Part shown: piece after piece, positions 1 to 62,439 of the stretch | How positions within the stretch are numbered: position 1 is the first letter of the stretch | Layout of the letters: each line of letters opens with the position of its first letter | Position numbers and translations under genes: made by a program | Assembly (NCBI GenBank): GCA_902526565.1 | Contig: CABZLP010000005.1 | Coordinates: forward strand, 1-62,439 | DNA: 62,439 nt | DNA from: an uncultured Pelagibacteraceae bacterium | GTDB lineage: Bacteria; Pseudomonadota; Alphaproteobacteria; Pelagibacterales; AG-422-B15 | Reading direction: 5' to 3' | Notes under the pieces: model-generated | The model's input: only the letters and a program-made list of their open reading frames with translations | What the model was told of the DNA's origin: nothing | Database searches by the model: none

Positions 1-168
1 GCTAATAGAGAAAATAGTGAGCTGGATTCACCTGATCTATTTAGTGGTCAAAATATTCATCAATTAGACGACATGAATGATGCTAAAGATGAAGAAATAA
101 CTGAAGAAAGTGAAACTGATCAGGATTTACTAGAAATTCCTTCTTTCCTTAGAAGACAAAGTAAATGA
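1..168 (+). CDS. ftsZ: Cell division protein FtsZ, C-terminal end (partial, 5' end outside window)
   Basis: An open frame runs from base 1 to a TGA at 166-168 and encodes 55 residues. It is an acidic, low-complexity linker ending in LLEIPSFLRRQSK. That ending matches the conserved C-terminal peptide of FtsZ (alphaproteobacterial EIPAFLRRQAN), which binds FtsA and other membrane tethers; the acidic linker before it is also typical of FtsZ. The stop overlaps the rsmH start (ATGA at 165-168), so the two genes are probably translationally coupled. The position is odd: ftsZ normally follows ftsA at the end of the dcw cluster. The GTPase domain lies upstream of the window, so identity rests on the tail alone. 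Confidence 0.85.
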   Translation, partial: ANRENSELDSPDLFSGQNIHQLDDMNDAKDEEITEESETDQDLLEIPSFLRRQSK

Positions 169-1088
169 CTAATAAAGAATTGGCTCATAAGCCAGTTCTT
201 ATAAAGGAGATAATAAAGTTAACTGAGCCTAAAGATAATGAGACATACTTCGATGCAACATTTGGAAATGGTGGGTACTCAAAAGAATTTCTTGAGTTTA
301 GTAACTGTAATATCATTGCGATTGATAGGGATCCACATGCTTATCAGATTGCTAAAGAATTTAAAAAGAAATATGGCAAACGGTTTGATTTTTTTCATTC
401 TGAATTTAGCAAAATTAATGAAATTATCGAAAAAACCCAGGAAAAAAAAATTGACGGTTTCGTATTTGATATAGGAGTTTCATCAATGCAATTAGATTAT
501 CCAAAAAGAGGTTTTTCTTTTATGAAAGAGGGTCCATTAGACATGCGAATGGGTCAAGAAGGGACAACTGCTTATGATATAGTTAATTCAAAAACTCATG
601 AAGAATTAGCTGATATCATTTATTATTACGGTGACGAGAGAAACTCCAGGAGGATTGCTCGAGAAATTGAAACTTATCGTAAATCAAAAAAAATTGAAAC
701 AACTTTAGAATTAGCAGAAATTATCAAAAAGTGTTTTTCAAATAAATATTATAAAAAACATCCTGCGACTAAAACTTTTCAAGCTATAAGGATCTATATT
801 AATAACGAAATAGAAGAATTGCATTCAGGCCTTAATTATGCATTACAATATTTAAAAAAAAATGGAAACTTATGTGTGGTTACTTTCCATTCTATTGAGG
901 ACAGTCTTGTGAAAAACTTTTTAAAAATTGCAAGTCAAAATAACAAGATAAATAAAGTTATCAAACCTAGTGAAGAAGAATTAAAACACAACTCACGATC
1001 AAGATCAGCCAAGCTAAGGTTCTTCGAAAAGGGCAATCTAGAATTTCGTTACATACCTATTGAAGATTTGGGATTCAAACAATCATGA
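165..1088 (+). CDS. rsmH: 16S rRNA (cytosine(1402)-N(4))-methyltransferase RsmH (MraW)
   Basis: SAM-dependent enzyme that N4-methylates C1402 in the 30S P-site decoding region. The 307 residues match the usual family length. The N-terminus has the family HKPVL motif (residues 8-12), the SAM-binding loop DATFGNGGYS (30-39), IDRDP (53-57) and VFDIGVSSMQLD near 100; VVTFHSIED lies near the C-terminus. The ATG overlaps the upstream ftsZ stop and the TGA overlaps the ftsL ATG, so it sits in a coupled operon. rsmH normally follows mraZ at the head of dcw clusters; here ftsZ takes that place. Confidence 0.97.
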   Translation: MTNKELAHKPVLIKEIIKLTEPKDNETYFDATFGNGGYSKEFLEFSNCNIIAIDRDPHAYQIAKEFKKKYGKRFDFFHSEFSKINEIIEKTQEKKIDGFVFDIGVSSMQLDYPKRGFSFMKEGPLDMRMGQEGTTAYDIVNSKTHEELADIIYYYGDERNSRRIAREIETYRKSKKIETTLELAEIIKKCFSNKYYKKHPATKTFQAIRIYINNEIEELHSGLNYALQYLKKNGNLCVVTFHSIEDSLVKNFLKIASQNNKINKVIKPSEEELKHNSRSRSAKLRFFEKGNLEFRYIPIEDLGFKQS

Positions 1089-1429
1089 TTAGTAGTTTAT
1101 TTAAAATTTTCTCTGTGATCATTTTATTAATAGGATTACTTGCAATAATGATCATAAAAAATATATCAGCTGAAAAACAAAACTATATCAATGAACTAGA
1201 AATCACTCTAAGAGAAGAGCAAAATAAAAGTAAGCTTCTTAAAATAGAATGGGATCATATGATTTCGCCTATAAATTTAAAAAAAATATCAGAAATGGTT
1301 ATATCCAATGACTATACTAAATACTTCGTAGTTTTAGACAAAGATGATCTAGATGAAGAATATCAAGTAATTGAGGATATCATTACAGTTGACATGCCTT
1401 CTAGAAAAATTGTAAGTCCTGCGCGCTAG
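1085..1429 (+). CDS. ftsL: Cell division protein FtsL
   Basis: A 114-residue bitopic protein: one hydrophobic helix at about residues 5-25 (IFSVIILLIGLLAIMII) followed by a charged, heptad-like periplasmic stretch (about 28-60). This is the classic FtsL architecture, and it lies in the FtsL slot between rsmH and ftsI. FtsL forms the FtsQLB subcomplex of the divisome and helps activate FtsW-FtsI. Sequence conservation in this family is poor, so the call rests on topology and synteny. Start ATG overlaps the rsmH stop by four bases. Confidence 0.85.
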   Translation: MISSLFKIFSVIILLIGLLAIMIIKNISAEKQNYINELEITLREEQNKSKLLKIEWDHMISPINLKKISEMVISNDYTKYFVVLDKDDLDEEYQVIEDIITVDMPSRKIVSPAR

Positions 1430-1435
1430 AATTTT

Positions 1436-3214
1436 GTGAGAAACAGAAAAAATTCTGGAAAAAGGAAAATAGATATTTATCAAAAAAGTTTCTCATTTAC
1501 TCATCGATATAATGCTGAAAAATTCGCCATTGATAAAATAAATTCAATAAAGCAAAGCTTCGCACTTAAGATTAATAATCGTTTAATTTTATCAGCAATA
1601 ATATTCAGTACATTGTTTATTGCTATTACAATTAAGATGATTGAAATTAATCTCTTTTATGTTGAAAAAAACCGTTATTTTGTAACACCGGTAGATGAGG
1701 AGAGGCGCAACATATTAGATAGAAACAATATTTCCTTAACAGCCAACTTGCAAATGGCGGATGTTGGTGTTGATCCTAAAAAAATTTATGACCGTGAGAC
1801 GTTCATTAAGAAAGTTTCATCATTGTATTATGATATATCAGTGAATGATTTAGAAAATAGAATTAACTCTGGGAAATGGTTTTACTTAAAACGCAATATT
1901 AGCCCCAAGGAACTGCAGAAAGTTATTGACCTTGGAGAAACTGGTATAGAGATAAGAGATATTTACAAGAGAAAGTATCTTCATAAAGAGCTATTTAGTC
2001 ATCTCATAGGAAAAGTTGACATTGATAACGATGGTGTTTCAGGAATGGAAAAATCTTTCAACATGTTATTAAATAATCAAGATGAAAATGATGTAATTTC
2101 ATCAGTAGATACAAGAATACAACATATAGTAAGAGATGAAATATTAGACTCTATTAGTTTATACAAAGCAAATGGTGGATCAGGACTTGTTATGGAAGTA
2201 AATACTGGAGAAATTTTATCTATGGTATCGCTTCCTGATTTTGATCCAAATAATAAAAATTTTGATAAAAATTCTACATTTAATAAAAACACACTAGGTG
2301 TTTATGAATTTGGATCAGTCATGAAAATATTTACAACCGCAATTGGAATTGAAGAAAATATATTTAAGCCTAATACAATTTACGAGATTGACGATCATAT
2401 TTTTGTAGGTAATCATAAAGTACATGATGATCATCGTCCCTGTGAAACTAAAAAATGTACAGTTGAAGAAATATTTGTACATTCATCTAATGTTGGTACT
2501 ATTAAGATGATTAGAGATATTGGTCCAAAATTACAGAAGGATTACTTATATGATTTAGGTCTTTTGAATCAAGTTATTCTAAATTTACCTGAACGAGCAG
2601 AACCAATTGTTCCAGATCCTTGGAGGATGGTTAATACTGAATCCATTTCTTATGGTTATGGACTTTCAATTTCACCACTCCATCTAGCTTTAGCTACTTC
2701 AACTGTATTAAATGGCGGTTACGTTATAGAGCCTTCATTAATTAAAAGAGATAATCAGTTATTCAAAAATCAAATATTCTCTGAGCAAACAAGTGAGATT
2801 ATGAGATATTTACTCAATCGTGTCGTAAATGAAGGAACTGCAAAAGATGCGTTTGGAAAAGATTCTAATAAAAAATATGCTGGTAAATATAGTGATTATA
2901 AATACCTAGTTGGAGGCAAGACAGGAACAGCTAGAAAAATAAATAATAAGTCTTATGCCAGTGAAAAAATGACAACTTTTATTTCAGTTTTTCCCATCAA
3001 TAAACCAAAATATCTTGTACTTATTTCATTAGATGATCCAAAAGGAATCGTTGGAGAATATGATACACCCTATAATACATGGGGCTATACGGACGCTGGC
3101 TGGAACGCAGCAAGAGTTTCGCGACAAATTATAGATAGAATAAGTCCTATTTTAGACACAAAAAGTAAATATTTACCAAGTGATAACTTATTAATTAATA
3201 CATCACTGCAATAA
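1436..3214 (+). CDS. ftsI: Penicillin-binding protein 3, septal transpeptidase FtsI
   Basis: Class B PBP that cross-links septal peptidoglycan in complex with FtsW. 592 residues with a GTG start six bases after ftsL. A cytoplasmic basic tail is followed by a membrane anchor at about residues 50-72, a PBP dimer/pedestal domain, then the transpeptidase domain. The catalytic motifs are visible: SxxK as SVMK near residue 294, SxN as SSN near 350, and KTGT near 498. It lies between ftsL and murE as in most dcw clusters. The TAA is directly abutted by the murE ATG. Confidence 0.96.
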   Translation: MRNRKNSGKRKIDIYQKSFSFTHRYNAEKFAIDKINSIKQSFALKINNRLILSAIIFSTLFIAITIKMIEINLFYVEKNRYFVTPVDEERRNILDRNNISLTANLQMADVGVDPKKIYDRETFIKKVSSLYYDISVNDLENRINSGKWFYLKRNISPKELQKVIDLGETGIEIRDIYKRKYLHKELFSHLIGKVDIDNDGVSGMEKSFNMLLNNQDENDVISSVDTRIQHIVRDEILDSISLYKANGGSGLVMEVNTGEILSMVSLPDFDPNNKNFDKNSTFNKNTLGVYEFGSVMKIFTTAIGIEENIFKPNTIYEIDDHIFVGNHKVHDDHRPCETKKCTVEEIFVHSSNVGTIKMIRDIGPKLQKDYLYDLGLLNQVILNLPERAEPIVPDPWRMVNTESISYGYGLSISPLHLALATSTVLNGGYVIEPSLIKRDNQLFKNQIFSEQTSEIMRYLLNRVVNEGTAKDAFGKDSNKKYAGKYSDYKYLVGGKTGTARKINNKSYASEKMTTFISVFPINKPKYLVLISLDDPKGIVGEYDTPYNTWGYTDAGWNAARVSRQIIDRISPILDTKSKYLPSDNLLINTSLQ

Positions 3215-4651
3215 ATGACAAAAAGTCGTCTCCTGAAAAAAATAAATTCAGAAAAGGTTAAATATAAAAATATTTGTTCTGACTCGAGAATACTAGATAA
3301 GGGTGACATTTTCTTTGCAATCCCAGGAAATAAAACTGATGGACTGAAGTATGTTCATGATGCAGTAGCTAAAGGCGCTTCTGCAATCGTTGTTCCAATT
3401 GACAAAAAAATAAAGACTTCACCAAATATTCCAACTTATAAAGTAAGAGATATTCGAAAAGAACTTTCTTTAACAGCGTTTGCTCTTAATAGTGAAAAAA
3501 TAGAAAAGAAAATTGCTGTGACAGGAACGAATGGGAAAACGTCTGTAACCTATTTTTTAAATTATATATTATTAAATTTAGGAGAAAAAACTGCAACGAT
3601 AGGTACGCTAGGTAATTCTCTTACAAAAAAACCTAGTAATGAAAATTTAACTTCCCCTGAACCAATAAAATTATCAAAGCAGCTAGTAAAATTAAGTAAA
3701 AATAAAACTAAGTATCTGGTAATGGAAGCATCAAGTCATGGATTACATCAAAAAAGATTTTATGGATTAAAATTTGATGCCTGTATACTTACAAATATTT
3801 CACAAGACCACTTAGATTATCATAAAACTATGTCACATTACATAGGGAGTAAGCTCAAATTATTTACTGATTATGTAAAAAAAGATACTAAGATTATAGT
3901 TAATGCTGAAACTAAATATATTGATAAAGTTAAAAGTTACTTAAAGAAAAAAAGTAATATTAGTCCCATATACTTTCAGAAAAATAATAAATTTAAGATA
4001 GTTAAGATAAAAAAAACTAAGAACCACACAACAATTGTCGATGTAAAATTTGGTAAAGATCTTAAAGAATTTAAGTTTGCTAATTTTCCATTATTTCAAA
4101 TAAACAACTTTTTACTGGCAGCACTAACACTGCATTCTATGGGTCACAATTTAAATAAAATCCAAAAACTAAGCCTAAAATGTCCTTCAGTGCCTGGCCG
4201 TATGGAATTTGTTGGAAAAACAAGAAACAGTGCTTCTGTATTCATTGATTTTGCACATACCCCTGATGCCCTTCAAAATGTATTAATAGAAGGAGGGAGT
4301 TTATGTAAATCAGAACTGCATGTTGTTTTTGGATGTGGTGGAAATAGAGATTATTCAAAACGTCCAATAATGGGAAAAATTGCTTCTAGATACGCAAACA
4401 ATGTAGTTATAACAGATGACAATCCACGCTTTGAGAACGCAAAAAAAATTAGAAAAGAAATAATTGGTAATTGCAAAAACTTTTATGAAATTTCAGATAG
4501 AAGAAAGGCAATAAAACATACAATTAAGCAACTTAGAAAAGGAGATTTATTAATTATTGCAGGTAAGGGGCATGAAAAAAATCAAATTATTAATGGCAAG
4601 GTATACCCCTTTGATGATGTTAAAATATCTAAAGGTTTCCTAAAATTATGA
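3215..4651 (+). CDS. murE: UDP-N-acetylmuramoyl-tripeptide synthetase MurE (meso-DAP-adding)
   Basis: Cytoplasmic Mur ligase adding the third stem-peptide residue to UDP-MurNAc-L-Ala-D-Glu. 478 residues. The ATP-binding P-loop GTNGKTS is at residues 104-110, the Mur ligase centre has EASSHGL and NISQDHLDYH, and the C-terminal domain carries VITDDNPRFE, whose DNPR motif is the signature for meso-diaminopimelate rather than lysine. The gene starts immediately after the ftsI stop and its TGA overlaps the murF ATG (ATGA). Lysine-rich composition reflects the AT-rich genome. Confidence 0.96.
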   Translation: MTKSRLLKKINSEKVKYKNICSDSRILDKGDIFFAIPGNKTDGLKYVHDAVAKGASAIVVPIDKKIKTSPNIPTYKVRDIRKELSLTAFALNSEKIEKKIAVTGTNGKTSVTYFLNYILLNLGEKTATIGTLGNSLTKKPSNENLTSPEPIKLSKQLVKLSKNKTKYLVMEASSHGLHQKRFYGLKFDACILTNISQDHLDYHKTMSHYIGSKLKLFTDYVKKDTKIIVNAETKYIDKVKSYLKKKSNISPIYFQKNNKFKIVKIKKTKNHTTIVDVKFGKDLKEFKFANFPLFQINNFLLAALTLHSMGHNLNKIQKLSLKCPSVPGRMEFVGKTRNSASVFIDFAHTPDALQNVLIEGGSLCKSELHVVFGCGGNRDYSKRPIMGKIASRYANNVVITDDNPRFENAKKIRKEIIGNCKNFYEISDRRKAIKHTIKQLRKGDLLIIAGKGHEKNQIINGKVYPFDDVKISKGFLKL

Positions 4652-6024
4652 AATCGAGTCATATTTCAATTTCAGAGATTAACACTCTATTTAACACTAA
4701 GCATAGTGAAATAAAAATTACAGGTGCTTCACTTGATACAAGAACTATAAAAAAAGGAAATATTTTTTTTGCGATTAAAGGAAAAAATAATGATGGCCAT
4801 AATTTTATTAATCTAGCAGAAAAAAAAGGTGCTTCTATAGCTTTTGTTCAACAAATAAATACTAAATCAGGCCTTAAGCAAATTAAAGTAAAAAACACTC
4901 TATATGCTTTATCATCTCTCGCTAGATACTACAGGTCCTTACTCAATGTTCAAATTATTGGAATTACGGGTAGTGTTGGAAAAACTGGAACTAAAGATGC
5001 GATTTCGTTTATTTTAAAAGAGTATAAAAATATTTTTTGCTCGAGAGAGTCCTATAACAATAAATATGGAATGCCACTAGAAATCTTAAATATGCCAAGA
5101 AAAACAAAATTTGGTTTTTTCGAACTAGGTATGAATCACTTTGGAGAAATAAAAAACTTAGTAAAAATATTAAAGCCAAATATTGCTATTATTTTAAATA
5201 TTGAAAACGTACACTTAGGCAATTTTAAATCTTTAAAAGAGATTGCTATTGCGAAAAGTGAAATCTTTACGTCTTCAGAAAACATTGATTCACTAGTTCT
5301 TAACAAAGAGACCAATTATTATAATCTGTTATATAAATACTATAAAAAAACTAACATAAAAAAAGTTTATAATTATAGCAAAAAAAAATATTCAAACGTC
5401 TATATAAAAGAAAAAAAGGTAACAAAAAAAAGTATACAGCTTAAAGTTAGTCTTCCAGAAGACAAATTAATTAGTTTTGGTGTTAGAAGTGATCAGGAAA
5501 ATTTAATTGATAACTGCTTAGCAATTATAAGTTGTTTACATGCACTTAACATTGACCATAGAGTTATTAAAAAGTTTAAAAACGTACCCTTCACAAATGG
5601 GCGCGGAAATATGATTAGATGTAAGTATAATGCTCACAAACTTAAGCTTTATGATCATTCGTATAATGCTAGTCCAATTTCAATGAAGCAAACGATTGAT
5701 ATATTTGATAGCTTAAAAGAGAAGAATATTGTTTATTTGATTGGTGATATGAATGAACTGGGCAAAAAGTCAAATTACTACCATATTGATTTAATTAATT
5801 TTTTGAATAAGAAAAAATTTGAAAAATGTTTATTTATTGGAAAGCACTTCAAAAAGTTAGAAAACAAAATTCGAAATAATAAGATTTATTTTTTTAAAGA
5901 CATCAGTCAGGTTATCGACAATCTTGATGAAATAATAGAGAGTAATTATACAATTTTTGCTAAAGGATCTAATTCAATTAATATAAGAAGGTTAATCACT
6001 TATCTTAAACAACAAAACTTATGA
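4648..6024 (+). CDS. murF: UDP-N-acetylmuramoyl-tripeptide--D-alanyl-D-alanine ligase MurF
   Basis: Adds D-Ala-D-Ala to the UDP-MurNAc tripeptide, the last cytoplasmic step before MraY. 458 residues. The P-loop is GSVGKTGTKD from residue 108, a MurF-type variant of the Mur ligase ATP motif. FFELGMNHFGEI and IENVHLGNF match MurF, and YNASPISM lies in the C-terminal domain. Overlaps murE at the start and mraY at the end by four bases each. Order murE-murF-mraY-murD is the standard one. Confidence 0.96.
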   Translation: MKSSHISISEINTLFNTKHSEIKITGASLDTRTIKKGNIFFAIKGKNNDGHNFINLAEKKGASIAFVQQINTKSGLKQIKVKNTLYALSSLARYYRSLLNVQIIGITGSVGKTGTKDAISFILKEYKNIFCSRESYNNKYGMPLEILNMPRKTKFGFFELGMNHFGEIKNLVKILKPNIAIILNIENVHLGNFKSLKEIAIAKSEIFTSSENIDSLVLNKETNYYNLLYKYYKKTNIKKVYNYSKKKYSNVYIKEKKVTKKSIQLKVSLPEDKLISFGVRSDQENLIDNCLAIISCLHALNIDHRVIKKFKNVPFTNGRGNMIRCKYNAHKLKLYDHSYNASPISMKQTIDIFDSLKEKNIVYLIGDMNELGKKSNYYHIDLINFLNKKKFEKCLFIGKHFKKLENKIRNNKIYFFKDISQVIDNLDEIIESNYTIFAKGSNSINIRRLITYLKQQNL

Positions 6025-7103
6025 TATTATATATTTTAGAATACTTAAATATCCCAGGATTATACAATTTTTTCAATTATCTGACTGTAAGAACTGGTTT
6101 TGCTCTTTTTACTTCTTTCTTCTTTATATTGTTATTTGGCCCTGCACTAATTAATAAGTTAAGTTCTTATCAGTCTAGTGGACAGCCTATCAGGGAAGAC
6201 GGGCCAGAGTCACATTTAATAGCAAAAAAAGGAACGCCAACAATGGGTGGAATTATAATATTGCTTGCTATTATTGGTTCTATTTTCCTTTGGGTAAATC
6301 CGGCAAGTTTTATATCATGGCCTGTTATATTTATACTAGTTACTTTTGGCTTAATTGGATTTTCAGATGATTACAGTAAAGTTAAAAATAATTCTAGCAA
6401 AGGCATTTCAGTTAAAATTAGAATATTTCTTCAAGTTATTGTTACACTTATTTTCATATATTGGATAAATGTATATCATCAAATTGATCTCAAGCTTTTA
6501 TCATTACCATTTTTAAAAGATGTTTTTATTAATTTAGGTCTGTTTGCAGCACCATTTAGTTTAATTGTTATTTTAGGATCAGCAAACGCAGTCAATTTGA
6601 CCGATGGTTTAGACGGACTCGCTATTGTTCCTGTAATGATTGTTGCTGCAACATTTGCTGTAATTTGTTATTTGGCAGGTAATATAATTTTTGCTGAATA
6701 CTTATACATAAATTATTTGCCAGGAGCAGGTGAGCTTACAGTATTATGTGCAGCAATAATAGGATCAGCACTTGGCTTTTTGTGGTACAATGCTCCCCCT
6801 GCAATGGTATTTATGGGAGATACCGGCTCGCTTTCTTTAGGTGCAGCATTAGGATCAATTAGTATTTTATTAAAACAGGAAATAGTTTTAGCTATTGTTG
6901 GAGGGATTTTTGTGGCTGAAGCAATATCTGTAATATTACAAGTCTCATCCTTTAAATTATTTGGAAAAAGAATTTTTAAAATGGCACCATTGCATCATCA
7001 TTTTGAAAAAAATGGTCTACCGGAGTCAAAAATAGTTATTCGTTTTTGGATAGTTGCAATAATTTTATCACTAATTGGGCTAGCGACGCTTAAAATCAGA
7101 TAA
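6021..7103 (+). CDS. mraY: Phospho-N-acetylmuramoyl-pentapeptide-transferase MraY
   Basis: Integral membrane enzyme that transfers phospho-MurNAc-pentapeptide to undecaprenyl phosphate, giving lipid I. 360 residues, about ten hydrophobic helices. Family motifs seen: KGTPTMGG (about 70-77), FSDDYSK (114-120), NAVNLTDGLDGL (189-200), FMGDTGSL, and the C-terminal MAPLHHHFEKNG. The Asp residues and HHH cluster are the catalytic/Mg-binding signature. ATGA overlap with murF; four bases separate it from murD. Confidence 0.98.
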   Translation: MILYILEYLNIPGLYNFFNYLTVRTGFALFTSFFFILLFGPALINKLSSYQSSGQPIREDGPESHLIAKKGTPTMGGIIILLAIIGSIFLWVNPASFISWPVIFILVTFGLIGFSDDYSKVKNNSSKGISVKIRIFLQVIVTLIFIYWINVYHQIDLKLLSLPFLKDVFINLGLFAAPFSLIVILGSANAVNLTDGLDGLAIVPVMIVAATFAVICYLAGNIIFAEYLYINYLPGAGELTVLCAAIIGSALGFLWYNAPPAMVFMGDTGSLSLGAALGSISILLKQEIVLAIVGGIFVAEAISVILQVSSFKLFGKRIFKMAPLHHHFEKNGLPESKIVIRFWIVAIILSLIGLATLKIR

Positions 7104-7107
7104 ATAG

Positions 7108-8430
7108 ATGATTAAATTAAAATCATTTAAGAATAAATACTTCCTTATTATTGGAATGGGAATTACAGGTATATCCGTTTCAAATTCACTGCTTAAAGGA
7201 GGTGCACATGTTTATTTCTGGGATGATGATCTTAATAAAAGAAAGACACTAAGAAAAAAAGGTTATTATTTAATTAACGATAAGAATCTAACTAGAATAG
7301 AATATATAATGCCAAGTCCTGGTATTGCCACTGTAGGAAAAAAAGCACATAAATACATTAAAAAATTAAAATCTAAAAAATGTAAGATAATTAGTGAACT
7401 TGATTTATTTCAACTCTATGTAAATAGCATAAATAAATTAAAAAAAATTAAGATTATCGGTATTACTGGAACTAATGGAAAATCTACAACTGTTTCCTTA
7501 ATTTATCATTCATTAAAAAAAAATAACGTCAACTCAGTTTTAATTGGTAATATTGGACAGCCTATATTTGCTTCAAAAAAGTTAAATCATGGCGTCTATA
7601 TTTTAGAGCTTTCCTCATACCAGCTGGAGCAAGCAAAAATATTTAAGCCGGATATATCATGTATATTAAACCTATCACCAGATCATTTAGATCGTCACAT
7701 TACTATGCATAACTATGCTGCCGCTAAATGTAATATATTTCAGAATATAAGTGCTAGAAATGTTTGTTATTATGACTCAAATAAAAATATACAAAAAATA
7801 GCTGCTTCGAGATTAGATAAGAAACAAATTAAACAATTAATTCCTGTGAGAAAAATTAATGATGGTCTTAAAAATAATAAAAATCTTAGCTTGAGAGCAA
7901 AAAAACTTAATATACAGAATTTAAATTTTTCTTTTTTAATATTAAAAAAATTAGGGTTAAAAACTTTAGATATTTATAAATCTTTTTCTTCATTTAGAGG
8001 GCTACCTCACAGGCAAGAGATAATTATGAAAAGAAGAAATCTTCTTGTAATAAATGATTCTAAATCAACAAATTATGAGTCCTTAATTCCAGCTTTAAAT
8101 AACTATAAGAATATAATTTTGATTTGTGGTGGACAAATTAAAAGCAATAAAATCAATATATTAGATAAAAATCGACAAAATATTATTAAGGTGATTGTAA
8201 TTGGAGAGACTAAAAACATTTTTTTTAATTATTTCAATAAGTACGTTGATACTTCATATGTAAAAACCTTAAATAAGGCAGTTAAAATGTCATTATCTAC
8301 ACCAAATATTGTGAACGAGCATTGTACTATTTTATTTAGTCCTGGAGCAGCATCGTTTGACCAATATACAAATTTTGAGGAAAGAGGTAATGATTTCATT
8401 AAAAAAATTAAAGCTAAGATTCTAAAATGA
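7108..8430 (+). CDS. murD: UDP-N-acetylmuramoylalanine--D-glutamate ligase MurD
   Basis: Cytoplasmic Mur ligase adding D-Glu to UDP-MurNAc-L-Ala. 440 residues. The N-terminal UMP-binding fold begins FLIIGMGITGISV; P-loop GTNGKSTT at 121-128; ELSSYQLE and LNLSPDHLDRH in the ligase core; NDSKSTNYES in the C-terminal domain. Sits in its usual slot between mraY and ftsW and overlaps ftsW by four bases. D-Glu supply is noteworthy because a D-glutamate catabolic pair lies near 58-59.6 kb. Confidence 0.96.
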   Translation: MIKLKSFKNKYFLIIGMGITGISVSNSLLKGGAHVYFWDDDLNKRKTLRKKGYYLINDKNLTRIEYIMPSPGIATVGKKAHKYIKKLKSKKCKIISELDLFQLYVNSINKLKKIKIIGITGTNGKSTTVSLIYHSLKKNNVNSVLIGNIGQPIFASKKLNHGVYILELSSYQLEQAKIFKPDISCILNLSPDHLDRHITMHNYAAAKCNIFQNISARNVCYYDSNKNIQKIAASRLDKKQIKQLIPVRKINDGLKNNKNLSLRAKKLNIQNLNFSFLILKKLGLKTLDIYKSFSSFRGLPHRQEIIMKRRNLLVINDSKSTNYESLIPALNNYKNIILICGGQIKSNKINILDKNRQNIIKVIVIGETKNIFFNYFNKYVDTSYVKTLNKAVKMSLSTPNIVNEHCTILFSPGAASFDQYTNFEERGNDFIKKIKAKILK

Positions 8431-9533
8431 CGAAGCCCCAGATAGAAAAGTCTATTATAACTGATTGGATTTACGAAATAAATAAACCAATATTTTTTTG
8501 TATACTTATACTTATTGCAGTTGGACTATTTATAAGTCTTACGATTAATCCTGGAACAGCAAGGTATGCAAATAATAATCTTTTGTCATACTTTAATATT
8601 CAGGCGCTTTACTTATTGTCTGGATTTATCTTATTCATCTTATTTTCTTTTATTAATTATAAACAAATAGCAAATATATCGATAATTGCATTCGGAATTC
8701 TCTTAATTGTTCTGTTTCTAACATTAATTTACGGTATTGAGATTAAAGGATCAAAGAGATGGATTAATCTTAAATATATTTCAATCATGCCGATTGAACT
8801 TATTAAGCCATTTTACTGTATTTTACTTGCATCTATCATGAATAACTCAAGCTTAAGAAATAGTTTTAGAAATTATGCGCTTAGTTTTAGTATTTATGCC
8901 GCAATCGCTACAATATTAATTTTTCAACCGGATATTAGTCAGTTGTTTCTTGTTTCAGTAATATTTTTCTCATCAGTATTTATGAGTGGATTTAGTATAA
9001 TCGTCCTTGCATCAATTATTATTATTGGCTTAACGTCTTTTATTTTTATTTATTTTTTTAATTTTAATGTACAAAATCGAATCAACTCTTTCCTGTCACC
9101 TAATGACTTTGATGCAACTCAAACTGAATTATCTCTTCTGGCTATAAAACAAGGCGGTCTTATAGGTGTAGGTCCGGGAAATGGTGTATTGAAGAATAAA
9201 ATTCCTGAAGCAAATTCTGATTATATATTCTCTGTTATTGCAGAGGAGTATGGTTTATTAGGATGTTTGATGATTTTAATAATATTCTTTGTAATTTCAT
9301 ATCAAGGATTCAAGAAAATATATAATACTAACAATAACTTTATACAAATTAGTTTATTCACTTTAATTATATATTTTTGCTTACAAGCCCTAATTCATAT
9401 AGGAGTAAATATCAGACTACTTCCAACTACGGGCATTACTCTGCCTTTTATTAGTTATGGTGGTTCGTCTATTATAGGAATGTCAATTACATGTGGCTTA
9501 ATATTATTATTATCTAAAAATAGACATAGTTGA
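8427..9533 (+). CDS. ftsW: Peptidoglycan glycosyltransferase FtsW (SEDS family)
   Basis: Septal SEDS polymerase working with FtsI. 368 residues, about ten hydrophobic segments. SEDS features: KGSKRWI after the third helix, QPDISQLF in the central region, NSDYIFSVIAEEYGLLGC, and the C-terminal LLPTTGITLPFISYGGSS. Start ATG overlaps the murD stop. A second SEDS protein, RodA at 42.2 kb, is paired with PBP2, so the window carries both septal and lateral polymerase sets. Confidence 0.96.
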   Translation: MTKPQIEKSIITDWIYEINKPIFFCILILIAVGLFISLTINPGTARYANNNLLSYFNIQALYLLSGFILFILFSFINYKQIANISIIAFGILLIVLFLTLIYGIEIKGSKRWINLKYISIMPIELIKPFYCILLASIMNNSSLRNSFRNYALSFSIYAAIATILIFQPDISQLFLVSVIFFSSVFMSGFSIIVLASIIIIGLTSFIFIYFFNFNVQNRINSFLSPNDFDATQTELSLLAIKQGGLIGVGPGNGVLKNKIPEANSDYIFSVIAEEYGLLGCLMILIIFFVISYQGFKKIYNTNNNFIQISLFTLIIYFCLQALIHIGVNIRLLPTTGITLPFISYGGSSIIGMSITCGLILLLSKNRHS

Positions 9534-9548
9534 TGAGTAGGTAATTGT

Positions 9549-10607
9549 ATGAAAAAATTCTTTCTAGTTGGAGGTGGAACAGGTGGGCATTGTATACCCA
9601 TGAGTGTATTGCATTCCGAAATAATTAAAAAAAATGAATGCTATATCATAACAAATGAAAGAGGGTTAAAATATTTTGAAGACATCTCAGATAATCAAAA
9701 AATATTATTAAAGAATATAATTAATAAACATAGTAAAATTTCAAATTTAATAAATTTTCCATATATTTTTATTCAGTCAATTCCCCATTATTTAAAATTG
9801 AGACCCGATTTTGTTTTAGGCTTTGGAGGTTTTTTTACAGTCCCCGTCATGATTGCAGGATGGGTAATGCGGTTTAAAATCTTTTTACATGAAGGCAATG
9901 CAATTATAGGAAAAGCAAATAGATTTTTGTTAAAATTTAGTAAAAATCTTCTTACAACTTTTGACAATACCTTTATACCTGGCAAGAAAATAAATATTAA
10001 TAATAAAATAGTCGGACTTCCCATAAGAATAACAAAAGAAAATAAAGTTTTTCATAATAATTCGAGTACCGATTTTGTTATATGCATTATAGGTGGTAGT
10101 CAAGGAGCGCAAAATTTATCAATTAATATTGCAGAGTCAATTAAGAGAGTTCAAGACAAAACGAAAAAAACAATTTCAGTTTTCCATCAATGCAGATCAG
10201 AAGATTTAAAAAGTTTGCAAAATTATTATAAGATTAATAATATCAAAAATGATGTAAGATTATTCTTTAACGAAATGACACAAGTACTTTCAAAAAGTGA
10301 TATGGTGATTTCAAGGTCAGGTACATCAACAGTTAATGAAATTATATATTATTGTATTCCTTCAATACTTATACCTTATCCTCACGCCCTAGATAACCAT
10401 CAATATTACAATGCAAAAAGCTTGAACATATCTGACTGCACAAAAATCATTCAAGATGACTCTGTGAGTTTAGAAAATATTTTTAATTCAATTTATGAGA
10501 TAATTAATGATGATAAAAAGGTTAATTTAATCAAAGACCGCTTGAAAGCAAGGCGCATAAGTAATCCGTCTAAAAACATAATTGATTATTTTGAAAGATA
10601 CTCGTGA
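9549..10607 (+). CDS. murG: UDP-GlcNAc:lipid I N-acetylglucosaminyltransferase MurG
   Basis: Peripheral membrane GT-B glycosyltransferase that makes lipid II. 352 residues. The N-terminal glycine-rich loop is GGGTGGHCIP (residues 8-17), a family motif usually read as GGTGGHVFP. The second glycine-rich motif is GGSQGAQNLS (about 179) and the donor-binding part includes SRSGTSTVNE and IPYPHALDNHQ. The start is the ATG at 9549 after a 15-base gap, one of the few gaps in this cluster. The TGA overlaps the murC GTG. Confidence 0.96.
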   Translation: MKKFFLVGGGTGGHCIPMSVLHSEIIKKNECYIITNERGLKYFEDISDNQKILLKNIINKHSKISNLINFPYIFIQSIPHYLKLRPDFVLGFGGFFTVPVMIAGWVMRFKIFLHEGNAIIGKANRFLLKFSKNLLTTFDNTFIPGKKININNKIVGLPIRITKENKVFHNNSSTDFVICIIGGSQGAQNLSINIAESIKRVQDKTKKTISVFHQCRSEDLKSLQNYYKINNIKNDVRLFFNEMTQVLSKSDMVISRSGTSTVNEIIYYCIPSILIPYPHALDNHQYYNAKSLNISDCTKIIQDDSVSLENIFNSIYEIINDDKKVNLIKDRLKARRISNPSKNIIDYFERYS

Positions 10608-11995
10608 ATATTAATAAGGATATTTTGATTCACATTATTGGGATAGGTGGAATTGGTATGAGTGGCATTGCTGAAATTCTGTCAGATATGCAATATAATG
10701 TTCAGGGGAGTGATATAAATATTAATTCAAATATACTTCGCTTAAATAAAAAATGTATAAAAACTTTTAAAGGGCATAAACATGAAAACCTTAAAAATGT
10801 TAAATTAGTCGTATATTCAACGGCGGTAAAAAAGAACAATTTAGAACTAAAATTCGCAAAGAAAAATAAAATTCCATCAATATCAAGAGCAGAAATTCTT
10901 TCTCAGATAGTAAAACTTAAAAACTCAATTGCAGTTTCAGGTTCACACGGTAAAACAACAACTACATCACTTATTTCTTCAATTTTTAGTACGGCAAAAA
11001 TGAAACCAACAGTAATCAATGGAGGTATTATTAATCAGTTTGGTACCAATACGAGATTAGGCTCGGGAAAATGGATGGTTGTTGAAGCAGATGAGTCTGA
11101 TGGCACATTTTTAAAATTATCTTCAACAGTTGTGGTGGTAACCAATATTGATAGAGAGCACCTAGATTTCTATAAGAATTACAATAATTTACTAGTTCAA
11201 TTTAAAAAATTTATAACGCAAGTTCCATTTTATGGATTTGCTGTTGTATGTAATGATGATCCTTCAATAAGAAGAATTATAAATAAGATTACTACAGCAA
11301 ATATAATTACTTACGGAGAGGCTAAAGGCAGCGATATTCAGTGTAAAAATATAAGACACAACAGCAAGGGAGTTAGTTTCAATGTAGAAATAAAAAAAAT
11401 TAATAAAACTTTAAAAAATATAAGTTTACCCATGCATGGTAACTACAATATTAGTAATGCTCTAGCTGCTATTGCTGTTGCTTCAGAACTCAATATTCGT
11501 CATGTAGCGATAAAGAAAGCTTTATCTAAATTTACTGGTGTAAAAAGAAGACTAACGAAACTCTGGGACAAAAAAAATATCAAGGTCATAGATGATTATG
11601 CTCATCATCCAACAGAAATTAAGAATGTCATAGAAGGTCTAAATTATTCTGATCCAAAAAGAAAACTAATTGTTATTTTTCAACCACATAGATATTCACG
11701 ATTATCAAATTTAAAGAAACAATTTAGTAAATGTTTTATGAAATGCGACCAGGTTTTTGTATCTAATGTCTATGCAGCTGGAGAAACTGAACCAAAAAAT
11801 TTTAAATTACAATTACTCATTGCAAGTATAAAAAAAAATTCCAAAGTTCATACAAATACTTATAAAAATGATGAGCAGCTTTTGAAATTTATAAAGTCTA
11901 GTCAACACAAACTTACTTTTTTATTTTTGGGTGCTGGAACAATAACTCATTGGGCTTCAGATTTTGCTAAAAACTTAAAAAAAATTTATGAATAG
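10604..11995 (+). CDS. murC: UDP-N-acetylmuramate--L-alanine ligase MurC
   Basis: First Mur ligase, adding L-Ala to UDP-MurNAc. 463 residues. The GTG start at 10604 overlaps the murG stop (GTGA), supporting this start. N-terminal IGIGGIGMSG (12-21) is the UDP-MurNAc-binding Rossmann loop; P-loop GSHGKTTTT from residue 113; EADESDGTFL, NIDREHLDFY and DDYAHHPTEI follow the family order. Eight-base ATGAATAG overlap with murB. Confidence 0.97.
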   Translation: MNINKDILIHIIGIGGIGMSGIAEILSDMQYNVQGSDININSNILRLNKKCIKTFKGHKHENLKNVKLVVYSTAVKKNNLELKFAKKNKIPSISRAEILSQIVKLKNSIAVSGSHGKTTTTSLISSIFSTAKMKPTVINGGIINQFGTNTRLGSGKWMVVEADESDGTFLKLSSTVVVVTNIDREHLDFYKNYNNLLVQFKKFITQVPFYGFAVVCNDDPSIRRIINKITTANIITYGEAKGSDIQCKNIRHNSKGVSFNVEIKKINKTLKNISLPMHGNYNISNALAAIAVASELNIRHVAIKKALSKFTGVKRRLTKLWDKKNIKVIDDYAHHPTEIKNVIEGLNYSDPKRKLIVIFQPHRYSRLSNLKKQFSKCFMKCDQVFVSNVYAAGETEPKNFKLQLLIASIKKNSKVHTNTYKNDEQLLKFIKSSQHKLTFLFLGAGTITHWASDFAKNLKKIYE

Positions 11996-12911
11996 GAATC
12001 AACAAATATTTCAAGAAATTTTTTCAAAAAATAAAGTAAAAGGTAAGTATAAATTTGACTATAATCTGTCTAAACATAGCTGGTTTGGGATTGGCGGTAA
12101 TGCTGAAATTTTTTATGTTCCCGCGAGTTTAGAAGAATTACAGCTTGTATTATTTTCAAATGAAAAGGCTATAGATGTCACTGTTATAGGTTTGGGTTCA
12201 AATATAATAATTAGAGATGGCGGTATTCCAGGCTTGGTCATTAAATTGGGTAATGGGTTTAATTATATTTCACATAATAAAGATATAGTATTTGCAGGAG
12301 CTGCCGTTCAGGATAAAGTATTATCAAAATATTGCTTCAGAAACTCAATAATAGGGCTTGAATTTTATTCTGGAATACCTGGTACTGTGGGTGGTGCTGC
12401 CTGCATGAATGCCGGGTGTTTTGGATCTGAAACGAAAGATGTATTTATCAAAGCAAAATGCTTAAGCAATCAGGGAGAACTGAAAGAACTACATTGTTCT
12501 GAGGAATTATTTACTTATAGAAAAAATAATTACTTAGATAAACTGATTGTTTGTGAGGTTCAATACATTAATGAAATAGGGGATCCATTAGCAATCAATA
12601 AAAAAATTAGAGAAATATCTAATCAAAGAAAAGAAACCCAGCCTCAAAAAGTATTAACTGCTGGAAGTACATTTAAAAATCCTTTTGATTTAGGTGTGTT
12701 AAAAGCTTGGCAATTAATAGAAAAAGCTGGATTGAGAGGATATGAGTCAAATGGCGTATCACTGTCGACACATCACGCAAATTTTATAGTCAATAGGCAG
12801 AAAGAGTCTGCTAACTTAATTGAAGACTTTGGTGAAAATATAAGAAGAGAAGTAAAGAATAAATTAGGTATTGAATTAGAATGGGAAATTAAAATTCTAG
12901 GCAAAAGATGA
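11988..12911 (+). CDS. murB: UDP-N-acetylmuramate dehydrogenase MurB
   Basis: FAD-dependent reductase converting UDP-GlcNAc-enolpyruvate to UDP-MurNAc with NADPH. 307 residues, type II size. FAD-binding elements HSWFGIGGNAE and VIGLGSNIIIRDGG, GIPGTVGGAACMNAGCFG, AGSTFKNP with the catalytic Ser, and C-terminal STHHANFIVN are all present. Overlaps murC by eight bases and ddl by four. MurA is not in the window. Confidence 0.97.
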   Translation: MNRNQQIFQEIFSKNKVKGKYKFDYNLSKHSWFGIGGNAEIFYVPASLEELQLVLFSNEKAIDVTVIGLGSNIIIRDGGIPGLVIKLGNGFNYISHNKDIVFAGAAVQDKVLSKYCFRNSIIGLEFYSGIPGTVGGAACMNAGCFGSETKDVFIKAKCLSNQGELKELHCSEELFTYRKNNYLDKLIVCEVQYINEIGDPLAINKKIREISNQRKETQPQKVLTAGSTFKNPFDLGVLKAWQLIEKAGLRGYESNGVSLSTHHANFIVNRQKESANLIEDFGENIRREVKNKLGIELEWEIKILGKR

Positions 12912-13819
12912 GTATATTCAATAAAGTTATGTTGATCTATGGAGGTATTTCAGCAGAAAGAGAAATAAGTATTATAACCTCAAATGAAATTTCAAAGGCA
13001 CTTGTGAGACTAGGTTATGAGGTTATAGAAATTGATGCAAACCTAGATCTTTCAAATCATATCGCTGAATATAAACCTGATGTTATATTTAATGGCCTAC
13101 ACGGTACTTGGGGAGAAGATGGAGAGGTTCAAAAAATCCTAGAGCAAAATAATATACCTTATACGCATTCAGGAATTTTAGCCTCTCAATTAGCAATGGA
13201 TAAATATAAATCTGCTGAACTATTTATTGAAAATAATTTTAATTATCCAGAAACTAATTTAGTAAATATTAATAATATTAATGAACAAGTATTTCCTAAG
13301 TACCCATTTGTTATTAAGCCAAGATGTGAAGGCTCCAGCGTAGGCGTTGGAATAATCAGAAATCATGATGAAAAAAAAAGATATTTAATAAATAACGCAT
13401 ATAGGAACGAAGTTTTAGTTCAAGAGTTTATTGATGGCCAAGAAATCAATGTTGCTGTCATCGGAAATGAAAAAACTGGATCAATAGAAATTGATCCAAA
13501 AAACGAATTTTACGACTACGAGTCAAAGTATTTTGATAATGGGAAGACTAAGCATATAATTCCACCAAGAATCAATAAAAAACAACTTGAAGAGGTAGAA
13601 CATCTAGCTTTAAAGGCACATAAAATTCTTGGATGCAAAGGAGTCTCAAGAACAGAATTTATATTGGAAAAAAAGAGCAAGCAGTTTTATATCCTTGAAC
13701 TGAATACACAACCAGGCATGACACAAACTTCACTAGTCCCAGAAATAGCAAAATACAAAGGAATAGAATTTGACGAACTTATTAATTGGATTTTAGATGA
13801 TGCAGGAACGAACCGTTAA
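12908..13819 (+). CDS. ddl: D-alanine--D-alanine ligase
   Basis: ATP-grasp enzyme making the D-Ala-D-Ala used by MurF. 303 residues. Motifs: GGISAEREIS near the N-terminus, FNGLHGTWGEDGEVQ, THSGILASQLAMDK, the ATP-grasp segment PFVIKPRCEGSSVGV and the C-terminal LELNTQPGMT with SLVPEIA. The ATG overlaps the murB stop. The 3' end overlaps the start of ftsQ by 23 bases. Confidence 0.97.
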   Translation: MSIFNKVMLIYGGISAEREISIITSNEISKALVRLGYEVIEIDANLDLSNHIAEYKPDVIFNGLHGTWGEDGEVQKILEQNNIPYTHSGILASQLAMDKYKSAELFIENNFNYPETNLVNINNINEQVFPKYPFVIKPRCEGSSVGVGIIRNHDEKKRYLINNAYRNEVLVQEFIDGQEINVAVIGNEKTGSIEIDPKNEFYDYESKYFDNGKTKHIIPPRINKKQLEEVEHLALKAHKILGCKGVSRTEFILEKKSKQFYILELNTQPGMTQTSLVPEIAKYKGIEFDELINWILDDAGTNR

Positions 13820-14537
13820 ATTTATTAATATTGTATTTATAATATTAATTACAATTTTAGTATTAATATTTATTTCAATTTATCATTTCCCAAATTTGGT
13901 TTCAAAATATTTTGTATTAGATCAAATTATAATTAATGGTTCTAAAAAATCGAATACAGTAAAAATTAAGGAAGGAATTCATAATCATACATCTGATTTA
14001 TTATCATTAGACCTACATAAGATTAAAGAAATTATTGAAGAAGAGAAATGGATTAAAAGAGTAAACTTAAAAAAAGTTTATCCGTCCACTTTAGTATTAG
14101 ATATTATTGAAAATGATCCATATGCAATTTTTAGAGATCAGGGAAAGTATTATCTTTTAGACATAGATGGAACAATCATCACTCAAAAAAATAATGATTA
14201 TGAACTCAAAAATTATATTATTGTTTCAGGTGATGAGTCCCCTTTAGCTCTGAACAGCATTATTAAGGCATTGAATATACATTTTTCTGAGTTGGTTTCA
14301 CAACTTAGCGGACTAGATTTTATAGAGAGAAGGCGATGGAATTTAACTTTAAAAAATAATTTATTAATAAAATTGCCTGACACAAAAATAGATGATGCAC
14401 TTGAAAACTTGAAGAACTTATTTGTTGAAGAAAAAGTATTGCAGAGCAATATAATTGAAATTGACTTAAGAATTGAGGGAAGGGCATCTTTGAAGGTCGA
14501 CGAAGGAAAGATTAATTATGGTTTAAATGATATCTAA
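13797..14537 (+). CDS. ftsQ: Cell division protein FtsQ (POTRA domain)
   Basis: Bitopic divisome protein linking early and late division proteins. 246 residues: short cytoplasmic tail, one membrane helix at about 10-30, then a POTRA domain beginning at VLDQIIINGSKKSN and an FtsQ-type beta domain. It starts inside ddl; two in-frame ATG codons (13797 and 13800) are possible and the first is given. The stop and the ftsA start share a base (TAATG). Sequence divergence is high, so synteny carries part of the call. Confidence 0.9.
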   Translation: MMQERTVKFINIVFIILITILVLIFISIYHFPNLVSKYFVLDQIIINGSKKSNTVKIKEGIHNHTSDLLSLDLHKIKEIIEEEKWIKRVNLKKVYPSTLVLDIIENDPYAIFRDQGKYYLLDIDGTIITQKNNDYELKNYIIVSGDESPLALNSIIKALNIHFSELVSQLSGLDFIERRRWNLTLKNNLLIKLPDTKIDDALENLKNLFVEEKVLQSNIIEIDLRIEGRASLKVDEGKINYGLNDI

Positions 14538-15727
14538 TGTCACAAAGAAATATTTTTAGCGCTATTGACATACGTTCTGATAAAATAATTTGTTTAATTG
14601 CTCAAGAATTAGAAATTATAAATCGTGGCAAAATTCTTCAATTGATTGGTATCGGTATTTCAAAAATGCCAATTAATTGCACTAAACCTCTATCATTACC
14701 TCATGCTGAAATAAGTAATCATTTAAAAGGAGCAATTAAGAAAGCTGAAAATGAGGCTAATGCTAAAATATCAGATGTTTTTGTCAGTATTTCAGAAAAT
14801 ATGACATCCGAATATATCGATTTTAATATCCTTTGTAAAAATAGTTTAATTATAGAAAGAGATATTAAGGACTTTTTTAAATCGAAATTATTTACCAGTC
14901 TATATACAAAACTAAGTGAACCTTTGCATTCCTTTCCAATTAGTTATCGTCTTGATAACAAAAAAAGTGTATCCGATCCCATAGGAATGAAGGCTAACAA
15001 TCTTCTTACAAAATGGCACATAATCTCAGTACCTAAAGATTATCTTGAAATAACGTATAAAATACTTCAAGGAATGGAACTTAATATAAAGCAAATAGTT
15101 TCTAGCAACTACTCAACAAGTTTAGCAGTATTAAATGATATTGAGTCAGACTTAGGCTCAATTACTATTGAAATACAAAAAAATAAAACAGTCTTATCTT
15201 ATACATTCGATGGTCAAATGATTGGTTTTGATATTATAAAGATTGGAACTTTTCATTTTACTAGTGATATATCTCAAATAAAGTCACTAACGCTTGAAGA
15301 GTCTGAGCGCATAAGAAAAAAAATTGATATTTATGATAAAGATAAGAAATATGACAAAGATATCGAAAAATTTTATGCTATATACTTATCTCGTGCTGAA
15401 GAATTAACTAATTTGATCTCAGCAGCTGTTACTAAAACAAGATTTAATTCATTAGTATCAAATTCACTAATACTTACTGGATATGGAGCTAAGTCTTTCG
15501 TTATTCAAAAACTAATGAAATCTAAATTCATTAATTCATCATTTAGATTGGGATCAACTAGAAAAATAAATGGAACCAAGACTTTTATTGATAATCCCTC
15601 ACTAACTTCAAGTTTTGGATTACTTACTTATGCTACAAATCATGATTTAGAAGGTGAAATTAGTAACGATCGAAAGAAAAAAAAATCAATATTTTCAGTA
15701 ATTTACAAATTCTTCCAAAATTTATAA
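14537..15727 (+). CDS. ftsA: Cell division protein FtsA
   Basis: Actin-fold ATPase that tethers FtsZ filaments to the membrane. 396 residues. The N-terminus has a phosphate-1-like FSAIDIRSDKIICLI segment, the 1C subdomain falls at about 80-165, and ILTGYGAKSF corresponds to the adenosine loop. The C-terminus ends in a basic/hydrophobic tail (RKKKKSIFSVIYKFFQNL) fitting the amphipathic membrane-targeting helix. It is divergent but in the right place after ftsQ. The next gene is lpxC, not ftsZ, which makes the ftsZ location at the other end of the cluster unusual. Confidence 0.92.
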   Translation: MSQRNIFSAIDIRSDKIICLIAQELEIINRGKILQLIGIGISKMPINCTKPLSLPHAEISNHLKGAIKKAENEANAKISDVFVSISENMTSEYIDFNILCKNSLIIERDIKDFFKSKLFTSLYTKLSEPLHSFPISYRLDNKKSVSDPIGMKANNLLTKWHIISVPKDYLEITYKILQGMELNIKQIVSSNYSTSLAVLNDIESDLGSITIEIQKNKTVLSYTFDGQMIGFDIIKIGTFHFTSDISQIKSLTLEESERIRKKIDIYDKDKKYDKDIEKFYAIYLSRAEELTNLISAAVTKTRFNSLVSNSLILTGYGAKSFVIQKLMKSKFINSSFRLGSTRKINGTKTFIDNPSLTSSFGLLTYATNHDLEGEISNDRKKKKSIFSVIYKFFQNL

Positions 15728-15797
15728 ATGGTAACATAAAGTAATAATCTTTGTCTGTTAGATCATTAGCGATCCATTTATATAATTATTTAAGCAA

Positions 15798-16727
15798 ATG
15801 CAAAAAACGCTCAAAAAATATTTTACCTTATCAGGTATCACATTGCACAGTGGAAAGATTAGCAATATCAAGGTTAACCCAGCACCAGCAAATACTGGAA
15901 TATTATTTAAACGCACTGATTTAAAAGTTCCTCATCAGGAATGTCTCGTGGAAGCAAATATTAAAAATATTGAATTTTCAGAATTGTGCACAAAAATATC
16001 GAATGTCTATGGTAACTCTGTATCAACTATAGAGCATCTAATGTCAGCTTTTCACGGCTTGGGTATAGATAATGCAATCATTGAAATAGATAATTCAGAG
16101 CTACCAATTCTTGACGGTAGTTCTTTAGATTACGTATTGAAGATAAAGAGTGTTGGAATTAGAAATTTACAGACAAAACGAAAAATTATAAATATTCTTC
16201 GACCAATTATATTTAAAGAAAATGATAGTTATATCAAGGTCACCCCATCAAACAATTTGAGAATTAATTATACAATAGTATATGATCATGCATTAATTAA
16301 AGAGCAAAAACTTAACTTTGATTTAGACACAGAATATAATTATACAAATATTATTAGTAACAGTAGAACATTTGGATTTAAAGATGAAGTAGAACGACTA
16401 AAAGAAAGAGGTCTTATAGCTGGAGGGTCTCTTGAAAATGCAATTGTTCTTGATAATGAAGGAATTATCAACAATTCAGCACTTAGACATGATAATGAGT
16501 TTGTAAGACATAAGGTTTTAGACTTCATAGGTGATATATATCTATTAGGGAATAGAGTGCGAGGATCATTTGAAATATTTAAAGGGGGGCATAAACTCAC
16601 TCACGAACTTGCCAAATTAATTATGTCTGACAAGTCTAACTGGAAGCTTGTTATTGAAAATGCTGACTCTCAAAAATTATCTTTCCCAACTTTAAACCAT
16701 AAAAAAGAGCTTTCAGCTTCTTTTTAA
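15798..16727 (+). CDS. lpxC: UDP-3-O-acyl-N-acetylglucosamine deacetylase LpxC
   Basis: Zinc amidase committing UDP-GlcNAc to lipid A synthesis. 309 residues, usual length. Visible motifs: SGITLHSGK, STIEHLMSAFHGLGIDN (zinc-ligand His), LDGSSLDYV, HKVLDFIGDIYLLG (second zinc His and Asp) and FKGGHKLTHELAKLI (catalytic His). The 70-base gap after ftsA is the longest inside the dcw region and may hold its own promoter. With lpxB at 51 kb this shows an LPS outer membrane. Confidence 0.97.
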   Translation: MQKTLKKYFTLSGITLHSGKISNIKVNPAPANTGILFKRTDLKVPHQECLVEANIKNIEFSELCTKISNVYGNSVSTIEHLMSAFHGLGIDNAIIEIDNSELPILDGSSLDYVLKIKSVGIRNLQTKRKIINILRPIIFKENDSYIKVTPSNNLRINYTIVYDHALIKEQKLNFDLDTEYNYTNIISNSRTFGFKDEVERLKERGLIAGGSLENAIVLDNEGIINNSALRHDNEFVRHKVLDFIGDIYLLGNRVRGSFEIFKGGHKLTHELAKLIMSDKSNWKLVIENADSQKLSFPTLNHKKELSASF

Positions 16728-16779
16728 AACATAAGATTTACCCTTTAATCTTAGTAAATATCTATTAAAATCAACTTTA

Positions 16780-17538
16780 ATGTTAAATCCTAGAGTTTCT
16801 GTTTCTTTAATAGTGTTCTTAATAATATTTACTGCGTGTTCAGATTCTAAACTCATGACTCCAGAGACAGAAGGTGAGAAGTTACAAATTCTTTATAATG
16901 ATGCAATGAAGCTTGTAAAAAAAAGAGACTTTGTTGATGCTGCTATTTTATTTGAAGATATTGAAAGACAATATCCTTACTCAAAATGGTCAAATCAAGC
17001 TCAATTAATGTCTGGTTTTTGCTATTACAAATCAAATATGTATAACGACAGTTTAGATGCCCTTGAGAGGTTCATAGTATTATATCCAGGAAGTAAAAAA
17101 ATTTCATATGCCTACTATCTCAGAGCATTAAATTATTTTGAGCAGATAAGTGATGTAGAAAGAGATCAAACTATTACTTCAAAAGCTAAAAGGGCTTTTA
17201 ATGAGGTAATAAATAAGTTTCCAGATTCTGAGTTTGCGAGTGATGCGCTAAATAGAATTGACATTATAAATGATAGGCTCGCCGCAAAAGAAATTGAGAT
17301 CGCAAGATATTATCAATTTAATCATCAATGGATATCAGCAATAAACAGATACAATACAATTTTAGATGAATATAAAACATCAATTTACACTGAAGAAACA
17401 TTGCATAGACTTGTAGAAATTTACTATTCACTTGGTCTTCATGAAGAAGCAAAAAGATATGCAGCAACTCTTCAATTTAATTTTCCTGAAAGTGATTGGT
17501 ATCTACTAAGTTACAATATTGTAAAAGATCTTTCATAA
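16780..17538 (+). CDS. bamD: Outer membrane protein assembly factor BamD (ComL)
   Basis: Lipoprotein of the BAM complex that inserts beta-barrel proteins. 252 residues. The N-terminal hydrophobic signal ends in a lipobox-like FTAC, predicting Cys19 lipidation. TPR repeats follow, with YNDAMKLVKKRDFVDAA, IERQYPYSKWSNQAQLM, ALERFIVLYPGSKKI and KFPDSEFASDA typical of YfiO/BamD. In many alphaproteobacteria lpxC-bamD is followed by recN and ligA; here ligA comes directly, with no recN. Confidence 0.94.
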   Translation: MLNPRVSVSLIVFLIIFTACSDSKLMTPETEGEKLQILYNDAMKLVKKRDFVDAAILFEDIERQYPYSKWSNQAQLMSGFCYYKSNMYNDSLDALERFIVLYPGSKKISYAYYLRALNYFEQISDVERDQTITSKAKRAFNEVINKFPDSEFASDALNRIDIINDRLAAKEIEIARYYQFNHQWISAINRYNTILDEYKTSIYTEETLHRLVEIYYSLGLHEEAKRYAATLQFNFPESDWYLLSYNIVKDLS

Positions 17539-17547
17539 TTAATATAA

Positions 17548-21290
<3,743 letters not shown>

Positions 21291-21297
<7 letters not shown>

Positions 21298-23516
21298 GGC
21301 TTTAAGAAATCAGAAATTAGCTTTTTTTTACCGTATTTGTCAAAATCAACAATAGCTTTTGTTCCATCTATGTCTTGTATTGTCCCAATGCCAAACTTTT
21401 TGTGTTCAACAGTTTGTCCAATTTGCAGGATAAGATCATCATTTATATCTTTTACATTTTCAATCTCCATATCTACTACAGTTCTATAGCTAGATACCTC
21501 ATTATTTTGAAATGAAATCTTTTTTGGTTTTAAACCATAATCTTGGTTGTATTCGTCAAAATGAGGTTCCTGAAAAGAATTCAAATGATCAGAAGCATGG
21601 TTGATTGTCTTTATGATTTTTTGATCTAATTCATCAATAAACCTTGATTGCAGGGAAGGCATCCAATTATTTTGAAAACGTCTCGTCATCGACGTTATAA
21701 TATTAATTTTTTTCTTTGCCCTCGTTATTCCTACATAAGCCAGTCTTCTTTCTTCTTCTATACCCTTATTGCCACTTTCATCGATTGTTTTTTGATGTGG
21801 AAACAGCCCTTCTTCCCACCCTGGCAGAAAAACAAAGTCATACTCAAGTCCTTTTGCAGCATGCAAGGTCATTATATTTACTTTGTTATCTACGTTATTT
21901 TCATCTACTGCTGTTACTAATGAAATATGTTCTAAAAACTCCTCAATACTATTGTAGTCTTGCATTGCAACTATAAGTTCTTTTATATTTTCAATTTTTG
22001 TTTGAGCAGATACATTTTTGTCATTTTTAAGCATATTCATGTATCCAGATTCATCTAATAATATCTTCAAAATATCATAAAATGGAACATTTTCGACCAT
22101 TGACCTTCCTCTGTCTATAACCCCAATAAACGATTTCAAACCTTCAGAAATTTTTTTCGTAAGTTCATCAGTATCAATCATATTTTTAGATGCTTGATAC
22201 AGCGAAATTTTATTTCGATTTGCTAGTGAGAGGATATGATTAAATGACTTTTCACCTATGCCCCTTTTTGGCACTGTAAGCGCTCTTTCAAAGGCGACAT
22301 CATCTTGACTTTCAAAGACTAATCGTAAGTAGGAAACTGCATCTTTTATTTCAGCTCTTTCATAGAATCTAATTCCACCTATTATACGATATGGAATTGA
22401 ATACTTAATCAAAGATTCTTCTATTTCTCTAGATTGAAAAACAGCTCTTACCAAAATGGAAACATTATTTAAATCAGTATTATCTTTTTTATAATCTAAA
22501 ATTTCTTGTGCAACAAGATTAGCCTCGTCACGACTTGAGTTAACTAAGTGCAGGTAGATTGGTTCCCCAGTTCCTTGATCAGATATTAATTCTTTTCCAA
22601 GTCTCATTTCATTATAACTTATAAGTGACGATGCAGACTTTAAGATATTGTTTGTTGATCTATAATTTTGTTTTAACCTTATGACCTTTGCATTCTCGAA
22701 CTCTTTTTCAAATTTTAACATATTGTCTACTTCAGCTCCACGCCAACTATAAATAGATTGATCATCATCACCGACGCAGCATATATTAAGATGTACAGAG
22801 GCAAGAAGTTTAAGCCATATATATTGTGCTGCATTCGTATCTTGATATTCATCAACATGTATATATTTAAAATTTGATGCATATCTTTTTAAAATATCAT
22901 CTCTCTTAAATAAATTTATACATTGCAGAAGTAAATCTCCAAAATCTAGGCAATTAATTTCAAATAATCGTTGCTGATAGATTTTGTAAATTGTTAAACT
23001 TTTTTCATCAATGAGGTTATCAAGACTTTCAGCTTTAATATCATCAGGGTTCAGTGCTTTATTTTTCCATTGGTCAATTTTTGATTGAATAAGTTTGGGT
23101 GAGAACTGAGATTGATCCAGGTTCTCAGCTTTAATAATTTGCTTTATAAGTGAAAGCTGATCGTCTTTATCTAATATTGTAAAACTTGACTTAAGACCCA
23201 ATACTTCGGCATGATTTCTAATAATTTTTGCCCCTATTGAATGAAATGTTCCGATCCATGGAATCCTATCCATGCTTTGATTTACAAGTTGCTGAACCCG
23301 ATCAGCCATCTCACGAGCAGCTTTATTGGTAAATGTCACGCAAAGTACTTGAGATGGAAAAGCAAGGTTAGTCTCTACAATATGTGCCACGCGCGCTGTC
23401 AAAACTCTTGTTTTTCCTGTCCCTGCTCCTGCAATAATTAGGTTTGGACCTTCTGTGCTGCAAACAGACTCATGTTGTAACTCATTTAAGCTGTCTAGGT
23501 ATTGGGCATTACTCAT
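21291..23516 (-). CDS. uvrD: ATP-dependent DNA helicase UvrD/PcrA
   Basis: Superfamily 1A 3'-5' helicase for excision and mismatch repair. 741 residues. Helicase motifs in order: LNELQHESV (Q motif), GAGTGKT (30-36, Walker A), TFTNKAAREM, VDEYQDTN (Walker B), GDDDQSIYSWRGAE, LKQNYRST, TLHAAKGLEYDFVFLPG, and EERRLAYVGITRAK. The C-terminus ends with a Tudor-like HKKFGIGTIQDIDG segment typical of PcrA/UvrD. It overlaps the 3' end of the RHH gene by four bases and precedes pepP. Confidence 0.96.
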
Positions 23517-23728
23517 GATCGATTTTTTAAGTGATTCAAGACATATAGTCTAATAGCGCTTGATAAATTTGAAGTTGTTTTTTTTTGATCAATGTCAGAA
23601 ATTAGTCGATCAGGCGTAGTATTGTTTTGTTTGCTTAGAGTAACAATTTCATCCCAAAATTCTTTTTCTAAAAATACACTGGTAATATGACCATCTAGAT
23701 TGACTGTTCGCTTTTTAGAGTTTTGCAT
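23513..23728 (-). CDS. Ribbon-helix-helix domain protein (RHH_4-like)
   Basis: A 71-residue protein. The core TVNLDGHITSVFLEKEFW, a middle helix with LSKQNNTTPDRLISDID and a final NLSSAIRLYVLNHL match the alphaproteobacterial RHH_4 family, small putative DNA-binding proteins. Such genes often lie next to fumC in this class, and here fumC ends nine bases upstream. The stop overlaps the uvrD ATG. The target is unknown; autoregulation of the fumC unit is only a guess. Confidence 0.8.
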   Translation of the reverse strand: MQNSKKRTVNLDGHITSVFLEKEFWDEIVTLSKQNNTTPDRLISDIDQKKTTSNLSSAIRLYVLNHLKNRS

Positions 23729-23737
23729 TTAGAATAA

Positions 23738-25132
23738 TCAAGATGAAGTGATCATCTTACTGGGACTTAGAAGTGATTTAATTTTCTTATTTTCTAGATA
23801 TTTTAAAATTTTATTTGCCTCTACAAGTGATATATTTTTCTTGTGGGCAAGTTTAGCCAACTCAGCTGCCTTCGTATAGCCAATCTCTGGGGCAAGAGCC
23901 GTAACAAGCATTAGTGAATTTTCAACGCCTTGCTTAATATTTTTGACATTAGGCTTGATCCCTTTAAGGCATTTATCATTAAAATTAGTTATCGCTGAAG
24001 CAAGTAAATTAATTGAATTAATGATATTTAAGCCTATGAGTGGTTTGAATGCATTAAGTTCAAAGTGACCTTGTGAACCTGCCATTGAGATAACATTATG
24101 GAAACCCATCACTTGTAAACACACCATTGTTAAGGCTTCACTTTGAGTAGGATTAACTTTACCTGGCATGATTGATGATCCAGGTTCATTCTCAGGTAGG
24201 CTGAGCTCACCCAAACCTGAGCGAGGACCTGAAGCTAAAAGTCTTATGTCATTTCCAATTTTAAATAAATCAGTGGCAATTACATTAAGTACGCCTGATA
24301 GCTCTACAATTGAGTCATGAGACGCAAGTGCTTGAAATTTATTCTTAGCAGGTTTGAATTTTGACTTAGTTATTTTACTTATTTCTGAAACCACAATTTG
24401 GTCAAAACCACGTTTCGTATTTAATCCTGTACCTACAGCGGTTCCACCTTGTGCAAGGTAACTTAAGTTTGACAAAGCTACTTCAACTCTTCGAATATTT
24501 GAATTGATTTGCGCTTGATATCCAGAAAATTCTTGTCCTAACGAAAGCGGAGTTGCATCCTGCAGGTGAGTTCTTCCGATCTTTATAATACTTTTCCATT
24601 TCTGAGATTGGGATTTTAATACTTTCTCCATGCTTTTTAATGCTGGGAGAAGTTCATTTATAATTTTTAATTTAGCTGCGATATTTATAGCCGATGGGAA
24701 GCTGTCGTTAGTTGACTGGCTTTTATTAACGTGATCATTTGGATGAACAGGCGAATTTGTTCCAAGTTTTTTTGATATTTTCCTGTTTGCTATGTTGGCA
24801 ATAACCTCGTTTACATTCATATTTGTTTGTGTTCCGGATCCAGTCTGCCAAACAGAAAGGGGGAAATGTTCCTTATATTTTCCTGATGAAACTTGTTTTG
24901 CAGCATCAATAATCGCGTTAGCTATTTTAGGACTTAGAAGCTTTTGTTTTTGGTTGGCTTTTGCACACGACATCTTAATAACTGCCAAGGCATGAATTAT
25001 CTCAATTGGCATAATATCATTGCCAATTCTAAAATTCTTTAATGATCTTTGAGTTTGTGCTCCCCATAAATTAGTGTTGGCGACTTTAATTCTACCCAAA
25101 CTGTCTTCTTCTTGTCTTGTTTTTTGACTCAT
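23738..25132 (-). CDS. fumC: Class II fumarate hydratase FumC
   Basis: TCA-cycle enzyme interconverting fumarate and malate, iron-independent. 464 residues, usual length. Superfamily signature GSSIMPGKVNPTQSEA is present, along with WQTGSGTQTNMNVNEV, HPNDHVNKSQSTNDSFP, GRTHLQDATPLSLGQEF and GGTAVGTGLNT. Start ATG at 25130-25132. First gene of a minus-strand group with the RHH gene, uvrD and pepP. A perfect palindrome lies just upstream of its start. Confidence 0.97.
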   Translation of the reverse strand: MSQKTRQEEDSLGRIKVANTNLWGAQTQRSLKNFRIGNDIMPIEIIHALAVIKMSCAKANQKQKLLSPKIANAIIDAAKQVSSGKYKEHFPLSVWQTGSGTQTNMNVNEVIANIANRKISKKLGTNSPVHPNDHVNKSQSTNDSFPSAINIAAKLKIINELLPALKSMEKVLKSQSQKWKSIIKIGRTHLQDATPLSLGQEFSGYQAQINSNIRRVEVALSNLSYLAQGGTAVGTGLNTKRGFDQIVVSEISKITKSKFKPAKNKFQALASHDSIVELSGVLNVIATDLFKIGNDIRLLASGPRSGLGELSLPENEPGSSIMPGKVNPTQSEALTMVCLQVMGFHNVISMAGSQGHFELNAFKPLIGLNIINSINLLASAITNFNDKCLKGIKPNVKNIKQGVENSLMLVTALAPEIGYTKAAELAKLAHKKNISLVEANKILKYLENKKIKSLLSPSKMITSS

Positions 25133-25139
25133 GATGAAT

Positions 25140-25151
25140 GTACTATAGTAC
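25140..25151. promoter_or_regulatory. 12-bp perfect palindrome just upstream of fumC
   Basis: GTACTATAGTAC is a perfect inverted repeat 8-19 bases before the fumC ATG. It could be an operator, perhaps for the RHH protein encoded two genes away in the same transcription unit, since RHH proteins bind short palindromes as dimers. Chance occurrence in AT-rich DNA cannot be excluded. Confidence 0.25.
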
Positions 25152-25202
25152 CCTAATATATTACATATGGTAAGCGATTAAGCTTTTTCAATGATAATTC
25201 TA

Positions 25203-25283
25203 TTATACTACTGCAAATCCGAAATGAAATGCCAGTAATAACAAGAAAATAAGTGAGAGTGCAGCTAGGTAGTAAGGAATCAT
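25203..25283 (-). CDS. Possible 26-residue single-span membrane peptide
   Basis: A short ORF between the fumC and thioesterase starts reads MIPYYLAALSL then IFLLLLAFHFGFAVV and stops. It is almost entirely one hydrophobic helix, unlike random AT-rich translation, and resembles small respiratory or envelope accessory peptides in layout. There is no good Shine-Dalgarno sequence, and no family is recognised. It could be chance. Confidence 0.3.
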   Translation of the reverse strand: MIPYYLAALSLIFLLLLAFHFGFAVV

Positions 25284-25370
25284 AAATTTGGATTATCAGA
25301 GTCCATAACTTTTAAAACTAGTAATTTTTAGACATTTTAAAAGTGAATAAGTAAATTAAGGTTTAATTTT

Positions 25371-25763
25371 ATGTTTAAAAAACGACAAGAAAGTCCGTCA
25401 GGAAAATTTTTAAATTTTGAACTTATAAAAGAAGAGGATGGGATTTTCTTTTTTGAAATAATTTTTCCACCCGAGACGGCAAGTCCACTCAATTTAGTTC
25501 AAGGTGGAATGATTGATGCAGCCTTAGACGAAGCTACTTCAATGACAGCATATATTGCTTTTAAGGAAGAAAAACTTCCACTTACAACAGATCATCATGT
25601 TTTATTTCATAGGCCGATGCCACTCGGCAAGGCTACTATGCAAACTCAAATTATAAAATACGGCAAGACAGTTACGACTATTGAGGGAAAGTTATTTGAT
25701 CAGAACGAAAGGTTAGTTGCAACAATGCTTCATACAGCTTTGCCAACGAGTATTCCAAATTAG
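25371..25763 (+). CDS. Hotdog-fold thioesterase (PaaI/4HBT family)
   Basis: 130 residues. The segment NLVQGGMIDAALDEATSMTA has the HGG-like loop and the Asp/Glu helix of the PaaI-type hotdog fold, and TDHHVLFHRPMPLG is the typical following strand. Such enzymes hydrolyse acyl-CoA thioesters, for example phenylacetyl-CoA or medium-chain acyl-CoA; the substrate cannot be read. It stands alone, followed by tmRNA on the opposite strand. No clear ribosome binding site precedes the ATG. Confidence 0.8.
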   Translation: MFKKRQESPSGKFLNFELIKEEDGIFFFEIIFPPETASPLNLVQGGMIDAALDEATSMTAYIAFKEEKLPLTTDHHVLFHRPMPLGKATMQTQIIKYGKTVTTIEGKLFDQNERLVATMLHTALPTSIPN

Positions 25764-25779
25764 CTTTTTATGAATGAAG

Positions 25780-26033
25780 TGGGAGACTTCTGTTGCCCGG
25801 TGCCTCCCGAACCGCGCTTACCTAATTAGATTAAGCAGCGAGCGCTAATTTATTGTTAGCATTTAAAAGTTAGCCCGATAACGGCGGTACAATGCCGAGA
25901 GAAAAACTTACCTTTAATCATTCGTCGATCCTGTATCACCCCCTAAAAAATGGTGGAGGTGCCGGGTACCGCCCCCGGGTCCGTAATGGGTATTATATAA
26001 GCCGTTTATCTCTATAGCTGGGATATCCCCAGC
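25780..26033 (-). ncRNA. ssrA: Transfer-messenger RNA, circularly permuted two-piece form (alpha-type)
   Basis: Read on the minus strand, an acceptor segment comes first and ends in CACCTCCACCA (3' end 25951). Seven bases later a coding segment begins with GGGGGTG (5' end 25943). GGGGGTG and CACCTCC form a seven-pair acceptor stem containing the G3-U70 wobble used for alanylation. CCGGG/CCCGG gives the T-arm and GATACAGGATCGACG the D-loop analogue. The coding piece carries a resume reading frame at 25860-25831, GCT...TAA, encoding ANNKLALAA, followed by a GGGAG/CTCCC pseudoknot-like stem. CCA lying before the 5' G shows circular permutation, as in alphaproteobacteria. Outer ends are approximate; a hairpin at 26017-26033 probably marks the start of the acceptor piece. 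Confidence 0.93.
25831..25860 (-). other. tmRNA proteolysis-tag reading frame (ANNKLALAA, stop)
   Basis: Ten codons on the minus strand: GCT AAC AAT AAA TTA GCG, then CTC GCT GCT TAA. With the alanine carried by tmRNA the full tag would be AANNKLALAA. The ALAA ending is the usual ClpXP/ClpAP degron. At nine encoded residues it is short compared with well-known alphaproteobacterial tags such as the Caulobacter one. Confidence 0.9.
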
Positions 26034-26114
26034 AATCTGAATATAGTTTGATATTGAATCTTTTTAAAGAGGCTATTCTTATTATAATATGCCATTAATA
26101 TTTGATTCACAAAA

Positions 26115-27050
26115 ATGCCTGTAAATAAAGAACAACTTGAAGAGATAGAAGCTTTACGCTCTGAAAAAACTGAGACAGTCAGAGTTACTGCTCCTGAGTT
26201 AGAGGCTGTTTTGTACCAGCCCATTGAAGTTCTCGATCATGGGTTTGTTCGAGTTATTGACTATATGGGTGATGACAGTTCTGTTGTTCAATCTGCTAGG
26301 GTCTCTTATGGTAAAGGGACAAAGAAAATTTCAAATGATCAAGGTCTAATTAAATACTTGATGAGACATCGCCACTCAACGCCTTTTGAAATGTGTGAGA
26401 TTAAGTTTCATATAAAGTTACCAATTTTTATTGCTCGTCAGTGGATTAGACATAGGACTGCGAATGTAAATGAATATTCAGCTAGGTATTCAATACTTGA
26501 TAAAGAGTTCTACATACCCTCTGCAGAAAATTTAGCGGCCCAATCTCAGATTAACAATCAGGGTCGGGGGGACGCACTAACTGATGACGAAGCATCAAAT
26601 GTTATTCAAATATTAAAAAATGATGCAGAGCAAACGTACGCAAATTATGAGACACTTTTAAATGAAAACTCCTCAGGGGGAGTTTTGGATGAGGGAAAGT
26701 CTGGTATTGCGCGCGAACTTGCAAGAATGAACCTTACATTAAATACGTATACACAATGGTATTGGAAAATTGATCTCAACAATCTTCTGCATTTTCTAGC
26801 CTTGAGAGCTGACGACCATGCTCAATACGAGATCAGAGTTTATGCAGATGTAATGCTTGATCTGGTAAAAAAATGGGTTCCTTTGACTTATGAGGCATTT
26901 GAAGACTACCGCATGGGAGGTACAGAGTTGTCAGCAAAAGAAATTCATCTGATGAAAAAACTTCTCAATGGAGAAAAAGTTTCATTTGAAGAGGAAGGTC
27001 TATCTAAAAGAGAGTGGAGCGAACTCCAAAAGAAATTTGACCTTAATTAG
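26115..27050 (+). CDS. thyX: Flavin-dependent thymidylate synthase ThyX
   Basis: FAD/NADPH-dependent conversion of dUMP to dTMP, replacing ThyA. 311 residues. The ThyX signature RHRX7S is present as [11 protein letters not shown] (112-122). [17 protein letters not shown] and the C-terminal [25 protein letters not shown] complete the flavin and substrate sites. Start ATG at 26115 is 82 bases from the divergent tmRNA. The 3' end overlaps convergent mrp by eight bases. Confidence 0.97.
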
Positions 27051-28128
27051 TACTGGACAGTTTTTCTAATTTCAGCCTTTTAATTAAAGTCTCTGCCAAC
27101 TCATTAAATATTTTACTAACTTTGTGGTCAGGCACTAAATTAGTTAAAGGATGACCTTTGTCACTTTGTTCCATGAGCAATGGATCATGCGGTAAATTTG
27201 CTAAAATTTCATAATCATATTTTTCAGCTATATCTTTGGTTTTGCTCTCACCATAAAGACTATATTCTTTACCAGTGTCCGGTGCTAAAAAATAACTCAT
27301 ATTTTCAACTATGCCGAGTATTGGGACTTTAGTTTTTTCAAACATTTTTAAACCGCGCACAACATCGATCAAAGCAATATCTTGAGGCGTTGTTACAATA
27401 ATGCTTCCGGAAATATTAATTTTTTGAATAAGTGACAGTTGAACATCACCAGTACCAGGGGGTAAGTCAATCACCATTATGTCAGCATCCCCCCAATTAA
27501 CTTTATCGATCATTTCATTAATTGCCTTCATGACCATGAGTCCACGCCAAATAATTGGATTTTCATCATTTACCATATACCCCATAGACATTGTGGAAAT
27601 GCCATATCGATCTATAGTTTCTATTTTTTCTCCATCAGATGAAGGCTTTTCATTTACACCAATCATTTTCGGAATTGACGGTCCATAAATGTCAGCGTCT
27701 AACAGGCATGTTTTAAGTCCTATAGATTTGAAAGCGCATGCAAGGTTCACAGCGACAGTTGACTTGCCTACACCACCTTTTCCAGAGGCAACAGCTAAAA
27801 TATATTTTATTTTGGATGTACCAGCGTTATTTGATTTTTTTACCTGAGCACTATTTTCTTTTTCATTTTCTAAATTTTCTTTGTGGTATGTTGTAATAAT
27901 ATTTACTTTTGTGATACCAGGAATTTCATTAAGAGCAGCTCGAACATCGTTAAATATTTTTTCATTTTTTTTTTGATCCATCTCATCAAATTCTAATATG
28001 CAATCAATTTTACCATCACTTGCGTTGATATTTTTCACCATACCTAGAGCTACGATATTCTCACCTTTACTGTCGTTCATTACTTGTCCAAGTAAGTGTA
28101 ATGCTTGATTTTCTAGAGTTTCTGCCAT
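27043..28128 (-). CDS. mrp: Mrp/ApbC-type iron-sulfur cluster carrier ATPase
   Basis: P-loop ATPase of the Mrp/NBP35 family that delivers Fe-S clusters. 361 residues. The N-terminal half (about 5-83) is a MIP18/DUF59-like domain; a Lys/Asn-rich linker leads to the deviant Walker [10 protein letters not shown] (115-123), then [12 protein letters not shown] and [14 protein letters not shown]. The usual CxxC pair after ENMSYF is absent ([12 protein letters not shown]), a variant seen in alphaproteobacterial Mrp. Divergent from hflK. Confidence 0.94.
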
Positions 28129-28233
28129 TTTTTTGAACTTGTATTATAATAATTAATCACAATATATCATAGGGATACTTGTAATTAATTGCTTTTAACC
28201 ATTTTTACCATATATAAATATTCAATTAATAAA

Positions 28234-29304
28234 ATGTCTTGGTCTGATAACAATAATAATGATCCTTGGGGATCTTCTGGTAACGGCAGCGGCAGACGTG
28301 GTCCTGGACCAAACATGGACGATGTAATTCGAAATGCTCAAAATAAATTTAAAGGAATGATGCCTGGCTCTTTTTTTGGAAAGTTAGGGCCAATGGTCAT
28401 AATAGGAATTCTAATTCTAATTTGGCTAGCAAGCGGCTTTTACAGAGTGCTACCTGATGAGCAAGGAGTAGTTCTTCAATTTGGAAAATATACCAAAACT
28501 ACTCAACCTGGTTTAAATTACCATCTTCCTTATCCAATTGAGAGAGTTTTCACTCCTAAGGTTACTAAAATTAATAGAATAGATGTTGGTTATCGTCAAA
28601 GCCCTGATTCACGTGTTACAGCGATTCGTGACGTCGAGGAAGAAAGCTTGATGCTAACTGGAGATGAAAATATTGTAGATATTGATTTTTCTGTTTTTTG
28701 GTTAATCAATGATGCCGGAAAGTTTCTGTTTAATGTACAGGCCCCAGAATTAACTGTAAAAAGTGCTGCTGAAACAGCTATGCGTGAGTCTATAGGTCAA
28801 GCTTCAATTCAATCTATTTTAACCGAGGGGAGAACAGAAATTGAAGATAAAACTCGAGTATTAATTCAAGAAATATTAGATGAGTACGGAACTGGAATAA
28901 CTATAACGCAGGTTCAGACACAAAAAGCTGATCCGCCTGCTCAAGTTATTGATGCATTCAGAGATGTCCAAGCCGCACGTGCAGATAGGGAAAGACAACG
29001 TAACGAAGCTGAAGCTTATGCTAATGATATAATCCCAAGGGCTCGAGGTGAAGCAGAGCAGATACTTCAATCGGCTGAAGGTTATAGGCAAAAAGTGATA
29101 GCTGATAGTGAAGGTAAAGCTGCTAGATTTTTATCAATTCAAGCTGAGTATGCTAAAGCCCCATCTGTTACAAGAAAGAGAATTTTTTATGAAACCATGG
29201 AAGATGTGTTTTCTGACATGGATAAAGTAATTATCGATAAAAATGGAGGGGACTCAGTAGTGCCTTACCTGCCCTTACCAGAATTAAAGAAAACTCAGGA
29301 TTAA
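28234..29304 (+). CDS. hflK: Membrane protease modulator HflK (SPFH/prohibitin family)
   Basis: HflK and HflC form a large inner-membrane cage around FtsH and limit its proteolysis of membrane proteins. The start is the ATG giving MSWSDNNNNDPWGSSG, the usual Gly/Asn-rich HflK N-terminus; an upstream TTG at 28189 would add 15 unlikely residues. From this ATG the protein has 356 residues: a membrane helix at about 50-70, an SPFH domain (VLPDEQGVVLQFGKY...), and a long Ala/Glu/Arg coiled coil from about 240. Two bases separate it from hflC. Confidence 0.95.
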   Translation: MSWSDNNNNDPWGSSGNGSGRRGPGPNMDDVIRNAQNKFKGMMPGSFFGKLGPMVIIGILILIWLASGFYRVLPDEQGVVLQFGKYTKTTQPGLNYHLPYPIERVFTPKVTKINRIDVGYRQSPDSRVTAIRDVEEESLMLTGDENIVDIDFSVFWLINDAGKFLFNVQAPELTVKSAAETAMRESIGQASIQSILTEGRTEIEDKTRVLIQEILDEYGTGITITQVQTQKADPPAQVIDAFRDVQAARADRERQRNEAEAYANDIIPRARGEAEQILQSAEGYRQKVIADSEGKAARFLSIQAEYAKAPSVTRKRIFYETMEDVFSDMDKVIIDKNGGDSVVPYLPLPELKKTQD

Positions 29305-29306
29305 AT

Positions 29307-30176
29307 ATGAGAGCGTCTAGAATTTCCCTTATCGTAATTGGCCTAATTGCTATTATTTCGTATTTTACATTGTTTACTGTTTTGGAAGTAAAAAATGCAA
29401 TTGTCCTTCAGTTTGGAGATCCAAAAAGGGTAATCACTGAACCAGGTCTTAATTTTAAGATTCCATTTATTCAAAATGTTATATTTATCGATAACAGAAT
29501 ATTAGACATCGATGCACCGGCAGCTGAAATTATTGCTTCAGACCAAAAGAGGCTCATTGTTGACGCGTTTGTAAAATTTAAAATTGTTGATGTGTTAGAA
29601 TTCTATAAAGCCCTCGGAAATGAAAATGTAGCGAGATCAAGAATATCTGCTGTCGTCAACTCTCGAATTCGTGGCGTCTTAGGTGAAGAACCTTTAGCAT
29701 CAGTTTTGTCAGAAAATAGATCTAAACTAATGAAACAAATTACTTCGCTTGTTGAAGCTGAAGTAAGAAATTTTGGTATTGAGATAGTTGATGTAAGAAT
29801 TAAGCGAGCAGATTTACCTGAAGCAAACAGTCAGGCTATTTTTGCTAGAATGCAAACAGAAAGAGAAAGAGAAGCAAGAGAGTTCAGAGCTCAAGGTGCA
29901 GAGATGGCACAAAAAATAAGATCAACTGCAGATAAAGAGGTTACAATAATTAAATCGCAAGCAGAAAAAGAAGCGAATATCGTTCGTGGTGAAGGTGACG
30001 GAATGGCAAACAAAGTCTTTGCAGAAGCATTTGGTAAAGATCCTGAATTTTTCGCTTTTTATAGAGCCATGCAAGCCTATACTGAAGGTCTTAACAGTGA
30101 CGACACAACGATGATCTTGTCTCCCGAGAGTGAGTTTTTTGAGTACTTCGGAGACTTTAGAAGCGTAGGAAATTAA
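29307..30176 (+). CDS. hflC: Membrane protease modulator HflC
   Basis: SPFH partner of HflK. 289 residues: an N-terminal membrane helix at about 7-27, EVKNAIVLQFGDPKRVITEPGL at the start of the SPFH domain, KRADLPEANSQAIFARMQTERE leading into the coiled coil, and the family-typical FGKDPEFFAFYRAMQAY near the end. Immediately follows hflK; DUF2065 and degP follow, a common alphaproteobacterial order. Confidence 0.96.
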   Translation: MRASRISLIVIGLIAIISYFTLFTVLEVKNAIVLQFGDPKRVITEPGLNFKIPFIQNVIFIDNRILDIDAPAAEIIASDQKRLIVDAFVKFKIVDVLEFYKALGNENVARSRISAVVNSRIRGVLGEEPLASVLSENRSKLMKQITSLVEAEVRNFGIEIVDVRIKRADLPEANSQAIFARMQTEREREAREFRAQGAEMAQKIRSTADKEVTIIKSQAEKEANIVRGEGDGMANKVFAEAFGKDPEFFAFYRAMQAYTEGLNSDDTTMILSPESEFFEYFGDFRSVGN

Positions 30177-30200
30177 ATTACATAATCTCCGATAATAAAT

Positions 30201-30389
30201 ATGACCCAATTCGTATTAGGTTCTTTAGGCATGTTATTAATAATAGAAGGTCTTCTTTACGCCTTATTTCCAACTAGAATGAAAGCAATGATTACAAGTA
30301 TGTTAAATATGAATAATGATACATTAAAGTGGGGTGGATTAATGTCAGCAATATTAGGCTTTATAATGCTGTGGTTGGTGATCGAATGA
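30201..30389 (+). CDS. DUF2065 family small membrane protein
   Basis: 62 residues with two hydrophobic helices (about 5-22 and 43-60) separated by a short loop with PTRMKAM. This pattern and the place just after hflC match DUF2065 (YjeT-like), a conserved partner of hflKC of unknown role. The stop overlaps the degP start (ATGA), so translation is probably coupled. Confidence 0.85.
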   Translation: MTQFVLGSLGMLLIIEGLLYALFPTRMKAMITSMLNMNNDTLKWGGLMSAILGFIMLWLVIE

Positions 30390-31789
30390 TTAATAAATAT
30401 TTTATTTTTCCATTATCTTTATTCATATATTTGAATAGCATAATCATTACATTTGCCTTTACGGGCCCAGACACATTTTCTGATTTAGCAGAAAACGTAT
30501 CCCCATCAGTAGTAAACATTTCTACAACTGGTGTAATAGAGCAAACAGGACCTGAGGTCCCATCAATAGAAGATTTTTTTAACTTCCCATTTAATATGCC
30601 ACGATCTGAACCGTCTGAACGGGAGTTTAGTTCTTTGGGCTCAGGTTTTGTTATATCCAAAGATGGCTTTATAGTTACCAATAACCATGTAGTTGAAAAT
30701 GCATCTGATATACAAGTAACATTTACAGATGGTACAAAAATAGAGGCTGAATTAATCGCGGCTGATGCTGAAACCGATCTAGCTCTTTTAAAAGTTGATG
30801 CAAACAATCTGGATTATCTTGAATTTGGTGATTCTGATACAGCTAAGGTTGGAAACTGGGTTATGGCAATTGGAAATCCACATGGCTTAGGGGGAACTGT
30901 CACTGCTGGAATAGTATCCGCAAGAGGTAGGATGTTAGGAGGAAGATACGATGACTTTATTCAAACGGATGCCTCAATTAATAGAGGCAACTCAGGTGGA
31001 CCTCTTTTCAATCTAGAGGGTAAAGTAATTGGCGTGAATTCTATGATTATTTCGCCTAGTGGCGGATCAATTGGCATTGGTTTTGCGATTCCATCTAATT
31101 TAGCTAAAAATATTATTGATCAACTAAAGGATACTGGAGAAATAGAAAGGGCATGGCTAGGAGTAAGAATACAAGAAGTAACCGAAGAGATAGCTCAAAG
31201 CCTGGGTCTTACCAAAACATATGGCGCTTTAGTTCAAGGCTTAACACCAGATAGTCCGGCTCTAAGTGGTGGCGTAAAAGAAGGTGATATAATTATTGAG
31301 TTTAATGGCAAAGAAGTTGAGTCGGTTCAAACACTCCCCAAATTAGTAGCAGAGGCAAATATAGGAGAAATAAGCACTGTTGTTGTGTGGAGAGATGAAA
31401 AAGAAGTTTTATTAAATGTCAATCTTGGTAAGCAGCCTTCCCTTGAAGAACTTGCTAGTATTGAAAATAATGGATCATCAATTAACGTAGCTGAGTTAGG
31501 TATTAAAATACGAACAATTTCAGATGAAGACAAAGAGAGGTTACAGCTACCGTCGACTCAGCAAGGCGTCATTTTATCTGAAATAGATAATGACTCATTT
31601 CTTATAAGGCAAAACATAAAAAAAGATGACATCATAATTGAAATACAAAACAAAGTTATAAATTCAACAGGGGATGTATTAGAAATTATTGATGAAGTAG
31701 TAGCTCAAGGAAAAGAAAATATTTTGATAGTTTTTTATGCAGGTCCCAATTCAAGAAAATATATAGGCGCAAAACTTTCGCTTGATTAA
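30386..31789 (+). CDS. degP: Periplasmic serine protease DegP/HtrA (Do family)
   Basis: Envelope chaperone-protease. The start is taken as the ATG at 30386, overlapping the DUF2065 stop, which gives MINKYFIFPLSL and a clear signal peptide; a frame extension upstream to 30329 would destroy that signal. The protein has 467 residues. Catalytic triad: His about 101 in TNNHVV, Asp about 131 in ETDLALL, Ser about 203 in GNSGGPLF. Two PDZ domains follow (about 260-350 and 375-465). Co-location with hflKC fits a membrane quality-control operon. Confidence 0.95.
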   Translation: MINKYFIFPLSLFIYLNSIIITFAFTGPDTFSDLAENVSPSVVNISTTGVIEQTGPEVPSIEDFFNFPFNMPRSEPSEREFSSLGSGFVISKDGFIVTNNHVVENASDIQVTFTDGTKIEAELIAADAETDLALLKVDANNLDYLEFGDSDTAKVGNWVMAIGNPHGLGGTVTAGIVSARGRMLGGRYDDFIQTDASINRGNSGGPLFNLEGKVIGVNSMIISPSGGSIGIGFAIPSNLAKNIIDQLKDTGEIERAWLGVRIQEVTEEIAQSLGLTKTYGALVQGLTPDSPALSGGVKEGDIIIEFNGKEVESVQTLPKLVAEANIGEISTVVVWRDEKEVLLNVNLGKQPSLEELASIENNGSSINVAELGIKIRTISDEDKERLQLPSTQQGVILSEIDNDSFLIRQNIKKDDIIIEIQNKVINSTGDVLEIIDEVVAQGKENILIVFYAGPNSRKYIGAKLSLD

Positions 31790-31795
31790 TGAAAC

Positions 31796-32671
31796 ATGTC
31801 TAGAGATTTAATTGTTATCTTTGGACCTACAGCAAGTGGAAAATCAAAAAAAGCAATTGACATCGCTTTAAATCATAAATCATCGATCATTAACTTGGAT
31901 AGTATGCAAGTTTATAAAGATTTAAAAATCCTTACCGACAGGCCAACAGAAGCAGACTTAAGCATATGCGATCATAGATTATATGGTTATCTTAGTGGAG
32001 ATGAATCAAGTACAGCTGCATCATGGTTAAATGATGCAGTAAATGAGATTAAAAAATGTTTCAGTAACAAAAAACTTCCTATTTTGGTAGGAGGTACAGG
32101 AATGTATTTAAATGCACTTAAGTTTGGCTTAGCTGATATTCCGGATATTGATGAAACAATAAAAAATGAAACTCAAGGTTTATTTGATAGTTATGGACTT
32201 AGATTTCTTTTTGATGAGATAAAGAAAAGTTATCCGTCTACTAAAATTCAAGAAAATGACAGACAAAGAATATTTAGAAGCTATTCACTATTAAAACAAA
32301 CAGGTAAAGTATTAGAAGAATGGCAATTAAGTACTTCTCCTGCAATTGATGATATAAATTACCACATATTACTAACAACCACTGAAAGAGATGAATTATA
32401 CTCCAAGGCAGAATTAAGAGTTGACCATATGTTTAAAAGTCTTGTGGTTGATGAAGTAAGTGATTTATTAAGCAAAGGCTATAACGATAATAAGTCTATT
32501 ATGAAAGCTATAGGAGTTAGGGAAATTAGAAGTTTCTTAGATAAAAAAATTGATCTTGAAGAATGTAAAAATACCATCAAAAAAAATACCAGAAATTACA
32601 TTAAAAGACAGCTAACTTGGATAAAAGGTAATAATATTACCCAAAGTATGGATATAAAGAAATTTATGTAA
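31796..32671 (+). CDS. miaA: tRNA dimethylallyltransferase MiaA
   Basis: Adds a dimethylallyl group to A37 of tRNAs reading UNN codons. 291 residues. P-loop GPTASGKS (9-16), NLDSMQVYKDL (substrate-binding), VGGTGMYLNAL, NDRQRIFRSY, and the C-terminal KNTRNYIKRQLTWIKG are all family motifs. Follows degP after six bases. In enterics miaA also neighbours hflKC, so this context is old. Confidence 0.96.
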   Translation: MSRDLIVIFGPTASGKSKKAIDIALNHKSSIINLDSMQVYKDLKILTDRPTEADLSICDHRLYGYLSGDESSTAASWLNDAVNEIKKCFSNKKLPILVGGTGMYLNALKFGLADIPDIDETIKNETQGLFDSYGLRFLFDEIKKSYPSTKIQENDRQRIFRSYSLLKQTGKVLEEWQLSTSPAIDDINYHILLTTTERDELYSKAELRVDHMFKSLVVDEVSDLLSKGYNDNKSIMKAIGVREIRSFLDKKIDLEECKNTIKKNTRNYIKRQLTWIKGNNITQSMDIKKFM

Positions 32672-32710
32672 TGTAAAAATCTTATATGCTTTTCATTAAT
32701 TTAATTGTAT

Positions 32711-32739
32711 TTGACTTTTGTAGCAAATCTCCATAGAAA
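32711..32739 (+). promoter_or_regulatory. Candidate sigma-70 promoter for ilvB-ilvH-ilvC
   Basis: TTGACT at 32711-32716 and TAGAAA at 32734-32739 are separated by 17 bases and lie 26 bases before the ilvB ATG. An AAGGGGAA ribosome binding site follows at about 32754-32761. No leader peptide or hairpin is seen here, unlike upstream of leuA. Confidence 0.45.
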
Positions 32740-32764
32740 GTCACTTCAAACGTAAGGGGAATTT

Positions 32765-34533
32765 ATGGTTAATATTCAGATGACAGGCGCTCAAATGGTT
32801 TTACAAGCATTTGAAGATCATAAAGTTGATACAATTTTCGGTTATCCTGGAGGGGCAGTTTTGCCTATATATGATGAGTTAGCAAAGGAAAGAGATACCA
32901 ACCAGCCTATTAGGCACTATTTAGTGAGGCATGAACAAGGTGCATCTCATTCTGCTGAGGGATATGCTAGATCAAGTGGTAAAGTTGGGGTTATGCTTGT
33001 TACATCTGGCCCTGGAGTTACTAATGCGGTAACAGGTTTAACCGATGCCATGATGGATTCCATTCCAATTGTTTGTATAAGTGGACAAGTGCCAACTCAC
33101 TTAATTGGTACTGATGCTTTTCAAGAATGTGATGCTGTAGGCATTACAAGACCTTGTACAAAACATAACTGGCTTGTTAAAGATATCAATGATCTCTCTA
33201 GAATTCTCCACGAAGCGTTTTACGTTGCTTCAAGTGGAAGACCTGGGCCAGTTCTAGTTGATATTCCAAAAGATATTCAATTTCAGACAGGAACGTATAT
33301 TGGCCCTGAAACTGTTAAGCATAAATCATATAGACCAAAATTAAAGGCAAACATCGATCAAATAGATGACGCACTAAAATTAATAGCGGATGCTGAAAAA
33401 CCGATTTTTTATACTGGTGGAGGTGTTATTAATTCTGGGAATGCAGCTGTTCAATTACTAAGGGAGTTTGTTCGGTTAACTGGTTTTCCAATTACATCTA
33501 CATTGCAAGGATTAGGAGCCTATCCTGGTGACGACTCACAGTTTATTGGCATGTTAGGTATGCACGGTACTTATGAAGCGAATATGGCTATGAACGAATG
33601 TGATTTAATGATTAATATTGGAGCCAGATTTGATGATAGAATAACTGGTAAAATTGACGAGTTTTCTCCAAACTCTAAAAAGATCCATATTGATATTGAT
33701 CCTTCTTCAATCAATAAGATTGTTAAAGTTGACGCACCATTAATAGGTGATGTTGCACATGTGTTGGAAGATTCAATAAAATTATGGAAGTCTAAAGTTT
33801 ATAAAATCAATAAATCCTCTCTTAAGGAGTGGTGGAAAACAATTGATAAATGGAAAGAGAAAGACTCACTTAAATATGTACGCGATAAAAATATAATAAA
33901 ACCACAACACGCAATCCAGAGATTGTATGAGTTAACTAAGGATAAAGATGTATTCGTTACGACTGAAGTTGGTCAACATCAAATGTGGGCGGCTCAATAT
34001 TATAAATTTAACAAACCTAATAGATGGATAACATCGGGTGGATTAGGAACAATGGGTTTTGGGTTACCTGCAGCGATTGGAGCACAGGTGGCTCATCCTG
34101 ATAAATTAGTTATTGATATTGCCGGTGAAGCGTCAATATTGATGTGTATACAGGAAATGTCAACAGCCATTCAACATAAATTACCTGTAAAGATTTTTAT
34201 TATTAATAATCAGTACATGGGAATGGTTAGGCAATGGCAGGAACTGCTTCATGATAAACGGTATTCTCATAGCTACACAGATGCATTACCAGATTTTGTT
34301 AAACTAGCTGAAGCTTATGGCGCTAAAGGCATAAGAGCTCAGAAACCTATTGAATTAGATAAAGCGATAAATGAAATGATCGAATATGATGGGCCAGTTA
34401 TATTTGACTGTGTTGTAGAACAGAATGAAAATGTATTTCCAATGATTCCATCAGGTAAGGCTCATAATGAAATGTTACTTGGGGACGAAACTGAAAAAGA
34501 AGAAATTTCAGATGAAGGAAAAGTTTTAGTTTA

Positions 34534-34534
<1 letters not shown>
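32765..34534 (+). CDS. ilvB: Acetolactate synthase, large subunit
   Basis: ThDP/FAD enzyme for the first common step of valine, leucine and isoleucine synthesis. 589 residues. Three ThDP-enzyme domains: N-terminal GYPGGAVLPIYDEL and RHEQGASHSAEGYAR with catalytic Glu; central FAD-like domain; C-terminal ThDP motif IAGEASILMC...IINNQYMGMVRQWQ. The motif has Glu where GDG/GDA is common; whether this is lineage-typical was not checked. Strong ribosome binding site. Shares a base with ilvH (TAATG). ilvI is an equally valid symbol. Confidence 0.95.
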
Positions 34535-36085
<1,551 letters not shown>

Positions 36086-36207
36086 TAGACTCAAAAGATA
36101 TGATATAGCCCAATATTTAGGCAATTTTGAGTAATTTATTGCGAATTTAGCAATATTCATATATTTATCCATTATCTTTGAAATTAATTAAAGTGCATAA
36201 TTTTGCT

Positions 36208-36309
36208 ATGAAAAAAATATATATTAGTAATTTTTTTAATTCTTTAAGAGAATGCACTCTTCAATCTCTCTTGCTGTTAAAACTGCTTAGCAGCCCCCGG
36301 GCGACTTAA
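36208..36309 (+). CDS. leuL: Leucine-rich leader peptide of leuA attenuator (33 residues)
   Basis: A short ORF begins MKKIYISNFF and contains LQSLLLLKLLSS: six Leu codons within seven (CTC TTG CTG TTA AAA CTG CTT at 36268-36288), then SPRAT and a stop. It sits 61 bases before leuA and runs into a GC-rich hairpin, the standard layout of a ribosome-mediated leucine attenuator. Five different Leu codons are used, so several tRNA-Leu species would be sensed. Translation and function are inferred, but the Leu run directly before a hairpin is very unlikely by chance. Confidence 0.8.
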   Translation: MKKIYISNFFNSLRECTLQSLLLLKLLSSPRAT

Positions 36310-36340
36310 AACTTGCCTCAGGGGGATTCTTAATTTTAAC
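36294..36340 (+). terminator. Attenuator hairpin upstream of leuA
   Basis: CCCCC (36294-36298) pairs with GGGGG (36321-36325), and GGGC (36299-36302 region) with GCC (36315-36317), giving a strong GC-rich stem in AT-rich DNA, followed by ATTCTTAATTTT. The upstream GCTG (36273-36276) and CTGC (36283-36286), inside the Leu codons, can pair with CAGC/GCAG at 36290-36294, so ribosome position over the Leu codons can change the fold. Together with the leader peptide this accounts for most of the 300-base gap between ilvC and leuA; nothing else is recognised there. Confidence 0.7.
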
Positions 36341-36370
36341 ACAATTAACATATAACCAAGGGATTTAAAG

Positions 36371-38979
<2,609 letters not shown>

Positions 38980-38998
38980 CTAATGAAAAGGTTTGAAA

Positions 38999-39841
38999 GT
39001 GAGGCTTTCAAGAAATTTAAGGGTTCAAAAAATACTAAGTCCAAGTAGCAGAGTTTTTATATTTGCTATTTCACTCTTCATCATCTCATTGACTCTATTT
39101 TTGGGAAGATTTGAACTAACTCAATTAGCAAAGAATTTAAGATCACACACAACAAGCTTATCATACTCAATCTCATATATAGTATCAACTCCATCAAATT
39201 TAATAAATTCAGGAATACAGTCTATTTTAGATCTTAAAGAAATTTATAATCAACTTAATGAGTATAACAGAAATCAGTTAACTGACTCAACGTCTTTCCA
39301 AGACATAGTTTCTATGAAACTAAAAATTGCTCAATATGAAGATTTATTAAATCTTACAGCTGATCAAGAATATGATTTCATCACATCAAGAATTATAGCA
39401 GATTTTTCCAATAAATTTATAGGAACAATCTTAATAAAATCTGATGAAACTGAAAAATTATTTATTGATATGCCAGCCGTAGGTTCCAAAGGAATATTGG
39501 GAAGGGTATCTTCACTTGATAATAATGTTGCAAGAGTACTTCTGCTAGATAATATTAATAGTAGGTTGCCTGTAATTATTTCTGAAGACGCACATCAGGG
39601 AATTATGATAGGACAGGGTCAGAATGATCCAATTGTTGAGTATGTTAGGGAATACAAAAATATAAAAGTTGGAGATCTAGTTACAACCTCAGGTAAAGGA
39701 GGAATTTTTCCACCTTATTTAGTTGTTGGGCAAGTTGCAAGAATTAAGGGTGAAAGAATTGAGGTTGAATTAACTGAGGACGTTAGTCAATTAACACATA
39801 TATTGTTACTAAATTATAAATTTTATCAGGATAACGAATAA
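38999..39841 (+). CDS. mreC: Rod shape-determining protein MreC
   Basis: Bitopic scaffold of the elongasome. About 280 residues: a basic tail, a membrane helix at about 20-40, a coiled coil (about 75-115) and the beta-barrel MreC domain with IIADFSNKFIGTILI, AVGSKGILGRVSS and GDLVTTSGKGGIFPPYLVVG. There is no ATG; a GTG at 38999 has AAAGG eight bases upstream and is preferred, while a TTG at 38993 is the alternative two codons earlier. Confidence 0.93.
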   Translation: MRLSRNLRVQKILSPSSRVFIFAISLFIISLTLFLGRFELTQLAKNLRSHTTSLSYSISYIVSTPSNLINSGIQSILDLKEIYNQLNEYNRNQLTDSTSFQDIVSMKLKIAQYEDLLNLTADQEYDFITSRIIADFSNKFIGTILIKSDETEKLFIDMPAVGSKGILGRVSSLDNNVARVLLLDNINSRLPVIISEDAHQGIMIGQGQNDPIVEYVREYKNIKVGDLVTTSGKGGIFPPYLVVGQVARIKGERIEVELTEDVSQLTHILLLNYKFYQDNE

Positions 39842-39848
39842 TAAAATT

Positions 39849-40334
39849 ATGATTAATTTCAGAAAAGGTAATTTAATATTTTATTTTGTTTTAATTTTTA
39901 TTGTATCTTCAAATATTGTGTTCAATTCAATTTATTTTGACCTTACATTGATTAGCTGCTTGATTATATATGTTTTAAAGTGGAGTGAAACGAATTGGAT
40001 TATTTGTATCCTATTATTTGTGTTAGGAATCTATAATGATATTTTAGTCTCCACTTCTTTTGGTTATGCAAGTTCCTTATTCCTGTGTTTTTATTTAATA
40101 GACAGGGTTGGAAATTATTTAAGCATACCGTCAAATACAAATATCAGGTTTACAATATTTTCAATATTGATGCTAATTTTGTTTTTCATAAATTATTTTG
40201 CGATTTATTTTATTTATAATACCTCAATTTTACTCTTTATAAATATTATGCCATATATGGTAGTAATTTTATTATATTACCCATTAAATTTTATAATTTC
40301 ATCCATTCAAACTAAATATGATAGAGTCAAATAA
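39849..40334 (+). CDS. mreD: Rod shape-determining protein MreD (putative)
   Basis: 161 residues, five or six hydrophobic helices, little else conserved. Position between mreC and the PBP2 gene, length and topology match MreD, an integral membrane elongasome component. The central GIYNDILVSTSFGYAS resembles the MreD G-x-x-x-D-x-L...G segment. The 3' end overlaps mrdA by 17 bases. Confidence 0.85.
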   Translation: MINFRKGNLIFYFVLIFIVSSNIVFNSIYFDLTLISCLIIYVLKWSETNWIICILLFVLGIYNDILVSTSFGYASSLFLCFYLIDRVGNYLSIPSNTNIRFTIFSILMLILFFINYFAIYFIYNTSILLFINIMPYMVVILLYYPLNFIISSIQTKYDRVK

Positions 40335-42189
40335 ATTTATTTTTAAGAAATACGACATTGAAGCCTCAATCAATAGACGAACTGCAATTATAACGATTGC
40401 AAAAGCAGGATTATTTACAATATTAGCTTCTAGGCTGGCTTACTTACAGATTGTAGATAAAGATAAATACAAGATACTTTCAGATAACAATAGAATTACC
40501 CATCGATTATTAGAACCTCAAAGAGGTATAATCTTTGACCTGCATGGCAAGCCATTAGCTATCAACCGTGAAAGATATGAAGTTGTAATCATTAGAGAGG
40601 AAACATCGGACTATATTAAATCAATTGAAAACTTAAAAAATATACTTCCAGAGGTTTATATAGATACTGAAAAATTATATTCTGAAATAAAAAAAACAAA
40701 AAAATTTATTCCTATTAAAGTACTAGATGATTTATCTTGGGATCAATTTTCAGTGCTTAACGCTAATATTCATAAAGTAGATGGACTTTATCCTCAAATT
40801 GGCTTCAAAAGATATTATACTAGCGGACCATCACATTCCCATATCATTGGGTACACGGCTCCTCTTGATAAAAAAGAAAAGGATTCTAACACACTAGCTG
40901 ATTTAAGCTCAGCCAAATCAGGAAAGATTGGAATTGAAAAATCCAAGGATTCCAATTTAAGAGGTAAATTAGGAAGTAAAAATATTGAAGTCAATGTAAA
41001 TGGAAGAGAAATAAGGGAATTAGATAGATATGAAAGTACTAGCGGTGAAAATATTCATATTACAATTGACTCTGAACTTCAAGATTATTGTTACAAAAGT
41101 CTGAATGATCAAAGTGGATGTGTGGCAGTCACGAATGTTAAAACTGGAGAATTTTATGCATTAGTTTCATCTCCATCTTATGATCCAAATTTATTTTCTA
41201 AGAGCATATCAATATCAAAGTGGAACTCTCTTACAGACAATATGTATAAACCCCTTATAAACAAATCAATTTCAAGTCAATACCCTCCCGGTTCAACAAT
41301 TAAGCCTTTTGTTGCATTAGCCGCATTAGAAAATGGAGTCAGCGAGAAAAGGGAAGTTTATTGTAATGGAAAACACGAAATTAAGGATACAAGTCTTGAG
41401 TCTGGAATTAAAACTTTTCATTGTTGGAAAGAGGAAGGGCACGGTAAGGTCAATATGAATGAGGCCCTTAAAGTTTCATGTGACGTATATTTTTATCAAA
41501 TATCAAGAGAAATTGGGATCGATAAAATTGCTGAGGTATGCAAAAGGTTTGGGTTTGGACAAAATGTTTTTGATACATTTTTTGAGGAAAAAAAGGGAAT
41601 TGTTCCATCAAAAAATTGGAAGTTAGAGTCTATTGGCACACCTTGGATGGTTGGAGAAACTCTTTCAGCAGGAATTGGTCAGGGGTATTTTCTTACAACC
41701 TCTGCACAATTAAGCATTGCTTTAGGTCAATTAATTAATGGCGGAGAGAAGATAAATCCAACAATTTTCTTGAATAGAAATAAAGACACACAGAAAAAAA
41801 AGAAAATATTATTAAATCAGAAACATTTAGCTATTATTAAGAGAGGTCTTGAGGATGCAACAAATACCCTAGGAGGAACATCATATAGATCACGTATTTC
41901 TGGAAATCTAAAGATGGCTGGCAAAACTGGTACTTCTCAAGTCAGAGTTATTAGCTCAAAAGAAAGAGAAGAGGGATTAAAAAAGAATAATGAGTTGCCA
42001 TGGGACAAACGTGATCATGGTTTATTTATAGGATATGGACCAATAAATAATCCACGATATGCAGTTTCAGTAATAATAGAGCACGGAGGAAGTGGCTCTG
42101 GAGCTGCAGCACCAGTTGCTTCGAAAATATTCAAATATTTATTTGATAATAAGTTAAATCTTAAAAGTAAGAGAATTTCTAATGTTTAG
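40318..42189 (+). CDS. mrdA: Penicillin-binding protein 2, elongation transpeptidase
   Basis: Class B PBP that cross-links lateral-wall peptidoglycan with RodA. 623 residues. A membrane anchor at about 22-45, the pedestal region with RGIIFDLHGKPLAINRERY, then catalytic motifs: SxxK as STIK (Ser326), SxD variant SCD near 382 as in PBP2, and KTGT near 539. Starts inside mreD and its stop overlaps rodA by eight bases. Confidence 0.96.
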   Translation: MIESNKFIFKKYDIEASINRRTAIITIAKAGLFTILASRLAYLQIVDKDKYKILSDNNRITHRLLEPQRGIIFDLHGKPLAINRERYEVVIIREETSDYIKSIENLKNILPEVYIDTEKLYSEIKKTKKFIPIKVLDDLSWDQFSVLNANIHKVDGLYPQIGFKRYYTSGPSHSHIIGYTAPLDKKEKDSNTLADLSSAKSGKIGIEKSKDSNLRGKLGSKNIEVNVNGREIRELDRYESTSGENIHITIDSELQDYCYKSLNDQSGCVAVTNVKTGEFYALVSSPSYDPNLFSKSISISKWNSLTDNMYKPLINKSISSQYPPGSTIKPFVALAALENGVSEKREVYCNGKHEIKDTSLESGIKTFHCWKEEGHGKVNMNEALKVSCDVYFYQISREIGIDKIAEVCKRFGFGQNVFDTFFEEKKGIVPSKNWKLESIGTPWMVGETLSAGIGQGYFLTTSAQLSIALGQLINGGEKINPTIFLNRNKDTQKKKKILLNQKHLAIIKRGLEDATNTLGGTSYRSRISGNLKMAGKTGTSQVRVISSKEREEGLKKNNELPWDKRDHGLFIGYGPINNPRYAVSVIIEHGGSGSGAAAPVASKIFKYLFDNKLNLKSKRISNV

Positions 42190-43315
42190 CGGCAGTAAGA
42201 TTGAAGCAACTATCTCTGATAAGCTTAGATCTATCAACTATTTATTACTATTTCTTATATGTACTATTTTTTTTATAGGTATTCTAGCGCTATACAGCAT
42301 TTCTAATGGCAATTTTAGTGAATGGCCGTTGAGGCATTTGCAAAGATTCATTATGGGTCTAATTATTTTTTTTATAATGGTATTATTAGATTTAAAAATA
42401 ATTTTCAGATTTGCATATTTAATTTTTATAGCCAGTATTGTCACCCTAATGATTCTACCACTAGTTGGAGATGAAATTAATGGCGCTAAAAGATGGATAA
42501 GTTTTGCAGGATTTAGTTTACAGCCATCAGAATTTGTAAAATATACTTTAATCTTAGCTCTTGCTAAATATTTTCATTCTATGGAAGATTATCACGACAA
42601 TTTTATTTCTAAATTAATAATACCTGGTTTTATAATAATTATACCAGTTGCATTTGTTGTAATTCAGCCCGATTTGGGAACTGCCCTGGTGATCTTTCTA
42701 GGTGGAGTGAGTGTTCTATGGATCTCAGGTCTTAATTATAAATATTTTATATCAGGGATATTGGGGTTCATTCTATCGCTACCAATCTTGTGGCAATATT
42801 TAAAGGGATACCAAAAAGAGAGAGTTTTCACTTTTTTTAATCCAGAGAGAGATCCCCTTGGAAATGGCTATCATATTACTCAATCTAAAATTGCTTTGGG
42901 CTCTGGAGGCGTTTCTGGAAAAGGTTATATGGAAGGTACTCAAAGCCATCTAAATTTTCTCCCCGAGATGCAAACAGACTTTATTTTTACTATGTTTGGA
43001 GAAGAGTTTGGGTTTATTGGATCTATAGTTTTGATTTTATTGTACATGGCAATAACTGGTATTTCTATCAGAATGGCACTAATATCTAAAAGTTTATTCA
43101 GTAAATTTTTGTCTTTAGGAATTTGCTCTGTATTCTTTATCTATGTTTTTGTAAATATTGGAATGGTAACAGGAATATTACCTGTAGTTGGAGTACCTTT
43201 ACCATTTATATCGTATGGAGGAAGCTCTATGTTAGCTGTAATGTTTGGATTTGGTTTACTAACGAATTGTTATATTAATTATAATACTACTTTAACTAAG
43301 AGCAGCTTTATATAA
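42182..43315 (+). CDS. mrdB: Peptidoglycan glycosyltransferase RodA (SEDS family)
   Basis: Lateral-wall SEDS polymerase. 377 residues, about ten membrane helices. NGAKRWISFAGFSLQPSEF, VIQPDLGTALVIF, GGVSGKGYMEGTQSHLNFLPE (with EGTQS-HLNFLPE typical of RodA) and LPVVGVPLPFISYGGSSM are the family motifs; QTDFIFTMFGEEFGFIGS also fits. Last gene of the mre-mrd operon, ending three bases before the stop of the convergent amidinotransferase gene. Confidence 0.97.
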   Translation: MFSGSKIEATISDKLRSINYLLLFLICTIFFIGILALYSISNGNFSEWPLRHLQRFIMGLIIFFIMVLLDLKIIFRFAYLIFIASIVTLMILPLVGDEINGAKRWISFAGFSLQPSEFVKYTLILALAKYFHSMEDYHDNFISKLIIPGFIIIIPVAFVVIQPDLGTALVIFLGGVSVLWISGLNYKYFISGILGFILSLPILWQYLKGYQKERVFTFFNPERDPLGNGYHITQSKIALGSGGVSGKGYMEGTQSHLNFLPEMQTDFIFTMFGEEFGFIGSIVLILLYMAITGISIRMALISKSLFSKFLSLGICSVFFIYVFVNIGMVTGILPVVGVPLPFISYGGSSMLAVMFGFGLLTNCYINYNTTLTKSSFI

Positions 43316-43318
43316 AAA

Positions 43319-44425
43319 TTATTGTATTGGAAAGTAATCTTCTTTTAGACCTTCACGATATACATCTGTTGTTGCGCAGTGAAGTGCACCGCCAAACGGA
43401 TAAGCATCTCTAAAAGGAACAGGAATAACTTCAAAACCTAATTTACTAATTTGTTCACATTGATAGACTTCACTTTCTTCTACGCATACAGTTTTTGGGT
43501 CTATAACCAAGACATTCATACTTAACCAAATACTTGAATAGCATAAAGGAGGTGGTTCATTGTGGGCAGGCTGAGCTGCATCAATGATTTGCCAATCGTT
43601 ACGCTCAAATATTTTTCTTTGATCGTCAGGTAAACGTCTTGTTGGGTTATTAATAATGAGGCCTGGTCTTAAAGGAGTGAATGTTGCATCTATATGAATA
43701 GGATAGGGATCGCCTGGAAAATTCAAGGTATGAACTCTATGGTCCTTGAAGTGTCTTTTGAGCCAATTGCTTCCTTTTAAATTAGTTGTAAAACCATGTT
43801 GTACAAATAAATCTTTACCCATTCTTAAAATATCTGCAGCATCAAATAAAATTTCTTTTTCGGTTGTTACGAATTCTCTTTTTGCAACCATTTCTAATCG
43901 TTCATCTATTGATATTTCATCATTTAAATAATTTTTCCGATAACTACTATTTGTTAATCTAGGTTTGGGTGCAGTTTCCATTCTCATTTCTGGATCTTCA
44001 TCGTAATATTTCTCTAATAATGGTCTGTAACAAAGATATTCAAACCACCTCGATCTATAGGACATTGTTGCTTCAAGCATTTCATTTCCTAGAGTAAGAA
44101 TAACGTCTCTAGGCGGCATACAGCCAAACATTGATCCATTTTCCCAGTCAGGAGTGGAAATTTTTTGATTAAATTCAAGTGGAGTGGGTCGATCAACTTT
44201 CACCCCTCTAGTTTCTAAAATATTTGAAAAATTATCCAGCTGAAGATTAGCTTTATGAATAGACTCTTCACTGCGGGGCCCATGCATTCCTTTCATATCA
44301 CTATCTTCAGGTATTTTTGGATCAGTTGCTGGTTCAGATGGTGGTATGCAACAATTATCTGCTTTTCCAACTATTATATGCTTGAGAGGATCCCACTCAT
44401 TCCATGAATTTACAATTTTTACCAT
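43319..44425 (-). CDS. L-arginine:glycine amidinotransferase (GATM-like)
   Basis: 368 residues, close in motif order to vertebrate AGAT, which moves an amidino group from arginine to glycine giving guanidinoacetate and ornithine. Visible family blocks: GNEMLEATMSYRSRWFEY (113-130), FDAADILRMGKDLFVQ (194-209, catalytic Asp), PIHIDATF (242-249, catalytic His244) and GGALHCATTDV (345-355, catalytic Cys350). All three catalytic positions are kept, so it should be active. The acceptor amine cannot be read; glycine or another amine is possible. Bacterial homologues occur in secondary metabolism and in some marine bacteria. Divergent from the flavoprotein gene next door. Confidence 0.85.
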   Translation of the reverse strand: MVKIVNSWNEWDPLKHIIVGKADNCCIPPSEPATDPKIPEDSDMKGMHGPRSEESIHKANLQLDNFSNILETRGVKVDRPTPLEFNQKISTPDWENGSMFGCMPPRDVILTLGNEMLEATMSYRSRWFEYLCYRPLLEKYYDEDPEMRMETAPKPRLTNSSYRKNYLNDEISIDERLEMVAKREFVTTEKEILFDAADILRMGKDLFVQHGFTTNLKGSNWLKRHFKDHRVHTLNFPGDPYPIHIDATFTPLRPGLIINNPTRRLPDDQRKIFERNDWQIIDAAQPAHNEPPPLCYSSIWLSMNVLVIDPKTVCVEESEVYQCEQISKLGFEVIPVPFRDAYPFGGALHCATTDVYREGLKEDYFPIQ

Positions 44426-44519
44426 AGATTTTTATTGGTTAATTAGAAAAATATTGCCTTGAATTCAAACTAAATTGAAAGTAAGAGTCAAGCAATTTTC
44501 ATTAAACAAGGAGTTGAAC

Positions 44520-46040
44520 TTGCTAGATAATAATGAGAGTTACGATGTAGTTGTTGTTGGCTCGGGTTTATTGGGCAAGATATGTGCTATGTTGTGTGGA
44601 AGGTATAAACTAAAAACATTATTACTCTCACAGAACTCCATTAATGAAAATGTTTTAAATGAGACCTCATTTGATGATGAGGCAGCGAGAATATTGGACA
44701 GTATTGGAGTCTATTCTAAAATTAATGATCTAGTTAATACACCTTCATTCACTGATTTAGTCACAACTAATTCAAAAATTGTACAACGAAGTCCAGTTAT
44801 TAAGGCTAAGAATAGTTTTCCTTCTTTAATAACATTTACCCCAGGAAATCTAGAAAAAAAGATGCTGCAAAGTTGCAATGATGATCCAAATATAGATATC
44901 TTAGATAATTTTTGTATCTCTCACTTTGAAAGCAGCACAAATACTTATTATCTCAAAAAAGATAACAGTACAATTAAAGTTGAAGCATCATACTTAATTT
45001 ATACAGATGAAATTAATGAGCTAATAAATAACAAATTAAATATCAATTACGATGATCTTGGTTACTCGAGAGATTGGCTAATAGTGGATATTTATCTAAA
45101 AAGTGAGGGTAATCTTGAAAATGTTTTCAGACAGATTTGTGACCCAATAAGACCAACATCATATGTTGCACTTTCTGGATCAAGATATCGATTTCAATTT
45201 CAATTATTGACGGGAGAAAAAAAAGAGGAAATGGCATCAATTAGCAAAGCTCATGATTTAATTTATAATTGGCTCACTCCCAATCAATACAATATTGAAT
45301 ATTTATCAACCTTTGAATTTAAAGGAAGGTGCGCAAATAATTTTCAGATAGAAAATATTTTTTTAATTGGTATGGCTGCATATCAGATTCCACCCTATGC
45401 TGCACAAAGCTTGAATAGTGGAATAAGGGACGCAGCTAATCTAATTTGGAAAATTAATTTAATAAAAAAATATAAAGCTAAAAATAAGATTATCCATTCT
45501 TATAATATTGAAAGAAATGCAAAAATTAGACAAACAATTAAATCTTCCATTGTGCTTGGGCAGCTAATTGACTCTATTTCTGTTGCTCTTCAAAATAGCA
45601 CTCCCCTTGAAGAAGCAATTGCACCTGAAGCAAGAGAACAGGCATTTGGTAAGAAGGATAAATTAAGTGATAAAACTAATGAGCCAGGCATTTACAATTC
45701 TTTAGCTTACGATATCTATTCAGGTCAACGTTTTGCAAAAAACATAAGAGATAAAAATAATAATCTTATAGATGTGGACAAAAATATAGGGTTTAATTTT
45801 GCGATAATCTCAAAAGATAATAATTTTGATCATTTAGAAGACAGCACCTTGAGAAGGTTAAAGGAAATAAATTGTAAATTTTTAACTAATATTCAAGAAA
45901 TTCATTTAGACCCAGATCTTACTGATGCTTTGACTTCCGGAGATATTATAGTAAGGCCTGATATGAAAATATTTGGAGTATCTAATGACAACTTAACAAT
46001 TGATCAAATGTGCCAGGATTTATTGAACCAAATCACTTAG
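44520..46040 (+). CDS. FAD-dependent oxidoreductase, PheA/TfdB (FAD_binding_3) hydroxylase family, with altered FAD motif
   Basis: Related to aromatic-ring flavin hydroxylases such as MhpA. The start is taken as TTG at 44520 (AAGGAG at 44508-44513), giving 506 residues; a TTG at 44475 would add 15. N-terminal dinucleotide fold DVVVVGSGLLGK, central strand-rich domain, then GIRDAANLIWKIN and YNIERNAKIRQ typical of the family, and a C-terminal thioredoxin-like tail (about 400-506). The FAD-phosphate motif usually read GDAAH is GMAAY here, and the N-terminal GxGxxG is GSGLLG. Activity may differ from classic hydroxylases. Divergent from the amidinotransferase; substrate unknown. Confidence 0.75.
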   Translation: MLDNNESYDVVVVGSGLLGKICAMLCGRYKLKTLLLSQNSINENVLNETSFDDEAARILDSIGVYSKINDLVNTPSFTDLVTTNSKIVQRSPVIKAKNSFPSLITFTPGNLEKKMLQSCNDDPNIDILDNFCISHFESSTNTYYLKKDNSTIKVEASYLIYTDEINELINNKLNINYDDLGYSRDWLIVDIYLKSEGNLENVFRQICDPIRPTSYVALSGSRYRFQFQLLTGEKKEEMASISKAHDLIYNWLTPNQYNIEYLSTFEFKGRCANNFQIENIFLIGMAAYQIPPYAAQSLNSGIRDAANLIWKINLIKKYKAKNKIIHSYNIERNAKIRQTIKSSIVLGQLIDSISVALQNSTPLEEAIAPEAREQAFGKKDKLSDKTNEPGIYNSLAYDIYSGQRFAKNIRDKNNNLIDVDKNIGFNFAIISKDNNFDHLEDSTLRRLKEINCKFLTNIQEIHLDPDLTDALTSGDIIVRPDMKIFGVSNDNLTIDQMCQDLLNQIT

Positions 46041-46181
46041 AATCAAATGTGAAAAATATGCCAAAAAATGAGTGGTAAATATATCACAATTTTTTGATGC
46101 ACACTAATAATCCATTAAAATCAATATTTTAAAATATTATAAGAACCTTGTTTAGCTACATTTTGAAGTTAAAGTCCATAT

Positions 46182-46201
46182 AAATACTATATGTAGTATT
46201 T
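46182..46201. promoter_or_regulatory. Inverted repeat and candidate promoter upstream of small membrane protein gene
   Basis: AAATACT-6 bases-AGTATTT is a perfect seven-base inverted repeat 25-44 bases before the 46226 ATG. It overlaps a possible -10 (TACTAT, 46185-46190) spaced 16 bases from TTGAAG (46163-46168). It could be an operator or a 5' hairpin. The rest of the 185-base gap after the flavoprotein gene shows nothing recognisable. Confidence 0.3.
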
Positions 46202-46225
46202 AATAACATAACATAAGGGGGAGTT

Positions 46226-46441
46226 ATGATTAGAAACGCACAAAACGCAATTAAAGCTCTAACAAGTCTTGGACTTTCGTTACTGGCACTTGGAATAGTG
46301 ATAGGCCTATTAAGTGGCGGTAGTTTACCATTTGTAGGAAATATTGCTGGCAATATAGTTTCTCTTGTGAGCCAATTAGGTAATGCAGGTGTAGTCGGAT
46401 TGATTGCAGTCGGTGTTATTCTCTGGTTATTTCGAGACTAA
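46226..46441 (+). CDS. Small two-helix membrane protein, copy 1 of tandem pair
   Basis: 71 residues. A strong Shine-Dalgarno (AAGGGGGAG) precedes the ATG. Layout: short polar N-terminus, hydrophobic helix with GLSLLALGIVIGLLSG, SLPFVGN turn, amphipathic NIVSLVSQLGNAG, second helix VVGLIAVGVILWLF, and RD end. No family recognised. The next gene is a clear paralogue with the same plan (shared SPFxG/LPFVG turn, L-N/G-RLG-x-x-GVVG core). Function unknown; role in membrane organisation is only a guess. Confidence 0.8.
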   Translation: MIRNAQNAIKALTSLGLSLLALGIVIGLLSGGSLPFVGNIAGNIVSLVSQLGNAGVVGLIAVGVILWLFRD

Positions 46442-46448
46442 TAAAATT

Positions 46449-46478
46449 TTCACTTCCTTGCATTAGCAGGGAAGTGAA
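46449..46478 (+). terminator. Strong hairpin between the two paralogous small genes
   Basis: TTCACTTCCTTGC and GCAGGGAAGTGAA form a 13-pair stem (one G-U) around an ATTA loop, followed by a short T run (TTTATGTT). It lies eight bases after the first gene's stop and 13 before the second gene's ATG. It may terminate, stabilise the upstream mRNA or hold back ribosome loading on the downstream gene. The weak T tract argues against full termination. Confidence 0.55.
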
Positions 46479-46491
46479 TTTATGTTAAGTA

Positions 46492-46719
46492 ATGATATCT
46501 AGAATTAAGCAAATATTGAGAGAAATCATAGACTTTGGTCTGTTGCTGATAGCAATAGCAATAATTTTGGAAGTTCTTTTTGGCCCCTCATCACCATTTT
46601 TAGGTAAAGGCATTACTGACAATCTTGTCGGATTATTCAATAGACTTGGCAGTGAAGGTGTTGTTGGCATCATATCTGTTGCAATAATAATTTATCTTTG
46701 GAACAGACTGCAGAAATAA
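46492..46719 (+). CDS. Small two-helix membrane protein, copy 2 of tandem pair
   Basis: 75 residues, paralogue of the preceding gene: FGLLLIAIAIILEVLFG helix, SSPFLGKGITDN turn, LVGLFNRLGSEGVVG amphipathic/core motif and IISVAIIIYLWNRLQK tail. N-terminus is more basic (MISRIKQILREI). No good Shine-Dalgarno is seen near the ATG; a hairpin ends 13 bases upstream. No known family recognised. Frame reading through SEGVVG and the two-helix plan shows it is under the same constraint as copy 1. Confidence 0.75.
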   Translation: MISRIKQILREIIDFGLLLIAIAIILEVLFGPSSPFLGKGITDNLVGLFNRLGSEGVVGIISVAIIIYLWNRLQK

Positions 46720-46804
46720 TACTGAAAAACTAACATTTTTCTTGCCCATTTCATTTTTTTATTAGAACCTAGCTATCTATTTATTACAAATTGGAGGTAT
46801 TTAA

Positions 46805-47638
46805 GTGAGAAATTTAAAATCAATAATAGTAGGACTAATGATGTCAGCACTTTCAACCGTTGCGTTTGCTGATGGTCACTGGTCTACGATAAAAATAGGT
46901 ACAGAAGGTGCCTATGAGCCATGGAACTTTACAGACTCGGACGGCAACCTTGTTGGAGCAGAATTAGACCTTGCAAGAGACTTGTGCGCTCGAATGAAAG
47001 CTGAATGTGAATTTGTACAACAAGACTGGGATGGAATTATTCCTGCATTAGTAAATGGAAAGTACGATGTAATTATGGCTGGTATGTCAGTTACCGAAGA
47101 GCGAAAAAAAACAATAAGCTTTTCTAAAGCTTACATGACTGAACCAGCGAGATTTTTTTCATTAAATAGCTCGCCATTAAGTACGTTCACATCAGCAAAA
47201 AATTTAAATTTAGATGATGATGGAGATGCGACAGCTGGAACTATTAGCGCCTTAAATAATGCAATGAAAGGCATGAACGTTGGTGTCACAGTTGCAACAA
47301 TACATGAGGATTTTGCAAATAAATATCTCGACTCAAATCTAAAGGTTTATCCTACTCAAGATGAGATGAATCTTGATCTTGCAGCTGGAAGAATTGATGC
47401 AATGCTATGTGACGTCGGTACCGCTGAGGCATTTATGGAAACAGCAGGAGGATCAGATGTAGTAACTTTTGGTCCAAATGTGTTTGGAGGCTTACTCGGT
47501 GAAGGTGTTGGAGCTGGAATCAGACAAGGTGATGCGGATTTAAAAGCAATGTTTGATAAAGCTATTGCTGATGCAGCTGCCGATGGAACTATTTCTAAAA
47601 TTTCAATGCAATGGTTTGGAAAAGACTTAGCTCCATAA
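46805..47638 (+). CDS. Polar amino acid ABC transporter, periplasmic substrate-binding protein
   Basis: 277 residues with a GTG start after TTGGAGG. Signal peptide about 1-22, cleavage after AFA. The mature part IKIGTEGAYEPWNFTDSDGNLVG, DWDGIIPALVNGKYDVIMAGMSVTEERKK and the closing GAGIRQGDADLK/MQWFGKDL belong to the HisJ/ArtJ/OccT-type family 3 binding proteins (arginine, lysine, ornithine, octopine). The Asp in DWDG and Arg in TEERKK region fit a basic amino acid binder, but specificity is not certain. Followed by a terminator and two permeases. Confidence 0.9.
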   Translation: MRNLKSIIVGLMMSALSTVAFADGHWSTIKIGTEGAYEPWNFTDSDGNLVGAELDLARDLCARMKAECEFVQQDWDGIIPALVNGKYDVIMAGMSVTEERKKTISFSKAYMTEPARFFSLNSSPLSTFTSAKNLNLDDDGDATAGTISALNNAMKGMNVGVTVATIHEDFANKYLDSNLKVYPTQDEMNLDLAAGRIDAMLCDVGTAEAFMETAGGSDVVTFGPNVFGGLLGEGVGAGIRQGDADLKAMFDKAIADAAADGTISKISMQWFGKDLAP

Positions 47639-47662
47639 TTTTGTTAATAATAATATAAAAGG

Positions 47663-47695
47663 ACGGCTGTTTTCTTAAAGCAGCCGTTTTTTTTT
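47663..47695 (+). terminator. Rho-independent terminator after the binding-protein gene
   Basis: ACGGCTG (47663-47669) and CAGCCGT (47681-47687) form a seven-pair stem with an 11-base loop, followed by nine T residues. It lies 24 bases after the binding-protein stop and before the permease genes. Partial read-through would give the usual excess of binding protein over permease. Confidence 0.9.
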
Positions 47696-47705
47696 ATCTA
47701 AATAT

Positions 47706-48419
47706 ATGTTTGATGTTTTTGCATTAGGTCCAACAGGATGGGGAGACGAAATGCTCATGGGTGCCGTAATGACGGTTCTTGTCAGTACGTCATCATTATT
47801 ACTGGGAATAACAATAGGAATAGTATTTGCAGCATGTAAGTTATCTAATTTTTTTATTCTTAGAGCTATTGCAGAAGTTTATACAACAATTATTAGAGGT
47901 ATACCCGAGCTTTTAGTAATCTATTTACTATTCTTCGGAGGTAGCAGTGCTGTTATGTATTTAGCTAAAATATTTGGATACATGGGTTATATTGAACTTA
48001 ATGCTTTTACAATTGGTACTATTGCTGTTGGAGCAATCTCAGGTGCATATTCGACAGAAGTCATAAGGGGAGCAGTCAACTCTGTGCCTAAAGGACAGTT
48101 TGAGGTGGGTAAAACGCTAGGCCTAAGTGGATACAGTTTATATATAAAAATAATTTTTCCTCAAGTTGCGCGTATTGCATTACCGGGTATAGGAAATGTA
48201 TGGCAAATCACATTAAAAGACACAGCATTGATAAGTGTAACAGGTCTTGTAGAAATTATGAGACAGTCACGTATTGCTGCAGGCTCTACTCATGAACCAT
48301 TTATATTTTATACTGCAGCGATTATTTTGTACTTACTAATAACTCGTCTCTCAAATATTTTTTTTGATAGCGCTGAAAAAAAATATTCAAAAGGCTATGT
48401 TTCTAAGGATGCCTTATGA
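47706..48419 (+). CDS. Polar amino acid ABC transporter permease (HisQ-like)
   Basis: 237 residues, five or six membrane helices, with the HisMQ-family segment YTTIIRGIPELLVIYLLFFG and the EAA loop GAYSTEVIRGAVNSVPKGQFEVGKTLGLSG that contacts the ATPase. Starts 11 bases past the terminator T run; ATGA overlap with the second permease. With the upstream binding protein it forms a basic or polar amino acid importer. Confidence 0.93.
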   Translation: MFDVFALGPTGWGDEMLMGAVMTVLVSTSSLLLGITIGIVFAACKLSNFFILRAIAEVYTTIIRGIPELLVIYLLFFGGSSAVMYLAKIFGYMGYIELNAFTIGTIAVGAISGAYSTEVIRGAVNSVPKGQFEVGKTLGLSGYSLYIKIIFPQVARIALPGIGNVWQITLKDTALISVTGLVEIMRQSRIAAGSTHEPFIFYTAAIILYLLITRLSNIFFDSAEKKYSKGYVSKDAL

Positions 48420-49099
48420 GACTTGATCTAATGTACGAGTCATTCTTTAAAATAGTTGAAGGAGTCCCTCTTACTTTACAGGTAGTCTCGATCTCTACGA
48501 TATTAGGTATTTTTCTTGCCGTAGCAGTTGCTTTAATGAGAATTTCTGGGAGCAAATTGATGTCTTTACCCGCTTACTATTTTGTTTATCTCATAAGAGG
48601 TACGCCTCTGCTGTTGCAACTATATTTTGTTTATTATGGTCTAAGTCAATTCGAATTCATTAGAGAAAGCATACTATGGCCATTACTAAAAGAACCATAT
48701 TGGTGTGGAATAATAACTCTCACTATAAGTACAGGAGCATATTCATCAGAAATTATTCGTGGAGGCATATTATCAGTTTCAAAGAATTATATCGAAGCTT
48801 CGGGCGCACTAGGATTATCGCAGGCAAAGACTTTTATTTTAGTTACATTGCCTATAACAGTAAGACAGGCACTTCCAGCATACGGCAATGAACTTATATT
48901 AATGGTTAAGGCAAGCTCTCTCATTTCTATTGTTACTCTGATGGAAATAACGGGGATAGCAAGAACAATTATATCTAAAACTTATGCTCCGGTTGAAATA
49001 TTCCTTGTAGCTGGTTCAATTTATTTAGTTATAAATTTCATAATTGTTATTTTCGTCAATCTTGCAGAAAGAAGGCTTGGAATAGAAAAAGCTACTTAA
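48416..49099 (+). CDS. Polar amino acid ABC transporter permease (HisM-like)
   Basis: 227 residues. Same family as its neighbour: YFVYLIRGTPLLLQLYFVYYGL and EAA loop GAYSSEIIRGGILSVSKNYIEASGALGLS. It is the partner subunit of a heterodimeric channel. No ATP-binding subunit follows: the next gene is on the other strand. The importer must therefore use an ATPase encoded elsewhere. Its 3' end overlaps the convergent GNAT gene by eight bases. Confidence 0.93.
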   Translation: MRLDLMYESFFKIVEGVPLTLQVVSISTILGIFLAVAVALMRISGSKLMSLPAYYFVYLIRGTPLLLQLYFVYYGLSQFEFIRESILWPLLKEPYWCGIITLTISTGAYSSEIIRGGILSVSKNYIEASGALGLSQAKTFILVTLPITVRQALPAYGNELILMVKASSLISIVTLMEITGIARTIISKTYAPVEIFLVAGSIYLVINFIIVIFVNLAERRLGIEKAT

Positions 49100-49565
49100 G
49101 GTCTTTAACAAAATTATATTCGATAGTATCACTAATATCATGTAATCTTCTGGTCTTTTTTGATTTTTTATAATTCATTTTTGAATACATCTTGTGAGCT
49201 TCCTTAAATCTAGTATCTGTCCACAAAAAAACTTTAGATTTATTCTCTCTCAAAGCAATATTCTCAACCTTTTTAACTAAAAGTTTTGCCAATCCTTTTT
49301 TTCTAAATTTTTGGTCTATGTATAGTTTATGAATTTCAATTTCATTTTTTTTACTCGGAAGATATCCCATGCATCCAATAATTTTTTTTTTATCTTCAAA
49401 AACCCAAAACTTCCCTTTTTGTCCATGAAAATAAGAGTAAATATATTTTAGTTCTGGTGAGTCATTGTCTACATCAAGAAAACAGTTTTGATAGTCCTCA
49501 AAACACTTTCTGATTAATTTAATAATCTGCTCTGAGTCTTTATTTCTTGCTAGTCTTAGATTCAT
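49092..49565 (-). CDS. GNAT family N-acetyltransferase
   Basis: 157 residues with the GNAT fold: N-terminal RLARNKDSEQIIKLI, central strand KIIGCMGYLPSK, motif A IEIHKLYIDQKFRKKGLAKLLV with the acetyl-CoA pyrophosphate loop (Q/R-x-x-G-x-A as RKKGLA), and C-terminal ARENKSKVFLWTD-like strand with MYSKMNY. Substrate unknown. Start lies 20 bases from the divergent SDR gene, so promoters must overlap coding sequence. Confidence 0.85.
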   Translation of the reverse strand: MNLRLARNKDSEQIIKLIRKCFEDYQNCFLDVDNDSPELKYIYSYFHGQKGKFWVFEDKKKIIGCMGYLPSKKNEIEIHKLYIDQKFRKKGLAKLLVKKVENIALRENKSKVFLWTDTRFKEAHKMYSKMNYKKSKKTRRLHDISDTIEYNFVKDLK

Positions 49566-49585
49566 GAGATTTAATTATACTTTAA

Positions 49586-50395
49586 ATGAGCTATTTTAAT
49601 AATAAAACGATATGGATTACAGGAGCTTCTTCTGGAATAGGAGAAGCCTTGGCTGTTCATCTCTCAAAACTAAATGCGAACCTCATTCTTACTGCTAGAC
49701 GAAAAGATGAACTAGAAAGGGTCAAAAATAGGTGCGGCAATAACAATGTGCACATATTCCCCTGTGATCTTGAGAATATAGATAGTATAGATGAACTATC
49801 AAATAAAGTTCATGCTCAGTTTGATCAAATCGATATTTTGATAAATAACGCAGGTGTATCAGCGTGGTCATCCATAAAGGATACAAATTTTGATGTATTT
49901 GAAAAAGTCATGAAGCTAAATTATTTGTCAGCTGTAAAACTAACTCAATCCGTATTGCCAAATATGATTAAACGTAAGTCCGGTCAAATAGTTGCAAATA
50001 CAAGTTTATTAGGAGTTTTAACAATAAAAAATAGAGGAGTTTACGCATCTTCTAAGCATGCAATGCATGGTTTTATGAATGTATTGCGGGCAGAAATGCA
50101 CGAACATAACATCAAAGTGAATACTGTTGCCCCAGGTTTAGTGGATACAGAAGTAGGCATTAAGGCCTTGACTGAAGATGGATCTATATATGGAAAAAAT
50201 GATAGAGGACATGCTACTAAGGGAATGCCAGCTGAAGAAGCCGCTAAAATGATCATGAATGCAATTAAAAAAAATAAGAGGGAAACTTATATCATTCCAA
50301 TGTTCAGTATTTCAAAAATTGCAATTTATTTAAATAGGTTTCTGCCTGACATAGCTTCAATATGGTCACGAAACTATAATGAAGTAGAAGATTAA
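49586..50395 (+). CDS. Short-chain dehydrogenase/reductase (SDR)
   Basis: 269 residues, classical SDR. Cofactor loop TGASSGIGEALA (residues 12-23), an Arg after the second strand (ARRKDE) suggesting NADP preference, NNAGVSA, catalytic Ser in NTSLLG and YASSK (Tyr/Lys). The C-terminal hydrophobic/basic part is like DHRS7-type SDRs. Substrate unknown. Confidence 0.9.
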   Translation: MSYFNNKTIWITGASSGIGEALAVHLSKLNANLILTARRKDELERVKNRCGNNNVHIFPCDLENIDSIDELSNKVHAQFDQIDILINNAGVSAWSSIKDTNFDVFEKVMKLNYLSAVKLTQSVLPNMIKRKSGQIVANTSLLGVLTIKNRGVYASSKHAMHGFMNVLRAEMHEHNIKVNTVAPGLVDTEVGIKALTEDGSIYGKNDRGHATKGMPAEEAAKMIMNAIKKNKRETYIIPMFSISKIAIYLNRFLPDIASIWSRNYNEVED

Positions 50396-50406
50396 AATTG
50401 TAAGTC

Positions 50407-50991
50407 TTATTTTTGAATATCTTCAATTAAAAACTTCATACTATCTATACCCCAAAACATTTCATTTTCAAGATAGAACGTAGGAACGCCAAATGAACCT
50501 TTTCCAATAGCAAATTCAGTATTTTCTCTTAATTTGTTTTTTGTTTCATCACTTGATATACCCTCAGAAAATGCATTAGCGTCAATCCCAGATTGATTTG
50601 CAACTTGTGTTAATATTTCTTGATCATTTAAATTCATTGCTTTTACCCAAATAGACTCAAACATAGTTTCCATGTATTTTTCAAGAAGTCCTTCCTTTTG
50701 AGCTAATACTGCACCACGCATGTGAGGAACAGTAAGAATTGGAAAGTAAGGATTCATTTTGAATGGAATATTTAATTTCGTTGACCAACGAGTAATATCT
50801 TTAAACATGTATTCACCTTTTTTTGGCACAGAAGCAGGAGGTTGATTACCTGTCGCCTTGAAAATGCCACCAAGTAAAACAGGCAATATTTCTACTGATG
50901 CTCCAGCATCTTTAAGAACACCTAAGTTATTATAGGCCAAATAAGAGTACGGACTTCCAAAATCAAAGCAAAATGTTACGTTTTTAGACAT
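50407..50991 (-). CDS. DsbA-family protein, 2-hydroxychromene-2-carboxylate isomerase-like (GST kappa)
   Basis: 194 residues. N-terminal CFDFGSPYSYLAYNNL has the conserved Ser-Pro-Tyr of HCCA isomerase/GST kappa proteins, where Ser replaces the DsbA cysteine pair. Helical insert with LNIPFKMNPYFPI and C-terminal GSFGVPTFYLENEMFWGIDSM are also diagnostic. In known members glutathione is cofactor for aromatic compound degradation; substrate here is unknown. Divergent from lpxB. Confidence 0.88.
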   Translation of the reverse strand: MSKNVTFCFDFGSPYSYLAYNNLGVLKDAGASVEILPVLLGGIFKATGNQPPASVPKKGEYMFKDITRWSTKLNIPFKMNPYFPILTVPHMRGAVLAQKEGLLEKYMETMFESIWVKAMNLNDQEILTQVANQSGIDANAFSEGISSDETKNKLRENTEFAIGKGSFGVPTFYLENEMFWGIDSMKFLIEDIQK

Positions 50992-51032
50992 ATTTGATGG
51001 TATATATATAAAGAAAAAAAATAAATAGTAAA

Positions 51033-52178
51033 ATGAAGATTGCAGTAATCACAGGAGAAGAGTCAGGAGATAAACTAGCAGCCTCTGCCATTAAAGAACT
51101 TAAACTTCAATATAAAGAAAATATTTATCTTTTTGGTATTGGAGGCAATGCCTTAAAAAAACAAGGAATAGATAATTTATTTGATATCTCAGAAATAAAT
51201 GTAATGGGCCTTATAGAAGTTTTGCCCAAGGTGCTAAAGATTAATACAATTATAAATAAAACAGTTGATAAAATTATTGAGATGAATCCGGACATTATTT
51301 TTACGGTCGATAGCCCGGACTTTACACTGAGAGTAGCCAGGCGAATAAAAAGTAAAAAAAGAGAACTTAAAATTATTCATTATGTTGCTCCAAGTGTATG
51401 GGCATGGAGACCTGGAAGAATTAAAACTGTAAAAAAATCAGTCGATCATTTACTAACAATACTTCCATTTGAAAAAAAAATCTTTGATTCTCATAATATA
51501 AAAACAACTTTTGTAGGCCACCCAATAACTGAGGTAGATTTAAGTGAATACAAGAGTGATACAATAAATAGGCCAGAGTCATTACAGAAAGAAATATTTT
51601 TAATAATGCCAGGTAGTCGCAGAAAAGAGATTGAAATGCTTCTTCCTACATATCTAAGTGCGGTCGATGAAATGAACTTAAAGATTAGATTTCGTCTTGT
51701 AGTTCCAACAACAAAAAATATGACAAAAACGGTCAAAAGTATCATTGAAGATTATTCATCTAATATTCCAATAGAGGTTATTGATGATGAAAAAGAAAAA
51801 TATTCGTGCTTTTTCAAAGCTAATTTTGCTATTGTTACATCAGGAACAGCTGCATTGGAACTAAGTTACTTTAATACGTTATATGTTACTGCTTATCGCT
51901 TTAATCCATTAACTTACTTCCTACTTAACTTAATGATTAAATCAAAAATTGGAAATCTGATTAATATCATACTTGGCAAAATGGTAATTCCGGAATTGCT
52001 ACAAAATGAATGCAATAAAAAAAACATTATAAAATTTATCAATAAGTATTTAGAGAACGAAAATTATAGAAGCGATGTATTAAATCAAACTAAAGAAGCG
52101 ATTAAAAAATTAAGTACCGTACAAACACCCAGCCGTTTAGCGGCGACAGCTATATTAGAAGCCTGCAATGAGAAATAG
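51033..52178 (+). CDS. lpxB: Lipid-A-disaccharide synthase LpxB
   Basis: GT-B enzyme joining UDP-diacylglucosamine and lipid X. 381 residues. TGEESGDKLAA at the N-terminus, FGIGGNALKKQG, NVMGLIEVLPK, YVAPSVWAWRPGRIK, FVGHPITE, IMPGSRRKEIEMLLP and TSGTAALELSYF are canonical. It is isolated from the lpxD-fabZ-lpxA group usually upstream. Overlaps recX by 11 bases. Confidence 0.96.
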   Translation: MKIAVITGEESGDKLAASAIKELKLQYKENIYLFGIGGNALKKQGIDNLFDISEINVMGLIEVLPKVLKINTIINKTVDKIIEMNPDIIFTVDSPDFTLRVARRIKSKKRELKIIHYVAPSVWAWRPGRIKTVKKSVDHLLTILPFEKKIFDSHNIKTTFVGHPITEVDLSEYKSDTINRPESLQKEIFLIMPGSRRKEIEMLLPTYLSAVDEMNLKIRFRLVVPTTKNMTKTVKSIIEDYSSNIPIEVIDDEKEKYSCFFKANFAIVTSGTAALELSYFNTLYVTAYRFNPLTYFLLNLMIKSKIGNLINIILGKMVIPELLQNECNKKNIIKFINKYLENENYRSDVLNQTKEAIKKLSTVQTPSRLAATAILEACNEK

Positions 52179-52698
52179 ATCTAGCTATACCGAGATTGAA
52201 AGTAAAGCTCTATGGTATTTACAGAGATACGCAACAAGCTCAGAAAACTTAAGAAATTATTTAAAAAGAAAAGTTAAAGATACACATTTAAATATTGGAT
52301 CTGACGAAATAATAAATACAATCATTTCTTCATTAGAGGATCAAAAAATATTAGATGATAAGGTATTTTCTGAGAGTAAAATTAGAAACTTTCTTAACAG
52401 AGGTTGGTCACTAAAGAAAATTCAGTTTAGACTTCGTGAATTTAAAGTTAAAAATAATATTATTGAAGAATGTATCGCTGAAGCAAAGGAAGTAAATAAA
52501 AATTTTGATTTAGTCGCTGCAGCAAAACTAGCAAGAAAAAAATCAATAGGACCCTTTAGAAAAAAAGAATTAAATGATAAAACTAAAAATAAAGAGTTAG
52601 GAATTTTGTCAAGAGCTGGTTTTTCTTATAACATTGTTAAACAAGTTTTATTTGAATCAGACATTAAGGAATTAGAGGAATTATATGATCAAAGGTAA
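52168..52698 (+). CDS. recX: Regulatory protein RecX
   Basis: 176 residues, rich in Lys/Arg and helical. N-terminal ALWYLQRYATSSENLRNYLKRKV, then SLEDQKILDDKVFSESKIRNFLNRGWSLKKIQFRLREFKV and a final GFSYNIVKQVL match the three-repeat RecX fold. RecX caps and limits RecA filaments. recA is not adjacent. Overlaps lpxB (11 bases) and the next SDR (14 bases). Confidence 0.85.
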   Translation: MRNRSSYTEIESKALWYLQRYATSSENLRNYLKRKVKDTHLNIGSDEIINTIISSLEDQKILDDKVFSESKIRNFLNRGWSLKKIQFRLREFKVKNNIIEECIAEAKEVNKNFDLVAAAKLARKKSIGPFRKKELNDKTKNKELGILSRAGFSYNIVKQVLFESDIKELEELYDQR

Positions 52699-53440
52699 AG
52701 TAGTTATCGTAACGGGAGCAGCGAGAGGTTTGGGTCAGAAGTACATTATTGAAATGGCCAAGGAGGGAGCTCAAGTTGTCTTTGCTGATATCAATGATTG
52801 TAGTGAGACTGAAGCTAAAGTGTCTGAAATTACAAATGATTACCTTAGCCTTAATCTCAACGTTACTGAATTCGATTCTTGTGGCAAGCTGGTCAGTAGT
52901 GCTGTTGAAAAATTTGGGAAAGTGGATGTTCTTGTGAACAATGCAGCATTATATGGAGCGCTTAAAAGCTCTAGGTTTGAAGATATTGATCCTGAGCAAT
53001 GGGATAGAGCGATGAATGTAAATGTGAAAGGCTTATGGAATTGTTGCCGTGCAGTTTCTCCAGTTATGAGAGAAAATAAAAATGGATCAATAATCAATAT
53101 AGCCTCACTTGCTGCAAAATACGGAATGCCTTATGCAGCAGACTATGCAACTTCAAAAGCAGCAGTAATAGGACTTACTCGTGTAATGGCAAGGGAAATG
53201 GGCAAAGACAATATTCGAGTGAATGCAGTTGCTCCTTCAATGGTAAAGACAGAATCAGCAAAAGAGTTTTTAGGAGAAAAAGCTGAAAGAGGATTTGAAG
53301 TTATTTCAAAAGGCCAAATACTTCAAAAAACATTAGAAGTAGATGATATTTATGGGACAATTTTATATTTGGCTAGTGATCATAGTAAGTTTGTTACTGG
53401 ACAGACAATAATGGTGGATGGGGGTAGTATACTATCATAG
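52685..53440 (+). CDS. SDR family oxidoreductase (FabG-like)
   Basis: 251 residues. Cofactor loop TGAARGLGQKY near residue 10, acidic end of strand 2 (FADI) suggesting NAD, NNAALYG, catalytic Ser in NIASLAAKYG, and YATSK (Tyr/Lys), with VTGQTIMVDGGS ending. Typical of dehydrogenases acting on small alcohols or 3-oxoacyl substrates; substrate unknown. Two bases before the next small gene. Confidence 0.92.
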   Translation: MIKGKVVIVTGAARGLGQKYIIEMAKEGAQVVFADINDCSETEAKVSEITNDYLSLNLNVTEFDSCGKLVSSAVEKFGKVDVLVNNAALYGALKSSRFEDIDPEQWDRAMNVNVKGLWNCCRAVSPVMRENKNGSIINIASLAAKYGMPYAADYATSKAAVIGLTRVMAREMGKDNIRVNAVAPSMVKTESAKEFLGEKAERGFEVISKGQILQKTLEVDDIYGTILYLASDHSKFVTGQTIMVDGGSILS

Positions 53441-53442
53441 GT

Positions 53443-53571
53443 ATGGTTGAAAAAAGAAGACTCAAAAGCAATCCAATAGCAAGAGAGTTGAGGACCACAA
53501 AATATAAACCGCATAAAATCCAGAATAAAAAAAAATTACAGGAACGTAAGCGAGTAAAAATTAAAATATGA
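53443..53571 (+). CDS. Small basic protein, 42 residues, possibly ArfA-related
   Basis: MVEKRRLKSNPIAREL, then TTKYKPHKIQNKKK, then a basic tail with QERKRVKI. It starts two bases after the SDR stop and its TGA overlaps the nitroreductase ATG (ATGA), a strong sign that it is real. About 20 of 42 residues are Lys or Arg. The run N-x-x-A-x-x-L...Y-K-x-x-x-I-x-x-K-K-K resembles the core of ArfA, which rescues stalled ribosomes ([21 protein letters not shown]). The similarity is weak; a ribosome- or RNA-binding role is inference. Confidence 0.65.
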   Translation: MVEKRRLKSNPIARELRTTKYKPHKIQNKKKLQERKRVKIKI

Positions 53572-54233
53572 TTAGTGTTTCAGAAGCTGTTGAAAAACGA
53601 AAATCGATAAGATCATTTATTGATAAGCCCGTAAGCAATGAAATCATTAAAAAAATTTTAGAAAAAGCAAGCCGATCACCTTCCGGAGGTAATTTGCAGC
53701 CTTGGAAAATCTATATTCTAAATGGGCAATCAATGAATGAATTTCTTTTGTTTCAAAAAGATTGGAAGGGTACAGATCATCCTGAATACCCGATCTATCC
53801 ATCAAAGCTTAAAGAACCATATAGGACATCAAGATTTGAGGTGGGTGAACAGCTTTACGGCTCAATAGGTATTGAACGCGAAGACAAAGAAGCAAGATAT
53901 AATCAGATGCTTGAGAATTTTAACTTTTTTGGTGCTCCCGCAGCACTCTTTTGTTTTATAGATCGACAAATGAACCAACCTCAATGGTCAGATTTAGGTA
54001 TGTTTTTACAAACCTTTATGTTACTAGCGCAAGAGGAGGGAATTGATACTTGCGCTCAAGAGTCATGGTCGTTGAAGCAAAAATTAGTTTCAGAGTTTGT
54101 AAGCGCTGAGGCTGATCTTATGTTGTTCTGTGGTATGGCAATTGGATATAAAGAAATGTCTGCACCAATAAATAATTATCAGACCAAGAGAAGAAGCATT
54201 GATGAATGGGTGACGTTCGTTTCTAAAAAGTAA
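53568..54233 (+). CDS. Nitroreductase family protein
   Basis: FMN-dependent NAD(P)H oxidoreductase. 221 residues. N-terminal RKSIRSFIDKPV, SRSPSGGNLQPWKIYI (FMN phosphate site) and C-terminal CGMAIGYKEMSAPINNYQTKR typical of NfnB/MhqN-like members. Substrates might be nitroaromatics, quinones or flavins. Overlaps the small basic gene by four bases. Convergent with the dehalogenase-like gene. Confidence 0.9.
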   Translation: MISVSEAVEKRKSIRSFIDKPVSNEIIKKILEKASRSPSGGNLQPWKIYILNGQSMNEFLLFQKDWKGTDHPEYPIYPSKLKEPYRTSRFEVGEQLYGSIGIEREDKEARYNQMLENFNFFGAPAALFCFIDRQMNQPQWSDLGMFLQTFMLLAQEEGIDTCAQESWSLKQKLVSEFVSAEADLMLFCGMAIGYKEMSAPINNYQTKRRSIDEWVTFVSKK

Positions 54234-54234
54234 A

Positions 54235-55128
54235 TTACTTATAAAGATTGATTATAGCTTCAGCTAACTCTTCTGGCTGATCTTCTTGGATAAAATGACC
54301 ACCATGAATTAACTTGTGATTCATTCCTTCACAACCAGGAATTAATTTTTGAAATAGTTTTTCGCCTCCAGCAGAGACTTTGTCTTCAGTTCCGAATATT
54401 GTAACTGTTGGCTTTTTGAACTGCTTTAAAATTTTCCAAGCTTCTATATTTTCATGGACACTTGGAGCATCTGGATCCATGGGCACAAGAGTTGGAAACT
54501 GTCTTGCACATGCTAAATAGTCCTCGCCTGGAAAGGGAGCATTGTAGGCCTCAACTGCCTTATCTGATATTTTGTTGACTGTTCCTCCATATACAATTCT
54601 TCCAGAATTAAACTTTTCAACAGTTTGACTATATTTTTTCCAAGCATCAAACCCCTCTGAAGACCCTTTGCCAATAGGAAGCCAAGTATTTGAGAGTACA
54701 AGGCCATCAAATAGTTCAGGATGATTGGCAACCATTCTTAAACCAATAAGTCCTCCCCAATCTTGGGCAAAAAGAGTTATATTTTTTAAACCTAACTGGC
54801 TGATAATTTCAGATGTCCAAACTACATGTCTTTCATAAGTATATTCTTCTTTTTCTTTGATCTTATCTGATTTACCAAAACCAATTAAATCAGGGGCAAT
54901 TATACGTTTTCCACTTTTTTCCAACATGGGGATCATTTTTCTGTAAAGATATGACCATGTTGGCTCACCATGAAGAAGTAATATTGTTTCATCACTATTG
55001 CTGTTAACATCAACATAATGCATTCTGGCACTAAGATTATCAGCTATTTTAATCGTAATATAATTTTCACTAAAATTGTAATCTTCAAGATTATTGAAGT
55101 ATTCTTCTGGTGTCCTTAGAATTTCCAT
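54235..55128 (-). CDS. Alpha/beta hydrolase, haloalkane dehalogenase-like (HLD-I, DhlA type)
   Basis: The start is the ATG at 55128, giving MEILRTPEEYF, the family N-terminus; a TTG five codons earlier is less likely. 297 residues. HGEPTWSYLYRKMIP (53-67; oxyanion Glu, as in DhlA), IAPDLIGFGKSDK, nucleophile Asp123 with halide-binding Trp124 in AQDWGG, catalytic Asp in FGTEDKVSAG and His in HGGHFIQED. All features of subfamily I haloalkane dehalogenases are kept, so cleavage of carbon-halogen bonds is plausible; other esterase activity is possible. Confidence 0.85.
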   Translation of the reverse strand: MEILRTPEEYFNNLEDYNFSENYITIKIADNLSARMHYVDVNSNSDETILLLHGEPTWSYLYRKMIPMLEKSGKRIIAPDLIGFGKSDKIKEKEEYTYERHVVWTSEIISQLGLKNITLFAQDWGGLIGLRMVANHPELFDGLVLSNTWLPIGKGSSEGFDAWKKYSQTVEKFNSGRIVYGGTVNKISDKAVEAYNAPFPGEDYLACARQFPTLVPMDPDAPSVHENIEAWKILKQFKKPTVTIFGTEDKVSAGGEKLFQKLIPGCEGMNHKLIHGGHFIQEDQPEELAEAIINLYK

Positions 55129-55181
55129 AAACGAATAATACAATAAGATTAAAATAAAAAAATGCTAATTACCATCAATAA

Positions 55182-56420
55182 TTAATCTTCAAGGTATTCT
55201 TCTGCGTCAGGATAAAGCTCCATGGAAGTAGGGGCTGCACGACTACTGACTAAAACAGTATTTCCTTGCTCATCAAGTGGTACAGCTGTTCGAACTGACA
55301 TTCTGTATAAACCAAATAAACCTAAGCTAGAATGAGTCATAAATAGATAAATCCAGAAACCATTTGCTCCTACTAAGTCAATGGCTAACCCAGCTAAAAT
55401 TGGTCCAAGCGTAAGGCCAATACCCCCGGCCAATTGAAGACCTGAGCTTGCGGCAACCATTTCTTTTTTAGAAAGAAAGTCATTAGTATGTGCAATAGCA
55501 AGTGGATAAAGAGGGACAGTCAACCCACCAAAAATAAAAGTGATAGATATTAAAAAGAAAAAACTGTTTCCAAAAATTACTGCAAGTACAGCCAACAGTC
55601 CCGCTAACAATGAAACAATTACTATAATAGTTCTTCTATCGTATTTATCTGAGAGGTATCCAACAAGATACTGATTGATTGCGCCACCAATGATAAAGGT
55701 AAACATAAATATCGATACTTGTTGAACTGTCAAACCACTTGTAATTCCATAAATAGTCCCGATTCCCCATAATGCTCCATGAGCGAGGCCAGTAAGCATT
55801 GCAGCCACCACTCCTAAAGGTGAAGTTTTATACAATTCTTTAATTGATAAGAACTCAATTACACTAAAGTCTGGCTGCTTACTAACAACCACCAAAATGG
55901 GTACCAATGAAATTGAAATAAGTATTGAAACCAACATAAATAGTGAAGCAGTTTCTGGATCAGCAATATTTAAAAAAAGTTGTCCCAAAGCACTACCCGC
56001 CATACTTACCATCATGTAAACAGATAAGGCTTGACCTCGATTTTCATTTTCAGACAAGTCATTAATCCAACTTTCCGCTACTGTGTACATACCCACAAAA
56101 CACATTCCAGAAATGAATCTCATTAAAAACCATCCAAGAAAACTTACGTGAATTGAATGAAACAGAATTGATATTGATGCAATTGAAGCTAAAGCAGCAA
56201 ACATTCTTACATGTCCAACTTTTCTTATGCGATGTGGAATAATTAAAGCACCGCTTAAAAAACCTGCATAATAGCCGGTTAAGATTATACCAGCAGAAAG
56301 GGCAGAGTATCCTTCAATTGATGCTCTTACTCCAATAAGGCTTCCCTGAAGTCCATTGGCAAGCATCATCATGCCAACTCCGAAAAACAGAGCCCATGTC
56401 CCCTTGAGCAAATTATACAT
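55182..56420 (-). CDS. MFS transporter
   Basis: 412 residues, 12 hydrophobic helices. The pattern with LSDKYDRRTIIV (loop 8-9, MFS D-x-x-D-R-R) and ESWINDLSENENRGQALS in the first half fits the UMF2/YcaD-like group of MFS. Substrate unknown. The gene follows the ICMT-like methyltransferase after 19 bases on the same strand, so they may be co-transcribed. Confidence 0.88.
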   Translation of the reverse strand: MYNLLKGTWALFFGVGMMMLANGLQGSLIGVRASIEGYSALSAGIILTGYYAGFLSGALIIPHRIRKVGHVRMFAALASIASISILFHSIHVSFLGWFLMRFISGMCFVGMYTVAESWINDLSENENRGQALSVYMMVSMAGSALGQLFLNIADPETASLFMLVSILISISLVPILVVVSKQPDFSVIEFLSIKELYKTSPLGVVAAMLTGLAHGALWGIGTIYGITSGLTVQQVSIFMFTFIIGGAINQYLVGYLSDKYDRRTIIVIVSLLAGLLAVLAVIFGNSFFFLISITFIFGGLTVPLYPLAIAHTNDFLSKKEMVAASSGLQLAGGIGLTLGPILAGLAIDLVGANGFWIYLFMTHSSLGLFGLYRMSVRTAVPLDEQGNTVLVSSRAAPTSMELYPDAEEYLED

Positions 56421-56439
56421 AGTAATTTTAGAAATTAAT

Positions 56440-56937
56440 TCAAAGCCATCTTCTGACTGACTTCTTATAGTCTAAATAAACTTTTCCAAATTCTTTTTCA
56501 AGATATTTTTCCTCAGGTACTATGACCCCATAAGTGAGAAGCGGAACAGATATAGCAGCAGCAAAAATGTACCACCAAGAATTAAATGCAACCCCACAGC
56601 TTGATAAAATAATAACCATTGCAAGATAAATGGGATTTCTAGAAAATCTAAAACTTCCCCCCACAAATAATTGATGCTGTATTGATTTTGGATGAGGATT
56701 TTCTTCATTATCTGAGAATATTTTCAAAGTATAGATTGCTAGTAAGAATGACAAAACTGCAATAATTAATCCAATAATTAAAAATGCAACATTTCCCTCA
56801 AAAATTGGTAAATGAATTAAAAAACTATCGAGTAGGCTGGAAGTTAACAATCCCATCATCAGAGCATAAGGAGGGAAAAAAGTTGTTCGGGCCCCTTGGG
56901 CTCTAACAGGCTTTATAGGGTCATTTTCACTACTCAT
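56440..56937 (-). CDS. Isoprenylcysteine carboxyl methyltransferase-like membrane protein (ICMT/PEMT family)
   Basis: 165 residues, four or five hydrophobic helices. The diagnostic C-terminal half is FRFSRNPIYLAMVIIL (RxPxY SAM-binding motif) and VPEEKYLEKEFGKVYLDYKKSVRRWL (EExxL...F...Y..Y...V.R). In bacteria these enzymes methylate unknown membrane substrates. Divergent from hisI across 77 bases. Confidence 0.87.
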   Translation of the reverse strand: MSSENDPIKPVRAQGARTTFFPPYALMMGLLTSSLLDSFLIHLPIFEGNVAFLIIGLIIAVLSFLLAIYTLKIFSDNEENPHPKSIQHQLFVGGSFRFSRNPIYLAMVIILSSCGVAFNSWWYIFAAAISVPLLTYGVIVPEEKYLEKEFGKVYLDYKKSVRRWL

Positions 56938-57014
56938 ACATTTAATTTTTCTTTAATTTATTGAACATTTAATTTTTTTAAGTTAAACCCACGATAATTT
57001 ATTTTACAAGAAAA

Positions 57015-57482
57015 ATGATGTTTAAAAAGCGAAATTCAATAGAGCAGGTAGAAGAGAGCGAAGATCTTGCTCCAAAATTTGATGAGAAAGGTCTTATTGT
57101 AGTTACAACTATAGATCACCAAACAAAAGAGATCTTGATGACAGGATATATGAATGAAGAATCCCTAACCAAATCAATTGAGACTAAAGAGGCTCATTAT
57201 TATAGCAGGAGTCGGAAGACAATATGGCATAAAGGGGCGAAAAGTGGATATGTTCAAAAAATCAAAGAAATATTAATAGATGATGACCAAGACTCCCTAT
57301 GCATGATGGTTGACATTGGCGAAAATGGAGCTAGCTGCCACGTTGGTTATAAGTCTTGTTTTTATAGAGAAATTGACTTAGAAGATACAAAAAATAAACC
57401 GGGTTTAAGGTTTAAAACTACAAATAAAGTTTTTGATCCGAACATAGTTTATGGAGATGAACCTAACCCAACTAAACTATAA
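57015..57482 (+). CDS. hisI: Phosphoribosyl-AMP cyclohydrolase HisI
   Basis: Third step of histidine synthesis. 155 residues, stand-alone form without a HisE domain. GYMNEESLTKSIETKEAHYYSRSRK, WHKGAKSGYVQ, LIDDDQDSLCMMVD and ASCHVGYKSCFYR include the Zn-binding Cys and Mg-binding Asp clusters. The start could be ATG 57015 or the next codon at 57018. rpmF follows 13 bases later. Confidence 0.95.
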   Translation: MMFKKRNSIEQVEESEDLAPKFDEKGLIVVTTIDHQTKEILMTGYMNEESLTKSIETKEAHYYSRSRKTIWHKGAKSGYVQKIKEILIDDDQDSLCMMVDIGENGASCHVGYKSCFYREIDLEDTKNKPGLRFKTTNKVFDPNIVYGDEPNPTKL

Positions 57483-57495
57483 GGAATTTTTAGAA

Positions 57496-57681
57496 ATGGC
57501 TGTACCCAAGAGTAAGATATCAAATTCAAGACGAGGAATGAGAAGATCTCATCTAAGATTAAAAGGCAAAAACTTTATTGAAGACAAAGAGTCTGGTGAA
57601 ATGCGTTTACCTCATCACGTTGACATGACTACAGGCACATATAACGGAAAAAAAATCTTCACTCCAAAAGCTGAAAAATAA
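57496..57681 (+). CDS. rpmF: 50S ribosomal protein L32
   Basis: 61 residues starting MAVPKSKISNSRRGMRRSH, the alphaproteobacterial L32 N-terminus. The true start is the ATG at 57496, 15 bases after AAGGAA; an in-frame start at 57451 lies inside hisI. It lacks the four-cysteine zinc site of some L32 proteins, which is normal in this class. In many relatives plsX/fabH follow; here the next gene is convergent. Confidence 0.96.
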   Translation: MAVPKSKISNSRRGMRRSHLRLKGKNFIEDKESGEMRLPHHVDMTTGTYNGKKIFTPKAEK

Positions 57682-57684
57682 TTT

Positions 57685-58668
57685 CTAACCCCAACAGAGT
57701 TCAGCACCTATTTTCATCATCCCATTGGAATAAACTATTCCATTTTCTCTATCTTCACTGAGGAAACAGGGGCCATCAAGATCTATAAAATCTGCATTCT
57801 TGTATAAAGGTAGTATTTGCATCATTGAAACTGAGCTAGATACCATGCAGCCAAGCATAACCTTTAATCCTTTTACTTTTGCTTTTTTTTGAATTTTTAG
57901 GGCCTCAGTCAAACCACCAGTTTTATCTAACTTAATATTAATTGTATCATATTTTGCAGAGATTTTATCTAAATCAGAACTGTCGTGAAAAGACTCATCT
58001 GCACATATTGAGATAGGATAATTCATGTTCAACAATTTATCATCATTAGTTGATATCAGAGGCTGTTCTAACAGATCAATCTTAGTTCTTACAAAAAGAT
58101 CAATATTTTTATTTAAGTCGTCCACTTCAAAAGACTCATTAGCGTCAACTATAATTGTTGTATTGGGTAAATTCTCTCTTGCGTTAGTAAGAATTTTGTC
58201 TAAATTTTGATTATCTACTTTAATTTTTATTGTAGGGAATTGTCTATGGTCATAAATATCTTCAATCATTTTGTCTGGGTCATCCAATACAACTGTATAA
58301 CTGCTTGGAATTTCTTGAGGCTTTTGAATATCAAGCATTGACCATACAGACTTTTTATTTTTTTTACTTTCCAAATCCCAGAAAGCGCAATCTACAGCAT
58401 TCCTTGCAGCCCCATTATTAATAAATTGATCAAGATTTTCTCTGTTAATTTCTAAATTTTCAATACCATCTTTCAACTCTAATATTTCTTTTTGAACACT
58501 TTCCAAAGTTTCATTGTAACGTCCATAGGGAACGCATTCTCCTATTCCAATAAATTTATTATCAGTAAGCTTTACTTCAATTGTTTCGGCAGTATTTTTT
58601 GATTCCCTAGAAATATTAAAAGACTTATTTAACTTCCAAGATAAATGAGCAATATCAAGTTTAATCAT
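57685..58668 (-). CDS. dgcA: Enolase-superfamily racemase/epimerase, DgcA-like (N-acetyl-D-glutamate racemase; formerly dipeptide epimerase)
   Basis: 327 residues, MLE subgroup of the enolase superfamily. KxK as KIK (148-150), metal ligands Asp175 (VDANESF), Glu201 (LEQPL), Asp223 (CADESF), and second catalytic Lys at 246/249 (NIKLDKTGG). The family is often labelled L-Ala-D/L-Glu epimerase. The gene directly abutting upstream is a DUF1611/DgcN protein; in marine bacteria this pair (DgcN, DgcA) acetylates D-Glu and racemises N-acetyl-D-Glu to the L form. Assignment to this pathway is from context. Confidence 0.85.
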   Translation of the reverse strand: MIKLDIAHLSWKLNKSFNISRESKNTAETIEVKLTDNKFIGIGECVPYGRYNETLESVQKEILELKDGIENLEINRENLDQFINNGAARNAVDCAFWDLESKKNKKSVWSMLDIQKPQEIPSSYTVVLDDPDKMIEDIYDHRQFPTIKIKVDNQNLDKILTNARENLPNTTIIVDANESFEVDDLNKNIDLFVRTKIDLLEQPLISTNDDKLLNMNYPISICADESFHDSSDLDKISAKYDTINIKLDKTGGLTEALKIQKKAKVKGLKVMLGCMVSSSVSMMQILPLYKNADFIDLDGPCFLSEDRENGIVYSNGMMKIGAELCWG

Positions 58669-59664
58669 TTATATTTTTTCTAAAAGATCAATGAAAGGAT
58701 CCAAGCTGTCAGTTATTGGATCTATACAAGGTAGCTGATATTGGGATGAAATATCTTTTTTTATGTCACTTTTTTTATCTTTCATATAAGACGTATTAAG
58801 AGCAATACCAATGCAGTGAATATTTTTATTAGTTAATTTACCGCACTGAATTGTTTGTTCTATTACATCGCCAATACTGGGTAAAACAGCTTCCACGCCT
58901 CTCATTTGAGTTCTAGTTGGCTCGTGACAAACTATAAAAGCGTCTGGCTGACTTCCATGAAGTAGTCCAAGTGAAACCCCAGCAAATGAAGGGTGAAACA
59001 ATGAACCTTGTCCCTCAATTATATCCCAATGATCGCTATCATTATCAGGAGATAGCCATTCTACTGCTCCAGAAATAAAGTCAGATACAATAGCATCTAT
59101 AGCAATACCATTTTCAGCAATCAACACGCCAGTTTGACCAGTTGCCTTAAAAGATACTTTCATTTTTTTTTCAATCATCGCCTTCTCAAGGGCAAGCGCT
59201 GTATATTTTTTCCCAACCGAACAATCAGTGCCGACTGTCAGTAATCGCTTTCCAGTTCTTTTAAGTCCCTTCCCTGTGTCGAATTCAATGTTGTTATACC
59301 GGAGGTCGTGTAATTTTACACCATGCTTAATTGTAGCTTTAGATATTTCATCAAAAGAAGATAATCGACAATGCATGCCGCTAGCAATATCTAAGCCAAG
59401 TGATATTGCCTTTACAATTATATCGATCCATCCCTCAGGCATTTTTCCACCAGCGTTTACAACTCCAAGTACAAAAGTTTTGGCTCCACGCTTAACTGCT
59501 TCTTCTAACGAGATTTCATCAATGCCAAGACTTGATTTTGCATTCGGTAGGCTCATTTGGCCAATACACCATTCTGGGCGCCAGTAGTTAATTCCGGCAG
59601 CAGTCTTAATCGCCAATTCATCTTTTGCATCACCTAAAAATAATAAATATGGCTTGGATATCAT
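58669..59664 (-). CDS. dgcN: DUF1611 P-loop protein, DgcN-like (D-glutamate N-acetyltransferase)
   Basis: 331 residues. N-terminal Rossmann-like domain (FLGDAKDELAIKTAAGI...), then a P-loop domain with GTDCSVGKKYTA (145-156), KATGQTGVLIAENGIAID and IEGQGSLFHPSFAGVSLGLLHGS, the DUF1611 signature. DgcN is reported to N-acetylate D-glutamate in the marine DgcN-DgcA pathway. The epimerase gene begins at the base after its stop, so they form a two-gene unit. D-Glu would come from peptidoglycan turnover or dissolved D-amino acids. Confidence 0.85.
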   Translation of the reverse strand: MISKPYLLFLGDAKDELAIKTAAGINYWRPEWCIGQMSLPNAKSSLGIDEISLEEAVKRGAKTFVLGVVNAGGKMPEGWIDIIVKAISLGLDIASGMHCRLSSFDEISKATIKHGVKLHDLRYNNIEFDTGKGLKRTGKRLLTVGTDCSVGKKYTALALEKAMIEKKMKVSFKATGQTGVLIAENGIAIDAIVSDFISGAVEWLSPDNDSDHWDIIEGQGSLFHPSFAGVSLGLLHGSQPDAFIVCHEPTRTQMRGVEAVLPSIGDVIEQTIQCGKLTNKNIHCIGIALNTSYMKDKKSDIKKDISSQYQLPCIDPITDSLDPFIDLLEKI

Positions 59665-59707
59665 GTGATTAAGTCAGGACTTGCTGTGGAAAGAGTGGTT
59701 AGTAAAA

Positions 59708-59716
59708 TGTGGATAA
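59708..59716 (-). promoter_or_regulatory. Perfect DnaA-box match
   Basis: TTATCCACA on the minus strand. A one-mismatch relative, TTATTCATA, lies 4 bases further on + (59720-59728). The DNA around is AT-rich. By rough base composition one perfect match is expected by chance in a window this size, so this may mean nothing. Confidence 0.25.
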
Positions 59717-59788
59717 CTTTTATTCATAATTTTATTCTTGTAGCATAAAATGTCGTTTTCTAAAATTAAGGTTCGCAATGGAACGTTC

Positions 59789-60747
<959 letters not shown>

Positions 60748-60755
<8 letters not shown>

Positions 60756-61347
60756 CAAGACACCTAATTTTCTCAACTATCGGAAGATTTATTCTTTTTA
60801 GGTTTGAAAAAAATTCTTCTCCAGGAAGATATATTCGCATAGAGATAGAAAAATTTTCCTTCTCAGGACTTCTTAACCAATTCTTATTATTTAGCTCAGC
60901 TATAAATGTATCATCATTGGTGAAATATATTTCGAAACCACCTTCAAAGTTAAAATCGATAATTTCACTATTAAATGAATATAATTTTTCATTATTTTGA
61001 GTGAGAAAACCCTCATCGTCATACAATGTAATTGTCCACCATTTAGCCTCTATGTCTTCACCGGTTAACTTATAACTACAATTACCAATCAGAGAATTTT
61101 CTTCTATATCTATAGAAGTCGAAAAATAGGCTGCCTCAGGTTTTGCAAGAGCAAAAGTTCCAAATTGTGAGACAAAAGCACGTGTATAGATGTCTCGATT
61201 TGCATCTCCTGGAGAAGGCAATACTCTCCATATATCATTTTTAACAAAGCCTATTGAAGGGTAGATTTTATAAGAAATATAGGTGAAACCCGTTGCAACC
61301 AGGATTACTAGTAATAAATATATTAGGTATTTACGAAGTAAAATCAT
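60748..61347 (-). CDS. DUF1214 domain-containing membrane-anchored protein
   Basis: 199 residues. N-terminal membrane helix (about 7-25); DIYTRAFVSQFGTFALAKPEAAYF, CSYKLTGEDIEAKWWTITLYDDEGFL and NKNWLRSPEKENFSISMRIYLPG match the DUF1214 pattern. Pairs with the downstream DUF1254-like gene, overlapping by eight bases. Divergent from the ferredoxin-NADP reductase. Biochemical role unknown. Confidence 0.82.
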
Positions 61348-61399
61348 TGTATAATCAATAAATAATATTATTTAATATCATATAATTAGAGATAAACAA

Positions 61400-62425
61400 A
61401 TGTCTGAAACTATTAAGACAGACTGCTTGATTGTTGGCGCAGGACCGGTTGGACTATTTGCGGTATTTGAACTTGGAATACTTGGTCTTTCATGTGAAGT
61501 AGTCGATAATTTAGATAAGATTGGTGGGCAGTGTGCTGAACTGTATCCTGATAAACCGATTTATGATATACCAGCATTGCCAGAATGTACTGGGTTATCA
61601 CTTATTGAAAATCTTCAAAAGCAAATCAAACCTTTTAATACGTCTTTTCATTTAAACGAAAGAATTGACCAAATATCTAATGAAGGAGATCTTTGGATCA
61701 TAAAAACATCAGCAAATAAAATATTTGAAACACCAAATATATTCATTGCCGGAGGTGTTGGTTCTTTCGAGCCTAGAAAGCCACCAATAGAGAGCGTCTC
61801 AATGTTTGAAGGAAATGGAATTGAATACTCAATACCAAACAAAGACTATTACGCAGGTAAAAAAATTGTAATTTTTGGAGGAGGTGACTCAGCGCTTGAT
61901 TGGACTGTTGAGCTCTCTAAGATTGCATCTCACATTACTCTTGTGCATCGGCGAGATAAGTTCAAAGCCGCTCAACACACTGTCAGTCTAATGGAAGGGC
62001 TTGTCAAAGAGGGGAAAGTTGATCTAATTACTAACCATCAAATTTCAGATGTATTAGGAGATAAGCGTATCAAAAAAGCATTGATAAAGGACAAATCTGA
62101 TACGACCCAAGAAATTGAATGTGATGAAATATTAATATTTTATGGTCTTAAAATGGAATTGGGGCCAATTAATGATTGGGGATTAAATCTTAACGAAAAG
62201 CAAATTTCAGTTAATACTGAAAATTTTGAAACTAATTTACCAGGTGTATTTGCGATTGGAGATATCTCTTACTATCCGGGAAAGCTCAAGCTAATCTTAT
62301 CAGGCTTTCATGAGGCCGCACTGGCATCTCAAAAGGCTTTTGTTCGAGCAAAACCAGATGAAACATTGACATTTAGATACACCACTTCCTCAAGTGATAT
62401 TCAAAAAAAATTAGGAGTTAAATAG
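61400..62425 (+). CDS. Ferredoxin--NADP reductase (TrxR-like type)
   Basis: 341 residues, homodimeric thioredoxin-reductase-like FNR. FAD motif IVGAGPVGLFAVFELG (residues 11-26), KIGGQCAELYPDKPIYDIP, NADP motif VIFGGGDSALDW, HRRDKFKAA, and FAIGDISYYPGKLKLILSGFHEAALA near the end. The thioredoxin-reductase CxxC is absent, as expected for this FNR type. It probably reduces ferredoxin, and the 2Fe-2S ferredoxin 1.2 kb away is a plausible partner. Confidence 0.95.
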   Translation: MSETIKTDCLIVGAGPVGLFAVFELGILGLSCEVVDNLDKIGGQCAELYPDKPIYDIPALPECTGLSLIENLQKQIKPFNTSFHLNERIDQISNEGDLWIIKTSANKIFETPNIFIAGGVGSFEPRKPPIESVSMFEGNGIEYSIPNKDYYAGKKIVIFGGGDSALDWTVELSKIASHITLVHRRDKFKAAQHTVSLMEGLVKEGKVDLITNHQISDVLGDKRIKKALIKDKSDTTQEIECDEILIFYGLKMELGPINDWGLNLNEKQISVNTENFETNLPGVFAIGDISYYPGKLKLILSGFHEAALASQKAFVRAKPDETLTFRYTTSSSDIQKKLGVK

Positions 62426-62439
62426 TGTTGCAAAGGCTC

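Follow-up and report, generated by a model that had tools for sequence, protein, structure and literature searches.

The leuA locus of this genome raises the question of whether a short leucine-rich reading frame upstream of the gene senses leucine and, if it does, at which step it acts. The DNA analysed, hereafter the window, is a stretch of 62,439 nucleotides from a SAR11 genome; its relatives have been recorded as single-cell genomes of Pelagibacteraceae. SAR11 bacteria count among the sea's most numerous cells and possess few transcription factors; the streamlined nature of these genomes agrees with the preliminary description of the locus, which had expected a genome with few regulators. 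We suggest that the locus carries a leucine-responsive leader-peptide element of leuA that is widespread in Alphaproteobacteria and probably acts on translation initiation, a reading to which we give a probability of about 0.57. If this is true, a leucine sensor borne by the mRNA would explain a response of leuA without any transcription factor, and the presence of the same element in other alphaproteobacteria makes the proposal testable in ordinary laboratory species.

The leader reading frame and its leucine codons

In the window, leuA (36371 to 37921, plus strand) encodes a 2-isopropylmalate synthase matching TIGR00973 with 703.9 bits, above the cut-off of 598.7 bits. It is preceded by ilvB-ilvH-ilvC and followed by mreB, these neighbours having been named from their sequences without a family search. 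Elsewhere, the minus strand carries a tmRNA gene of the alphaproteobacterial (permuted) type (25778 to 26072).

The leader ORF (36208 to 36309, plus strand) runs from an ATG at 36208 to 36210 to a TAA at 36307 to 36309 and encodes a peptide of 33 aa, MKKIYISNFFNSLRECTLQSLLLLKLLSSPRAT. Its Leu run, CTC TTG CTG TTA AAA CTG CTT (36268 to 36288, plus strand), comprises six Leu codons of five kinds among seven codons, exactly as had been reported in the preliminary description, whose coordinates are confirmed. The same holds for the GC-rich hairpin, here called P3 (36294 to 36325), directly before which the ORF and its run had been placed, and the region, which had been said to fold in alternative ways, folds better than shuffled sequences (z -2.9). 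Taken by itself, a six-in-seven Leu run is rare without being unique, and chance can yield one: seven codon windows of this kind are found when the 62 kb window is translated in all six frames, and dinucleotide shuffling of the 300-nt intergenic region reached the same density in 11 of 3000 cases. It is conservation that sets this leader above chance.

Conservation within SAR11

Every SAR11 relative of this family whose upstream sequence is long enough keeps the leader ORF and the hairpin. The reading frame and the start position are conserved, the start codon being ATG or GTG depending on the clade, and the codon that follows the start is variable. Across 33 SAR11 relatives, the six Leu positions contain a single non-Leu codon (CGA in L044) and five of the six show synonymous codon changes, while the middle residue of the run, at position 5, varies among K, N, D and E. 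The conservation of the Leu run and the hairpin in relatives, which had been put forward as a check of the locus, was found, together with that of the reading frame. The leader is absent from the leuA loci of the other SAR11 family (f2) and from those of OCS116/Rhodobiaceae.

Some side observations concern these last two groups. In the OCS116/Rhodobiaceae genomes (L076 to L083), ilvC is followed almost directly by leuA. In the other SAR11 family (L031, L069 to L073 and L078), we could discern by eye a repeated promoter-proximal motif upstream of leuA, roughly TTTTGCAATCT-N5-GAGATTGTATNAT, which is partly palindromic and possibly an operator. The last 30 nt before leuA in one genome (L073) contain a tiny ORF, ATG CTT CTG CTA AAT TTA TTA AAA TGA (MLLLNLLK), which overlaps the leuA start and is perhaps due to chance.

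Distribution across Alphaproteobacteria

The class-wide set of 152 genomes provided 69 leuA loci outside the family of the window, and in 37 of them we identified a leucine-rich ORF ending in the same kind of hairpin, with the consensus CUUA-NNN-GCCCC-UGA...UCAGGGG. A search pattern composed of the hairpin and the stop codon, which ignores Leu content and thereby avoids selection by Leu, matched 20 of the 152 genomes, with one match each, and a reversed control pattern matched none. All 20 matches sit directly upstream of leuA and have at least 35 open codons in frame; furthermore, Leu accounts for 34% of the 12 codons that precede the stop in its own frame, compared with 8% and 5% when the other two frames are read (p 2e-4). 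This pattern superseded a first class-wide one, the spacing of which was too strict (1 match in 385). Model R1, built on SAR11 only, gave weak scores at the same site in L089, L090 and L092 and was too narrow for use across the class.

No Rfam family matched over the leader, either at the gathering score in the window or at E values up to 1 in seven loci, and the Pfam and NCBIfam profiles provided no leader-peptide family, their one insignificant match (E 0.076) being to an unrelated subfamily. In the open-access literature we found no leuA leader in Alphaproteobacteria; some of these leaders may be listed in Vitreschak et al. 2004 (FEMS Microbiol Lett 234:357). The leu genes receive no mention in a survey of structured RNAs in Pelagibacter ubique (PMC2704228). 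The ORF, the Leu run, the position of the stop and P3 are conserved and specifically linked to leuA and, as judged from the sequences, it appears nearly certain that they constitute a leucine leader-peptide sensor for leuA across the class.

The hairpin P3 and the leader stop codon

P3 (plus strand) is formed by the arm segments 36294 to 36298 with 36321 to 36325 and 36299 to 36304 with 36313 to 36318, and it contains the leader stop codon. Covariation is seen both in SAR11 and class-wide, where 92.5% of the cells are paired, seven pairs are changed on both sides and double-change cells number 45 against 11.3 in shuffles (0 of 500); these values are biased upward for pairs 1 to 6, because the 3' arm was located partly through the complementarity of its first six bases, and are free of this bias for pairs 7 to 10 (alignment A2 omits the loop bases).

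In 41 of 53 leaders, the stop codon lies 4 nt into the 5' arm of P3. It follows that a ribosome finishing the leader sits on P3, and that one stalled at the Leu codons leaves P3 free. The 8 nt after the hairpin include at least five U in 9 of the 53 leaders and none or one in 15, with the window being borderline at 5 of 8. A standard terminator scan, which is blind to a hairpin with the internal loop of P3, returned none in the window, and masked folds of the window, in a search that was not exhaustive, gave no mutually exclusive antiterminator using an arm of P3. Since a U-tract is not consistently present and the stop codon of the leader falls within the 5' arm, P3 is unlikely to be the regulated terminator.

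P3 is followed by a nearly invariant tract, CTTAATTTTAACACAAT (36329 to 36345, plus strand; alignment A1), which is conserved family-wide beyond what Shine-Dalgarno pairing requires. A pseudoknot between the P3 loop and this tract is possible in the window; by eye it is absent from clade B and other SAR11 clades, and it was discarded.

Predicted pairing between the Leu run and the leuA Shine-Dalgarno

Folding of the window predicts that the segment UCUCUUG, where the Leu run begins (36267 to 36273, plus strand), pairs with the leuA Shine-Dalgarno segment CAAGGGA (36357 to 36363, plus strand), with a probability of 0.93 in the free RNA. The predicted probability that the Shine-Dalgarno is unpaired is 0.04 in the free RNA, 0.70 when a ribosome occupies the Leu codons and 0.05 when one stands at the stop, and this pattern is robust to the 5' end assumed.

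Some pairing of this kind is automatic, because Leu codons are pyrimidine-rich and Shine-Dalgarno sequences purine-rich. Since the composition of the Leu codons could have this effect, we ran a swap test, in which the Leu run and Shine-Dalgarno of each genome were compared with swapped pairs. Class-wide, cognate pairs were better than swapped ones, with a composition-corrected z of -4.8 against -0.9 to -1.4 for the controls; in the low-GC subset, an upstream-ORF control scored as strongly, and among the seven SAR11 clade representatives alone the test was not significant (p 0.18). Moreover, reordering of the codons weakens the pairing (p 0.0035), with 3% of the codon-order shuffles being equally good in the window. 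Over 48 leaders, the accessibility of the Shine-Dalgarno-AUG region rises from 0.397 in the free RNA to 0.479 with the Leu run covered (p 9e-5), the rise being clear in only 28 of them, and it stays flat with a ribosome at the stop (0.403, p 0.87). The pairing is thus supported by statistics and by predicted folding.

The Leu run also pairs with the sequence after P3 better in cognate than in swapped combinations (class-wide, z -4.3), which suggests that the partner of the helix may differ between lineages. One such candidate, P2, in which UGUUAAAA (36275 to 36282, plus strand) can pair with UUUUAACA (36334 to 36341), has a predicted probability of only 0.13 in the window and is mismatched in L042; it was not retained.

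The 5' end of the transcript

A probable promoter on the plus strand (36139 to 36165) consists of TTGCGA (36139 to 36144), 15 nt and TATATT (36160 to 36165). A standard promoter scan did not pick it up; most clades of the family keep the pattern TTGNNA-15 nt-TATAWT at this place. In the preliminary description, a CATAAT hexamer six bases before the ATG had suggested a leaderless mRNA. The hexamer is where it was said to be but, different from the upstream promoter, it is lost in close relatives (L035 to L040) and in clade B, so that the leaderless start finds no backing in them. Judging from the sequence comparison, a 5' untranslated region of about 35 to 40 nt with a stem, P1, is likelier than a leaderless mRNA. 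P1 (36190 to 36199 with 36252 to 36261, hence 36190 to 36261, plus strand), for which the support is moderate, would enclose the leader start codon; its register is kept in 31 SAR11 relatives, with an A-U/U-A exchange at pair 10 and G-U/G-C variants, and it is unfavoured by the partition function of the window itself.

For an mRNA starting near 36170, the leuA AUG is predicted to pair with the 5' end whichever state is modelled, which counts against the mechanism proposed below. The outer helix considered here (36172 to 36182 with 36364 to 36374), of 11 bp in the window, was set aside, with a swap-test p of 0.105 over seven SAR11 clades. Similar pairs between the 5' end and the leuA AUG, for instance AUCUC/GAGAU, occur in several SAR11 clades.

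Proposed mechanism and rival explanations

With ample leucine, ribosomes would cross the Leu codons fast, finish at the stop inside P3 and leave. P3 would then refold and bring the Leu run beside the leuA Shine-Dalgarno, which would be hidden by pairing with it. With charged tRNA-Leu scarce, a ribosome would stall on the Leu run and cover that strand, leaving the Shine-Dalgarno free. We infer stalling, induction on starvation and control at the translational rather than the transcriptional level. If the proposal is true, the same nucleotides can carry both codon identity and anti-Shine-Dalgarno pairing.

The preliminary description had claimed ribosome-mediated attenuation. The evidence supports a leucine leader of leuA that is sensed by ribosomes. 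It does not support termination of the classical kind at the GC-rich hairpin, owing to U-tracts that are weak or absent in most relatives and to the leader stop codon inside the hairpin. In such a transcription attenuator, common in gammaproteobacterial leu operons (reviewed in PMC6123439), P3 would be an intrinsic terminator and a stalled ribosome would permit an antiterminator; the Leu run just upstream of P3 and, in the window, the GC-rich hairpin followed by AUUCUUAAUUUU would suit it. Besides the scarcity of U after P3 in the other leaders, the P3 arms showed no other pairing that was conserved, and the direction is wrong: it is the finishing ribosome that masks P3 and not the Leu-stalled one, so that a terminator at P3 would presumably shut off leuA in starvation. 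We consider this explanation rather unlikely. Termination between the leader and leuA could also depend on Rho and be governed by translation of the leader, which requires no U-tract, suits the GC-rich relatives and agrees with a hairpin-leuA gap of 37 to 146 nt; yet the gap in the window is short (46 nt) and AT-rich, an unsystematic search gave no conserved C-rich unstructured site, and the Leu-Shine-Dalgarno complementarity would be left unexplained, which makes this explanation unlikely too.

A further possibility, proposed for the LEU element of Actinobacteria (PMC1262725), is that P3 and its flanks bind a protein or a small molecule, with the Leu-rich ORF being incidental or having no more than a modulatory role. 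The near-invariant CUUA-NNN-GCCCC and, in SAR11, the CUUAAUUUUAACACA tract could be read in this way, but Leu enrichment is strictly limited to the frame that the conserved stop closes and the Leu codons change synonymously, and we regard a binding site of this kind as quite improbable. As to mere chance, by which the Leu run and the hairpin would be functionless, the recurrence of six-of-seven Leu runs in the six-frame window is in its favour; class-wide conservation and covariation refute it, leaving it a negligible probability. We keep to a leader peptide whose translation probably sets the access of ribosomes to leuA.

Comparison with known systems

The rhizobial trpL attenuator (peTrpL/rnTrpL; PMC10117765) resembles the leader described here in being a short ORF before an amino-acid gene in Alphaproteobacteria. 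It differs in that trpL is leaderless, whereas a longer 5' untranslated region is likelier here and the supposed leaderless start is unconserved. In erm-type translational attenuators, a stalled ribosome frees the hidden Shine-Dalgarno of the downstream gene, as is proposed here; their signal is a drug, whereas here it would be leucine shortage, read by the Leu codons.

The leuL attenuator of the enterobacterial leuABCD operon shares with our leader a Leu-containing peptide, encoded before leuA, through which the charging of tRNA-Leu is sensed. What leuL has is a terminator/antiterminator switch with a U-tract, while here the stop codon lies in the hairpin and the U-tract is inconsistent. Among the traits of classical attenuators, the sequences point to a conserved leader ORF in which the regulatory codon is abundant and which precedes a biosynthetic gene; the U-tract expected after an intrinsic terminator hairpin, in contrast, is lacking in most leaders, only the 9 of 53 mentioned above having at least five U in eight, with the window borderline. 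If our reading is true, the readout of leucine leaders would switch between transcription and translation.

The closest likeness is to the LEU element upstream of leuA in Actinobacteria, which combines a Leu-run upstream ORF with a base stem between the Leu run and the Shine-Dalgarno (Seliverstov et al. 2005, PMC1262725). Both systems have a Leu-run upstream ORF, regulate the same gene, leuA, and lack a clear terminator. The base stem around an internal structure is, in our case, indicated by prediction and by statistics that are not significant for SAR11 alone. The conserved core of the LEU element is a pseudoknot, in contrast to the simple hairpin with the leader stop codon found here. We would tentatively, and with somewhat less than even confidence, describe the alphaproteobacterial leader as an uncurated class-wide element with its stop codon inside the hairpin, which would control purely translation initiation through pairing of Leu codons with the Shine-Dalgarno and would have evolved independently or be anciently shared with the LEU element. 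On the basis of the published description, it may work like the actinobacterial element, a likeness by which we claim neither membership nor common descent.
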